Positions 1 through 43,404 of a stretch of DNA of 43,404 nt are shown here, in pieces. How positions within the stretch are numbered: the first letter of the stretch is position 1; each line of letters begins with the position of its first letter. The notes beneath the pieces were generated by a model. That model had not been told where the DNA came from. It saw only the letters and a list, made by a program, of their open reading frames with translations, and made no database searches. This DNA is from Desulfobacterales bacterium. GTDB lineage: Bacteria; Desulfobacterota; Desulfobacteria; Desulfobacterales; Desulfosalsimonadaceae. Location: contig JAGYOX010000010.1 in NCBI GenBank assembly GCA_018399235.1, positions 1 through 43,404 on the forward strand. The letters are read 5' to 3'. A program made the translations under genes and the position numbers.

Positions 1-24
1 GCGGGCTAAAGCCCGCCTCTACAT
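1..24. repeat. Dispersed hairpin repeat (GC-rich)
   Basis: GCGGGCT and AGCCCGC form a 7-bp stem at positions 1-16 and are followed by CTCTACAT. A related unit with a different stem (GGAAGGCT/AGCCTTCC, followed by GCTACATGG) occurs at 16808-16835. The shared plan of a hairpin followed by C-T-A-C-A suggests one intergenic repeat family. The left edge is cut by the window. Confidence 0.5.
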
Positions 25-36
25 CGCATCTACCAT

Positions 37-85
37 AAAAGTTGCTTATAGGCTCGGTCCCGGACGGCGGCCCGGGGGGTTACCT
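37..85 (+). repeat. Dispersed GC-rich repeat, copy 1
   Basis: A GC-rich segment starting AAAAGTTGC, with TCGGTCCCGG, CGGCGG and CCGGGGGGTTAC in order. The same order of blocks is found on the opposite strand at 36291-36338, between ptsN and rapZ. The two copies are about 36 kb apart, inverted, and clearly similar despite substitutions. No open frame is shared. It looks like a non-coding dispersed repeat. Confidence 0.6.
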
Positions 86-95
86 CCGAATTCAT

Positions 96-118
96 TTGAT
101 AGCGCTGTTGATAGCGCT
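96..118 (+). repeat. 11-bp direct repeat upstream of S1 gene
   Basis: TTGATAGCGCT occurs at 96-106 and again at 108-118, a period of 12. The second copy gives a -35-like TTGATA about 19 nt before a -10-like GATACT (133-138), so the repeat may overlap the promoter of the S1-domain gene at 190. The promoter reading is weak. Confidence 0.35.
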
Positions 119-189
119 TGCAAGCCCGGTTTGATACTGGTAAAAAAGAAAAAAATCTTGTGCATTTAGAAATAAGGGGAGAGTCATAA

Positions 190-1689
190 ATGACGGATAA
201 CGATTTGGAAAATCCAAACGAAAATGAGCATCAAGACCCAACCGAAAATGAAGATGAAAGCGAAAGTTTTGAAGCGCTTTTTGAATCCTATATGACCGAC
301 ATGAGTCCGGATATCCGGGTAGGGGATAAGATTTCAGGGGAAATTATCGTCATCGGCCGGGATAACGTTTTTCTCAATACAGGAAGCAAAATTGACGGCG
401 TTGTTGAAAAATCCGAACTGATAGACGAAAACGGCGAACTGCCTTACAAGGTGGGAGACAAGCTGGATTTGTATGTCATCGCCACCGGCGAAGGTGAAAT
501 CCAGTTATCAAAGGCGATTGGAACCTCTGGAAGCTCTGAGCTGCTTTATGAAGCCCTTCAAAACAAAATTCCGGTTGAAGGCAAGGTAAAGGAAACCTGT
601 AAAGGCGGCTTCCGTGTTCAGGTGATGGGAAAAATTGGCTTCTGCCCCATCAGCCAGATTGATGTCGCGTATGTTGAAAAGCCTGAAGCATACGTGGGCT
701 CCACATTGGAATTTCTGATCGAGCGGATTGAGGAAAAGGGGCGGAATATCGTTGTCAACCGCCGGAAATATCTTGAACGGCTCTTTGCCGAGGAGCGCGA
801 AAAATTTCTAACCGAGGTCAAAGCCGGAGATATCCTAACCGGCAGGGTCTCCAAGCTGATGCCATATGGGGCATTTGTTGAACTGCATCCCGGAGTTGAA
901 GGCATGGTCCATATCTCAGAGCTCAGCTGGTCCAGGGTTGCTGATCCGGATGAGGCTGTGTCGGTGGGCGATCCCCTGACGGTTAAAATCCTCTCAATAG
1001 AGGAAGCAGATGCCAAGTCCGGCGGAATAAAAATATCGTTGTCCGCCAAGCAGGTTACCAGCGATCCATGGGAAACCGTCGCGGAGAGGTTTCAGCCGGG
1101 CGATAAAGTCGAGGGGCAAGTTACTCGATGCGCGGATTTCGGGGCTTTTGTAGAAGTTGAGCCGGGTATCGAAGGCCTGGTTCATATCAGCGAGATGAGC
1201 CATGTCAAACGGGTAATAAAGGCTGAGGACTTTGTCAGTCCGGGGGATAAGGTCGCGGTCATGGTCAAAACCGTTGATCCGGCAAAAAAAAGGTTGTCTC
1301 TTAGCATTAAAGATACCGAGGGCGATCCATGGTTAAACATTGAAAACCGGCTTAAATTAGGCCAAACAGTTGAGGGGCGGATTGAAAAAAAGGCGGATTT
1401 CGGCTATTTTATCTGTTTAGAGCCCGGCATCACAGGTTTAATGCCCAAATCGAAAATCGATCGTGCGCCGTATCCCCAGGATATTGAGAAGCTTAAAACC
1501 GATGACCCCATTACCGTAAAGATCGAAGCCATTGATAGCCGGGACAAAAAAATCACGCTGGCCGTATCTGATGCGGTTGATCAAAAAGACCTGCAAAAAT
1601 ATACATCCGTGGGACAATCGAACAAGACATCTGCAGGCATTGGAAGCCTTGGAGAAAAACTTCAGGAAGCTATGAAATCTAAAAAATAG
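190..1689 (+). CDS. S1 RNA-binding-domain protein (ribosomal protein S1-like)
   Basis: A 499-residue protein built from five S1 (OB-fold) RNA-binding repeats at about residues 41-110, 126-195, 210-285, 300-372 and 387-460. Repeats 3 and 4 carry the classical GAFVEL/GAFVEV and EGxVHISE cores; the last is more diverged (GYFICL). The first about 38 residues are very acidic (many Glu, Asp and Asn). Canonical proteobacterial S1 has six repeats, so this is either a shortened S1 paralogue or an S1-family translation/RNA-decay factor. The start is supported by GGGGAGAG a few bases upstream of ATG. The next gene runs convergently. Binding of mRNA is inferred from the domain; ribosome association is not shown here. 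Confidence 0.85.
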   Translation: MTDNDLENPNENEHQDPTENEDESESFEALFESYMTDMSPDIRVGDKISGEIIVIGRDNVFLNTGSKIDGVVEKSELIDENGELPYKVGDKLDLYVIATGEGEIQLSKAIGTSGSSELLYEALQNKIPVEGKVKETCKGGFRVQVMGKIGFCPISQIDVAYVEKPEAYVGSTLEFLIERIEEKGRNIVVNRRKYLERLFAEEREKFLTEVKAGDILTGRVSKLMPYGAFVELHPGVEGMVHISELSWSRVADPDEAVSVGDPLTVKILSIEEADAKSGGIKISLSAKQVTSDPWETVAERFQPGDKVEGQVTRCADFGAFVEVEPGIEGLVHISEMSHVKRVIKAEDFVSPGDKVAVMVKTVDPAKKRLSLSIKDTEGDPWLNIENRLKLGQTVEGRIEKKADFGYFICLEPGITGLMPKSKIDRAPYPQDIEKLKTDDPITVKIEAIDSRDKKITLAVSDAVDQKDLQKYTSVGQSNKTSAGIGSLGEKLQEAMKSKK

Positions 1690-1720
1690 AAAATATATGG
1701 TTTTTCCCTGTTTTTTGGCT

Positions 1721-2017
1721 CTACTTCTTGGCGAATATGCCGTTTATGATCATTATCAATGCGCCCAGGACTACCAAAACCAAAAATAAGGGCAAATGAA
1801 TAAACCCATCCACCCATTGCTGCATAACAGCAGGTAATTTCTCAATCCATTGAAAATTATCGGGGCCGCCAAACGTATTCATAAATGAAATATGTCCGCT
1901 GACTTTTGTACCACCGCCGGGACCCGACTTCGCCATCATCTGTTCAATCATCTTAAATCCGTAAAGTACGACGCCGCTGAGTAAAATAATCAAGCCGGCC
2001 AAAGTTGTTTTTGTCAT
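1721..2017 (-). CDS. Small two-helix membrane protein, unknown
   Basis: A 98-residue protein with an N-terminal hydrophobic helix (about residues 5-22) and a C-terminal one (about 73-93) separated by a Gly-rich, polar stretch (GPGGGTKVSG). AGGAGG precedes the ATG by 9 nt, which supports translation. I do not recognise a family. It is convergent with the S1 gene (31-bp gap) and separated from sdhB by repeat DNA, so the context gives no clue to function. Confidence 0.6.
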   Translation of the reverse strand: MTKTTLAGLIILLSGVVLYGFKMIEQMMAKSGPGGGTKVSGHISFMNTFGGPDNFQWIEKLPAVMQQWVDGFIHLPLFLVLVVLGALIMIINGIFAKK

Positions 2018-2340
2018 GCCTTATTCCTCCTGCTTCCATTTTTTCTTGAATTCAAATGACACACAGGACTTCTAAATAACTTAACGGTTTAAGGTTTAAG
2101 GTATAAGGTATAAGGTTAAAAAAAATCAAAAGCTTACTGCCTCAGTGCCTCAGTGCCTTTTACTTATGTCATTCCGAGGAGCGAAAGCGACGAGGAATCT
2201 TGTTTGTTAAAAATTTCTCGCTTCCGCTCGATAATGATAATATGTATATTTTTTGAGTTATTTTTTGCAAAAATACCTCTGTGGAATAAGTCTCCTTTTA
2301 CGGAATTATTAATATTAGGTATCATATATTTTTATGGATT
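2018..2340. repeat. Intergenic repeat cluster
   Basis: This 323-bp spacer is mostly repeats. At 2086-2120 there are five heptamers of the type GGTTTAA/GGTATAA. At about 2136-2160 there is the reverse of an 8-nt unit, AGGCACTG, repeated. At about 2164-2236 there is an imperfect palindrome (ATTCCGAGGAGCGAAAGCG, then on the other arm TTTCTCGCTTCCGCTCG). Related units recur at 16650-16762 and 36345-36432. No gene is supported here. Confidence 0.7.
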
Positions 2341-3102
2341 TTAAGCGGATTTTAATTCAGCCTTCATCAGCTCACGGTTCAACCGGGCGATCTCCCGGAT
2401 GGAGATGCCTTTCGGACATTCAACTTCACATTCCGCCTCATTAGAGCAGTTGCCGAACCCCAGCTCATCCATTTTCCTGACCATGGCCCGGACCCGTCGG
2501 GCCGCTTCAGGCCGACCCTGGGGCAAAAGAGCCAAATGCGACACCTTTGCGCCGATAAAAAGCATGGCGGATGAATTCGGACATGCGGCCACACAGGCCC
2601 CACAGCCGATGCATGCCGCAGCGTTAAAAGCAAGGTCCGCCTTCTCCCTGGGCACCGGAATTGAATTGGCGTCCTGGGGCCCACCGGCATTTACCGAAAT
2701 GTATCCCCCGGCCTGAATAATCTGATCAAGAGCGCTGCGGTCCACCACCAGGTCCTTGACCAGTTTAAAGGCCCGGGCCCTCCAGGGTTCGATAACAATG
2801 GTCTCCCCGTCTTTAAAATGCCGCATATGCAGTTGGCACAGGGTGGTCTCCCTTTCCTTGCCATGCGCCCGCCCGTTTATTACGGCCCCGCACATGCCGC
2901 AGATCCCCTCCCGGCAGTCGTGATCAAAGGCAATCGGCTCGATACCCTTTTTTGTGAGTTCCTCGTTGACCACATCCAGCATTTCAAGAAAAGACATATC
3001 CGTTGAAATATTATTCGCCGGATAGGTCTCAAACCTTCCCTTTTTATCCGTCCGTCCCTGCCGCCAGACCTTTAGTGTTAAGTTAATCGTTGGTGCGCTC
3101 AT
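2341..3102 (-). CDS. sdhB: Succinate dehydrogenase/fumarate reductase iron-sulfur subunit
   Basis: The 253-residue electron-transfer subunit of the membrane complex linking succinate/fumarate to the quinone pool. It has a [2Fe-2S] ferredoxin domain with [10 protein letters not shown] and a later Cys in TTLCQLH, followed by a two-cluster domain with [12 protein letters not shown] and a second Cys group ([14 protein letters not shown]). The ATG at 3102 shares its A with the TGA of sdhA (TGATG), with GGAG 9 nt upstream; a GTG one codon earlier is possible. It is the last gene of sdhCAB. In a propionate oxidiser the complex would run as succinate dehydrogenase, but direction cannot be read from sequence. 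Confidence 0.96.
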
Positions 3103-5015
3103 CACTTGTAGCTCCTTTGCGTCAACTCCACGTTCTCAAACACGAGGGGTTCCTTATGAAGTGTCGGCGATTGGTCGACCCCGACGTATTCCCAGGCGTT
3201 GACGTGACAATAGTTCTCGTCATCGCGAAGGGCTTCGTGGTCTTCCGTCTGATATGCCACGTTGAAGTGACAGCCGCAGGACTCCTCGCGGTTTAAGGCG
3301 TCGATTACCATCAATTCGCCGAATTCTAAAAAATCTGCCACCCGACCGGCCCTTTCCAGGCTCTGATTAAGGTCATGGCTGTCTCCCGGCACATTGACGT
3401 CCTGCCAGAACTGCGTCCGAAGCTCCCGGATTTTATCCAGTGCGGTTTTCAGGCCTTCCATATCCCTTGACATGCCGCAATAATCCCAGAGAATCAAACC
3501 AAGCTCCCGATGGATTTCATCCACAGTCCGGCTGCCCTTTACGGCAAGCAGTCTGTCAACCTGTTGGCGGGCATTGGCTATGCCTTCCAGAAAGGCATCA
3601 TGATCCGGCTTTACTTCCGGAAAGGGGGTACCGGCGAGATAACCGCCGATGGTGTAGGGAAGAATGAAGTAACCGTCCGCCAAGCCCTGCATCAGAGCGC
3701 TCGCCCCCAAGCGATTGGCACCATGATCGGAAAAATTCGCCTCCCCTAAAACAAACAGGCCTTCAATGGTGCTCATTAAATTATAATCCACCCACAGACC
3801 GCCCATGGTGTAGTGCACCGCCGGATAAATTTTCATAGGCGTTTCATAGGGGTGCTCTCCGGTAATTTTTTCATACATTTCAAAAAGGTTGCCGTATTTG
3901 GCTTCGATCACATCCCTGCCGTCCCGGCGGATGGCATCGGCGAAATCGAGATACACCGCAAGCCCGGTTTCGCCTACGCCTTTTCCTTTGTCGCACTGCT
4001 CTTTGGCGTTTCTAGATGCCACATCCCGGGGAACCAGATTTCCGAAACTCGGATATTTGCGCTCCAGATAGTAGTCCCGCTCGGATTCCGGAATTTCGTT
4101 GGGCCGACGCTTGTCCCCGGGTTGTTTGGGCACCCAGACCCGGCCATCGTTTCTCAAGCTCTCGCTCATAAGGGTGAGTTTGGACTGATAGGTGCCATGA
4201 ACCGGAATACAAGTCGGATGAATCTGCGTAAAACAAGGATTAGCAAAAAGCGCACCTTTTTTATACGCCCTGTAGGCGGCGTTCACATTGCATGACATGG
4301 CATTGGTGGAGAGAAAATAGGCATTGCCGTATCCTCCTGTCGCCAGGACTACGGCATGAGCGGCATAGCTTTCCAGCTCGCCAGTAATTAAATTCCTGAC
4401 AACAATACCCCGCGCTTTTCCGTCAACCACCACCAAATCAACCATTTCCCGGCGGGGGAACATCTCCACCTTGCCCTTGCCCACCTGCCGCATCAGCGCA
4501 CTATAGGCGCCCAGCAGCAGCTGCTGGCCGGTTTGCCCTTTGGCGTAAAAAGTCCGGGAAACCTGGGCGCCGCCGAATGAGCGGGTATCCAGCAGGCCGC
4601 CGTAATCCCTGGCAAAAGGAACCCCCTGGGCCACGCAGTGATCAATGATCTGTGTTGAGAGCTGGGCCAGGCGGTACACATTGCCCTCACGGGACCTGAA
4701 ATCACCGCCCTTTATCGTGTCATAGAACAGCCGCCAGATGCTGTCGCCGTCATTGGCGTAGTTTTTGGCTGCATTGATCCCCCCCTGGGCGGAAATGCTG
4801 TGGGCCCGCCGGGGTGTATCCTGGATGCAGAAGTTTTTCACGTTATATCCGAGCTCAGCCATCGTGGCTGCGGCTGATGCACCGGCAAGACCGGTGCCGA
4901 CCACGATAATATCGAATTTCTTCTTGTTGGCCGGGTTAACCAGTTTGAGTTCAAACCGATGACGGTCCCATTTCTCTGTAAGCGGGCCGCCGGGTATTTT
5001 TGCGTCAAGCTTCAT
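3102..5015 (-). CDS. sdhA: Succinate dehydrogenase/fumarate reductase flavoprotein subunit
   Basis: The 637-residue catalytic subunit. It has an N-terminal FAD-binding Rossmann motif ([12 protein letters not shown], about residues 38-49), the [11 protein letters not shown] segment whose His72 is the expected covalent FAD attachment site, the substrate-domain motif HPTCIPVHG, and the C-terminal [19 protein letters not shown] block. GAGGT precedes the ATG. It lies between sdhC and sdhB in the order C-A-B. With a single large cytochrome b subunit this is the Wolinella/Bacillus-like type B arrangement. Paired with SucCD in the same gene block, it closes the succinyl-CoA to fumarate part of the pathway. 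Confidence 0.96.
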
Positions 5016-5030
5016 GATTACCTCGTTGTT

Positions 5031-5065
5031 CTAGAAACTAGAGACTTGAGACTAGAAACTAGATA
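5031..5065. repeat. Heptamer array, CTAGAAA type
   Basis: Five consecutive heptamers, CTAGAAA, CTAGAGA, CTTGAGA, CTAGAAA and CTAGATA, fill the spacer between sdhC and sdhA. A related family is at 10484-10518. Confidence 0.75.
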
Positions 5066-5086
5066 AGGGTTTTTTTATTTATCGTT

Positions 5087-5728
5087 TTAAATGCCCCATC
5101 CAATATAAAGCGGTATCAAGCCGAATCCAAAGCCGACCAGCAGCGCGAACACAATGCCGGCGCCCTGAATAATCGGCATATATTTGGGATGATTGGCGCC
5201 GAGCGTCTGGAAAAGGCTCCAGAACCCATGTCGGACATGAATGGCCACGACCACCATCGCCGCCATGTAAAGGCATACATATAAGGCACTGGAAAATGTA
5301 GCAGATACCGTATTAAACACCAGTCCGCCGGGATGTTCGACAAAATGAAAATTCAGCAGATGGAATATAATAAACACCAGAATCAGAAATCCGGTATAAG
5401 GAGCGGTGGCCGATCCGATCGTCCGGCCGCCGGCCCATTTATTAACCGCATATCGTACGGGCCGGGCCCGCAAATTCTGTACAAACAGAACTGCGCCGGT
5501 CGATACATGGATAATAAGGAAAAATAAAAGGCCGAGTTCGGCTACGGTAATGAGGGGTCCCAAAGCATGAAGATGCTCCACATAGGATTCAAATGTCTGC
5601 CGGCCGACATATAACGTCAGGTTGCCCAACAGATGAATCAGAAGAAAAATACAGAACCCGAGTCCCGTCACCGCCATCATCAGCTTCTTGCCGATAGAGG
5701 TGGTAAATATGTTTGCTAAAGTGTTCAT
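5087..5728 (-). CDS. sdhC: Succinate dehydrogenase cytochrome b subunit (type B, five-helix)
   Basis: A 213-residue integral membrane protein with five hydrophobic segments (about residues 15-40, 62-84, 110-130, 150-168 and 185-205). It carries His32, His74, His123, His164 and His167 inside or at the edges of helices, as expected for the di-haem cytochrome b of type B succinate:quinone oxidoreductases, which have one fused anchor subunit. No sdhD is present, consistent with that. The upstream spacer to sucD is a heptamer array, and its last units lie close to the weak ribosome-binding site (AGGAAT). Confidence 0.92.
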   Translation of the reverse strand: MNTLANIFTTSIGKKLMMAVTGLGFCIFLLIHLLGNLTLYVGRQTFESYVEHLHALGPLITVAELGLLFFLIIHVSTGAVLFVQNLRARPVRYAVNKWAGGRTIGSATAPYTGFLILVFIIFHLLNFHFVEHPGGLVFNTVSATFSSALYVCLYMAAMVVVAIHVRHGFWSLFQTLGANHPKYMPIIQGAGIVFALLVGFGFGLIPLYIGWGI

Positions 5729-5735
5729 GAGATAT

Positions 5736-5889
5736 TCCTATACCTTAAATCCAATACCTTATACCTTATACCTTAAACCTTATACCCTATACCTTAAACC
5801 TTATACCCTATACCTTAAACCTTATACCCTATACCTTAAACCTTATACCCTATACCTTAAACCCTATACCCTATACCTTAAACCCTATT
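5736..5889. repeat. Heptamer array with 21-nt higher-order unit
   Basis: About 22 heptamers of the form CC(T/C)TA(T/A)A. From 5778 to 5861 there are four exact copies of a three-heptamer unit in the order CCTTATA, CCCTATA, CCTTAAA. The phase is unbroken from 5771 to 5889, where the array runs over the sucD stop codon (5885-5887). Read in the plus direction it gives an artefactual YTLYLKP peptide repeat. It separates sucD from sdhC. Confidence 0.9.
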
Positions 5890-6760
5890 CCCCAAACACC
5901 TCAGCGCAAACCTTGCCAATATCCCCCAAGTTTTCGCAGACGGTGACACCGCAGGACCGAAGCTTTTCAATTTTGGCGCCGGCGGTACCGCTGCTGCCGC
6001 TGATGATTGCCCCGGCATGGCCCATACGGCGTCCAGGAGGGGCGGTAATGCCGGCCACAAACCCAACCACCGGTTTGCTGAGATTGGCTTTAATATAATC
6101 CGCGGCATTTTCTTCGGCATTGCCTCCGATTTCACCCACCATAACAACCCCTTTGGTGTCCGGATCTTTTTCAAAAGCGCTCAGGCAGTCAATAAAGTTG
6201 GTCCCGTTGATGGGGTCCCCCCCGATCCCGATGCAGGTCGTCTGGCCCAGCCCCTCACGGGTTAACTGATAAACCACCTCGTAGGTGAGGGTACCGGAAC
6301 GCGAAACTACGCCGATCGGGCCGCCGGGTTTATGAATCGGTCCGGGCATAATTCCTACTTTGGCTTCCCCCGGCGTGATGATGCCCGGGCAGTTCGGCCC
6401 AATCAGCCGGGAACCGGATTGGTTCAATACATGCTTGACACGCGCCATATCCAGCACCGGAATGCCTTCAGTAATGGCCACAATTAATTCAACCCCGGCG
6501 TCAGCGGATTCCATGATCGCATCTGCGGCAAAGGGCGGGGGGACGAATATCATACTGCAATTGGCGCCGGTTTTCTTAACCGCTTGCTTTACTGAATTAA
6601 AAATCGGCACTCCGTCCATATCATTGCCGCCTTTGCCCGGCGTAACCCCGGCCACCACGTTGGTGCCATATAAAATGCACTGGCGGGTGTGAAACTGTCC
6701 TTCTTTTCCCGTAATTCCCTGCACCACCAGTTTGGTATCTGAATTTACAAAAATACTCAT
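5885..6760 (-). CDS. sucD: Succinyl-CoA synthetase alpha subunit
   Basis: A 291-residue subunit that binds CoA and carries the phosphorylated His (His248 in GHAGAIISG) in the reaction succinyl-CoA + NDP + Pi to succinate + NTP + CoA. An N-terminal CoA-binding Rossmann domain (TGKEGQFHT) is followed by the ligase domain. The ATG at 6760 is chosen because GGAG lies 9 nt upstream and the length then matches the family; a GTG five codons earlier is the alternative. It follows sucC by about 30 bp and is presumably translated with it as the usual alpha-beta pair. It yields substrate-level phosphorylation in propionate oxidation. Confidence 0.95.
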
Positions 6761-6792
6761 TCTCTTATGCTCCACATCCTGTCATCACCGAA

Positions 6793-7956
6793 TCAGCAAA
6801 CAATCCGGGCCACCTGTTTACCTGCATCCTTCATATCAACCGCGGTAAAAAGTTTCATTCCGGAATCTTCAAGAATTTTCCGACCTTCTTCCACGTTGGT
6901 GCCTTCCATGCGGACCACCACGGGCACCTTGATGTCCATGTTTTTGGCGGCCGCCACAACCCCTTGGGCGAGAATGTCACAGCGCAGAATGCCGCCGAAA
7001 ATATTGATCAAAATCCCCTTCACTTTTTCATCGCTTAATATGATCCGAAATCCGTTCTCCACCATTTCAGCCGTGGCTCCGCCCCCGACATCAAGAAAAT
7101 TGGCAGGCTCGGCGCCGGCAAGCTTGATAGTATCCATCACCGCCATGGCAAGACCCGCGCCGTTTACCATGTTACCAACATTTCCATCCATGTTGATATA
7201 ATTTAGATTGTATTTTGATGCCTCGACCTCCAGGGGGTCCTCCTCGTCAATATCCCGGTATTCCTCCACGATCTCCTTATGACGGAACAGCGCATTATCG
7301 TCAAAATCCATCTTTGCATCAAGCGCTATAACCGCATCGTCGGCTGTAAGCACCAGCGGATTAATTTCAACAAGCGAGCAGTCATAATCGACGAACAGCC
7401 TGTAGAGTTGATTGAGCATACGGGTAAAGGGCTTAATGGCGGCTGCAGGCAGGTTCAATCCGAATGCCGCCTGACGACTGTGATAAGGCTGGATACCCAG
7501 AAGCGGGTTGATCTGAACCTTTATGATTTTCTCCGGGGTGCTGGCCGCCACCTCTTCGATCTCCATGCCGCCGGCTTCGCTGGCGATCACCATGATGTTG
7601 GCCGTATCCCTGTCAATAATCAGGCTTAAGTACAGCTCCTTTTTGATCTCAAGCCCCTCTTCAACCAAGACCTGTTTAACCGTCTTGCCTTCAGGACCAG
7701 TCTGGTGTGTTACCAGATTCATCCCGATTATTGCCGCTGCATTTTCTTTAACCTCATCAAGGGTTTTTGAAACTTTGACCCCTCCGCCTTTACCACGGCC
7801 GCCGGCATGAATCTGGGCTTTGACCACGACCGGGAATTTTGCCAAAGATTCGGCAGTTCGAACGGCCTCGCCGGCATCCTTTGCCACACCGCCGTTTGGG
7901 ACCGGCACCTCATACTGTTTAAAAAGCGCTTTGGCCTGAAATTCATGAATCTTCAT
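6793..7956 (-). CDS. sucC: Succinyl-CoA synthetase beta subunit (ADP/GDP-forming)
   Basis: A 387-residue nucleotide-binding subunit. An N-terminal ATP-grasp domain ([19 protein letters not shown], then [18 protein letters not shown]) is followed by the ligase-CoA domain with [10 protein letters not shown]. The length is typical for bacterial SucC (about 388). GGAG precedes the ATG. It lies 19 bp downstream of the biotin-carboxyltransferase gene and upstream of sucD, so the pair sits between methylmalonyl-CoA metabolism and succinate dehydrogenase. Confidence 0.96.
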
Positions 7957-7975
7957 TTAATGTTAACTCCTATTT

Positions 7976-10036
7976 CTAACCGATCACACACAGCACATCA
8001 TTCTTTGCCACCGAATCGCCGATCTTGAAATTAATCGACTTGATCGTCCCGCTTGCCGGAGCCGGAAGTGAATTCTCCATCTTCATGGCCTCAAGGACCA
8101 CAACCGTCTCGCCTTCCTCGACGCTGTCATCCACCTGTTTCTCATAGCTGATAATCATACCCGGCATCGGGGCTTTAACCGGGGTCCCTTCGGCAGGGGC
8201 AGCGGTTGACGGTTTGGGTTCCGGCTTGGATTCCGGCTTGGGCGGTGCTGTTTCCTTTTCTTCTTTTTTGGGTGGTGCCTCCGGCGCAGGCGCCCGTTTT
8301 TCAGGCTTAGACGCGGGCTCCGGCAAAGGTTTGGCCGCCGGCTGCTCCCGCCGTACCTCCGGTTTTTGGGCCGGCGATACAGCCCGTGGTGTCACCAGTG
8401 GCGGGCCGCCGGGTTCATCCACGACTACCTCGTAATATTCATCATCAACAAAGACATTAAATGTACGGGAATATTCGCTGGTCTCCGGCTCTTTCTTTTC
8501 AATCAGTTTGCCGGCTTTTGCCTTGGCAACCAGTTCCTCCTCTTTTTTGACATCCTCCATAGTTTTGGGTTTGACCTCATCCGGCGGGGATTCCAAGCCA
8601 TATTTATACTTCAAAAACTTTTTGCCGGTAATGGGATAAAGGGCATAAATCAAAATATCATCGATATCCGTTGAGATGTCCTGAATATCTTCTTTGGCCT
8701 TATCAAGTTCAGATTCAAGCACTTCCGCCGGCCTGCAGGTAATCGGCTCCTCGCCCCGCTCATAGCCTTTAAGCGCCTTCTTCTGGACTTCTGGATCGAT
8801 GGGTGCCGGCGTCTTCCCGTATAAACCATAGCAAAGATCCTTAACCTGTCCGGTAATCATTTTGTAACGCTCATTAGCATCATCAAACAACACGTTATTG
8901 ACCGTCTGGGTGCCGACGATCTGACTGGTGGGAGTGACCAGCGGCACTTGGCCGAGTTCCTTGCGAACGCGGGGCAGCTCTTCATAGACATCGTAAATCC
9001 GGTCCAGCGCATCCATCTGTTTCAACTGGTTGACCAGGTTGGAAAGCATCCCGCCCGGCGTCTGGTGCAAAAGCACGTTGATATCGATGATTGAGACCTT
9101 CGAGTCATCCAGCAAATGCTTATATTTAGGAAGGATCTGTTTCTCCAAAATATTATTGATATCGGCGAGTGCCCGGATATCAAAGCCGGTATCGCGGTTT
9201 GTGCCCAGAAGGGCCATTACCAGCGGCTCGATCGCCGGATGCGAAGTACGGTAGGCATAGCTTGACATACACGTATCAATAATATCTACACCCGCCTCCA
9301 CCGCTTTCAGATGTGTCATGGCCGCCATGCCTGATGTGAAATGGCTGTGCAGATGAATCGGAACGGATGTCTTTTCCTTCAGGGATTTGATCAACTCAAA
9401 AGCGTCGAATGGTGCCAAAAGCCCGGCCATGTCCTTGATGCAAATCGTATCCGCCCCCATATCCTCCAATTCTTTAGCCTTTGACAGATAATAGTCCAGA
9501 TTATAGACGTCACCGCCCATGCGGGGTTCGGTAAGGGAATAGCAGATCGAGCCCTGAAAGTGCTTGCCGCTTTTCTTGATGACTTCCACTACGGTTTCAA
9601 AATTACGGAAATCATTTAATGCATCAAACGTCCGGAAGATATCAATGCCGTTTTCCACCGCCCGCTCGACAAACGCGCGGGCGACGTCATCCGCATAGTT
9701 TCTATAGCCAACCAGGTTCTGGGCCCGAAGCAGCATGGAAAACGGGGTTTTCTTGATATAGCGCTTAAGCGTCCGTATCCGTTCCCAAGGATCTTCATTC
9801 AAAAACCGGTGCATTGAATCAAACGTGGCACCGCCCCATGTTTCCATCCCCCAGAACCCGATATCATCCATCTTTTCAGCCACCGGAATCATGTCTTCAG
9901 TTCGTCCCCGGGTGGCAAAAAGGGACTGGTGGCCGTCGCGCAAGGTCAAGTCCTGAATTTTAACCGGGTTCTCCGCCTTGGAGCGGTCCTTGCGGTAATC
10001 CATCGAGGTCATTTTTGCTTCAAAATGGTCCGTCAT
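7976..10036 (-). CDS. Pyruvate/oxaloacetate carboxyltransferase (5S-type) fused to biotin carrier domain
   Basis: A 686-residue protein. An HMGL-like TIM-barrel carboxyltransferase domain (about residues 25-300; LTLRDGHQS near the start, LHSHFTSGMA and DTCMSSYAYRTSHP for metal and substrate) is followed by the conserved PYC/OADA domain. A long Pro/Ala/Lys/Glu-rich linker (about 530-610) leads to a C-terminal biotinyl domain with EAMKMEN (biotin on Lys652). Start 10036 is preferred because GAGGAG lies 8 nt upstream; an in-frame ATG at 10060 has no such site. No biotin carboxylase domain is present. With MmdA next door this fits the 5S plus 1.3S parts of a methylmalonyl-CoA:pyruvate transcarboxylase. 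A Na+-pumping decarboxylase would need a membrane beta subunit, which is absent here. Confidence 0.9.
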   Translation of the reverse strand: MTDHFEAKMTSMDYRKDRSKAENPVKIQDLTLRDGHQSLFATRGRTEDMIPVAEKMDDIGFWGMETWGGATFDSMHRFLNEDPWERIRTLKRYIKKTPFSMLLRAQNLVGYRNYADDVARAFVERAVENGIDIFRTFDALNDFRNFETVVEVIKKSGKHFQGSICYSLTEPRMGGDVYNLDYYLSKAKELEDMGADTICIKDMAGLLAPFDAFELIKSLKEKTSVPIHLHSHFTSGMAAMTHLKAVEAGVDIIDTCMSSYAYRTSHPAIEPLVMALLGTNRDTGFDIRALADINNILEKQILPKYKHLLDDSKVSIIDINVLLHQTPGGMLSNLVNQLKQMDALDRIYDVYEELPRVRKELGQVPLVTPTSQIVGTQTVNNVLFDDANERYKMITGQVKDLCYGLYGKTPAPIDPEVQKKALKGYERGEEPITCRPAEVLESELDKAKEDIQDISTDIDDILIYALYPITGKKFLKYKYGLESPPDEVKPKTMEDVKKEEELVAKAKAGKLIEKKEPETSEYSRTFNVFVDDEYYEVVVDEPGGPPLVTPRAVSPAQKPEVRREQPAAKPLPEPASKPEKRAPAPEAPPKKEEKETAPPKPESKPEPKPSTAAPAEGTPVKAPMPGMIISYEKQVDDSVEEGETVVVLEAMKMENSLPAPASGTIKSINFKIGDSVAKNDVLCVIG

Positions 10037-10120
10037 ATCTCTTTCTCCTCTTTCGTCCATCGCAGTGGATTAAAACCTAAACTGAGCGTTTCGATTTAGG
10101 TAAACTTGTATCCATAATCA

Positions 10121-10369
10121 TTAGCGTTGCCTTACCATGGCTCTTTGCAGCGCCTTCATCTGCATCAAATTCCGCATATGCATTTGCTGCTGGCGACCGC
10201 TAAGGCCCCATACCACCGGGGCCGCAGCTGGTCTTTCCTCAGCCGGCGTTTCAACAACACCGGCGGCATCCAAGGACTCCGGTTCCATGCTCAAGGCCGC
10301 TTCCTCTTCGAGCTTTATGCAGGCGGCTACTGCCGAGATGGCCGCCGCTTTTTTCGGGTCAGGCTTCAT
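10121..10369 (-). CDS. Small accessory subunit of biotin-dependent (de)carboxylase, putative
   Basis: An 82-residue protein. An Ala-rich N-terminal helix (AAAISAVAACIKLEEEAAL) is followed by a Pro/Ala/Glu linker and a basic C-terminal segment, VVWGLSGRQQQMHMRNLMQ. A W-x3-GRQ-x2-M-x2-R type tail is what I recall in small epsilon/gamma-like subunits encoded beside methylmalonyl-CoA decarboxylase and acyl-CoA carboxylase alpha/beta genes. The position between mmdA and the biotin protein gene agrees. GGAG precedes the ATG. Function as an assembly subunit is inference from position and composition. Confidence 0.65.
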   Translation of the reverse strand: MKPDPKKAAAISAVAACIKLEEEAALSMEPESLDAAGVVETPAEERPAAAPVVWGLSGRQQQMHMRNLMQMKALQRAMVRQR

Positions 10370-10380
10370 CGCATCTCCAG

Positions 10381-10444
10381 TTAGGTATTGGGTATTATTA
10401 GGTATTAGGTATTAGGTATTAGGTATTAGGTATTGGGTATTAGC
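10381..10444. repeat. Heptamer array, TTAGGTA type
   Basis: Two units (TTAGGTA, TTGGGTA), a 3-nt interruption (TTA), five perfect TTAGGTA, one TTGGGTA and a decayed unit. It lies upstream of the small-subunit gene on the minus strand, in the spacer after mmdA. Confidence 0.85.
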
Positions 10445-10483
10445 TGTAACCACCTTACCAAAAACCCAAAAAATGCTCCTTTA

Positions 10484-10518
10484 TCTAGTTTCTAGTTTCC
10501 AGTCTATAGTCTCTAGAC
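10484..10518. repeat. Heptamer array, TCTAGTT type, overlapping mmdA stop
   Basis: TCTAGTT, TCTAGTT, TCCAGTC, TATAGTC, TCTAGAC. The last unit contains the complement of the mmdA stop codon (10513-10515), so the array runs directly into the coding end. Confidence 0.75.
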
Positions 10519-12066
10519 CGGTATATTCCCATGCTTTTTGGGCGGCAGCACCTGCCGCTTGCTGTACATGATTTCAAGGGCCTCAATCAAACGGGGCCGG
10601 GTCTCGCTCGGTATAATCACATCGTCGATATAGCCTCGCCTGGCCGCCCTGTACGGATTGGAAAACAGCTCCCGGTATTCCTCTATTTTTTCCTTGCGCT
10701 TGGCCTCAGGATCATCGGCTTCCTTGATGGTTTTTCGATGAATAATATTGGCCGCCCCTTCCGCCCCCATAACGGCGATCTCTGCAGACGGCCACGCGAA
10801 CACAATGTCTGCGCCAAGATGCTTCGAAGACATGGCAAGATAGGCCCCGCCGTAATCTTTTCTAACGATTAAAAGCAGCTTGGGCACGGTGGCCTCCGAA
10901 TAACACCACAAAAGCTTGGCTCCGTGTCTGATGATCCCGCCCCATTCCTGATTGCTGCCCGGCATGTATCCGGGGACATCCGCGATTGTAAGCAATGGGA
11001 TGTTAAATGCGTCGCAGAACCTTATAAACCGGGTGGCCTTATCCGATGCGTCTATATCCAGGCAGCCCGCCAAAAAATTGGGCTGGTTGGCGATGATGCC
11101 AACGGTTTTGCCGTTTAAGCGGGCAAAGCAGATAACCATGTTTTTGGCATACAGGGCATGGGGTTCAAAATACTCGCCATTGTCTACAATGGACTCGATA
11201 ATGGTTTTCACGTCATAAGCGGTGTTGGCATCGTCCGGAATAAATGTATCCAGGCTTTCCTCCATCCTGTTGGGGTCGTCCCCGGTTTTAACTACCGGCG
11301 GATCCTCCATGTTGTTTAATGGCAAATAGGAAAGCAGCTCCTTAATCTGGTCAATGGCGTGATCTTCAGACTCACAGGCAAAATGGGCAACGCCGCTCTT
11401 TTCATTATGAGTAAGCGCGCCACCCAGGTCTTCAAATGTAATTTCCTCGCCTGTGACCGACTTAATGACCTGCGGGCCGGTGATAAACATATGGCTGGTT
11501 TTTTTCACCATAAAAATCCAGTCCGTCATGGCAGGGGAGTAGACAGCCCCTCCGGCGGTAGGCCCCATAATGGCGGAAATCTGTGGAATAACCCCGGAAC
11601 AGGTAGAGTTCCGGTAAAAAATTTCACCATACCCGCAAAGCGCATCGACACCCTCCTGGATACGGGCACCGCCGGAATCATTAAAGCCGACCACCGGAGC
11701 ACCGGCTTTGTGTGCGAGATCCATTATTTTGCAAATCTTTTTGGCGTGCATCTCACCCAGTGTGCCGGCCCGGGCGGTAAAATCCTGGGAATATGCAAAA
11801 ACAGGCCTATCATTAACATAGCCATACCCCGTCACAACCCCGTCTGCCGCAATGTCGGTTTTATCCATGCCAAAATCCACGCATCGATGTTTGACAAACA
11901 TATCGACTTCCCGGAATGTGCCGGGATCAAACAGCCGATCGAGCCGTTCACGGGCTGTCAACTTGCCCTGATCATGCTGTTTGGAAACAGCCTTCTCTCC
12001 GCCCATTTCCAATGCATTTTTTCTAAGCTTCTTGAGTTTTTCTATTTTCTCGGAATTGCGACCCAT
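10513..12066 (-). CDS. mmdA: Methylmalonyl-CoA carboxyltransferase 12S / propionyl-CoA carboxylase beta-type subunit
   Basis: A 517-residue carboxyltransferase of the crotonase superfamily with an N-terminal and a C-terminal acetyl-CoA carboxylase-like domain. Visible blocks include KLTARERLDRLFD, the acyl-CoA site GGARIQEGVDALCGYGEI, IMGPTAGGAVYSPA with the oxyanion-hole glycines, and DVPGYMPGSNQEWGGIIRHGAK in the second half. It moves carboxyl between methylmalonyl-CoA/propionyl-CoA and biotin. Its ATG overlaps the meaB stop (TAATG), so translation is probably coupled. Together with the 5S-biotin protein it forms a plausible transcarboxylase. A separate biotin carboxylase elsewhere in the genome would instead make it a propionyl-CoA carboxylase. 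Confidence 0.93.
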   Translation of the reverse strand: MGRNSEKIEKLKKLRKNALEMGGEKAVSKQHDQGKLTARERLDRLFDPGTFREVDMFVKHRCVDFGMDKTDIAADGVVTGYGYVNDRPVFAYSQDFTARAGTLGEMHAKKICKIMDLAHKAGAPVVGFNDSGGARIQEGVDALCGYGEIFYRNSTCSGVIPQISAIMGPTAGGAVYSPAMTDWIFMVKKTSHMFITGPQVIKSVTGEEITFEDLGGALTHNEKSGVAHFACESEDHAIDQIKELLSYLPLNNMEDPPVVKTGDDPNRMEESLDTFIPDDANTAYDVKTIIESIVDNGEYFEPHALYAKNMVICFARLNGKTVGIIANQPNFLAGCLDIDASDKATRFIRFCDAFNIPLLTIADVPGYMPGSNQEWGGIIRHGAKLLWCYSEATVPKLLLIVRKDYGGAYLAMSSKHLGADIVFAWPSAEIAVMGAEGAANIIHRKTIKEADDPEAKRKEKIEEYRELFSNPYRAARRGYIDDVIIPSETRPRLIEALEIMYSKRQVLPPKKHGNIPV

Positions 12067-13061
12067 TATTCGTTCCTTTCCTGTCGCCGGGTGAATGTGT
12101 CCAACATATCTTTAACAGCCGCCGTGGGTGTGGTTTCACCGGTTTCTACCGACCGCTTCAACAACGGCAGCTTATGCTTGATTTCAGGAGCAGTGTAGAA
12201 CCACTCCTTCAACCCCTCTTCCAATAAAAAGTGCATCCAATCCAATGCCTGGTGCCTTCGTTTGGCCTCCAATTCACCGGATTCAATCATCCGGCGCCGA
12301 TGCGACAAGACCGTATCCCAGATTTCTTCGATGCCGGCCGTTGTCAGGGCACTGCAGGTCATAACGGGCGGCACCCAGGCTGATGAAGACGGCAACAGCA
12401 GATGAAGGGCATCCGCAAATGCTTTTCTGGTTTTTTCTGCATTTTCCACATTATTCCCATCAGCCTTATTCACCGCAATGGCATCCGCCAGCTCCAGCAC
12501 CCCCCGCTTAATCCCCTGAAGTTCGTCTCCGGCACCGGCCAGAATCAATACCAAAAAAAAATCCACCATGGATGCAACGGAAACTTCTGATTGCCCCACG
12601 CCCACAGTCTCCACAATAATCACATCGTAACCCGCTGCCTCGCAGATTAACATGGATTCCCGCGTTTTTCTGGAGACCCCGCCAAGCGAGCCGCCGGAGG
12701 GGGAAGGTCTTATAAACGCGCTTTCATGCGCTGAGAGCTTTTCCATACGGGTCTTATCCCCCAGGATGCTCCCCCCGCTTTTCGCACTGCTGGGATCAAC
12801 CGCCAGAATGGCCAGTCGATGTCCGTTTTCAACCAGCTTGATCCCCAAGTTTTCAATAAACGTGCTCTTGCCTGATCCGGGTACGCCTGTGATGCCCAGC
12901 CGAATGGCCTCACCCGTATAGGGCAGCAAATGGTCAAGCACGGTTGTGACCAGCTTCTGGTGCGCAGGCAATGAACTCTCAATCAGGGTAATGGTCTTTG
13001 CCAGTACCTTGCGGTCACCGGCCCGGACCCCCTGTATGTAATAGCGGGGGTCCGTCTCCAT
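12066..13061 (-). CDS. meaB: Methylmalonyl-CoA mutase-associated GTPase MeaB
   Basis: A 331-residue G3E-family P-loop GTPase (the family once called ArgK/LAO transporter ATPase) that gates loading and protection of the B12 cofactor of methylmalonyl-CoA mutase. The Walker A is GVPGSGKS at residues 59-66; AVDPSSAKSGGSILGDKTRM, ETVGVGQSE and the base-recognition NKAD follow. It overlaps mcm upstream and mmdA downstream by one base each (TAATG), a tight three-gene coupling that supports the mutase-chaperone role. Confidence 0.95.
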   Translation of the reverse strand: METDPRYYIQGVRAGDRKVLAKTITLIESSLPAHQKLVTTVLDHLLPYTGEAIRLGITGVPGSGKSTFIENLGIKLVENGHRLAILAVDPSSAKSGGSILGDKTRMEKLSAHESAFIRPSPSGGSLGGVSRKTRESMLICEAAGYDVIIVETVGVGQSEVSVASMVDFFLVLILAGAGDELQGIKRGVLELADAIAVNKADGNNVENAEKTRKAFADALHLLLPSSSAWVPPVMTCSALTTAGIEEIWDTVLSHRRRMIESGELEAKRRHQALDWMHFLLEEGLKEWFYTAPEIKHKLPLLKRSVETGETTPTAAVKDMLDTFTRRQERNE

Positions 13062-15187
13062 TAACTCTTCTCCAGCGCGTTTAGCACCTGGTTGGCCGAT
13101 TCCGTAACTTTTGTCCCCGGCCCAAAGACCTTTGAAGCGCCGCAGTCATAAAGAAATTCATAATCCGTGGGCGGGATGATTCCGCCGACGACCACCAGAA
13201 TATCCTCTGCTCCGGCTTTTTTCAATTCGTCAACCAAATCCGGGACCAAAATTTTATGACCAGCCGCCAGGCTTGAGACGCCGACCACATGCACATCATT
13301 TTCAACCGCCATACGGGCGGCTTCCGCCGGGGTCTGGAACATGGGACTGATATCCACATCAAAACCAAGGTCCGCAAAGGCAGTAGCCACCACTTTAATC
13401 CCGCGGTCATGCCCATCCTGGCCCATTTTGGTTACAAGGATCCGTGGCCGCCGGCCCTCTTTTTCCGTAAACTGTTCCGTGCGCTTACGGATGGCGGCGA
13501 TGATTTCGTCATCCTGGTACTCCGCAGCATAAACGCCGGATATGCATTGGGTGGTTGCCACGTAGCGGCCGAATACCTTTTCCATGGCATCGCTTATTTC
13601 GCCAACGGTGGCACGGGCGCGAACCGCTTCAATGCTGGCGTCAAGAAGATTGCCGCCGGATTCTGCGTATTGGGTGATCTTTTCTAATGCCGCCTTGACG
13701 GCACCGGTGTCCCGATTTTCCCGCAGCGTCTTCAGCCGCTCGATCTGCTCATCGCGAACCGCCGCCGATATTTCTCTTACATCAATTTCAGTCTGTTCGT
13801 CCACTTGGTATTTGTTGACCCCGACGATGGTCTCCCTGCCCTGATCAATTTTCGCCTGCCGTTTGGCTGCGGCTTCTTCGATGCGCATTTTTGGCATGCC
13901 GGATTCAATGGCTTTGGCCATGCCGCCGAGTTCCTCGACTTCGTTGATAATTTTTTTGACCTCCTGAGCAATCGACTGCGTAAGGGACTCAACATAATAT
14001 GAGCCGCCCAAGGGGTCGACCACATCGGTTACATGGGATTCCTCCTGGACAATCAACTGCGTGTTCCTGGAAACCCTTGCCGACAGATCCGTAGGCAGGC
14101 TCACCGCCTCATCAAAAGAGTTGGTATGCAGAGACTGAGTGCCGCCGAGAACGGCGGACAGACATTCAAGGGTTGTGCGAATAATATTATTGTATGGATC
14201 CTGCTGCGTAAGGCTCCAGCCCGAGGTCTGGACATGGGTACGAAGCATCAATGACCGGGGGTTTTTGGGGTTAAACCGCTGCATCAGCTCATGCCACAGA
14301 AAACGGGCGGCCCGGAGCATGGCGATTTCCATGAAAAAATTCATGCCAACGCCAAAGAAAAACGAAAGCCTTGGGGCAAAATCATCAATATCAAGGCCCG
14401 CATTCAAGGCGGTTTTCACGTATTCCAAGCCGTCAGCCAGGGTAAATGCGGTCTGCAGCACCGAGTCGGCCCCCGCCTCCATCATATGGTAGCCGCTGAT
14501 ACTGACGGTATTATATTTCGGCATGTTTTTGGAGCAGTAGGCGATGATGTCCGACACGATCCGCATGGACGGCTCCGGCGGATAGATATAGGTATTGCGG
14601 GTAAGGTATTCTTTTAATATATCATTCTGAATCGTGCCCTTAAGCTTTTCCTGCGATACGCCCTGCTCTTCCGCGGCAACGATATATCCGGCGAGAATAG
14701 GCAATACAGCCCCGTTCATGGTCATGGATACAGACATTTCATCAAGCGGAATGCCGTCAAACAGGATCTTCATATCCTCCACCGAATCCACCGGCACCCC
14801 GGCTTTTCCCACATCACCGGCAACACGAGGATGATCCGAGTCGTACCCCCGGTGGGTGGCCAGGTCAAAGGCGATGGAAAGGCCTTTCTGCCCGGCTGCC
14901 AAGCTTTTTCGATAGAATTCATTGGACTCCTTGGCGGTTGAAAACCCGGCATATTGGCGGATCGTCCATGGCCGGTTGGTGTACATGGTCGCGCGTACCC
15001 CCCTCACAAAGGGCTCCATCCCCGGCAATGTATTTTCAAACTCAATATTTTCCAGATCTTCCCTGGTATATAACGGTTTTGTGATAATACCTTCAGGCGT
15101 TCTGCGGTGAAGCGACTCAAGCGGTTTGCCTCTCAGTTCCTTTTCGGCAAGTTCTTCCCATTTGGAAATATCCGTATGTTTACTCAT
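13061..15187 (-). CDS. mcm: Methylmalonyl-CoA mutase, single-chain, adenosylcobalamin-dependent
   Basis: A 708-residue enzyme interconverting (R)-methylmalonyl-CoA and succinyl-CoA. An N-terminal substrate TIM barrel ([34 protein letters not shown]) is joined to a C-terminal B12-binding domain with the cobalt-ligand motif DGHDRG and [12 protein letters not shown]. Catalytic and cofactor domains are in one chain, so a homodimeric form is expected. Some relatives split the cobalamin domain into a second protein. Its stop overlaps the meaB start. It is about 100 bp downstream of mce. Confidence 0.97.
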
Positions 15188-15287
15188 TTCTGTTCTCCAT
15201 TATACTTGTTGATGATTGGAGAGGTTCGTTTCGCTCATGAATTTAATAAAAAGATTAGGTAGCATATTAAATCCAAATGCTAAAGGC

Positions 15288-15689
15288 TTACCTTTCACAT
15301 AGTTCTACCAGCACGCCGTTTGTCGCCTTGGGGTGCAAAAACGCGATTTTTGCCCCGCCGGCGCCCTTACGGGGGGTCTCATCAATCAGGCGCACCCCTT
15401 TTTCCTTAAGTTCCTCCAGGGCCTGATCGATATTTTCCACACGAAACGCCACATGCTGCATACCCTGTCCTTTTTTTTCAATGTATTTGGCGATCGGTCC
15501 ATCCGGGTCGGTTGATTCCAATAGTTCCACCTCGCTTTCACCGACCGGAAAAAAGCCGGTTCTGACTTTCTGATCGGACACCGTTTCATCACCTTCAAAA
15601 GGCAATCCCAAGACATCGGTCCAAAAGGTCTTAGCGTCATCTATGCTGTTAACAGCGATTCCGATATGATCGACTTTGAGCAGTTTCAT
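15288..15689 (-). CDS. mce: Methylmalonyl-CoA epimerase
   Basis: A 133-residue vicinal-oxygen-chelate (glyoxalase-like) protein that interconverts (S)- and (R)-methylmalonyl-CoA. It shows the paired beta-alpha-beta-beta-beta motifs with metal ligands in KVDHIGIAV (His), GMQHVAFRV (His) and a terminal LVELCER (Glu), plus the family block KIAFLHPKATNGVLVEL. The length is standard. It is first in the minus-strand methylmalonyl-CoA block, and the AAGGAG-type site upstream and a palindrome at 15731-15748 mark its promoter region. Confidence 0.94.
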   Translation of the reverse strand: MKLLKVDHIGIAVNSIDDAKTFWTDVLGLPFEGDETVSDQKVRTGFFPVGESEVELLESTDPDGPIAKYIEKKGQGMQHVAFRVENIDQALEELKEKGVRLIDETPRKGAGGAKIAFLHPKATNGVLVELCER

Positions 15690-15730
15690 AAAAACTCCTT
15701 TGTTTATAAATAAAAACGGTTTCTTATTAT

Positions 15731-15779
15731 TTCCATCATTTGATGGAAGATAAATAATAGGCTATAGTGCCATTGTCAA
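15731..15779 (-). promoter_or_regulatory. Candidate promoter and operator of the mce-mcm-meaB-mmdA block
   Basis: On the minus strand a perfect -35 TTGACA (15774-15779) is followed 17 nt later by TATTTA (15751-15756); TATTAT at 15754-15759 is an alternative -10 with a shorter spacer. Immediately downstream, at 15731-15748, is a perfect 8-2-8 palindrome TTCCATCATTTGATGGAA, which would cover the transcription start. A repressor bound there would block initiation. The adjacent TetR protein is an obvious candidate. Confidence 0.5.
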
Positions 15780-15847
15780 CCTAATAATAAACCGTATTTC
15801 AACCCTTGTCAGATTCATTGCTGATGGTTTTGTAAAAAGTCAATATC

Positions 15848-15872
15848 GATGTATGTAAGCTTTACATACATC
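15848..15872. promoter_or_regulatory. Perfect 11-3-11 palindrome after tetR (operator or terminator)
   Basis: Half-sites GATGTATGTAA and TTACATACATC are separated by GCT. The palindrome lies 5 bp past the TetR stop codon. The core GTAA-N3-TTAC is shared with the palindrome upstream of tetR. It has no long T tract on either side, so an operator reading is at least as likely as a terminator. Confidence 0.5.
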
Positions 15873-15876
15873 AAAC

Positions 15877-16518
15877 CTACGCTTTCTTTGTCTTAGCCTG
15901 GATGCCATCAAAAAGTAACAGGCAGAATTTTTCTGTAAGCCGATCCGGATCCAAAGGGCCATCATTGATAATAGCGGGTAAAATAAGATGTTCGATCCCA
16001 CCGAGCACAATCTGCCGGATACTTCTCGCCTCCAGATCTTTCCGGATATCCCCGGTTTTCATACCGTTCTCTATGATTTCTAACATCAGGTTGGTATACT
16101 GCTTTACGATTTCATAGGTTTCGCTGGTGAAATAGCCCGGATAGTTGCGAACCTCCAAAAGCAGTATCTTAGAAAAAACCCGGTCCTGGTCATAAAAATA
16201 GATGGTGCTCCATATAAATTTTCGAAGCTTATTTTTTGTCCCTTCAATCCCTTTCATGCCCCAATTGATCTGCTCTACGAAATTTTCAAGGTATTCATCC
16301 AGCACCGCATGCAAAAGCCCCCTTTTATCCCCGAAATACCGATATATTAGCGATTCGTTCACGCCCGATGTTCTTGAAATTTCGGCGGTTGTTATTGAAC
16401 TGAAATCTTTTTGCGCAAGCAGGTCCCGAAGGGCATTGGCTAGTTTTATACGGCCGGAGGGCTTTGGCAGTTGATCAACAGAAGGTTTTTTTTCTCGTGT
16501 ATTCATATATGGCGACAC
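15877..16518 (-). CDS. TetR/AcrR-family transcriptional regulator
   Basis: A protein of about 213 residues. The N-terminal TetR helix-turn-helix is clear: ALRDLLAQKDFSSITTAEI, SRTSGVNESLIYRYFGDK, then LLHAVLDEYLE. An all-helical ligand-binding domain of about 150 residues follows. The listed start is a GTG; an ATG at 16506 (four codons in) is equally possible, and neither has a strong ribosome-binding site. It lies directly upstream of mce in the same orientation and is flanked by palindromes sharing GTAA-N3-TTAC, so autoregulation and control of the methylmalonyl-CoA block are reasonable inferences. TetR-type regulators of this length often sense acyl-CoAs, but the ligand cannot be read here. 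Confidence 0.88.
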   Translation of the reverse strand: MSPYMNTREKKPSVDQLPKPSGRIKLANALRDLLAQKDFSSITTAEISRTSGVNESLIYRYFGDKRGLLHAVLDEYLENFVEQINWGMKGIEGTKNKLRKFIWSTIYFYDQDRVFSKILLLEVRNYPGYFTSETYEIVKQYTNLMLEIIENGMKTGDIRKDLEARSIRQIVLGGIEHLILPAIINDGPLDPDRLTEKFCLLLFDGIQAKTKKA

Positions 16519-16540
16519 TCAATTTACAGTAATCCTTATA

Positions 16541-16557
16541 TAAGTAAAACTTACTTA
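16541..16557. promoter_or_regulatory. Palindromic candidate operator upstream of tetR
   Basis: TAAGTAAAACTTACTTA is a perfect 7-3-7 palindrome 23 bp upstream of the tetR start. It shares GTAA-N3-TTAC with the palindrome at 15848-15872. Position and symmetry suit autoregulation by TetR. Confidence 0.55.
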
Positions 16558-16649
16558 CAAAGAAGTTATCTGTCAAGTTTTTTGTCTAAAAAATATTTAG
16601 AAGGTTTACGAACCGAAAAATGGAGAGGGGCACATCATTCAGGTGCGAT

Positions 16650-16944
16650 AGGTTAAAGGCACTGAGGCACTAAGGCGATTCAGCCGGTTTTGTCATTTCG
16701 AGCGATAGCGAGAAATCTTTTGCTTGAAGATTCCTCGTCCCTGGCGATCCTCGGAATGACAGTGAGTCAACATGCTAAAATAATTGCATATATTGTTAAG
16801 TTTATTGGAAGGCTGAAGCCTTCCGCTACATGGTTATACAAATTTCGTTAAATAGCTAGGAACCGTGAGCCCTGAACCCTAAACCTTATACCTTGCACCT
16901 TGGACATTAAACCTTAAACCTTAAACCGTGAACCGTGAACTTGA
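16650..16944. repeat. Intergenic repeat cluster between tetR and the GspE-type gene
   Basis: The gap 16558-16986 contains AGGCACTG-type octamers (about 16656-16672), an imperfect palindrome (about 16692-16762; TCATTTCGAGCGATAGCGAG paired with a TCCTCGGAATGACA arm), a GGAAGGCT/AGCCTTCC hairpin (16808-16825), and 12 heptamers at 16861-16944 (for example ACCCTAA, ACCTTAT, ACCTTAA x2, ACCGTGA x2). No gene is supported. Confidence 0.75.
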
Positions 16945-16986
16945 AGTTACTTAGAAACGCCTTTGTTCGGATATCTTGGAAAGGGA

Positions 16987-19341
16987 TTACTTGATGCAAA
17001 CCTTCCGAACTCCCAACAGATCACAATGGCCTTCAAATACTTTCTCGATCCCATCCTGTTTAAGCGTTGTCATACCCTCGGCGATGGCTTGATCCCGGAT
17101 TTCGGGCATGGGCGCACGGTTTTGAATCAACGATTTAATGGCATCAGAGGCTATCAAAAGCTCATGGATCCCCATTCGGCCGCGATAACCGGTATTTTGG
17201 CACTCCGCGCAACCGACCGGCCGGTAAAGCATCAAATCATCCGTATACTGAATATTTACATTTCTCTTGAATAACTCTTCCCCATATTCCCGAATAAGCG
17301 CTTCATATTCGGATTTTTCCGGATGATAGGCTTCCTTGCAGGTTGGACAGAGTGTTCTCACCAATCGTTGGGCCAGAATGGCAATCAACGCATCGGCAAA
17401 ATTAAACGGATCCATTCCCATATCCAGTAGACGGGTAACGCTTTCCGGGGCGCTGTTGGTATGAAGGGTTGAAAATACAAGATGTCCAGTCAGGGAGGCT
17501 TCAATACCCATCTGTGTGGTTTCCCGGTCCCGCATCTCACCGACCATGATCACGTCCGGATCTGCCCGCAAAAATGACCGCATGGCCGCGGCAAAATCAA
17601 AGCCAATTTTGGGTTTGACCTGAACCTGGCGCAACCCTCTCTGGGTGATTTCCACCGGATCTTCGGCGGTCCAGATTTTACGCTCCACATCGTTAATATG
17701 AGCCAATGCGGAATGAAGCGTGGTGGTTTTTCCTGAACCCGTGGGGCCGCAACAGAAAATCAGACCATAAGGCAGGGTCACCGCATTTATGAAGCTTTCG
17801 TAGTTGCGTGATGAAAAGCCCATCTTGTCCAAAGGAATCGGCTCGCCGCTGGCAAGGATACGCATCACTACATCCTCAAGCCCCCCTTGGGTCGGGACGG
17901 TCTCAACCCGGAGCTCAATATCTTTTCCGCTGAATTTTTTAAACCGAATTTTACCGCTCTGCGGTTTGCGACGCTCCGCAATATCCAGGTCTGCCATGAT
18001 CTTGACTCGAGAGATCACGGCATTCTTGTAATTGTAAGGGATAGTTTGGTACAGACTGCAAGCCCCATCCACCCGGATACGGACTTCGGTGTTTTTCTTG
18101 CCGGGCTGCGGCTCCAAATGAATATCTGAAGCCCCCCGGTGGTAGGCATCCAGGACGATTTTGTTGACAAGCTGGACGACCGCGCTACTTTCCTCGGAAA
18201 CATCATAAGTTTCCTCTTCAAAATCATCGTCCTCATCTTGCATCTGGGATATGATATCATCAATGGAAGACCCATTCTCAGAGCTATTCTCCGAAGTAAA
18301 AAGATCAATCAGCTTCAGTATGTCTTCTTTGACGGCAACATTGAGCTTGATGGTTTTTTTCGGAAAAAGCGTCTTGATCTCATCAATCCGACGGATATCA
18401 TCCGGATTATCAATAGCAACAACAACCTCTCCTTTTTCGGAGCGAACGGGAACCCAAACGTTATTGCGCATGAACTTAACTTTCAAGCCCTGAAGCAACT
18501 CACCGGGAATCGGCATATGGTCGTCGTATACCACAAGGGGTAAATCATAATAACGGCTTAATGCGGTGCCGACTTCTTTTTTCGGGATCTTAAATTCAGC
18601 GATTAAGATGTTCTCTACAGTTTCCTTTTTTTCCCGGGCCTTGGAAACGGCATTGTTGAGTTCTTTCTGGGTAAGAATATGGTTTTCCAGAAGATAATCA
18701 AATTTGCCCTTGCCCTGAGAGGCCATCCGTTTCTGCTTATACAGGGCAATCCCCATGATTTTGGTCAGTTCGCTGATGTTGTCTTCGTCCCGCCGTGTAA
18801 ACGGCCCGCCACTCTTTCGGTTGATCAGCTGAATTACCCCTAGTAGGTAGGACTTATATAAAATCGGTGCGACCAGCACCTGCCGGGTCCGAAACCCTGA
18901 ACGCTTATCCCACCGGCCGTCAAATTTCAAAGAAGAATCGATGGCACCCAGCTCCTTATCGTCATAGACGTCCTTAACGTTTAACAGCCGCTGATGGGTG
19001 GCCGCATACCCCGCCAGACTGCCGTCTGATATGGGAACCCGGATTTCGGAAATTTCATCGCCGGATTTAAACCGGGAGACCAGTTCCCGCTTTATACCAT
19101 CAACATAATATATGGTAATCCGCTCAGCACCGACCAAATCGACAATATCATCTTTCAAATCGATCAGAATTTCATCAAGATTGAATGCCGCATAGATTTG
19201 GTTGCTGATCTCCTGAAGTTTGGTCCGGTATTCCACTTCGGACTTTAGATGATGCACATCTTGAGCTTCGGTCGGTGACGTCTTGGGTACCCGGTTTAGT
19301 TTTTTGGAAGCCTTCATGCCTTCCCCCATATTTCTCTTCAT
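16987..19341 (-). CDS. GspE/PilB-type secretion ATPase with N-terminal GAF domain
   Basis: A 784-residue protein. A GAF domain (about residues 40-205) is followed by an MshEN/T2SSE-N region (about 213-345), an acidic linker rich in Asp/Glu/Ser (about 350-388), and a type II/IV secretion ATPase: Walker A GPTGSGKT (532-539), LRADPDVIMVGEMRD, GHLVFSTLHTN, and a Cys4 zinc motif CPTC/CAEC near the C-terminus. Such ATPases power pilus or secretion pseudopilus assembly at the inner membrane. Ordinary GspE/PilB lack a GAF domain, so this one may be gated by a small molecule or act as a regulator-like paralogue. It stands alone, without gsp/pil neighbours. The start is uncertain among Met1, Met5 and Met9. 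Confidence 0.88.
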   Translation of the reverse strand: MKRNMGEGMKASKKLNRVPKTSPTEAQDVHHLKSEVEYRTKLQEISNQIYAAFNLDEILIDLKDDIVDLVGAERITIYYVDGIKRELVSRFKSGDEISEIRVPISDGSLAGYAATHQRLLNVKDVYDDKELGAIDSSLKFDGRWDKRSGFRTRQVLVAPILYKSYLLGVIQLINRKSGGPFTRRDEDNISELTKIMGIALYKQKRMASQGKGKFDYLLENHILTQKELNNAVSKAREKKETVENILIAEFKIPKKEVGTALSRYYDLPLVVYDDHMPIPGELLQGLKVKFMRNNVWVPVRSEKGEVVVAIDNPDDIRRIDEIKTLFPKKTIKLNVAVKEDILKLIDLFTSENSSENGSSIDDIISQMQDEDDDFEEETYDVSEESSAVVQLVNKIVLDAYHRGASDIHLEPQPGKKNTEVRIRVDGACSLYQTIPYNYKNAVISRVKIMADLDIAERRKPQSGKIRFKKFSGKDIELRVETVPTQGGLEDVVMRILASGEPIPLDKMGFSSRNYESFINAVTLPYGLIFCCGPTGSGKTTTLHSALAHINDVERKIWTAEDPVEITQRGLRQVQVKPKIGFDFAAAMRSFLRADPDVIMVGEMRDRETTQMGIEASLTGHLVFSTLHTNSAPESVTRLLDMGMDPFNFADALIAILAQRLVRTLCPTCKEAYHPEKSEYEALIREYGEELFKRNVNIQYTDDLMLYRPVGCAECQNTGYRGRMGIHELLIASDAIKSLIQNRAPMPEIRDQAIAEGMTTLKQDGIEKVFEGHCDLLGVRKVCIK

Positions 19342-19409
19342 AAATGTTTCTATCTAATAACTGAATAAAAACCGTCTTTTCGTTCGGGCACTAACTAAAA
19401 CAAAACGGA

Positions 19410-19658
19410 TTACTCATTGCCTGAGTCATTAACCTGTTTATCTGAATACCAGATACGGTAAAGTTTTTTGATCCCACCGCCGATCAGCAAAACCCCCATA
19501 ACATAAAGACAAAGCCGGATAAAAATCGACACAGAGGCAAAATGTCCAATCTCGGCGACCTGCTCCATCACATAAGGGGCTCGAAAAAAAACCCCAACGC
19601 CCATTACAAAAAGGGCGATGCCCCATATCGTCTGAACAATATCTCGGGAATCATTCAT
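19410..19658 (-). CDS. Small membrane protein, unknown
   Basis: An 82-residue protein with two hydrophobic segments (about residues 7-25 and 42-62) and a charged C-terminal tail. The second helix contains GVLLIGGGIKKLYRIWY. I do not recognise a family. It is in the same direction as the GspE-type gene 68 bp downstream and could be co-transcribed with it, but nothing in the sequence says it is a partner. Confidence 0.6.
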   Translation of the reverse strand: MNDSRDIVQTIWGIALFVMGVGVFFRAPYVMEQVAEIGHFASVSIFIRLCLYVMGVLLIGGGIKKLYRIWYSDKQVNDSGNE

Positions 19659-19743
19659 TTTATCAAGTTTTTAATTTTTTTGGCATATGCTTTATTTAAC
19701 AATTATATATTTTATTAAGATTAGTTGTCAACTTGGATTCTGG

Positions 19744-19771
19744 TTGACCGTCTTTGAATTCATCCTATAAT
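19744..19771 (+). promoter_or_regulatory. Sigma-70-type promoter for the GNAT-nitrilase gene
   Basis: TTGACC (19744-19749) and a perfect TATAAT (19766-19771) are separated by 16 bp. They lie 60 bp upstream of the ATG at 19832, which has AGAGGAG as its ribosome-binding site. Confidence 0.7.
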
Positions 19772-19831
19772 TAAGTGCAGTTGCCGTCTTGTTTTTGCAG
19801 GCTAAATATTTTAACCTAGAGGAGTTGTAGC

Positions 19832-21364
19832 ATGGCGGACAACGGGCAATACGAACACAAACTTGAGCTTCGAAACCTCAGGCTTTCGGACTATCAGGAC
19901 GTTAAAGAAATCATGGAACTGGTCTACCCGTCAATGGGCGGCGCCTGGGATTTTGATGAGTTTTCAGCCCTGATCGAACGATTTCCGGAAGGCCAGATAT
20001 GCATAGAGGATAAAGGAAAGGTAGTCGCCGGTGCATTAGCCTTGATGGTGAATCATGATGAGTATGAGACCCGTCATGCCTATGATGATCTAGTCGGGGA
20101 TGGCCGTATGCGCTCCCATGATCCTAATGGGGATATACTTTATGGCATCGATATCTTTGTTCATCCGGAATACAGGGGACTGCGCCTTGGCCGAAGGCTC
20201 TATGACGCCAGAAAAGAGCTCTGCGAAGAGATGAACCTGAAAGGCATTTTGTTCGGCGCCCGCATTCCCGGATATAAGGATCACGCGGATGAGTTAACCC
20301 CGGAGCAGTATACCCAAAAGGTCAAAAACAATGAAATCTATGATCCGGTGCTCTCGTTCCAGTTATCCAATGATTTTCACATAAAAAAGATCATGCGCGG
20401 ATACATGCCGGAAGACAGGCATTCCCGTTCTTACGGCATTCTTATGGAGTGGAACAATATCTATCATGAAAAGCGAAGGCCGCTTTTCGGCGGCAGGAAA
20501 GCCTATCCCCGACTGGGTGTGGTCCAGTGGCAGATGCGTCCATTTCAATCATTTGAGGACGTCATGCATCAGGCGGAATTCTTCATCGATGCAGTGGCCG
20601 GCTACAATTCGGACCTGATTTTGTTTCCCGAATTGCTGAACGCCCCGCTGATGCGCAATTTTAACCAGGAAAACCCGGCGGAAGCCATGCGCTCCCTGGC
20701 CGAATACACGGAACCCCTCAGGGACGAATTCATCAAAATGGCGCTTAGCTACAATATCAATATTGTGGCCGGGAGCATGCCGGAATACCGGGATGGGAAT
20801 CTTTACAATGTTTCCTATTTATGCCGGCGCGATGGCACCTGGGATTTTCAGTACAAACTCCACATTACACCGGATGAAGCCCAATACTGGGGACTTAAAG
20901 GCGGGGATGAGCTGAAGATATTTAACACCGATATCGGCAAAGTCGGCATTTTGATCTGTTATGACGCCGAGTTCCCTGAGTTGTCAAGATATCTGGTGGA
21001 AAAGGGAATGAATATCCTGTTGATCCCGTACTGGACGGACACCAAAAACGCCTATCTTCGGGTCCGGCGCTGCGCCCAGGCAAGGGCGATCGAAAACGAA
21101 TGCTATGCGGCGATTTCCGGAAGTGTCGGTAACCTGCCTAAAGTTGAGAATATGGACATTCAGTACTCCCAATCCGCCGTATTTACGCCTTCGGATTTCG
21201 CCTTTCCCCACGATGCCATTTCGGCCGAGGCTACACCGAATACGGAAATGACGCTCATGGTTGATCTTGACCTGGATCTGCTCAAAGAACTCCGGGAGCA
21301 GGGAAGCGTCCGCAACGTCCGCAGCCGCCGGTTGGATCTTTATCAAATCGTATGGAAAAAGTAA
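19832..21364 (+). CDS. Bifunctional GNAT acetyltransferase / carbon-nitrogen hydrolase
   Basis: A 510-residue two-domain protein. The N-terminal GNAT fold (about residues 10-205) has an acetyl-CoA-binding turn, YRGLRLGRRLYDARK. The C-terminal nitrilase-superfamily domain (about 225-505) has a Glu-Lys-Cys triad: Glu267 in LILFPELLNAP, Lys342 in YKLHITPDE and Cys376 in GILICYDAEFPE. It probably hydrolyses or condenses an amide while the GNAT half acetylates an amine; the substrate is unknown. It is transcribed alone from a good promoter and is convergent with the ABC-F gene (16-bp gap). Confidence 0.9.
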   Translation: MADNGQYEHKLELRNLRLSDYQDVKEIMELVYPSMGGAWDFDEFSALIERFPEGQICIEDKGKVVAGALALMVNHDEYETRHAYDDLVGDGRMRSHDPNGDILYGIDIFVHPEYRGLRLGRRLYDARKELCEEMNLKGILFGARIPGYKDHADELTPEQYTQKVKNNEIYDPVLSFQLSNDFHIKKIMRGYMPEDRHSRSYGILMEWNNIYHEKRRPLFGGRKAYPRLGVVQWQMRPFQSFEDVMHQAEFFIDAVAGYNSDLILFPELLNAPLMRNFNQENPAEAMRSLAEYTEPLRDEFIKMALSYNINIVAGSMPEYRDGNLYNVSYLCRRDGTWDFQYKLHITPDEAQYWGLKGGDELKIFNTDIGKVGILICYDAEFPELSRYLVEKGMNILLIPYWTDTKNAYLRVRRCAQARAIENECYAAISGSVGNLPKVENMDIQYSQSAVFTPSDFAFPHDAISAEATPNTEMTLMVDLDLDLLKELREQGSVRNVRSRRLDLYQIVWKK

Positions 21365-21380
21365 TTTTTGGAACCAGGCG

Positions 21381-23276
21381 CTAAAAAGGCTTTTTGGCTT
21401 CAAGTTCGGCCAACCGGGCGTCGAATTCAGCTCGCTTCTGATCCGCTTCGGCAGTCAATGATTCAAGGTTTTCGAATGCTTCATCAATTCGGTTCTGGCA
21501 ATCATGAATCGCCTGCGACAGCTTGACAATTTTATTTCCATCGCCATTGTTGCTGGCAGTTTGCATTTGTTCATTAAAATCTTCCATCTCGGCTTCCGCC
21601 TTGACAATTTCATCCTCTAAAAAGGCGATTTTGTCTTCAAGCGGCTTCATTGTATTGCCCCGATCGGCAATAACAGCAGAGCGAAGCCTGCGGAACCTCT
21701 TCTTGTCCATTATGTCCTCCGGCTTCTCCGAATCGCTTTCAATGGAAAGGGATTCCGATGGCTTATCCTCCCGATCATTTTCTGCCGCCTCCTCATGCCA
21801 ACCCACTGTCTCCAGAAAACGCTGATATCCCCCTTCAAAGACGGCAATGCCATCCTGCTGAAAAACAATCAGCCGTTCGGCAAGGGCATGAAGAAACATT
21901 TCATTGTGGGTAACCATGATCACCGCCCCTTCAAAGGCATCAACAGCAGCCAGCAAGGCATCCGCCGATTCCAGATCAAAATGATTGGTGGGCTCATCAA
22001 GCAGCAAAAAATTCATCGGCGTGCCCAGAAGCTTGCCAAGCATAACCCGGCATTTTTCTCCGCCCGAAAGCACGCTTATTTTTTTCAGCGCCTCATCACC
22101 CTCAAACATCATGGTGCCGCAAATGTTTCGAACCGTCTGGCGGTCGAGATCCGGATTGGTGTACTGGATTTCCTCCTCTACCGTGCGGCTCGGAACCAGG
22201 GTCTTGATATTGGTTTGCTCAAATAAACCGGCAGACACATTGGGCTGACGCTTGATTTCTCCCTTGTTTGGTGTAAGATCGCCGGCAAGCAGACGCAACA
22301 GGGTCGTCTTGCCGCTGCCGTTCTTTCCGATGATGCAGATCCGGTCACCAGGACCAATGCTGATGCTGAAACCATCAATTACCAGTTGACTGATGGGGCT
22401 ATAGGCGAATGAAACATTATCCGCCTGAAGCACGTATTTGCCGGCAAACGGCTTTTGAAGGAAATGAAAATCTATTGTTCTAAAGCGCTCCAGCTTCTCA
22501 TGGGTCTTTAATTTATCAAGCTGTTTTATTCTTGACTGAACGAGGTTGGCAAGCCTGGCCTTGGCCCGAAACCTTTTTATAAACCGATCCATCTCCTTCT
22601 GCCGCCGCTCATTTTTCAGTCTCGTTTTCTCGTAAATCGCCTCTTCCTGCGCGATCTGCGAGTAATATCGGCCGGTATCTCCCCGGACTTTACGAATTTT
22701 TCTACGGTAGATGCCGACAACATGGGTAACCACATCATCCATGAAGCTGCGGTCATGGGTAATCAGAAAAAGCTCCCGGGGCCAAGAGCGCAGGAACCGC
22801 TTTATCCATCGTATCGAGGTAATATCCAAATAATTGGTGGGCTCATCCAGAAGCAGCAGATCCGGCTCTGATACCAGCACCTTGGCCAAATTCAACCGTA
22901 CTTGAAAGCCCCCGGAAAATTCCTTCGGGGAACGAGTCATGTCGGATTCGGTAAACCCCAAACCGAAAAGAACCTTTTCAACCGTCCAATGCTGCCCGGC
23001 GCAATCCGGGGACAGTCCCCGCATACCCTCTTCAAGGACCGTAGGCGCCTTAAAATCAATATGCTGTGTGACATACCCGGAACGATAATGCTTTGGGATA
23101 CTGATCTGTCCTTCATCAGGAGCTTCAAGCCCCATTATAATACGAAAAAGCGTGGTTTTGCCATGGCCGTTACGGCCCACCAAACCGACCCGTTCGCCGG
23201 AGTTGATCTTAAATGCGACGTCATCAAAAAGCAGAAGACCGCCGTAATTTTTTTTGAGTCCCTCAATACTGATCAT
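21381..23276 (-). CDS. ABC-F family ATPase (ribosome-associated type)
   Basis: A 631-residue soluble protein with two ABC domains and no membrane segments. Walker A motifs are GRNGHGKT (34-41) and GKNGSGKT (317-324); signatures are FSGGFQVRLNLAK and LSGGEKCRVMLGK; each Walker B carries LLLDEPTN. The domains are joined by a charged helical linker (about 205-270) of the P-site-tRNA interaction type. The C-terminus from about 535 is a predicted coiled coil rich in Glu and Lys. These features match Uup/YheS-like ABC-F translation factors more than a transporter. The exact subfamily cannot be fixed without a tree. Confidence 0.9.
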   Translation of the reverse strand: MISIEGLKKNYGGLLLFDDVAFKINSGERVGLVGRNGHGKTTLFRIIMGLEAPDEGQISIPKHYRSGYVTQHIDFKAPTVLEEGMRGLSPDCAGQHWTVEKVLFGLGFTESDMTRSPKEFSGGFQVRLNLAKVLVSEPDLLLLDEPTNYLDITSIRWIKRFLRSWPRELFLITHDRSFMDDVVTHVVGIYRRKIRKVRGDTGRYYSQIAQEEAIYEKTRLKNERRQKEMDRFIKRFRAKARLANLVQSRIKQLDKLKTHEKLERFRTIDFHFLQKPFAGKYVLQADNVSFAYSPISQLVIDGFSISIGPGDRICIIGKNGSGKTTLLRLLAGDLTPNKGEIKRQPNVSAGLFEQTNIKTLVPSRTVEEEIQYTNPDLDRQTVRNICGTMMFEGDEALKKISVLSGGEKCRVMLGKLLGTPMNFLLLDEPTNHFDLESADALLAAVDAFEGAVIMVTHNEMFLHALAERLIVFQQDGIAVFEGGYQRFLETVGWHEEAAENDREDKPSESLSIESDSEKPEDIMDKKRFRRLRSAVIADRGNTMKPLEDKIAFLEDEIVKAEAEMEDFNEQMQTASNNGDGNKIVKLSQAIHDCQNRIDEAFENLESLTAEADQKRAEFDARLAELEAKKPF

Positions 23277-23373
23277 GAATAGTCGTACTTAGATTAAAAC
23301 GCTCAATTTAGGTCGTAGTTTTAAACGAGTGGGATGGTTCTTGGCCCGAATCGATAGGTCCCCCAATGGGGAA

Positions 23374-24765
23374 TCAGTCAAGGCCCAGTTTACTGCAACG
23401 ATAGCGAAATGAGCGGAAACTGATATTCAGGAGATCAGCCGCCTTATTTTTGCTTCCGTTTGTGCATTCCAAAGCCTTTTCCAGATATGCCTTTTCAATT
23501 TCTTCGAGGATACTGTCAAGGGAAACGCCCTTGGCCACTTCATCAAGATCAAACCGGCGGTCTTTAATCCCCTCGATCCATCGACGCTTATGAAGTGACA
23601 GGGCCAGGCTGTCCGGAAGAATAATATTGGTAGTTGAAAGCGCCACACTTCTCTCGATCAGATTTTCAAGCTCTCTGATATTCCCGGGAAAATCGTATTT
23701 TTTCAACAAGTCAACGGCATATGAGGAAATCTTGGTGATCTCTTTGCCGGCTTCCCGGGAATATTTTTCCAGAAAATGCTGCGCAAGCGCCCGAAGATCC
23801 CCTTTTCGTTCCCTGAGCGGCGGCACTTTGATCTCAACCACATTAATCCGATAAAACAAATCCTCCCGGAAGCGGCCGGCAATCACTTCTTCTTCTATAT
23901 TTTTATTGGTTGCCGCAATAATCCGGATATCCACGGATATATCCTCATTCCCGCCTACCGGCTTAAAACCTCTCTCCTGGAGGACCCGCAGAATCTTAAC
24001 CTGCATCTGAAGACTCAACTCCCCGATTTCATCCAGAAAAAGGGTTCCGGTATCAGCGGCTTCAAAAAGGCCCTTCTTATCCTGGTTGGCGCCTGTGAAC
24101 GCCCCTCTCTTATACCCGAAAAATTCGCTTTCGACCAGCGTTTCAGGAATACTTCCGCAGTTTATGACAACAAACGGCTTATCCCTTCGAGGACTTTGAT
24201 TGTGTACCGCCCGGGCGATCAACTCTTTTCCGGTACCGCTCTCCCCGGTAATTAAAACATTGGTTCGAACCGGCGCAATCTGTTTAATAACTTCGTAAAT
24301 ATGCAGCATCCGGGGGCTATTTCCTACAATCAGCCCAAAATGCAGATATTCCTTGAGCTCGCTGTCTATATGCTTTTTTTCATCTTTGAGGGTCTTGAGC
24401 TTCAAGGCGTTGGCAATGGTTCCTTTAAGCTCCTCGTTGTCAAACGGTTTGGGCAGATAGTCATAGGCGCCGTCATTCATAGCTTCTACCGCATTTTCAG
24501 CCGTTGCATAGGCCGAAATCATAATGACTATACTTTTTGGATGCCGTTCTTTAGCCTTTCTCAGTACATCAAGCCCGCTGATATCACCGAGCCGGATATC
24601 AAGGAGAATCAAATCAAAAAATTGTTTCTCCAGTAATTGGTTGGCTTGATATCCGCTTTCAGCACCTGTGACCGAGTACCCCTCCTTGCTCAGCATCAAC
24701 TCAAGGAATTCACGCATACTGAGTTCATCGTCGACAACAAGAATATTAAACATTGGAGCGTTCAT
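23374..24765 (-). CDS. Sigma-54-dependent response regulator (NtrC/PilR-like)
   Basis: A 463-residue protein. The receiver domain (residues 7-120) has phospho-acceptor Asp56 in [10 protein letters not shown]. The AAA+ sigma-54 activator domain has Walker A GESGTGKE (174-181), the sigma-54-contacting loop GAFTGA (221-226) and LFLDEIGEL. The C-terminal Fis-type helix-turn-helix ends [12 protein letters not shown], which resembles PilR. No histidine kinase lies next to it. It starts 18 bp after pyrC on the same strand and may share its transcript. Its partner sigma factor, RpoN, is encoded at 33782. Confidence 0.93.
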
Positions 24766-24783
24766 TGGAATTGAGCGACAATT

Positions 24784-26067
24784 TTATATTTCATGAACAA
24801 TTCGGCCGTCAACAATAGTAAAACTCGCCCGGCCCTTCATTTCCCAGCCGTCAAACGGTGTATTCCGACTTTTTGAGAAACCCTCGGCGGCGTGATAGAC
24901 ATATTGCCGTGACGGATCTATCACGGTCAAGTCTGCCTTGCCGCCAATTCTAACACCGGCTGACAGACCTAAGATCCGCGCTGGGTTGAGAGACATCTTT
25001 TCAATTAACTGTGGTAAGGTGAGAAGACCCTCGTCAACGAGCCGCAACCCTAAAGGCAGGGAAGTCTCAAGCCCGATGATACCATTGGCCGCTTCATCGA
25101 AGGGGACCTCCTTTTCAAGGGCTGAATGCGGTGCATGATCCGTTGCAATGGCATCGATGGTACCGTCTGCCAATGCCTCGCAAACGCTCCGGCGATCCTT
25201 GGCGGCTCTTAAAGGGGGGTACATTTTCGCATGGGTATCATATTCAGCAACGGATTGATCCGTTAACGTAAAAAAATGGGGGGCTGTTTCCGCAGTCACA
25301 GGCACTCCCCGCTGCTTGGCCGCACGGATTTCCCTCACAGATTCACTGGTGCTCACGTGGGCGATATGAACCGGGCCACCGGTCAATTCAGCCATTGCAA
25401 TATCTCGCATCACCATGATACTTTCAGCTGCATTCGGAATGCCAGAGAGCCCCAGGCGGGTGGCTACCGGGCCCTCATTCATCACGCCGTTCGAAAGTGT
25501 CAGTTCTTCGGTGTGGGAGATCACCGGAATACCTATGCTTTTTGAATATTCTATCGCCCGCCGCATCAGCTGTGAATTGACCACCGGGTGCCCGTCATCG
25601 GTTACGGCAACGGCACCGGCCTCTTTGAGCTCTCCATATTCAGAAAGCGCTTCCCCCTCCAAGCCCAGGCTGACTGCAGCAACCGGAAAAACGCGAACGG
25701 AACGTAGAGACATAGCCCGCTTGAGGATATAAGTGGTGACTTCCTTTGAGTCGTTTACGGGCTTTGTATTCGGCATACAGCATATGCTTGTAAATCCACC
25801 GGCCCCCGCCGCCTGGATTCCCGTTTCAATTGATTCCTTATACTCCTCGCCCGGCTCCCGAAGATGCACATGCATATCGATCAAACCGGGGGCAACGATA
25901 CACCCTTCAGCGTTAATGACCCGATCCGCATCATCTTCTTTAAAGGGGGGGCTGTCATTTTTTTTTTCAATGATGGCCGCTATCGTATCGTTCTCGATAT
26001 AAACATCCATGATCCCGTCCAACTTTTCGGGATCCACAACCCTTCCGCCTTTAATGATCATCCGCAT
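24784..26067 (-). CDS. pyrC: Dihydroorotase, class I
   Basis: A 427-residue zinc amidohydrolase cyclising carbamoyl-aspartate to dihydroorotate. The metal motif [10 protein letters not shown] and the later ATDHAPH and [10 protein letters not shown] blocks mark the class I (Bacillus PyrC-like) type. The start at 26067 is chosen because GGAGGAGGT lies 6 nt upstream and [10 protein letters not shown] then begins the fold; an ATG 18 codons earlier would only lengthen the overlap with pyrB. It overlaps the pyrB end by 17 bp, so translation is coupled. Confidence 0.95.
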
Positions 26068-26989
26068 TGCGTACACCTCCTCCCAAAAGATAGAGCAGGG
26101 ACATCCGAAGCGCCACACCATTGGCTACCTGATCAAGAATAACCGAATATGGGCCATCCGCAATCTCCGGGGCTATCTCTACGCCACGATTTATGGGGCC
26201 CGGGTGCATGATTAGTGCATCTGGCGGGATATGTTTCAACCGATCAGGGGTTAATCCGTATCGTTTGGCATACTCTCTTTCAGTAGGGAATAAAAAGCTT
26301 TTCTGGCGCTCCCTTTGAATCCTCAGCGTCATAACAACATCTGCCCCCTCAATGGCCTCATCCATGTCATATGTCACATGAGCGCCAAGGGTGTCTACCC
26401 CATATGGAATCATGGTCGGCGGTCCCGCGAGACAAACCTCTGCCCCCATCTTGGTAAAGCCGGCGACATTTGACCGGGCCACCCGGCTGTGAGCGATATC
26501 ACCGATGATTGCAATACGCAAGCCCTCCAAGCGGCCCTTTTCCTCACGAACCGTCATCATGTCGAGAAGGGCCTGAGTCGGATGGGCATGCATCCCGTCA
26601 CCGGCATTGATAATCGAAGCAGAAAGGGTTTTAGCAAGCAAATATGGCGCTCCAGACGAGGCATGGCGCAAAACGATGATATCCGGGCTCATAGCCTCCA
26701 GGTTCTTCGCCGTATCGATCAATGTCTCACCTTTAACCATGCTACTGGTGCTGGCACTAATCGAAATTGAATCTGCGGACAGTCGTTTTGCGGCAATATC
26801 AAATGACGTGCGGGTTCTGGTGCTGGGTTCGTGGAAAAAAAGGATGACGGTTTTACCCCGCAATGTGGGGACTTTCTTAATCGGTCGACTGTTTATTTCC
26901 TTCAAGCCGTCTGCTGTATCTAAAATGGTTTGAATCTCATCAACAGAAAGGGAGTCAATGTCTAAAATATCTTTTCTTGACAACCCCAT
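26051..26989 (-). CDS. pyrB: Aspartate carbamoyltransferase catalytic subunit
   Basis: A 312-residue enzyme making N-carbamoyl-aspartate from carbamoyl phosphate and aspartate. The carbamoyl-phosphate motif STRTRTSFD and the [17 protein letters not shown] and [10 protein letters not shown] motifs are all present. GGAGGAACTG precedes the ATG. pyrI is not seen, in line with the pyrB-pyrC pairing common in organisms without the E. coli regulatory chain. It lies 23 bp downstream of lepB. Confidence 0.96.
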
Positions 26990-27012
26990 CAGTTCCTCCT
27001 CCCTTATACGCC

Positions 27013-27687
27013 TTATTCAAGTAATGTTCCGATTCTTCCCCACCTGACATCAAAATCTTCGCTGTCCCATGACCAGTATATAATAAAAGCTTCCCCCTTA
27101 ATGGCCGACTCATCAACAAACCCCCAGAAACGGCTGTCATAGCTGTTATCCCGATTATCCCCCATGACAAAGTAGGCGCCCTCCGGAACCGTCGCCGGGC
27201 CGAAGTTGTCCCGATGATTAACGCGGCCGGGAATGATATTGGCGTCGGTATGCACGCCATAATCATGATTCAAAGGTTGGCCGTTGATAAACACTTGCTT
27301 TTCTTTAATTCTCACTCTATCCCCGGGGACACCGATAACGCGTTTGATAAAATCCTTGTCCGGCTGCTCGGGATATTTGAATACAATAATATCCCCTCGC
27401 TCCGGCTCCCCGACGGGTATCAGGGTTGTCCGTACATAGGGTAGTTTTACTCCGTATATAAATTTGTTGACCAGAATATGATCCCCGATTTTTAATGTCG
27501 GCTGCATTGACCCGGAGGGGATTTTGAAGGCCTGAACAATAAAGGTCCGTATAAATAAAGCAAGGATAATTGCAATAATTATGGCCTCAATGTTTTCCCG
27601 GAGTTTGCCTTTCTTCTGAGTCTGTTTTTTGGAATCCGTTTTCTCGGTCTTATCTGCTTTTGGTTTTGATTCGGTTTTTTTATTCAC
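27013..27687 (-). CDS. lepB: Signal peptidase I
   Basis: A 224-residue inner-membrane serine protease that removes signal peptides. A very basic, Lys-rich N-terminus (about residues 1-30) precedes one transmembrane helix (about 33-52), then the nucleophile Ser60 in [10 protein letters not shown] and the general base Lys115 in [23 protein letters not shown] is the box E motif. The start codon is GTG. The context is pyrB downstream and the DUF39 gene upstream. Confidence 0.95.
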
Positions 27688-27717
27688 CTGTTTCTACCTG
27701 TCAATTTATAGCCATTT

Positions 27718-28887
27718 TCAGCTAACCGGAAGGGTAAACTGGGGCTCTCCGATAAAAAAATCCCCGCTTTCAATCCATTTTTTCAGCCGCGCGGCAATCT
27801 CGCGGGCTTTCACTACGCTCGATATGGGAACGGTTGGCACCTCTTTTCCGTCTAAATGGATCACGCCGCTTTTAAGTTCCGCATAACTTACATATCCGTA
27901 ATTTCGGTCTATTCCGTTGGGATAGTCATTGCCGTAGTCAAACACCTGAGAATAAATATCCGCATCTGAAATCGCCGTATATTGAACGATCTCCTCGTTT
28001 AAAATCGGAATCGGAATCCCTATTCCCACCGCCAAAGACACTCCGTAGCCCTGCATGCTGACCCCGACAAGCCAATCCGGGGACATCTGTTTGAGATCCC
28101 CCATTACCCATAGCGTACCGGCGGGCGTCATGGGAATCCCCTTTTTTGACCGCTGAGCCGTTGGCTTATGCTGCGTGCCGTGCCAGGTGACATATCCGAC
28201 CCCGCCGCCCAGAAATATCCGCGTGCCCAAACCAATGGTTTTATAGTAAGGGTCGTTAAAAAGGGGGCTCAGTTGACCGGCGGTTGAATAATTGGCATTG
28301 GCCGCCTTTGGCTTGAGCGTGCCAAGATACGTATAGATGGTCTTATTGGTCAAATTAATTGCACAGTTATAGTTCTGGTAGGCGTTTCTGGGGTTGCATA
28401 GCATCGCCTGCGGCAAATCATCAAGCACAACTTCCCTTTCCTCCTCCCGGTTGGGATAGCAGGAAGTGCCATAACCGGTAGCCCGCAAGTGAACTGTTCG
28501 GCCCGCTACCAGATCCTGAATCACATGGCCGCCGCCGTAATTGAATTCGCCCGGCCATACCTTGTTTAACGGGTCCTCTTCACAGGTTTCAGTAGCCCCA
28601 AGAAAACAATCAACCGCTGCCAGTCCCCCGTATGCGGGTACATTGTTGAACCAGACCTTGGAAGCCTTGATTGTTGGTGCGCTTTGCTTGAAATTGATAA
28701 ACGCCCCGGATGAACACATGGGGGAAAAGGTGCCAGTGGTCACAACATCAACAGTTCTTGCCGCTTCCTCCGCCCCCTTTTCGTTTACTATATCAATTAT
28801 TTCCTCGGCGGTAGCGACCACTACTTCACCGGATCTGATTTTTTCATTAATCTCCGCATAGGTTTTATTAACGCGATATCCCGCCAT
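27718..28887 (-). CDS. DUF39 / homocysteine biosynthesis protein
   Basis: A 389-residue protein of the HcyBio (DUF39) family, whose methanogen member MA1821 takes part in making homocysteine from aspartate semialdehyde and sulfide. Visible signatures are TFSPMCSSGAF (Cys58), NNVPAYGGLAAVDCFLGA, GGGHVIQDLVAG and GTRIFLGGGVGYVTWHGTQH. The C-terminus holds a second sulfide-reduction-like segment rather than CBS repeats. The ferredoxin-like partner (MA1822 type) is not found in this window. It fits a sulfidogenic anaerobe that assimilates sulfide straight into homocysteine. Confidence 0.85.
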   Translation of the reverse strand: MAGYRVNKTYAEINEKIRSGEVVVATAEEIIDIVNEKGAEEAARTVDVVTTGTFSPMCSSGAFINFKQSAPTIKASKVWFNNVPAYGGLAAVDCFLGATETCEEDPLNKVWPGEFNYGGGHVIQDLVAGRTVHLRATGYGTSCYPNREEEREVVLDDLPQAMLCNPRNAYQNYNCAINLTNKTIYTYLGTLKPKAANANYSTAGQLSPLFNDPYYKTIGLGTRIFLGGGVGYVTWHGTQHKPTAQRSKKGIPMTPAGTLWVMGDLKQMSPDWLVGVSMQGYGVSLAVGIGIPIPILNEEIVQYTAISDADIYSQVFDYGNDYPNGIDRNYGYVSYAELKSGVIHLDGKEVPTVPISSVVKAREIAARLKKWIESGDFFIGEPQFTLPVS

Positions 28888-28923
28888 CCATCCGAGTCCT
28901 TCCTATCTTAATCTGTGTTTAGA

Positions 28924-30315
28924 TTAATTAATAATTGATTTTATATTCTCAAGCTTAGAGGTAATGTTATGCTCAATCCAGTTCGAATCCCACCATTCAA
29001 CCGGATCGACATACACATGGTCAATTATCATGCCGAAATGCAGGTGGTCTCCCGCGGCAAGGCCGGTAGAACCGGTGTTCCCAATGGTATCGCCTTTTAC
29101 AACCATATCCCCGGCATTTACATTGATCCGGCTTAGATGCGAATACACACTGAACAAGCCATAACCGTGATCAATCAGTACGGTATTCCCATAAATCCCG
29201 GTTTCCCGGGCAAAAGCCACTTTGCCGGCATTCGCCGCCGGAATATCCGCATGCCGAATTGAGGCCAGATCGATCCCCATATGAACCGCGCGATCAATGG
29301 TCTCGCCATTATATTTATAGACGCGGTGATCCGCAAAGCTGGCTCGTCTGGCCGAATTCGGCAGCCGCCCGAACGCACCGTGCCAAAAAAATTCTTTTTC
29401 CGATTTTTGACCGTTCTCCAAAATCGCCTGATTGTTCTTTTGGCGAAGCGTTTGGTTAACATAGAGAAACTGCTCAACAAGCGACATATCTTTTGATGGG
29501 TCCATGGAAGATACGAATTCAGGCATTTTCCATTCAAGAAACTGATCTGAAATGGGAATTACATCCGTTTTAAAGCCCCTCTCCCTGATATAATGATAGA
29601 ATCCACTTCGGGCCGTATTGCCCGCTGCATCAACAGCTTTTACATATAGCTCCGTCCCTTTACCCTGATCATAACGTAGCGCAAAAAGGGAAAGATAGAC
29701 CGAGGTATCATCAAAATAACCGGAATAACCCGGAAAAAAATCTTCTCCAACATATACCCCGTTCTTCTCGCAGGATTCGGACAACCGGTAAACGACTATC
29801 CCGGCGCCCCCCTGACTGATATTGTGTTGGCTTGTCAGCACAGTCAAACGTGGCGCCTCGGTATCAAATACAAGCTCTTTTTCCAGATATGCGACATTGC
29901 CTTTCAACCAGTTTCGCCAGGAATGATCCCATACAGCCATCCGAAACACCGCTTCGCCGTCTGACAACTCCAGCTCTTTTGTGTTGATCGTAATGCTGAA
30001 TGGCACAATATTACCGGCATCGGCTACCTGCCCTTTATTGGCGTCAATGGTCTTCTCAAGCAGCACCGTTTCGCAGCCCTCTTGAATCAACCCCGCCCAA
30101 ATCTTTCTGATCCCGCTACGATTGTCCTTAATCGTACCGGAGACTTCAGTAACCGCACCGAGGACGCCTGCTTTCAAGTCAAGGTTTATCTTCGGTGCGC
30201 CACCCTCATATTTAGTCCACAAAAACCAGCCGCCCGGACCGATAACGGCCAGACACAGCAGGATAATCAGAATAAGCTTAAACTTTTTGCCTTTGTCCTT
30301 CCGTTTAAACCGCAT
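28924..30315 (-). CDS. M23-family peptidoglycan endopeptidase, membrane-anchored
   Basis: A 463-residue protein. A basic start and one transmembrane helix (about residues 13-31) anchor it. The extracytoplasmic middle has an Ig-like beta region (about 45-240), and the C-terminal LytM domain (about 350-435) shows HMGIDLAS and the metal motif HLHFG. All zinc ligands expected of an active M23 protease are visible, so it is probably catalytic rather than an EnvC/NlpD-like activator. It probably cuts cross-links in the cell wall. GGGAG precedes the ATG. It is divergent from kdsA. Confidence 0.88.
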   Translation of the reverse strand: MRFKRKDKGKKFKLILIILLCLAVIGPGGWFLWTKYEGGAPKINLDLKAGVLGAVTEVSGTIKDNRSGIRKIWAGLIQEGCETVLLEKTIDANKGQVADAGNIVPFSITINTKELELSDGEAVFRMAVWDHSWRNWLKGNVAYLEKELVFDTEAPRLTVLTSQHNISQGGAGIVVYRLSESCEKNGVYVGEDFFPGYSGYFDDTSVYLSLFALRYDQGKGTELYVKAVDAAGNTARSGFYHYIRERGFKTDVIPISDQFLEWKMPEFVSSMDPSKDMSLVEQFLYVNQTLRQKNNQAILENGQKSEKEFFWHGAFGRLPNSARRASFADHRVYKYNGETIDRAVHMGIDLASIRHADIPAANAGKVAFARETGIYGNTVLIDHGYGLFSVYSHLSRINVNAGDMVVKGDTIGNTGSTGLAAGDHLHFGMIIDHVYVDPVEWWDSNWIEHNITSKLENIKSIIN

Positions 30316-30532
30316 TACCGTTTTACTCCCGAAATATGGATGCGTTCATAAAAAACCCGCAAGCGGCGTTTGAACGAATCGACCTTTATAGAGTGGTTGT
30401 GTGATAAAAATTATTTTTATTTAACAGCTATGGGGATGCTAAGCAAGATCTTATTTTCGTATCTTGACTTTTCGTAAACCCCGGGATAACAGATGCTTGT
30501 CAACAATTAGATCTACTGGTGGAGGAAAAGCC
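30316..30532. promoter_or_regulatory. Divergent promoter region, M23 gene / kdsA
   Basis: This 217-bp spacer holds no gene. A weak plus-strand candidate promoter is TTGACT (30464-30469) with GATAAC (30485-30490), spacing 15 bp. The kdsA start is supported by GGAGG 9 nt upstream of the ATG at 30533. No repeats are seen here. Confidence 0.3.
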
Positions 30533-31351
30533 ATGACACAAACAGTCAAAATCAACGGATTTTCAATCGGGGGCGGTCATCCCTTTGCGCTGATCTCGGG
30601 TCCGTGCGTGATCGAGAATAGCGAGACACCTTACCGGATTGCCGCATATCTCAAGCAGGTCACCGACAAGCTTGAGATTCCTTACATATTTAAGGCCTCC
30701 TATGACAAAGCCAACCGCACATCCATCCATTCCTTTCGGGGTCCGGGGTTAAAAGAAGGCCTTCAGATTCTGTCCCAAATTCGAAAGGATATCAACGTGC
30801 CCGTGCTCTCTGATGTCCATCAGATTTCAGAGATCGAACCGGCCAGTCGCGTACTTGATGTTATCCAGATACCGGCCTTTCTCTGCCGCCAGACCGACCT
30901 CCTTGTTGAAGCCGCAAAAACCGGGAAACCGATCAATGTAAAAAAAGGGCAGTTTCTATCCCCTTTTGATATGGCAAATGTTGTTGAAAAAATTCGCTAT
31001 ACCGGCAACAATAGAATTCTGATCACGGAGCGCGGCGCAACGTTTGGTTACAATAATCTGGTTTCAGACTTTCGCAGTATCCGAATTATTCAGGAAACCG
31101 GATGTCCGGTAATCTTTGATGCCACTCACAGCGTTCAGCTCCCGGGCGGGGCCGGTTCCTCCTCCGGTGGGCAACGGAAATTTGCTCCTCTCCTTGCAAA
31201 AGCAGCCATAGCCGTTGGAGCCAATGCCATATTCATGGAGGTACACCCGGAACCCGAGAAGGCGCTCTCCGACGGCCCGAATTCGATAAGACTGGATGAT
31301 GTTGAAGAGCTTCTGACACAGCTCAAAAACATCCAGAAGGCCGTGCAATAA
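30533..31351 (+). CDS. kdsA: 3-deoxy-8-phosphooctulonate synthase (KDO-8-P synthase)
   Basis: A 272-residue aldolase condensing phosphoenolpyruvate with arabinose-5-phosphate in lipopolysaccharide core synthesis. Diagnostic blocks are GPCVIENSE, FKASYDKANRTS, SDVHQISE, KKGQFLSPFDM, TERGATFGYNNL and VFMEVHPEPE-like IFMEVHPEPE. The ATG at 30533 is chosen over the upstream frame because of GGAGG. It is first in the kds-lpt-rpoN block. Confidence 0.96.
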   Translation: MTQTVKINGFSIGGGHPFALISGPCVIENSETPYRIAAYLKQVTDKLEIPYIFKASYDKANRTSIHSFRGPGLKEGLQILSQIRKDINVPVLSDVHQISEIEPASRVLDVIQIPAFLCRQTDLLVEAAKTGKPINVKKGQFLSPFDMANVVEKIRYTGNNRILITERGATFGYNNLVSDFRSIRIIQETGCPVIFDATHSVQLPGGAGSSSGGQRKFAPLLAKAAIAVGANAIFMEVHPEPEKALSDGPNSIRLDDVEELLTQLKNIQKAVQ

Positions 31352-31353
31352 AA

Positions 31354-31388
31354 GGGGAAAGGGGAAAGGGGAAAGGGGAAAGGGGAAA
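31354..31388 (+). repeat. GGGGAAA x5 array between kdsA and kdsC
   Basis: Five perfect GGGGAAA heptamers fill the spacer from 31354 to 31388 and end one base before the ATG of kdsC (31390). The last AAAGGGG is the only Shine-Dalgarno-like sequence for kdsC. Confidence 0.9.
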
Positions 31389-31389
31389 G

Positions 31390-31905
31390 ATGACGACAAG
31401 CCGGCTTCAAAAAATTAGGCTTCTGCTGCTCGATGTCGACGGGGTATTAACCGACGGATCGATTATCTATACGGATAACCAAACGGAAACAAAAGTGTTC
31501 CATGCAAGAGATGGACTGGGTATTAAAATGCTTCACCAGGGGGGCATAAAAACGGGTATCATTACCGGCCGTTCATCCCCCGCCCTTCTGCGCCGATGCA
31601 GGGAACTTGGCTTTGATATGGTCTTTGATGGCATCCAGGACAAGTTAGAAGTCCTGGATCAGATTGTCTCGGACACCGGTTATAATACAAATGAAATCGC
31701 CTTTATCGGTGACGACCTGCCCGATCTTCCGCTACTTAAAAAAGTCGGTTTGGCAATAGCGGTTGCCGACGCGAACCGTCTTGTTTGTCAGCATGCAGAC
31801 ATAATAACTGTGACTGGAGGCGGTCGGGGCGCAGTGCGCGAGGTCTGCGAAATGATATTGAAGGCACAGGGCATCTGGGAAAAGCTGGTGGAGCAGTGGA
31901 TATAA
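31390..31905 (+). CDS. kdsC: KDO-8-phosphate phosphatase
   Basis: A 171-residue HAD-superfamily phosphatase (C0 type) that releases phosphate from KDO-8-P. The nucleophile motif is LLDVDGVLTDG (Asp15, Asp17), the second motif is IITGRSS, and the third is IAFIGDDLPDLPLL. It begins directly after the GGGGAAA array. Confidence 0.95.
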   Translation: MTTSRLQKIRLLLLDVDGVLTDGSIIYTDNQTETKVFHARDGLGIKMLHQGGIKTGIITGRSSPALLRRCRELGFDMVFDGIQDKLEVLDQIVSDTGYNTNEIAFIGDDLPDLPLLKKVGLAIAVADANRLVCQHADIITVTGGGRGAVREVCEMILKAQGIWEKLVEQWI

Positions 31906-31909
31906 ACAA

Positions 31910-32494
31910 TTGAGGCGTACGACAATCATTAAAATCTTTTTGGCGGGTTCGGCAATAGTCCTTCTAGCCTGTCTGTTGACATTTTCTTTAAAATACCAAA
32001 TAACAACGGATACCCCGCAAAAACAGAGCACGCCGGATGAAACGGACGCTGAGCTTTCCATCAACCGTTTTCACCATACCGCCACCCGTGAAGGCAAAAC
32101 CCAATGGACTTTAAATGCCGCTTCAGCCGAGTTTTTCTCCGATAGCAACCGGGTCCGGCTAACCGATCTCAGCGTCGTATTTCTCCCCCATTCCCCACAA
32201 TCTAAAACGAACTTAACAGCTGACAGCGGTGTTCTTGATGTAAATACCCATGACATGAGTATCTCCGGAAATATTATAGTCAAAAATCGCCAGTACCAGC
32301 TTAAAACCGAATCCTTGCATTACTCTCATGAGTCGCATATAATATCAACAAATAAGCCCGTAGATATTGCCGGGCCGGCAGTTCAACTAAGAGCGGACAC
32401 AATGACTGTCGATCTGACGGATGGGCATATGGAATGTAAAGGCCATGTAAAAGGAACAATAATTGTATCTGAATCTTTTCAAACCATCGATTAA
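31910..32494 (+). CDS. lptC: LPS export ABC transporter periplasmic protein LptC
   Basis: A 194-residue bitopic protein. One N-terminal transmembrane helix (about residues 5-25) is followed by a beta-jellyroll LptC domain (LTADSGVLDVNTHDMSISG; PVDIAGPAVQLRADTMTVDL). It links LptB-containing ATPase complexes to the LptA bridge that carries LPS to the outer membrane. The start codon is TTG, with only a weak ribosome-binding site, so it probably depends on coupling with kdsC (4-bp gap). Confidence 0.88.
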   Translation: MRRTTIIKIFLAGSAIVLLACLLTFSLKYQITTDTPQKQSTPDETDAELSINRFHHTATREGKTQWTLNAASAEFFSDSNRVRLTDLSVVFLPHSPQSKTNLTADSGVLDVNTHDMSISGNIIVKNRQYQLKTESLHYSHESHIISTNKPVDIAGPAVQLRADTMTVDLTDGHMECKGHVKGTIIVSESFQTID

Positions 32495-33050
32495 ACTGCT
32501 TTTTGCGGGATTGCTGTTTATCTTTTCGATTTGTTCGGCCTGGCAGAACTCCATTTACGCTGCCATGCCTGAGGGCTCAGAGTTTAAAACAACAAACACC
32601 AAAATCCATATTCGTGCGGATAAACTTGTATCCCAGCGAGAATCGAATTATATTCATTTTATAGGAAATGTAAGTGTTGACGTAGACACGACACAAATCA
32701 ATTCATCGGAATTAAAAGTTTTTTATGAACAGGTGCCGGCTTCCGGGACGTCCATGACAAACGAAAATATAAAAAAAATTACAGCCTCCGGCAATGTGAA
32801 AATTTATTTTGATAACCGGACGGCGCAATGCGATCAAGCAATTTATAAGACCGAGACGCAAATATTGGTACTGACCGGCGAGAAGGTTGAAGTCAGAAGC
32901 GAGGGCAATTCAATCACCGGCAATAAAATCACTTTTAATCAAAAAACAGGAGAAATAATCGTTGACGGCAACAAGGGGCAACGCGTAAATGCGATAATTC
33001 ACCGAAATGAAAAAAATCCTGAAACCGAAAACGGGATGAATCAACCATAA
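32463..33050 (+). CDS. lptA: LPS export periplasmic bridge protein LptA
   Basis: A 195-residue protein with a signal peptide (hydrophobic core about residues 11-25, cleavage near AMPEG) and an OstA-type repeated beta-jellyroll (KIHIRADKLVSQRESNYIHF; GNVKIYFDNRTAQCDQAIYK). It forms the periplasmic bridge for LPS. It starts at a TTG with AAGGA 7 nt upstream and overlaps lptC by 32 bp. Confidence 0.88.
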   Translation: MYLNLFKPSIKLLFAGLLFIFSICSAWQNSIYAAMPEGSEFKTTNTKIHIRADKLVSQRESNYIHFIGNVSVDVDTTQINSSELKVFYEQVPASGTSMTNENIKKITASGNVKIYFDNRTAQCDQAIYKTETQILVLTGEKVEVRSEGNSITGNKITFNQKTGEIIVDGNKGQRVNAIIHRNEKNPETENGMNQP

Positions 33051-33057
33051 TCCGGCA

Positions 33058-33780
33058 ATGACTGTTCTTTCGCTAAAAAAACTGGTTAAAATATATAATG
33101 GCAAACGGGTCGTTGATGCAGTCGATATTAACATTCACAGCGGCGGAATCTTCGGGTTGCTCGGCCCAAACGGCGCTGGTAAAACAACCACTTTCTATAT
33201 GACGGTGGGAATAATCAAGCCGGAAAAGGGCGATGTTTTTCTTGATAATGAAAAAATTACCGGTTACCCAATGCATTTGCGAGCGCGAAAAGGACTTGGC
33301 TATTTGCCCCAGGAGCCTTCTGTTTTCGGCAAATTGACGGTTTATCAAAATATCATGGCAATACTGGAGACTTTGCCGCTGAACAAGCATGAGCAACGGA
33401 GAAAAGCCGAGGCATTGCTAAACGAATTAGGCATCCATCGGCTGATGAAACAAAAGGCCGGGCTGTTATCCGGCGGTGAACGCAGGCGCTTGGAAATCTC
33501 GCGGGCGCTTGCCACAGACCCCAGTTTTATATTGCTTGATGAACCATTTGCCGGCATTGACCCATTGGCTGTCATCGATATTCAAAATATTATTCGGCAC
33601 CTTTCCGATAGGGGAATCGGTGTTCTGATCTCTGATCATAATGTAAGAGAAACCTTAGGCGTTTGTGACCAGGCATACATCCTGAATAACGGACAGATCA
33701 TCGAATCCGGAACGCCGGATTCGATAGCCGCCAGTCCGACGGCAAGACAAATTTATCTGGGCGATCATTTTAAACTCTGA
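33058..33780 (+). CDS. lptB: LPS export ABC transporter ATPase LptB
   Basis: A 240-residue ABC ATPase that powers LPS extraction from the inner membrane with LptF/G, which are not in this window. Walker A is GPNGAGKT (36-43), the signature LSGGERRRLEIS, and Walker B ILLDEPFAGIDP. The position between lptA and rpoN is the classic proteobacterial order. Confidence 0.96.
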   Translation: MTVLSLKKLVKIYNGKRVVDAVDINIHSGGIFGLLGPNGAGKTTTFYMTVGIIKPEKGDVFLDNEKITGYPMHLRARKGLGYLPQEPSVFGKLTVYQNIMAILETLPLNKHEQRRKAEALLNELGIHRLMKQKAGLLSGGERRRLEISRALATDPSFILLDEPFAGIDPLAVIDIQNIIRHLSDRGIGVLISDHNVRETLGVCDQAYILNNGQIIESGTPDSIAASPTARQIYLGDHFKL

Positions 33781-33781
33781 T

Positions 33782-35203
33782 ATGGCACTTGAACTTCAAC
33801 AAAATCTTAAACTGCAGCAGCAACTGGTGATGACCCCACAGCTGCAGATGGCGATTAAACTGCTTCAGCTATCCCATATGGAACTGCTGGAAATGATCCA
33901 GCAGGAGCTTGAAACCAACCCGACCCTGGAAGAAGATCAAGAGATTGAAACCGAACAGGCGCCGGAGCCTTCCTCCCAGGAAGAACAATCCCCCCAGGAA
34001 GTATCTGTAGAAGAAAAATTCGATGAGTTTGCCGATTGGCAGAATTATATGGATGAATTTAATTCGGTCGGAAAGGTACACTTTGAATCCGAAAAAAAGG
34101 AGGCCCCTGATTACGAAGCCTTTACGGCCAGCAAGACGTCACTTGCCGACCATCTGCGATGGCAGCTTTTGATGACCAAACCCACGGAAGAAGAAGAAAC
34201 CATTGGCAGCTATATTATAGGGAATATCAATGAAGACGGATATTTAGATATTACCGTGGATGAACTCTCCCAACTTGCCGGCGCGACAATTGAAAAGATC
34301 GAGCAGGTGCTATCGTTAATGCAAACATTTGACCCGCCGGGCATTTGTGCCAGAGACTTAAAAGAATGCCTCCTCATCCAGCTCAACCAACTGGGCATTG
34401 ATGATCCCCTTATTGTCCAGATCATCTCCAACCATTTAAAAGATCTTGAAAATAGACGCTATAAAATAATTGCAAAGGCAACCAATGCGAACCTGAATGA
34501 TATCGGCGCCGCAGTTAACGTAATTAAACAGCTTGATCCCAAACCCGGAGACAAGTTTTCGGAAAATGATCAGATATACATTGTCCCCGATGTATACGTT
34601 TACAAATATGAAGATGATTTTGTGATTTTACTCAACGATGATGACATGCCCAGGATACAGATCAACTCCTATTATAAAAATGCGGCGAAAAAAGGCGAAA
34701 GCATATCCGCGGAAGCCAAAAATTACCTTAAAGACCGGCTTCGGTCGGCTGAGTGGCTGATTAAAAGCATCCAGCATCGACAAAAAACCATATATAATGT
34801 CATGAAAAGCATCGTTAAATTTCAACGCGATTTTTTTGAACACGGCATATCACACTTAAAACCGCTGGTGCTTCGTGACGTCGCCGATGACATCGAAATG
34901 CATGAATCAACTATCAGCCGCGTCACGAATAATAAATATGCCTATACGCCGCAGGGCATATATGAACTGAAGTTTTTCTTTAACAGTTCGATAAACCGTT
35001 CTCATGGAGAAACCATTGCATCGGCCAGTGTTCAGGAAGAAATACGTAAAATTATAGAAACAGAAAATCCGAAAAAGCCCTACAGCGACAAAAAGATAAC
35101 CGAAATGCTAAAAGATCGTGATATCGACATTGCCCGCCGAACCGTTGCAAAATACAGAGAAAACTTAGGGATCCTGCCATCAGGTAAACGGAAACAATTT
35201 TAG
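33782..35203 (+). CDS. rpoN: RNA polymerase sigma-54 factor
   Basis: A 473-residue protein. Region I is Gln/Leu-rich (LQQNLKLQQQLVMTPQLQMA), which receives the activator signal. An acidic region II (about residues 50-95) follows, then the core-binding region III, and DNA-binding motifs: a helix-turn-helix with HESTISRVTNNKYAYTPQG, and the RpoN box as ARRTVAKYREN. It directs transcription at -24/-12 promoters together with activators such as the NtrC-like protein at 23374. Its ATG follows the lptB stop by one base. Confidence 0.96.
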   Translation: MALELQQNLKLQQQLVMTPQLQMAIKLLQLSHMELLEMIQQELETNPTLEEDQEIETEQAPEPSSQEEQSPQEVSVEEKFDEFADWQNYMDEFNSVGKVHFESEKKEAPDYEAFTASKTSLADHLRWQLLMTKPTEEEETIGSYIIGNINEDGYLDITVDELSQLAGATIEKIEQVLSLMQTFDPPGICARDLKECLLIQLNQLGIDDPLIVQIISNHLKDLENRRYKIIAKATNANLNDIGAAVNVIKQLDPKPGDKFSENDQIYIVPDVYVYKYEDDFVILLNDDDMPRIQINSYYKNAAKKGESISAEAKNYLKDRLRSAEWLIKSIQHRQKTIYNVMKSIVKFQRDFFEHGISHLKPLVLRDVADDIEMHESTISRVTNNKYAYTPQGIYELKFFFNSSINRSHGETIASASVQEEIRKIIETENPKKPYSDKKITEMLKDRDIDIARRTVAKYRENLGILPSGKRKQF

Positions 35204-35215
35204 GGAGGAAAAGAA

Positions 35216-35758
35216 ATGCAAACATCGGTGACTTTCAAAAACATTGAGCCCTCCGACACCCTCAAATCATATGTGACGAGCAAGCTTGAAAAGCTCGACA
35301 AGCTGCTGGATAACCCCGCAGAAGCCAATGTGGTGTTGTCGGTGGAAAAAATCAGGCATATTACTGAAATCAAACTCCTCGGTGACCGATTGAACCTCAA
35401 TTGCAGGGAAGAGTCAAACGACATGTATTCCTCCATTGATTTAGCACTCGATAAATTGGAAAAACAAGTCAAAAAAAACAAGCAGAAAAACCGTAAGCAC
35501 CGGCAGGGCCCACGGGAAGAGCGCAAAGAAATGCCCCTGCAGGAAACTGAAAACCCGGGACGCGGAGAAGACTATTCGAACCCACGGATAAGGATTCAAA
35601 ATATTGAGTATAAACCAATGGATATTGAAGAAGCCGGTATGCAGCTTGAACTGACACCGGACAGCTTTCTTGTTTTTACCAATGCACGGACCAATCAGAT
35701 AAATGTCATATATCGAAGAAATGACGGTGACCTGGGATTAATTCAACCGCTTTCATAA
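35216..35758 (+). CDS. hpf: Long-form ribosome hibernation promoting factor
   Basis: A 180-residue protein. The N-terminal HPF/YfiA domain (about residues 1-95; VTFKNIEPSDTLKSYVTSKL) and a charged linker (about 96-130) lead to a C-terminal dimerisation domain (EYKPMDIEEAGMQLELTPDS; VIYRRNDGDLGLIQP). Long HPF silences ribosomes as 100S dimers in stationary phase. GGGAGG precedes the ATG. Confidence 0.95.
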   Translation: MQTSVTFKNIEPSDTLKSYVTSKLEKLDKLLDNPAEANVVLSVEKIRHITEIKLLGDRLNLNCREESNDMYSSIDLALDKLEKQVKKNKQKNRKHRQGPREERKEMPLQETENPGRGEDYSNPRIRIQNIEYKPMDIEEAGMQLELTPDSFLVFTNARTNQINVIYRRNDGDLGLIQPLS

Positions 35759-35813
35759 TTACTCACCTAAGGGCTGCAAATAACTTTTGGCCTGAATCGA
35801 AGCTTTCAGCTAT

Positions 35814-36272
35814 ATGAAAATTCTTGACTTTTTATACAAAGAAACCATCATTACCGACCTTCAAGCCACGGATAAAAAAGGGGTCTTGGAAGAATTAACC
35901 CTGCCGGTAGCGAGCATTGCCAAAGTCGATCACAAAGAGCTGGTCCGGGTGCTTATAGAGAGAGAACATCTTGGCAGCACAGGTATCGGCGGCGGTATTG
36001 GCATCCCCCATGGTAAACTTAAAGACCTCTTCTCATTGATACTGGGATTCGGGTTGAGTCGAAAAGGGGTCAGTTTTGACGCCATTGACAAAAAGCCCAC
36101 CTATATATTCTTTCTTCTATTGACGCCGGACAATTCCGCCGGTATTCATTTAAGACTCTTGGCGCAGATCTCAAAATTGCTAAAAGACGACGCGTTTAAA
36201 AACCGTCTTTTGGAGGTATCCGGTACAGAGGATGTCATAAGGACCATTGAGGAGATGGATGAAGAATTCTAA
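35814..36272 (+). CDS. ptsN: PTS nitrogen-regulatory IIA protein
   Basis: A 152-residue EIIA (fructose/Ntr class) with phosphorylatable His66 in GGIGIPHGKL. It is a regulatory phosphoprotein in the nitrogen PTS branch, typically linked to rpoN as here. No EI or HPr gene is in the window, so the phosphate donor must be elsewhere. The repeat-filled gap after it separates it from rapZ. Confidence 0.93.
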   Translation: MKILDFLYKETIITDLQATDKKGVLEELTLPVASIAKVDHKELVRVLIEREHLGSTGIGGGIGIPHGKLKDLFSLILGFGLSRKGVSFDAIDKKPTYIFFLLLTPDNSAGIHLRLLAQISKLLKDDAFKNRLLEVSGTEDVIRTIEEMDEEF

Positions 36273-36290
36273 AAACAATGGCTTCGTAAA

Positions 36291-36338
36291 AAGTAACCCC
36301 CGGATCGCCGCCCGGGACCGAACCTTGCAGCAACTTTT
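36291..36338 (-). repeat. Dispersed GC-rich repeat, copy 2
   Basis: The reverse-strand counterpart of 37-85: AAAAGTTGC, then TCGGTCCCGG, GGCGATCCGGGGGTTAC. It sits just after ptsN. Confidence 0.6.
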
Positions 36339-36344
36339 GCAACA

Positions 36345-36432
36345 GGTTAAAGGCACTGAGGCACTGAGGCACTAAGTTTATGTTTTTTTTACCTTATACC
36401 TTAAACCTTGTACCTTATACCCTATACCTTTT
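36345..36432. repeat. Octamer and heptamer arrays before rapZ
   Basis: AGGCACTG, AGGCACTG, AGGCACTA at 36351-36374, then heptamers ACCTTAT, ACCTTAA, ACCTTGT, ACCTTAT, ACCCTAT at 36391-36425, ending near the rapZ start. Confidence 0.8.
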
Positions 36433-36441
36433 TAGTTAACA

Positions 36442-37311
36442 ATGAAGAAATTGAAAATCATCATCATCACCGGTCTGTCAGGATCAGGAAAAAGTATCGC
36501 TATGGCGGCGCTTGAAGATGCGGGTTTTTATTGTGTAGACAATCTGCCCGCCGAATTATTGCCAAAGTTTCTCGAACTGCCGATTCAACGGGATGCAGAT
36601 ATCCATGGCCTGGCATTCGTCATGGATTTGCGGGAAAAACGGTTTTTATCAACCTATCCGGCCATAGTGGAAGAACTTAGACAGAAAAATTATAACCTTG
36701 AGATCCTCTTCTTGGAGGCCGACGAGACAGTTCTGCTTAAGCGATACAGTGAAACCCGCCGACATCACCCTTTGGCTCAGGACAAACCCTTGCTTGAGGG
36801 CATCCGGGAAGAAAAAAAACTGTTGGAACCACTAAAAGGCTCTGCCACCCGGATCATCAACACATCCGAATACAATATCCATGCTTTAAAATCGATTATT
36901 TTTGATATTGCCAAAAGCAGCCTGGAAACCATGCCGATGCGAATTCATGTGACTTCATTCGGATTCAAGCACGGCATTCCGCCGGACACGGATATCATTA
37001 TGGATGTGCGGTTTCTTGCCAACCCGTTTTTTGTTCCCCATCTTCAATCAAAAACCGGTAAAGATGAAGCGGTGAGACACTTTGTTCTAAACAACCCCTT
37101 AGCAAACGAATTTAACTATAAATTTCAAAATTTACTCAACTTTCTCATACCTTTGTTCGAAAAAGAGGGCAAAGCATATTTAACTATTGCCATTGGCTGT
37201 ACCGGCGGTCAGCATCGTTCTGTCGTAATAGCCGAAACCATTTATGAAAATATCAAACGCCCGGGCCGGCCAATCCACATTACCCATCGGGATATTGATA
37301 TTAAAAATTAG
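36442..37311 (+). CDS. rapZ: RNase adapter protein RapZ
   Basis: A 289-residue P-loop protein. Walker A is GLSGSGKS (11-18), and the C-terminal domain has FGFKHGIPPDTDIIMDVRFL and CTGGQHRSVV. In E. coli it directs RNase E to the GlmZ small RNA to control GlmS; in Desulfobacterota the partner is not established, though a link to cell-wall sugar supply is reasonable. The ribosome-binding site is weak. Confidence 0.94.
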   Translation: MKKLKIIIITGLSGSGKSIAMAALEDAGFYCVDNLPAELLPKFLELPIQRDADIHGLAFVMDLREKRFLSTYPAIVEELRQKNYNLEILFLEADETVLLKRYSETRRHHPLAQDKPLLEGIREEKKLLEPLKGSATRIINTSEYNIHALKSIIFDIAKSSLETMPMRIHVTSFGFKHGIPPDTDIIMDVRFLANPFFVPHLQSKTGKDEAVRHFVLNNPLANEFNYKFQNLLNFLIPLFEKEGKAYLTIAIGCTGGQHRSVVIAETIYENIKRPGRPIHITHRDIDIKN

Positions 37312-37324
37312 TTTAAGGAGATAT

Positions 37325-37741
37325 ATGATAGGTATAGTCATCGTCACCCACGGTCAGTTCGGAAATATATTAATCGACACCGCAGAGTTAATTTTTGATT
37401 CCCGGTTGGAAGCCACGGCCGCTGTTTCCATTGATTTAAAAGAACACGTTGAAACCTTGAGAAAAAAGATTAATAGTGGGATTAAAGGGGTCAATCAGAA
37501 CGAGGGCATACTTATACTGACCGACATGTTCGGAGGAACGCCCTCAAACCTGAGCTACTCGTTTCTTGAAGAGGGTAAAATTGAAGTGATTTCAGGAGTA
37601 AATTTGCCGATGCTGATCAAAGCCGTGAACCTGAGAAAAAAAGAAAATGATCTGCATTCAATGGCAAAAACCATTGAAGCCTATGGGAAAAAAAGTATTT
37701 CCTTAGCCAGCGAGCTGGTAAAAGGCAACAAACGGGGATGA
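37325..37741 (+). CDS. PTS mannose-class EIIA domain protein
   Basis: A 138-residue EIIA-Man-type domain with His9 in VTHGQFGN as the probable phosphorylation site and DMFGGTPSNLSYSFL in the middle. GGAG lies 6 nt upstream of the ATG, which is why 37325 was chosen over a longer frame inside rapZ. No IIB/IIC/IID transport partners are visible nearby, so a regulatory role with PtsN is likely. Confidence 0.88.
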   Translation: MIGIVIVTHGQFGNILIDTAELIFDSRLEATAAVSIDLKEHVETLRKKINSGIKGVNQNEGILILTDMFGGTPSNLSYSFLEEGKIEVISGVNLPMLIKAVNLRKKENDLHSMAKTIEAYGKKSISLASELVKGNKRG

Positions 37742-38202
37742 GTCAAATACAAATCATGCCCATGACTGCCAATGATATAAACGATGTGGTTGCTATTGAG
37801 AGGGGGGCCTTTAAAAATCCATGGGGAACGCTGGCTTTTATTAATGAACTGGCATGCAATGGGGCATACAGCTTTGTATTAAAGACACGGCAGCAGCAGT
37901 TGATTGCCTACTTCTGTTTTCGCCTGATTTTACATGAACTGCATGTCCTTAAAGTGGCTGTCACTGATGAATATCGAAACAAAGGCATTGCTTCTCACTT
38001 CTTCAATCGATGTCTTAATGCCATACCCGAAGCGTTTGACTTTGCATTTCTGGAAGTCCGGCCCTCAAATATTGCGGCAATTCGATTATATGAAAAGATA
38101 GGGTTCTCCGTGATGGGAAAGCGTCCCCGGTATTATTCAGACACGGATGAAGATGCGATTATGATGGGAAAAATATTCAAAGGAGGTTCCTATGAGCGCT
38201 AA
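37738..38202 (+). CDS. rimI: Ribosomal-protein-alanine N-acetyltransferase RimI
   Basis: A 154-residue GNAT enzyme; RimI acetylates the N-terminal Ala of ribosomal protein S18. The acetyl-CoA motif is VTDEYRNKGIASHFF, and the C-terminal RLYEKIGFSVMGKRPRYY matches RimI closely. It overlaps the EIIA stop by 4 bp (ATGA). Other GNAT substrates cannot be excluded. Confidence 0.85.
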   Translation: MSQIQIMPMTANDINDVVAIERGAFKNPWGTLAFINELACNGAYSFVLKTRQQQLIAYFCFRLILHELHVLKVAVTDEYRNKGIASHFFNRCLNAIPEAFDFAFLEVRPSNIAAIRLYEKIGFSVMGKRPRYYSDTDEDAIMMGKIFKGGSYER

Positions 38203-39196
38203 AATAGCTATTAATGGTATGGGAAGAATTGGTCGAATGGTATTTCGGGCCGCCTTGAATCGTAAGGATATTGAAATCGTTGCGGTCAATGATCTGATGG
38301 ATCCGGCTACCATGGCCCATCTGTTAACATTTGATTCGGTACACGAAAAGCTCGATATCCCGATTGCACCAAAGGAAAAAGCCATTGAAGTTAATGGTAA
38401 ATCCATTGCCGTCCATGCAGAAAAAGACCCTGCAGCGCTGCCATGGAAAAATTACGGTGTGGATATCGTGGCCGAATGCACAGGGCTTTTCAGAGATAAA
38501 CCGAACGCGGCCAAACATATTGAAGCCGGTGCCAAAAAAGTAATTATTTCCGCCCCGGCAAAAGAGCCCGATGTGACCATTGTGCTGGGCGTTAATGATG
38601 ATACCTACGACCCCGCCAACCATCACATCATATCCAATGCATCCTGTACGACCAACTGCCTGGCTCCGGTAGCCAAGGTGCTGAATGATGAATTCGGCAT
38701 CACATCGGGGTTAATGACCACGATTCATTCCTACACAGGAGATCAACGCCTTCTTGATGCCCCGCATAAAGATCTGCGACGGGCACGATCAGCCGCTGTT
38801 TCGATGATCCCAACGACGACAGGGGCGGCAAAAGCTGTCGGCCTGGTCATACCCGAGCTCCAAGGAAAATTAAACGGGATGGCGATCCGGGTGCCGACCG
38901 CCAATGTTTCTATTATCGACCTTGTCGCCAACCTCAATAAATCCGGTATTACCGGCGATGACGTGAAAATGGCTTTGAAATCCGCATCTGAAGGCCATTT
39001 GTCTGGAATTTTGGGATATAACGAGAAGCCTTTAGTTTCATGCGATTTCAACGGTTCAAAACTTTCCTCTATAGTTGATGCAGACTTAACCTATATGATA
39101 GGCGATATGGTTAAAGTCCTTTCCTGGTATGATAACGAAGCCGGTTATTCGGAGCGGATGGTGGATCTTGCTGAAATGGTGGCCAAGACACTCTAA
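38192..39196 (+). CDS. gap: Glyceraldehyde-3-phosphate dehydrogenase (type I)
   Basis: A 334-residue enzyme oxidising or forming glyceraldehyde-3-phosphate. It has the NAD-binding GMGRIGRMVFRAAL, catalytic Cys in ISNASCTTNCLAP, and SWYDNEAGYSERM. AAAGGAGG precedes the ATG, which overlaps rimI by 11 bp. Confidence 0.97.
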   Translation: MSAKIAINGMGRIGRMVFRAALNRKDIEIVAVNDLMDPATMAHLLTFDSVHEKLDIPIAPKEKAIEVNGKSIAVHAEKDPAALPWKNYGVDIVAECTGLFRDKPNAAKHIEAGAKKVIISAPAKEPDVTIVLGVNDDTYDPANHHIISNASCTTNCLAPVAKVLNDEFGITSGLMTTIHSYTGDQRLLDAPHKDLRRARSAAVSMIPTTTGAAKAVGLVIPELQGKLNGMAIRVPTANVSIIDLVANLNKSGITGDDVKMALKSASEGHLSGILGYNEKPLVSCDFNGSKLSSIVDADLTYMIGDMVKVLSWYDNEAGYSERMVDLAEMVAKTL

Positions 39197-39218
39197 TGAG
39201 GCTTTAACCGAAGTTGTA

Positions 39219-39257
39219 AAGAAGATTCCGGAATTCTGTTTTCCGGTTTCTTCTTTT
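39219..39257 (+). terminator. Candidate terminator/attenuator between gap and tpiA
   Basis: AAGAAGA pairs with TCTTCTT and CCGGAA with TTCCGG, giving 13 bp broken by a 2x2 internal loop, then TTT. tpiA follows 40 bp later, so partial read-through is likely. Confidence 0.6.
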
Positions 39258-39296
39258 ATAGCTGCTTGCTTCAAGCACATTGACAGGAGGTAATAT

Positions 39297-40058
39297 ATGG
39301 AATCTCGTAAACCGTTAATTGCCGGGAACTGGAAGATGTTCAAGACCTGTCCGGAAGCCACGGATACGGCTCAAAAATTGGTCGAATTGGTTGGCGATGT
39401 CAAATCTGTGGATATAATGATTGCCCCCACCTTTACCGCTTTAGCAATGGTCTCGGAAATCATAAAGGACTCCCCTGTTGAACTCGGCGCCCAGAATTTA
39501 TACTGGGAAAAAGAAGGGGCTTTTACCGGAGAAATATCCGCCCCCATGATTGTCTCCGCCGGCTGCAGATATGTAATTATCGGACATTCGGAAAGACGAC
39601 AGTTTTTCGGTGAAACCGATGAAGGTGTTAATAAAAAAATAAAGGCGGCATTCGAAGCATCACTGATCCCGATTGTCTGCGTGGGAGAGACTGAATCCGA
39701 ACGCGATTCGGGAAAAACATTTTCCGTACTTGACAAACAAATACAAGAAGGGTTAAAAAAATTAAATTTAGATGCATCCTCCCCTCCGGTTATCGCCTAC
39801 GAGCCGATATGGGCCATCGGTACCGGGAAAACGGCGCAACCGGAGCAGGCGCAAGAGGCGCATGCGTATATCCGGCAGTTGATTTCAGAGGATTTTGGAA
39901 TTGAGCTGGCGAGCATTATAAGAATCCTATACGGCGGAAGTGTTAAACCGGGTAACATTGCTGAACTGATGGCGCTTCAGGATATTGACGGCGCCCTTGT
40001 AGGAGGGGCAAGTTTAAAACCGGAAACGTTCAGTGAAATTATTCATTACCAAAAATAA
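39297..40058 (+). CDS. tpiA: Triosephosphate isomerase
   Basis: A 253-residue TIM-barrel enzyme. NWKMFKT (catalytic Lys), GHSERRQFFGE (His), and YEPIWAIGTGKTA (catalytic Glu) are all visible, as is the phosphate loop YGGSVKPGN. GGAGG precedes the ATG. Confidence 0.97.
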   Translation: MESRKPLIAGNWKMFKTCPEATDTAQKLVELVGDVKSVDIMIAPTFTALAMVSEIIKDSPVELGAQNLYWEKEGAFTGEISAPMIVSAGCRYVIIGHSERRQFFGETDEGVNKKIKAAFEASLIPIVCVGETESERDSGKTFSVLDKQIQEGLKKLNLDASSPPVIAYEPIWAIGTGKTAQPEQAQEAHAYIRQLISEDFGIELASIIRILYGGSVKPGNIAELMALQDIDGALVGGASLKPETFSEIIHYQK

Positions 40059-40074
40059 AGTATAAGTGATCTAT

Positions 40075-40491
40075 ATGGCCATATTAATTATTATCGTTCA
40101 TTTACTCGTCTGTTTTGCGCTGATTGCCATCGTTCTTTTGCAAACCGGCAAAGGGGCGGACATGGGCGCTGTTTTTGGCGGCGCCGGCAATCAGACCCTT
40201 TTTGGAAATACCGGCGCAACAACTTTTCTGGGTAAGGCTACGACGGTTGCAGCCATTGTTTTTATGCTTACCTCATTGAGTCTTGCCTACATATCCAAAA
40301 GCGGCGACAAATCTGTTGTATCAGATGTAAAACCGGCTGCCCAGCAGACGCAAACGGTGCCTGCAAATACGCCGCAATCCCAAGAAGTCACGGATAAGCC
40401 AGTTTCAGCGCCGCCAGCCCAAACAGGAGCAGGGGCAGAATCAGAAAGCGGCCAGCAATCAGCAGCACAACCGACGCCTCAATCTCAATAG
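40075..40491 (+). CDS. secG: Protein translocase subunit SecG
   Basis: A 138-residue SecYEG component. Two transmembrane helices (about residues 2-22 and 52-71) flank the family motif LLQTGKGADMGAVFGGAG...LFGNTGATTFLGK. The C-terminal tail (about 80-138) is Gln/Pro/Ala/Ser-rich and longer than in E. coli (110 residues in total). The ATG at 40075 was chosen; a GTG at 40066 would add three residues. It sits 8-17 bp after tpiA and directly before a tRNA. Confidence 0.88.
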   Translation: MAILIIIVHLLVCFALIAIVLLQTGKGADMGAVFGGAGNQTLFGNTGATTFLGKATTVAAIVFMLTSLSLAYISKSGDKSVVSDVKPAAQQTQTVPANTPQSQEVTDKPVSAPPAQTGAGAESESGQQSAAQPTPQSQ

Positions 40492-40492
40492 T

Positions 40493-40578
40493 GCCGAAGT
40501 GGTGGAATTGGTAGACACGCTATCTTGAGGGGGTAGTGGGTGACGCCCGTGCCGGTTCAAGTCCGGCCTTCGGCACCA
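40493..40578 (+). tRNA. tRNA-Leu (anticodon GAG)
   Basis: Acceptor stem GCCGAAG pairs with CTTCGGC, the anticodon loop is TTGAGGG (anticodon GAG) on a CTATC/GGTAG stem, there is a long class II variable arm (around GGGTGACGCCC), the T-loop is GGTTCAAGTCC, and CCA is encoded. It begins one base after the secG stop codon and ends one base before the integrase stop codon. Confidence 0.95.
40548..40578 (+). other. Probable attL in tRNA-Leu 3' half
   Basis: The T-arm and acceptor 3' strand abut an integrase gene. This is the standard attachment position of tyrosine-recombinase islands. No second copy of this sequence was seen up to 43404, so attR would lie outside the window. Confidence 0.5.
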
Positions 40579-40579
40579 C

Positions 40580-41755
40580 TTATAAAGAATTAGCCGTAAT
40601 CTTAACAGGTTGCGGCTTTTCTATTTTTGGAGGGTGCATATAGGGTGCGGATTGGCCCATTTCATCCAGGCGGTTGACAGCTCCTCGGTTGCTGCTCGGA
40701 ATAAGGTGGCCGTAAATGTCAACCGTGATATCAATGCTTGAATGACCCAACTGTTCCTTGACGTACACCGGGCTTTCCCCGGCGGTAAGAAGTAGGCTTG
40801 CATAAGTATGCCGTGTAATATGCAGCTTCTGTTCCCGCAAACCAGCTTTTTTCAAAACCCTTTTAAAGACTCGCCGGATGAACTTCTGATCCATGTAATC
40901 ATTGTACCGATGGAAGATGATTTCAAACGGTTCTCCCCTGCCCTGTTTTAACGACTCTTTTTTCCGTACCGTATAAAGTTTTTTCAATTCAGAAATTAAT
41001 TGATCCGACATATCCACAAGGCGAGTTTTGTTGTTTTTGGGTTTGTTGATAACCCCGCGCCGGAACGATCGCTGCACTTTGATATTTTTTTTGTTCCAGT
41101 CAATATCCGGCCAATGCAGGGCTATCAATTCGCCCGATCTCATACCTGTCCGAAAGGCACAAAGGAAAAATGAATAATACTCGGGTAGCATCTTTGAACA
41201 GGTCTGCATGAACAGATTAATTTCTTCGGCTGTCATTGGCTCAATTGCAAGTTTCCTTTCCCGGTCCAGCTGCAGCCTCTTAATAATCCCTGTTACCGAA
41301 TTTGCAGGGATAAGTTCATCATCAACGGCATACCCCATCACCCCGCTGCAAACATCTCTTATTAAACAGAGGATAGACCTGGAATAGCCGTTTTTATGCA
41401 TCTCCAATAAAAGGTTCCTGATGTCACCGCGCCGGACTTCATCAATAGGTTTCTTGCCAATCGCCGGTTTAATGTATCGGTCCAGGATGTCCTTATACCG
41501 TTCATGCGTTGACGGCCTCCGCAATGGTTTGATGTACCCTTCAAGCCACATTTCAGCGTATTCATCAAACACCGGCGCCTTTGGTTTTTCATCCATTGAA
41601 TAATTACCGATTTTTAAACGCTCGGTAATTTCCTTTGCGACTTTCTCCGCGGTCTCTTGATCACCAATTCGTTTTGATTTCCTCCGCCCTTGGTTGTTTA
41701 TAAATACCCACCAGACACCTGACCCAGGCGGTTTCTCTCTGACTTTCACCCCCAT
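40580..41755 (-). CDS. Tyrosine-recombinase integrase of a tRNA-targeting island
   Basis: A 391-residue protein. An N-terminal arm-type DNA-binding region (KVREKPPGSGVWWVFINNQG), a SAM-like core-binding domain (about residues 65-155), and a catalytic domain with Arg206 (GMRSGEL), His312-x-x-Arg315 (HITRHTYASLLL), His338 (LGHSSIDIT) and Tyr348 (DIYGHL). The ATG at 41755 has AAAGGAGG upstream and is preferred over a TTG five codons earlier. Its stop lies one base past the tRNA CCA, so this integrase marks the left end of an element inserted in tRNA-Leu. Confidence 0.93.
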   Translation of the reverse strand: MGVKVREKPPGSGVWWVFINNQGRRKSKRIGDQETAEKVAKEITERLKIGNYSMDEKPKAPVFDEYAEMWLEGYIKPLRRPSTHERYKDILDRYIKPAIGKKPIDEVRRGDIRNLLLEMHKNGYSRSILCLIRDVCSGVMGYAVDDELIPANSVTGIIKRLQLDRERKLAIEPMTAEEINLFMQTCSKMLPEYYSFFLCAFRTGMRSGELIALHWPDIDWNKKNIKVQRSFRRGVINKPKNNKTRLVDMSDQLISELKKLYTVRKKESLKQGRGEPFEIIFHRYNDYMDQKFIRRVFKRVLKKAGLREQKLHITRHTYASLLLTAGESPVYVKEQLGHSSIDITVDIYGHLIPSSNRGAVNRLDEMGQSAPYMHPPKIEKPQPVKITANSL

Positions 41756-41779
41756 GCAGCCTCCTTTCAATAATAAAAA

Positions 41780-41876
41780 ACCGCTCAGATGTTCCCACGC
41801 TCATAACAAGCGCCTTGCACCTCGCGGTAACAAGCATCTAAGCGGTAATTTGTAAAATCAATTTTCATGTTATGAG
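41780..41876. promoter_or_regulatory. Inverted-repeat region upstream of the integrase
   Basis: ACCGCTCAGATG (41780-41791) and CATCTAAGCGGT (41835-41846) are inverted with 11 of 12 matches. Interleaved, CTCATAACA (41800-41808) and TGTTATGAG (41868-41876) are a perfect 9-bp inverted pair, and TAACAAGC occurs twice. This could be an integrase/excisionase binding region or operator. Confidence 0.45.
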
Positions 41877-41890
41877 TTCGGGAATAAGGA

Positions 41891-41938
41891 TTGAACGTTA
41901 ACTACCCTTTAAGGATATAGACCTTATGACCTTATATC
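41891..41938 (+). promoter_or_regulatory. Candidate promoter/operator of the RHH gene
   Basis: A -35-like TTGAAC (41891-41896) precedes tandem GACCTTAT repeats (41920-41927 and 41928-41935) inside a GATATA (41914-41919)/TATATC (41933-41938) inverted pair. TATAGA (41916-41921) is the best -10. Operators that overlap the promoter are usual for autoregulated RHH proteins. Confidence 0.5.
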
Positions 41939-41984
41939 AATCTATTTTATTGTCTCCTGGGACATTTTTTGTTAATTTCCGTCT

Positions 41985-42152
41985 ATGCCAACTGAAAAGC
42001 CTCAAATATTGTTTATAGTTGATGACGATTTATTCAAAGAGATCGAAGATTTCCGTTTCGATAACCGGATTCAATCGCGGTCCGAAGCTGTGCGCATACT
42101 TGTTAAAGAAGGCCTTAAACACATCAAAAAGAAGCCCAAGCCACAAAAATAG
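41985..42152 (+). CDS. Ribbon-helix-helix (CopG/Arc-like) small DNA-binding protein
   Basis: A 55-residue protein, MPTEKPQILFIVDDDLFKEI at the N-terminus, followed by RFDNRIQSRSEAVRILVKEGL and a Lys-rich tail. The beta strand (ILFIVDD) and two helices with SRSEAVR at the turn match the RHH fold. It is preceded by an operator-like promoter and divergent from the integrase, so it may be the island's regulator of integration/excision or the antidote of a toxin-antitoxin pair. No toxin-like gene is seen next to it in the same direction. Confidence 0.75.
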   Translation: MPTEKPQILFIVDDDLFKEIEDFRFDNRIQSRSEAVRILVKEGLKHIKKKPKPQK

Positions 42153-42495
42153 AACAACATTTTAACCCTTGCTGTCACCGTCATTCTGAAACTGCATTAA
42201 TATGGGCGGCTTGAAAATGGTTTATTTTCTTCTTAAATTGCTTAAATCTAAATTTTCTTATTTTGAATATTCTTCTTATTTTCTTTAATTTTAATAAGTT
42301 AAATATTTATATAAAGCAAAAATCGTGCCAAAAAAATGCTGCATAATCATTCCGCCGATTTTAATACATAAATACGCCGCCGCTGACACCTTGCCCGCTT
42401 CATTTCTTTAATCCAAAGCATTTCACCATTTCGATTGAATTTTTTTTACGTTTATTTTCTCCAGCGTATGGAATCAGGCCGCTCATGACTCCCTA
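42153..42495. other. AT-rich gap without gene
   Basis: A 343-bp stretch between the RHH gene and the next gene, which runs toward it. It is strongly AT-rich (about 42220-42330) with no open frame that has a ribosome-binding site, and no clear terminator. Nothing further could be recognised. Confidence 0.6.
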
Positions 42496-42765
42496 TTAAT
42501 TTTCCTGCATTGACGCAGCAATTTCAGAAAGTTTTCCTCTGATTACTGCTTGGAGTTCTGGTTTGAAACTGGTAAGAATCGCCTCAATTATCGAAACATC
42601 GAGTTCCCCTCCAATTGAAGCCCACCAGTCCGTCAATCCCTTGGCTGCTTCAATCGCTTGCCAATTGTCACAGGCGCCTTTAATCTTTTCAAGATACTGT
42701 TGGAACATCCTATCAATAGATTTTTCCTCAAGGCTCTCAATTCTTTTTCTCATTGCTATAGACAT
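42496..42765 (-). CDS. Island small protein, unknown
   Basis: An 89-residue protein, mostly helical and rich in Glu, Lys and Ile, with the segment GACDNWQAIEAAKGLTDWW. No family recognised. GTGAGG lies 8 nt before the ATG, and it follows the upstream gene by 6 bp, so the pair is very likely one operon. Confidence 0.65.
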   Translation of the reverse strand: MSIAMRKRIESLEEKSIDRMFQQYLEKIKGACDNWQAIEAAKGLTDWWASIGGELDVSIIEAILTSFKPELQAVIRGKLSEIAASMQEN

Positions 42766-42771
42766 AGATCC

Positions 42772-42975
42772 TCACTCTTTTTTATTAATACATTTCTCAA
42801 TTTCCGACACGCGCTGCTCCAAGTCGCTGTCTTTTATGCAGCTAATCAATATATTGCTGATATAAGCTAACTTGGAGGCTGTTTGCTGGTCAATTTGCTG
42901 GCCTTCCACCCGGTTTATCAGGCCGGCCAAGTATCGCCTGATGTCCCCAAGGGTTTTTAACCGCTTTTTCGCCAT
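42772..42975 (-). CDS. Island small helical protein, phage/island-type, unknown
   Basis: A 67-residue protein with a basic N-terminus (MAKKRLKTLGDIRRYLAGL) and two helices ending in an Asp-Leu-Glu-Gln-Arg coiled-coil-like tail (DLEQRVSEIEKC). Proteins starting with a similar 'lysine-rich, DIRRYLA, QxASKLAYISNIL' arrangement occur beside terminase or replication genes of prophages and islands, from memory and not checked. Function unknown. Confidence 0.6.
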   Translation of the reverse strand: MAKKRLKTLGDIRRYLAGLINRVEGQQIDQQTASKLAYISNILISCIKDSDLEQRVSEIEKCINKKE

Positions 42976-43130
42976 TTTTTGTGTCCTTTATCCGGGCATT
43001 AGGCCCGATTTTGTAACCTTTTTATAAATTCAGTATTTGCCGTTTCTGAGTCTTCCAGGGGGGAGCCCCCCTTATGGCTCTATAGCCTTAGCCATGAATT
43101 TAAAGCCGCGGGCAATTTTATAATAAAGAA
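42976..43130. other. Gap with GC-rich hairpin
   Basis: 155 bp between the small-gene pair and the transposon end. GGGGGG (43058-43063) and CCCCCC (43066-43071) can fold, and an alternative GAGCC/GGCTC pairing overlaps. It could be a two-way terminator. It would include the promoter of the minus-strand pair. Confidence 0.3.
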
Positions 43131-43193
43131 TGTCAAGCGACAATTATTTTTGAAGTTTGACGACAATTATAATTGAGGTCTGGCGACAATTAC
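43131..43193. repeat. Three 23-bp direct repeats (putative transposase-binding sites)
   Basis: Units begin GTCAAG, GTTTGA and GTCTGG, each followed by CGACAATTA and an A/T-rich tail. The first is the terminal one. Exact spacing with a conserved 9-bp core and variable flanks suits protein binding on one helix face. Confidence 0.7.
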
Positions 43194-43327
43194 AAAACCC
43201 TCAATTATTACCTAAAACTCTCAGTTTTCAGCTTCTCTGTTTGTCCCGTCTTCTACTTTTTATAATCTGCTTTGCAATTTTATCGATATATATGCTATGT
43301 CATCACCGCCTGTTCCGGAGGATAGGG

Positions 43328-43402
43328 CCATGCTGGGAAGCAACCCGAGCGCCGGATCAGGCGACCGAAGCATGGGCCGTGCGCTTTTGCACGGCCCTTT
43401 TT
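43328..43402 (+). ncRNA. Candidate structured RNA / leader with three-way junction and terminator
   Basis: CCATGCT (43328-43334) pairs with AGCATGG (43369-43375). Inside it are two small hairpins, GGG-AAGCAA-CCC and CGCC-GGATCA-GGCG, giving a three-way junction that leads straight into a terminator. A promoter-like TTGCAA (43272-43277) and an extended -10-like TGCTATGT lie upstream. It matches no riboswitch or RNA family I know. An overlapping ATG frame (43330) with GGAGGA 7 nt upstream is an alternative reading. Confidence 0.35.
43374..43402 (+). terminator. Intrinsic terminator at the window edge
   Basis: GGGCCGTGC and GCACGGCCC form a perfect 9-bp stem with a 6-nt loop (GCTTTT), followed by TTTTT. 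It is directional for the plus strand. Its place about 240 bp inside a transposon end suggests protection from outside transcription. Confidence 0.85.
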
Positions 43403-43404
43403 CT

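Follow-up and report, generated by a model that had tools for sequence, protein, structure and literature searches.

The genome of a Desulfobacterales bacterium (GCA_018399235.1) carries five perfect copies of the heptamer GGGGAAA in the short space between the lipopolysaccharide-sugar genes kdsA and kdsC, which raises the question of whether such an array is a device that sets kdsC translation or a by-product of repeat expansion. The initial annotation of contig JAGYOX010000010.1 (43,404 nt analysed as a whole, hereafter the window) proposed that the array doubles as the Shine-Dalgarno (SD) sequence of kdsC and that gain or loss of units could tune KDO synthesis. The evidence presented here leads to another emphasis: the array resembles a by-product of repeat expansion more than it does a device dedicated to tuning. 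Our main reading, to which we give a probability of about 0.6, is a slippage expansion of a heptamer of a known kind, the last unit of which serves kdsC as SD, with extra units that are near-neutral.

The kdsA–kdsC Junction

The array is preceded by kdsA (30533–31351, forward strand, as for all features of this junction and operon), which encodes a 3-deoxy-8-phosphooctulonate synthase (NF003543, E = 2e-125, over cut-off) and ends with a TAA at 31349–31351. It is followed by kdsC (31390–31905), encoding a KDO-8-phosphate phosphatase that matches the subfamily model TIGR01670 over its cut-off (E = 8.6e-50), whereas the equivalog model NF007019 of NCBIfam gives an E value of 8.6e-52 yet stays below its own cut-off. 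Downstream lie lptC (31910–32494; TIGR04409, over cut-off), an lptA-like gene (32463–33050; TIGR03002, E = 1.7e-18, 66.9 bits, under the cut-off of 71.7), lptB (33058–33780; TIGR04406, over cut-off) and rpoN, encoding sigma-54 (33782–35203; TIGR02395, over cut-off). The starts of lptC and of the lptA-like gene are mechanical ORF starts; with such starts, kdsC and lptC are 4 nt apart, the lptA-like gene overlaps lptC, and gaps of 7 nt and 1 nt precede lptB and rpoN. The genes from kdsA to rpoN therefore probably form one operon, within which the 38 nt between kdsA and kdsC are the widest gap. The C-terminus of KdsA matches that of G001, a genome of the same genus, and the kdsA stop is thus safe from being an artefact created by the array. 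The N-terminus of KdsC is of equal length in G001 and in G003, also of the same genus, and the start lies 14 codons ahead of the DVDGV motif in 24 of 30 kdsC loci, a distance favoured by the rule used to select starts.

The five units, all perfect, occupy 31354–31388 and are followed by a single G at 31389 and by the kdsC ATG at 31390, so that the array does end one base before the start codon, as first described. Tandem Repeats Finder (TRF) delimits the period-7 tract with its flanks at 31351–31389 (AAAGGGG, 5.6 copies, 100% match). The first GGGG is located 2 nt past the kdsA TAA, and the array and its flanking bases fill the whole 38-nt gap. With up to two mismatches, the 14-mer GGGGAAAGGGGAAA has five matches in the window, four of them inside the array, whereas none of 100 shuffled windows had at least five (maximum three); the array exceeds chance expectation.

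A Genome-Wide Family of Heptamer Arrays

Arrays of this period are widespread in the genome. A discovery sample of 56 stretches (551,099 bases, window included) contained 67 exact arrays of period 7 with at least 2.5 copies, in excess of periods 5, 6, 8, and 9 (12, 17, 7, and 0, respectively). Period 4 yielded 97 arrays at this threshold, but only 3, against 39 for period 7, when at least three copies were demanded. As many as 59 of the 67 were intergenic, using ORFs as a proxy of genes (88% of the bases coding). In a sample enlarged by 20 stretches, which covers 942,824 bases or 27% of the assembly, TRF delineated 106 arrays after merging, with periods of 7, 14, or 21; their units vary widely around the profile GGT(A/T)TA(A/G). 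GGGGAAA is the eighth commonest unit among them, with 18 copies. It is found within the GGTATAA arrays L222 and L228, behind two stops of 109-codon frames, and beside GGTATAA in the C9 array. Since GGGGAAA units mix into GGTATAA arrays, the kdsC array is a sequence variant of the genome-wide family.

Apart from the junction, TRF found period-7 arrays in the window at 2081–2117 (TTAAGGT), 5737–5892 (ATACCTT), 10396–10443 (TATTAGG), 16873–16945 (AACCTTA), and 36390–36430 (TACCTTA). An octamer-type repeat is also present in three copies, TGCCTCAG, AAGGCACT, and AGGCACTG (2138–2158, 16656–16676, and 36351–36373), all near a heptamer array. A palindrome-like stretch, TCATTTCGAGCG...GAGAAATC...GGAATGACAG, at about 16700–16800 resembles by eye a sequence at locus L238 of G001 and is perhaps a dispersed repeat. 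In G001, what follows the two GGGGAAA arrays at L238 (C193) and L235 (C82) is similar by eye, first GATGCAAGGTTTAAGG... and then about 100 bp in common, indicating that a GGGGAAA array can belong to a larger dispersed repeat. At L044 (5941–6429), a gap of more than 500 bp harbors GGGTTTA arrays of up to nine exact copies, a unit resembling that of plant telomeres, and then TATACCC arrays in inverted orientation.

Placement Relative to Stops and Starts

The position of the kdsC array, close behind a stop codon and with its G-rich strand sense, recurs in the family. In a first count, based on ORFs of at least 90 codons with overlaps allowed, 16 of 65 arrays began within 10 nt past a stop (2.7 expected), 14 of which were counted as sense. 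As arrays bearing TAA can create a stop themselves, the placement was re-tested with a stricter rule (ORFs of at least 150 amino acids, arrays overlapping the ORF by at most 2 nt). Nine of 64 discovery arrays were then found within 10 nt behind a stop against 1.6 expected (eight sense, none antisense, one even), and five of 28 in the hold-out set against 0.8 expected (P = 0.001; five sense, none antisense). Taken together, 14 of 92 arrays obey the rule where 2.4 were expected, an enrichment of about six-fold, and their G-rich strand is sense in 13, antisense in none, and even in one. The 10-nt limit was set from the discovery set, gene ends are ORF proxies, and the stop codons that some arrays bear themselves can inflate the rule. 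Of the arrays lying in gaps in the small samples of the two congeners, none was found within 10 nt behind a stop (0/1 in G001 and 0/10 in G003). The kdsA–kdsC array fits the rule, and the kdsA stop fixes its position as much as the kdsC start does.

The genes preceding such arrays are of many kinds. Ten frames flanking arrays, including three whose stop lies inside the array (L050, L201, and window 5885), all matched Pfam families, each of a different kind: CheA-like kinase, trypsin-like PDZ protease, molybdopterin oxidoreductase, cytidylyltransferase, AAA ATPase, radical SAM, 2-hydroxyglutaryl-CoA dehydratase, SPOR, PEP carboxykinase, and CoA ligase. These frames are therefore real genes and do not belong to one pathway. 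Among the seven GGGGAAA arrays found, four are in sense orientation and follow a long ORF, 2–7 nt behind its stop. In the host genome, these ORFs are kdsA and a gene for a DAHP synthase-prephenate dehydratase; in relatives, they are PhoU and YceG genes. A link of GGGGAAA arrays with KDO/DAHP synthases, suggested by two of the three arrays of the host genome, was thus dismissed as a coincidence.

An attraction of arrays to start codons was likewise considered and discarded. The discovery set showed an excess near starts (17 of 65 against 8.3 expected in one count, 12 of 64 against 5.0 within 30 nt in the re-test), but the hold-out set did not reproduce it (within 30 nt, 3 of 28 with 2.3 expected), and TAA-rich arrays cut frames and shift apparent starts. 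Arrays within 30 nt of a start were mostly antisense (eight against four sense in the discovery set, two against one in the hold-out set), whereas the kdsC array is near its start in sense orientation. Six of the 106 arrays, that of kdsC included, have a G-rich sense strand and end no more than 15 nt ahead of an ATG that begins a frame of at least 100 codons, the five ATGs besides that of kdsC being candidate starts; at L243, the end of the array merges into AAGGAGGT before such an ATG. An array that doubles as a ribosome site is thus uncommon, though perhaps not confined to kdsC.

The Last Unit as a Plausible Shine-Dalgarno Sequence

GGAG is enriched 15.5-fold before starts in the sampled genes, and the genome therefore uses the usual SD mechanism. 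The duplex of AAGGGG with the anti-SD was computed with the canonical 16S tail and is predicted at -7.8 kcal/mol, a value exceeded in strength by 28% of 342 sampled genes; by eye, AAGGGG and this tail form six pairs, one of them G-U. A search for the 16S tail of the genus retrieved no 16S sequence in the four same-genus genomes searched, and only a partial one, devoid of the tail, in 1 of 36 genomes of the family.

Spacing is less favourable. In the genome, GGAG lies most often 7–8 nt before the start, and at 4 nt or less in only 6 of 133 sites, at 11 nt in 5, and at 18 nt or more in 3. The AAGGGG of the last unit (31380–31385) is 4 nt from the kdsC ATG and that of the fourth unit (31373–31378), a second candidate SD, is 11 nt away. 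The initial annotation regarded the last G block as the only ribosome-binding-like sequence, a view that does not hold since the five blocks are identical and two of them are within reach of the ATG. AAGGGG thus offers the pairing with the 16S tail without the usual spacing, and the role attributed to the array survives in part: its last AAGGGG is a plausible and usable SD for kdsC, albeit with a spacing off the optimum and rare in this genome. In addition, ribosomes that have reached the kdsA stop may restart on kdsC.

An SD of this strength is not a common feature of kdsC. The gene was compared at 30 loci, the present one included, from 30 of the 55 genomes with a match and with starts set by rule; only three loci reach -7.8 kcal/mol (the host genome, G001, and L025), eight reach -4.5 kcal/mol, and 22 are weaker (median -0.9). 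Of the other 28 kdsC loci, 22 have little or no SD. A different ribosome-binding site conserved in relatives lacking the array, which would have spoken against the proposed role, was looked for in the 30 loci and was not found.

History of the Junction in Relatives

In G001, the junction consists of the TAA, 17 nt, and the ATG, and contains two AAGGGGA units, of which one is intact and the other degenerate. The host gap is 21 bp longer, i.e., exactly three units (five against two), and the last AAGGGGAAAG is retained in G001. The gain or loss of units that was initially supposed is therefore seen as a difference of three between two genomes of one genus, one of the two units of G001 being degenerate. 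The G003 gap is 28 nt long and of unlike sequence. By eye, a KdsA-like end precedes kdsC in 29 of the 30 loci (the exception being L027), as located by a loose motif search in the upstream frame. Because the SD is mostly weak elsewhere and is shared with G001, it probably originated along with the heptamer in the lineage of these two genomes, before the expansion. The retention of AAGGGG proves little by itself, given that only two species carry it at this junction.

Other arrays of the window are also variable. Those at 10396, 16873, and 36390 correspond to syntenic gaps of G001 with a much shorter spacer and without array, whereas a weak TCTAGTC/CTAGTTT-type array (10484–10516) has a repetitive but rearranged counterpart at the same place; some arrays, though not all, thus come and go between congeners. 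Arrays were less dense in the samples of the other genomes: exact arrays of at least 2.5 copies numbered 38 in 237,653 bases of the host genome, 1 in 109,968 of G001, 8 in 200,000 of G003, and 0–2 in each other genome, sampled over 2.9 to 40 kb, with one genome of the order (G041) read as all N. Conservation of the GGGGAAA array across the order was rejected, as, among 291 genomes sampled from the order, (GGGGAAA)3 was present in only 4, each belonging to the host family. The reverse-strand count of (GGGGAAA)3 was zero; as the complementary pattern led to the same six places in the host genome, this zero was taken as a chance effect of contig orientation.

Competing Explanations

The five G4 tracts with AAA loops (31354–31385) give the array the top G4Hunter score of the window on either strand, and an intramolecular G-quadruplex is predicted in the mRNA and in the non-template DNA. 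With the G-quadruplex option of ViennaRNA, the folding energy of the junction falls from -29.4 to -63.1 kcal/mol and that of G001 is unchanged; no quadruplex is predicted with up to three units, whereas four or five give one that contributes about 34 kcal/mol. This structure, overlooked at first, would alter the effect of unit number on kdsC. It could act as an RNA gate, the four-layer fold covering or crowding the SD until it is melted by ribosomes that complete kdsA, which would tie kdsC translation to that of kdsA. Such a gate would accord with the very high stability in vitro of comparable DNA repeats of Nostoc, of which (GGGGACT)4 and (GGGGATT)4 oligonucleotides give quadruplex spectra and, among the oligonucleotides described, three that contain four-G tracts stayed folded up to more than 95°C (PMC4692102), and with the reduced translation caused by a quadruplex 20 bp before a start (Holder and Hartig, as told in PMC11087576). 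A quadruplex farther upstream of the ribosome site increased translation, and the reported effects thus run both ways with distance (PMC11087576). By a rough estimate from a crude energy model, the last block is free in 57, 26, and 50% of cases at one, two, and three units, 0% at four, 40% at five, 28% at six, 24% at seven, and 0% at eight, its burial being restricted to 4, 8, or 12 units. Since 40% falls within the range of one to three units (26–57%), the natural five units should not, on this model, clearly reduce access to the SD. Moreover, a G3+ quadruplex motif occurs in only 11 of the 106 arrays and four G4 tracts in 2, and the heptamer family is therefore not maintained for quadruplex formation. 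We regard the gate as unlikely. The kdsC array could nonetheless be special, since none of the other six GGGGAAA arrays has as many G4 tracts, a point that counts against our main reading. The only other array of the sampled genome with four G4 tracts is L005 (genome G000, contig C277, about 1494–1530); it sits behind the DAHP synthase-prephenate dehydratase gene, whose family is akin to that of kdsA.

Tuning by slippage, as first proposed, would have a unit number that varies in the population set the output of kdsC through more or fewer ribosome sites. The three-unit difference between two species and the presence of two candidate sites close enough to the ATG (4 and 11 nt) are in its favour, but any unit past the second is at least 18 nt from the ATG, where GGAG is rare, the kdsC site is weaker than -4.5 kcal/mol in 22 of 30 loci, and arrays lie behind genes of many kinds, all of which makes this tuning very improbable. 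Even less credit can be given to the idea that a regulator of translation (S1, a cold-shock protein, or a CsrA-like protein) binds the array, as proposed for the TAACTGA repeats of Beggiatoaceae. The period and the position abutting the start are the same in both systems (PMC4679880), and the six sense arrays close to candidate ATGs would fit; yet the start-proximal excess vanished in the hold-out set, and the widely varying units were taken to speak against one binding protein, so that we consider this reading extremely unlikely.

A slippage expansion with a fortuitously placed last unit thus remains our preferred reading. The unit type AAGGGGA, drawn from the genome-wide intergenic family, would have expanded by replication slippage in this lineage. 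The array begins directly past the kdsA stop with its G-rich strand in the mRNA, as part of the family does, and, because the kdsA–kdsC gap is short, it would have come to fill this gap and reach kdsC. The last unit, probably older than the expansion, would serve as a usable but badly spaced SD, and, as regards kdsC, the additional units are most probably neutral or close to it. A device dedicated to KDO synthesis is not supported, as similar arrays stand behind unrelated genes and the kdsA stop also sets the position. The kdsC array is thus ordinary in kind, and the most interesting by-product of its analysis is the replicated placement rule.

Comparison with Known Heptamer Repeats

Among the literature matches listed, considered by titles, abstract starts, and term counts and with subscription journals mostly outside, no report of heptamer arrays in Desulfobacterales was noticed, and the best 10 of 104 matches did not include kdsC or kdsA. 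Tandem heptanucleotides are known from Calothrix (named in PMC4692102). They are labelled STRR and, as in the host genome, comprise several heptamer units per genome.

Other systems share one or another trait with the present one. In marine Beggiatoaceae, TAACTGA direct repeats abut start codons and have little SD character (MacGregor, 2015, PMC4679880). Both are heptamers that adjoin start codons and overlap the ribosome-binding region, but Beggiatoaceae use one fixed unit, whereas many variants occur here and GGGGAAA, the unit given by TRF at kdsC instead of TAACTGA, has SD character. Geobacter metallireducens presents 49 elements of four repeats with the consensus GGACCGG, as well as MTYCTGA in five repeats; they are interpreted there as predicted RNA elements with a regulatory role or as sites for regulators (PMC2700814). 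Tandem heptamers in four or five copies and many per genome are common to both organisms, although the units differ and the GGACCGG elements are found both within and between genes (PMC2700814). In Moraxella, repeats in the 5′ UTR of uspA1 and uspA2 affect expression by experiment (as told in PMC4679880); there too, the repeat number varies upstream of a start codon, but these genes encode surface proteins with measured expression, whereas the kdsC array occupies an intercistronic gap.

The closest likeness is with the G-rich heptamer repeats GGGAATC of Xanthomonas and GGGGA(C/T)T of Nostoc (Rehm et al., 2015, PMC4692102). They are located downstream of ORFs, mostly 0–50 bp past the stop and on the coding strand, coding-strand repeats being farther from start codons, and a regulatory role could not be identified for them in that study (PMC4692102). 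Both families have 7-base units, are genome-wide and mostly intergenic, vary in unit number between relatives, and lie on the coding strand close past stops, beside neighbours of mixed function (PMC4692102). The kdsC array shares with them at least four foldable G-tracts (five, with a predicted fold), and GGGGAAA differs from the GGGGATT of Nostoc by two bases. On the other hand, the usual unit here, GGT(A/T)TA(A/G), mostly lacks a G3+ quadruplex motif, and the kdsC array adjoins a start codon on the sense strand. One might speculate, although we find it quite unlikely, that sense G-rich arrays arise independently behind stops in Xanthomonas, Nostoc, and this genus because the transcript has just been cleared of ribosomes there, the non-template G-rich strand or an RNA-DNA hybrid promoting slippage, and that a short gap then yields a quadruplex-bearing ribosome site with non-monotonic output; the kdsC site would then be buried at four and eight units and partly free at five to seven. 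In any case, a further lineage with multiplied heptamers that obey the behind-stop sense rule of Xanthomonas and Nostoc hints at a common cause, and the kdsA–kdsC junction provides a natural test case of an array landing on a ribosome-binding site.

What the first reader, a model, noticed from the sequence alone, without database searches (positions are those of the whole stretch)
43131..43193. Transposon end with three exactly 23-bp-spaced CGACAATTA repeats
The sequence starts TGTCAAGCGACAATTA, and CGACAATTA recurs at 43138, 43161 and 43184. Such TGT-starting ends with several transposase sites are known for IS21-family elements and for Tn7/Tn5053-type elements, including the CRISPR-associated type V-K ones, whose ends look alike in layout. 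Everything from 43131 to the window edge would then be inside the element. The other end and the transposase lie outside, so IS21 versus Tn7-like (and any cargo) is open. A plain IS21 copy is the commoner case.
Basis: partly seen in the sequence, partly recalled or inferred. Interest (0 to 1): 0.6.

Follow-up and report, generated by a model that had tools for sequence, protein, structure and literature searches.

The report
IS21 transposon end with hidden RNA
The repeats are one end of an ordinary jumping gene of the IS21 family, but just inside that end lies a conserved RNA-like unit, absent from the public RNA catalogue, that is also carried by unrelated jumping genes in many bacterial phyla.

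Summary
CGACAATTA occurs three times, exactly 23 bp apart, and nowhere else in the window or as a spaced pair in the genome. Position 43131 is a real boundary: in six loci the similarity starts at TGTCAAG and the DNA to its left is unrelated. The contig ends 274 bp inside, so the element's interior is missing here. The nearest relative (G002:C261, 92% identical) continues inward into istB. A related complete copy (G034:C383) has istA, istB and the same 23-bp sites at its ends. This is therefore the istB-side end of an IS21-family element. Tn7-like or type V-K CAST has no support.

What was not foreseen lies at 43305-43404: a structured element with an invariant core, a covarying stem, a nested terminator, a family-wide promoter signature and a conserved 3' tail. 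It has no Rfam match. An exact-pattern scan found 101 further copies in at least eight phyla, including an archaeal record. They sit preferentially next to transposase genes, and inside several multicopy transposons of unrelated kinds. I read it as a transposon-borne small-RNA gene. Transcription is unproven and its function is inferred. It may match an uncurated 2010 motif candidate, which I could not check.

The parts
43131..43137 (+). Terminal bases TGTCAAG: outermost end of the IS21-family element (istB side); flank AAGAA lies just outside
   Evidence: Six loci share sequence only from here rightwards
43138..43146 (+). Terminal site 1, CGACAATTA (inferred IstA site)
   Evidence: IS21 ends are known to hold multiple direct repeats bound by IstA (PMC10122671)
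43161..43169 (+). Terminal site 2, CGACAATTA, 23 bp further in
43184..43192 (+). Terminal site 3, CGACAATTA, 23 bp further in; G002:C261 has four such sites
43272..43301 (+). Weak promoter candidate of the RNA element: TTGCAA, 18 nt, TATGTC
   Evidence: Read by eye. The -10 and -35 signature is clear across the family, but the consensus scan did not call this copy
43305..43367 (+). Conserved structured RNA domain: stem P1 (43307-43318 with 43352-43363) enclosing the invariant core
   Evidence: Model R1 match 43304-43366, 74.8 bits, E 2.1e-16, but the window copy is among the 57 training sequences; P1 inverted repeat
43317..43353 (+). Core GGAGGATAGGGCCATGCTGGGAAGCAACCCGAGCGCC
   Evidence: Core columns invariant in 57 aligned copies; most loci were chosen by an exact core pattern, so part of this invariance is by selection
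43362..43404 (+). 5' arm of outer stem P2 with nested intrinsic terminator (stem 43374-43397, then TTTTTCT); 3' arm and tail AAAGCGATAAAYCC lie beyond the contig end
   Evidence: Terminator; P2 and tail in relatives

Best explanation
Positions 43131-43404 are the istB-side end of an IS21-family insertion sequence cut off by the contig edge. The TGT terminus and three CGACAATTA sites 23 bp apart are the array of IstA binding sites: IstA (a DDE transposase) assembles on the repeats of both ends, cuts at the terminal CA, and inserts the element into target DNA prepared by the AAA+ ATPase IstB. Binding and cutting are inferred from published IS21 work; only the anatomy is shown here. Between the site array and the 3' end of istB the element carries an inward-pointing structured RNA gene (stem P1 with an invariant internal loop, a second stem P2 with a nested terminator, and a conserved tail). 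I infer it is transcribed from its own promoter into a small stable RNA of about 95 nt, or about 130 nt if the terminator is read through. Its most likely role, at low confidence (about 0.4), is to bind a conserved host factor and thereby damp or insulate expression of the transposon genes.
For: Boundary and repeats. istB inside the same end in G002:C261, 92% identical over 266 bp. Complete sister element G034:C383 with istA, istB, the RNA element and the same 23-bp sites. IMG/VR L033 has istA-istB and the same TGTCAAGCGACAATTA terminus at the istB side (istA confirmed, istB read by eye from its translation). IS21 ends are published as multiple direct repeats, two being needed for integration (PMC10122671). 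RNA: P1 covariation, 144 double-change cells against 73 in shuffles, 0/500; P2 stem mean score 8.9 against 5.5 for mismatched partners; tail score of 11 or more in 49 of 64 loci against 10 of 1280 shuffles; -10 at -20..-15; inside multicopy elements.
Against: The window holds no istA or istB, and the istB of this kind is not in the genome assembly (best match 31% identity), nor is the istA-side end. Four of the six loci with this terminus in relatives are solo or truncated ends, so this copy could be a relic. No transcription data for the RNA; the window copy's promoter is weak. The RNA points inward in IS21 but outward in the IS3 and AAA+ elements, which weakens a pure insulator role.
Confidence: 0.88

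Rival explanations
1. It is an end of a Tn7-like, Tn5053-like or type V-K CRISPR-associated transposon.
For: Such elements also start with TGT and have several spaced transposase sites (general knowledge; PMC10122671 notes the likeness of IS21 ends to Mu and Tn7 ends).
Against: Relatives with the same terminus have istB or istA-istB inside. No TniQ in the genome, but that search matched in no control genome, so it carries little weight.
Confidence: 0.03
2. The end is a relic: a solo terminus left after loss of the IS21 interior, not part of a complete element.
For: G001:C7 (two), G015:C63 and G002:C158 hold only about 25 bp of this terminus followed by other sequence, without istA nearby. No matching istB or istA-side end in this assembly.
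Against: The window keeps three sites plus 200 bp of interior at 92% identity to G002:C261, and the contig breaks inside it, as repeated elements usually cause.
Confidence: 0.35
3. The RNA-like element is only a 3' transcription terminator of insertion sequences (a 'mobile attenuator' in the sense of Naville and Gautheret 2010), not an RNA gene.
For: It contains a good intrinsic terminator and sits 3' of transposase genes. IS terminators are known to be conserved and exapted (PMC2965389).
Against: A terminator needs no conserved core across phyla, no covarying promoter-proximal stem, no promoter signature and no conserved sequence beyond the terminator. In IS21 it points the wrong way to terminate istAB.
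Confidence: 0.25
4. The RNA-like element is a DNA site (for example a target or a recombination or replication site) that transposons insert next to.
For: Nested palindromes; association with many IS families; the only evidence for RNA is comparative.
Against: In several multicopy families the motif lies inside the mobile unit, once with target duplications outside. The promoter signature at a fixed distance suits transcription.
Confidence: 0.15

Closest known systems
IS21 family (istA-istB elements such as IS21 and IS5376)
   Same: istA with integrase core and Mu-type C-terminal domain plus istB AAA+ ATPase in relatives; ends made of multiple direct repeats; TG...CA termini; 5-6 bp duplications in a sister IS21.
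   Different: Extra 200-700 bp between istB and the end holding a structured RNA element; three to four sites of 23-bp period at this end.
Tn7-like and type V-K CAST ends
   Same: TGT start and several spaced transposase sites.
   Different: Relatives carry istAB, not tnsB/tnsC/tniQ/cas12k.
'Mobile attenuators' / IS-borne terminators (PMC2965389)
   Same: Conserved terminator-containing structures carried by insertion sequences of several families.
   Different: Those are terminators clustered within Enterobacteria and bacilli; here there is an upstream structured domain with a conserved core, a promoter signature and a 3' tail, across phyla.
Uncurated 2010 candidates 'Transposase-resistance', 'Rhodopirellula-1', 'Solibacter-1' (PMC2864571)
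   Same: Their names and taxa (several phyla; Proteobacteria and Planctomycetes; Solibacter) overlap ours; no Rfam accession is listed for them in the table.
   Different: Unknown: their sequences are only in supplementary files that could not be read here; identity was not tested.
IS110 bridge RNA, TnpB/IscB omega RNA, IS10 RNA-OUT
   Same: RNAs encoded inside insertion sequences (general knowledge).
   Different: Each of those is tied to one transposon type; this element occurs in or next to several unrelated types.

Membership tests
IS21 family | istA transposase gene | tested here: met
   Met in relatives, not in the window: L049 and L043 ORFs hit Mu-transpos_C_2 above its cut-off and rve just below its cut-off. 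The window stops before any gene.
IS21 family | istB ATPase gene | tested here: met
   Met in relatives: G002:C261 1.2e-25 inside the 92%-identical end; L049 3.6e-64.
IS21 family | Ends with multiple direct repeats | tested here: met
   Three sites, 23-bp period in the window; four in G002:C261; published for IS21.
IS21 family | Inverted counterpart at the other end | tested here: inconclusive
   Seen in relatives (TGATCAGCGACAATTA before istA); no such end in this assembly.
IS21 family | Target duplication of 4-8 bp | not testable with these tools
   Only one end of this copy is present. A sister IS21 in G001 has GTACA and TATGGG duplications.
Tn7-like / CAST | tniQ in the genome | tested here: inconclusive
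   No PF06527 match, but none in the control genomes either.
Known Rfam RNA family | Score above gathering threshold | tested here: not met
   None for the window (evalue mode), seven relatives (evalue mode) or eight diverse loci (gathering).
Structured RNA | Compensatory base changes | tested here: met
   P1 9 of 12 pairs with double changes, covariation score 0.266 against 0.121 in shuffles; P2.
Weinberg 2010 'Transposase-resistance' motif | Same consensus sequence and structure | not testable with these tools
   Alignment only in supplementary files.

The most novel reading that the evidence does not exclude
A previously uncatalogued class of structured small RNA, with its own promoter and a core kept across at least eight phyla, travels inside unrelated transposons (several IS21 types, IS3, AAA+-bearing elements; also found beside IS110, IS256-like and others), implying a common host factor that transposons exploit or evade through one RNA.
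Probability: 0.5. Interest if true: 0.78.

Novelty: new variant of a known kind. Interest (0 to 1): 0.5.

Why it matters
As an IS21 end the finding is ordinary. The RNA element inside it is not: one conserved RNA-like unit recurs inside unrelated transposons, so it probably speaks to a host process that matters to all of them (transcription termination, RNA decay, translation or control of transposase level). If real, it gives a single small, clonable RNA with which to ask how transposons of different families regulate themselves or their host, and a new family for RNA annotation. It also adds non-coding content to IS21, a family used as a model for AAA+-controlled transposition.

Tried and rejected
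Plasmid collection search with 43131-43404: only four weak partial matches at E 0.8. Rfam Leu_leader and SorX matches are far below gathering score and rejected as chance. IS elements elsewhere in this genome (C133 istAB, C212, C97, C1) were checked for the missing interior: istB of a different kind or fragments. Empty-site search with the flank 42760-43130: only a 76% partial match in G003 that ends before the junction. A small-protein reading of the core was rejected because copies differ by single-base indels in the loop and stem. A pseudoknot between the core GGAU and the tail AUCC was considered and dropped because tail variants AAACCC break it. A riboswitch reading was dropped because nothing downstream is consistently controlled: the next gene is usually convergent. 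The first L033 istB query was translated in the wrong frame, so its istB tblastn lines are void. The census of a second phylum failed because only G handles are accepted as centre.

Full report
The repeats. CGACAATTA lies at 43138, 43161 and 43184, start-to-start 23 bp, and nowhere else in the window; shuffles give 0.43 on average and never three. No other pair of that spacing exists in the genome. The window is the whole contig G000:C2, so the DNA ends 274 bp inside the boundary.

The boundary. Searching relatives with 43131-43404 and with the first 23 bases gives six loci that share sequence only from TGTCAAG rightwards, with unrelated left flanks. That makes 43131 a terminus. In the nearest one, G002:C261, the match covers 266 bp at 92% identity with four sites instead of three, and the contig goes on to the 3' part of istB on the opposite strand (PF01695 1.2e-25). 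G002:C245 and G003:C266 show the other end of such elements, TGATCAGCGACAATTA followed by the istA start. G034:C383 has a complete sister: TGATCAGCG end, istA, istB, the RNA element, and the end with two CGACAATTA sites 23 bp apart. An IMG/VR contig, L033, ends at the istB side with TGTCAAGCGACAATTA and a second CGACAATTA 23 bp on (its istA is confirmed, its istB I read by eye). Published work states that IS21 ends consist of multiple direct repeats and that IstA needs two of them for integration (PMC10122671). Whether this copy is intact is unknown: the assembly holds no istB of this kind and no istA-side end, and four loci in relatives are solo or truncated ends.

A second, separate thing inside the end. 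The relatives search also returned many hits to only the last 110 bases of the window, in 14 of 60 genomes and in varied settings. Aligned copies share the core GGAGGATAGGGCAA-YGCTGGGRAGCR-ACCCGAGCGCC inside a stem of changing sequence. A pattern scan of one genome per species gave 101 loci. The titles shown (80 of them) cover Desulfobacterota, Planctomycetes, Verrucomicrobia, Acidobacteria, Firmicutes, Hydrogenedentota, Armatimonadetes, Gammaproteobacteria and one Methanophagales archaeon; many are metagenome bins, so some host labels may be wrong. Because these loci were picked by an exact core pattern, the core's invariance is partly by selection; the stem, promoter and tail were not in the pattern and are fair tests.

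Tests of the RNA reading. On 57 distinct copies the named structure has 144 cells with changes on both sides against 73 in shuffles (0 of 500 reach it), and sliding the partner columns lowers pairing from 82% to 38-50%. The second stem, P2, pairs better within loci than between loci (mean 8.9 against 5.5; 66% against 15% reach 8). Upstream, aligned on the core, a -10 signature T-A-N-N-N-T stands at -20 to -15 with a T-rich -35 about 17 nt before, and a purine at the predicted start, -8. Beyond P2 a tail AAAGCGATAAAYCC scores 11 or more in 49 of 64 loci against 10 of 1280 shuffles. No Rfam family matches. The window copy has the terminator 43374-43397, but its promoter is weak and its P2 3' arm and tail are cut off by the contig end.

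Where it sits. Among 75 nonredundant loci, near ORFs include IstB, IS110, IS3-type integrases, Mutator, IS66, ISL3 and AAA_22 proteins. Among 48 ORFs lying convergent downstream the tallies give six IstB, five IS110 and four rve hits, with further ones in the other three sets. Among 96 control ORFs more than 3 kb away, no transposase family matched two or more members; single matches beyond the 25 families shown cannot be excluded. In several multicopy units the element lies inside the mobile DNA: NaphS2 IS21, a 2963-bp unit with the RNA core 108 bp from the end; G001 IS21, about 2.9 kb with duplications GTACA and TATGGG, RNA between istA and istB; a Deltaproteobacteria E21 element (seven copies, RNA core 96 bp from the end; its transposase is not seen), a Pirellula IS3 and a Clostridium element next to an AAA_22 gene. 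It points inward in the IS21 elements and outward in the IS3 and AAA_22 ones.

Mechanism. Shown: anatomy, boundary, family, structure conservation, association. Inferred from IS21 literature: IstA binding to the sites and cut-and-insert with IstB. Inferred without direct evidence: that the element is transcribed and that the RNA binds a conserved host factor to damp or insulate transposon gene expression. The rival that it is only an IS terminator (as in PMC2965389) explains the terminator but not the core, promoter signature or tail.

Known or not. The IS21 end is a known kind. For the RNA, Rfam 15 and the held literature gave nothing, but the 2010 list of candidate RNAs names 'Transposase-resistance' (several phyla), 'Rhodopirellula-1' and 'Solibacter-1' with no Rfam accession listed; I could not read their alignments, so identity with one of them stays open at perhaps one in four.

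Noticed in passing
window 43305-43404: Structured RNA-like element with conserved core, also in 101 other loci across phyla, not in Rfam; treated in the report as part of the element.
   Followed up: yes
L045 (G001:C7:545994), L046 (G001:C7:55122), L047 (G015:C63:42655), L164 (G002:C158:35695): Solo or truncated IS21 termini: about 25 bp of TGTCAAGCGACAATTATTTTTGAAG followed by other DNA and no istA nearby; how such short ends arise is unexplained.
   Followed up: partly
L027 / G002:C158 about 35641-35695 and onward: IS21 end fused to a broken copy of the RNA element, next to repeated CGTTCCCACGCTT-type sequence and an ORF that by eye looks like a REP-associated (Y1) transposase.
   Followed up: no
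window 40580-41770: Tyrosine integrase gene (PF00589, 6.1e-26) followed by two small unassigned ORFs (42496-42765, 42772-42975, both -, no Pfam match): possible integrated element next to the IS21 end.
   Followed up: partly
L051 2208-2336: Copy of the RNA element in an IMG/VR viral contig with a fully different P1 sequence that still pairs.
   Followed up: partly
L080, L063, L107, L131, L136, L054 just 3' of the tail: Beyond AAAGCGATAAATCC many copies also share CGGGGGTTTGGGGGC..GCCCCC, a third hairpin; it may belong to the same unit.
   Followed up: partly
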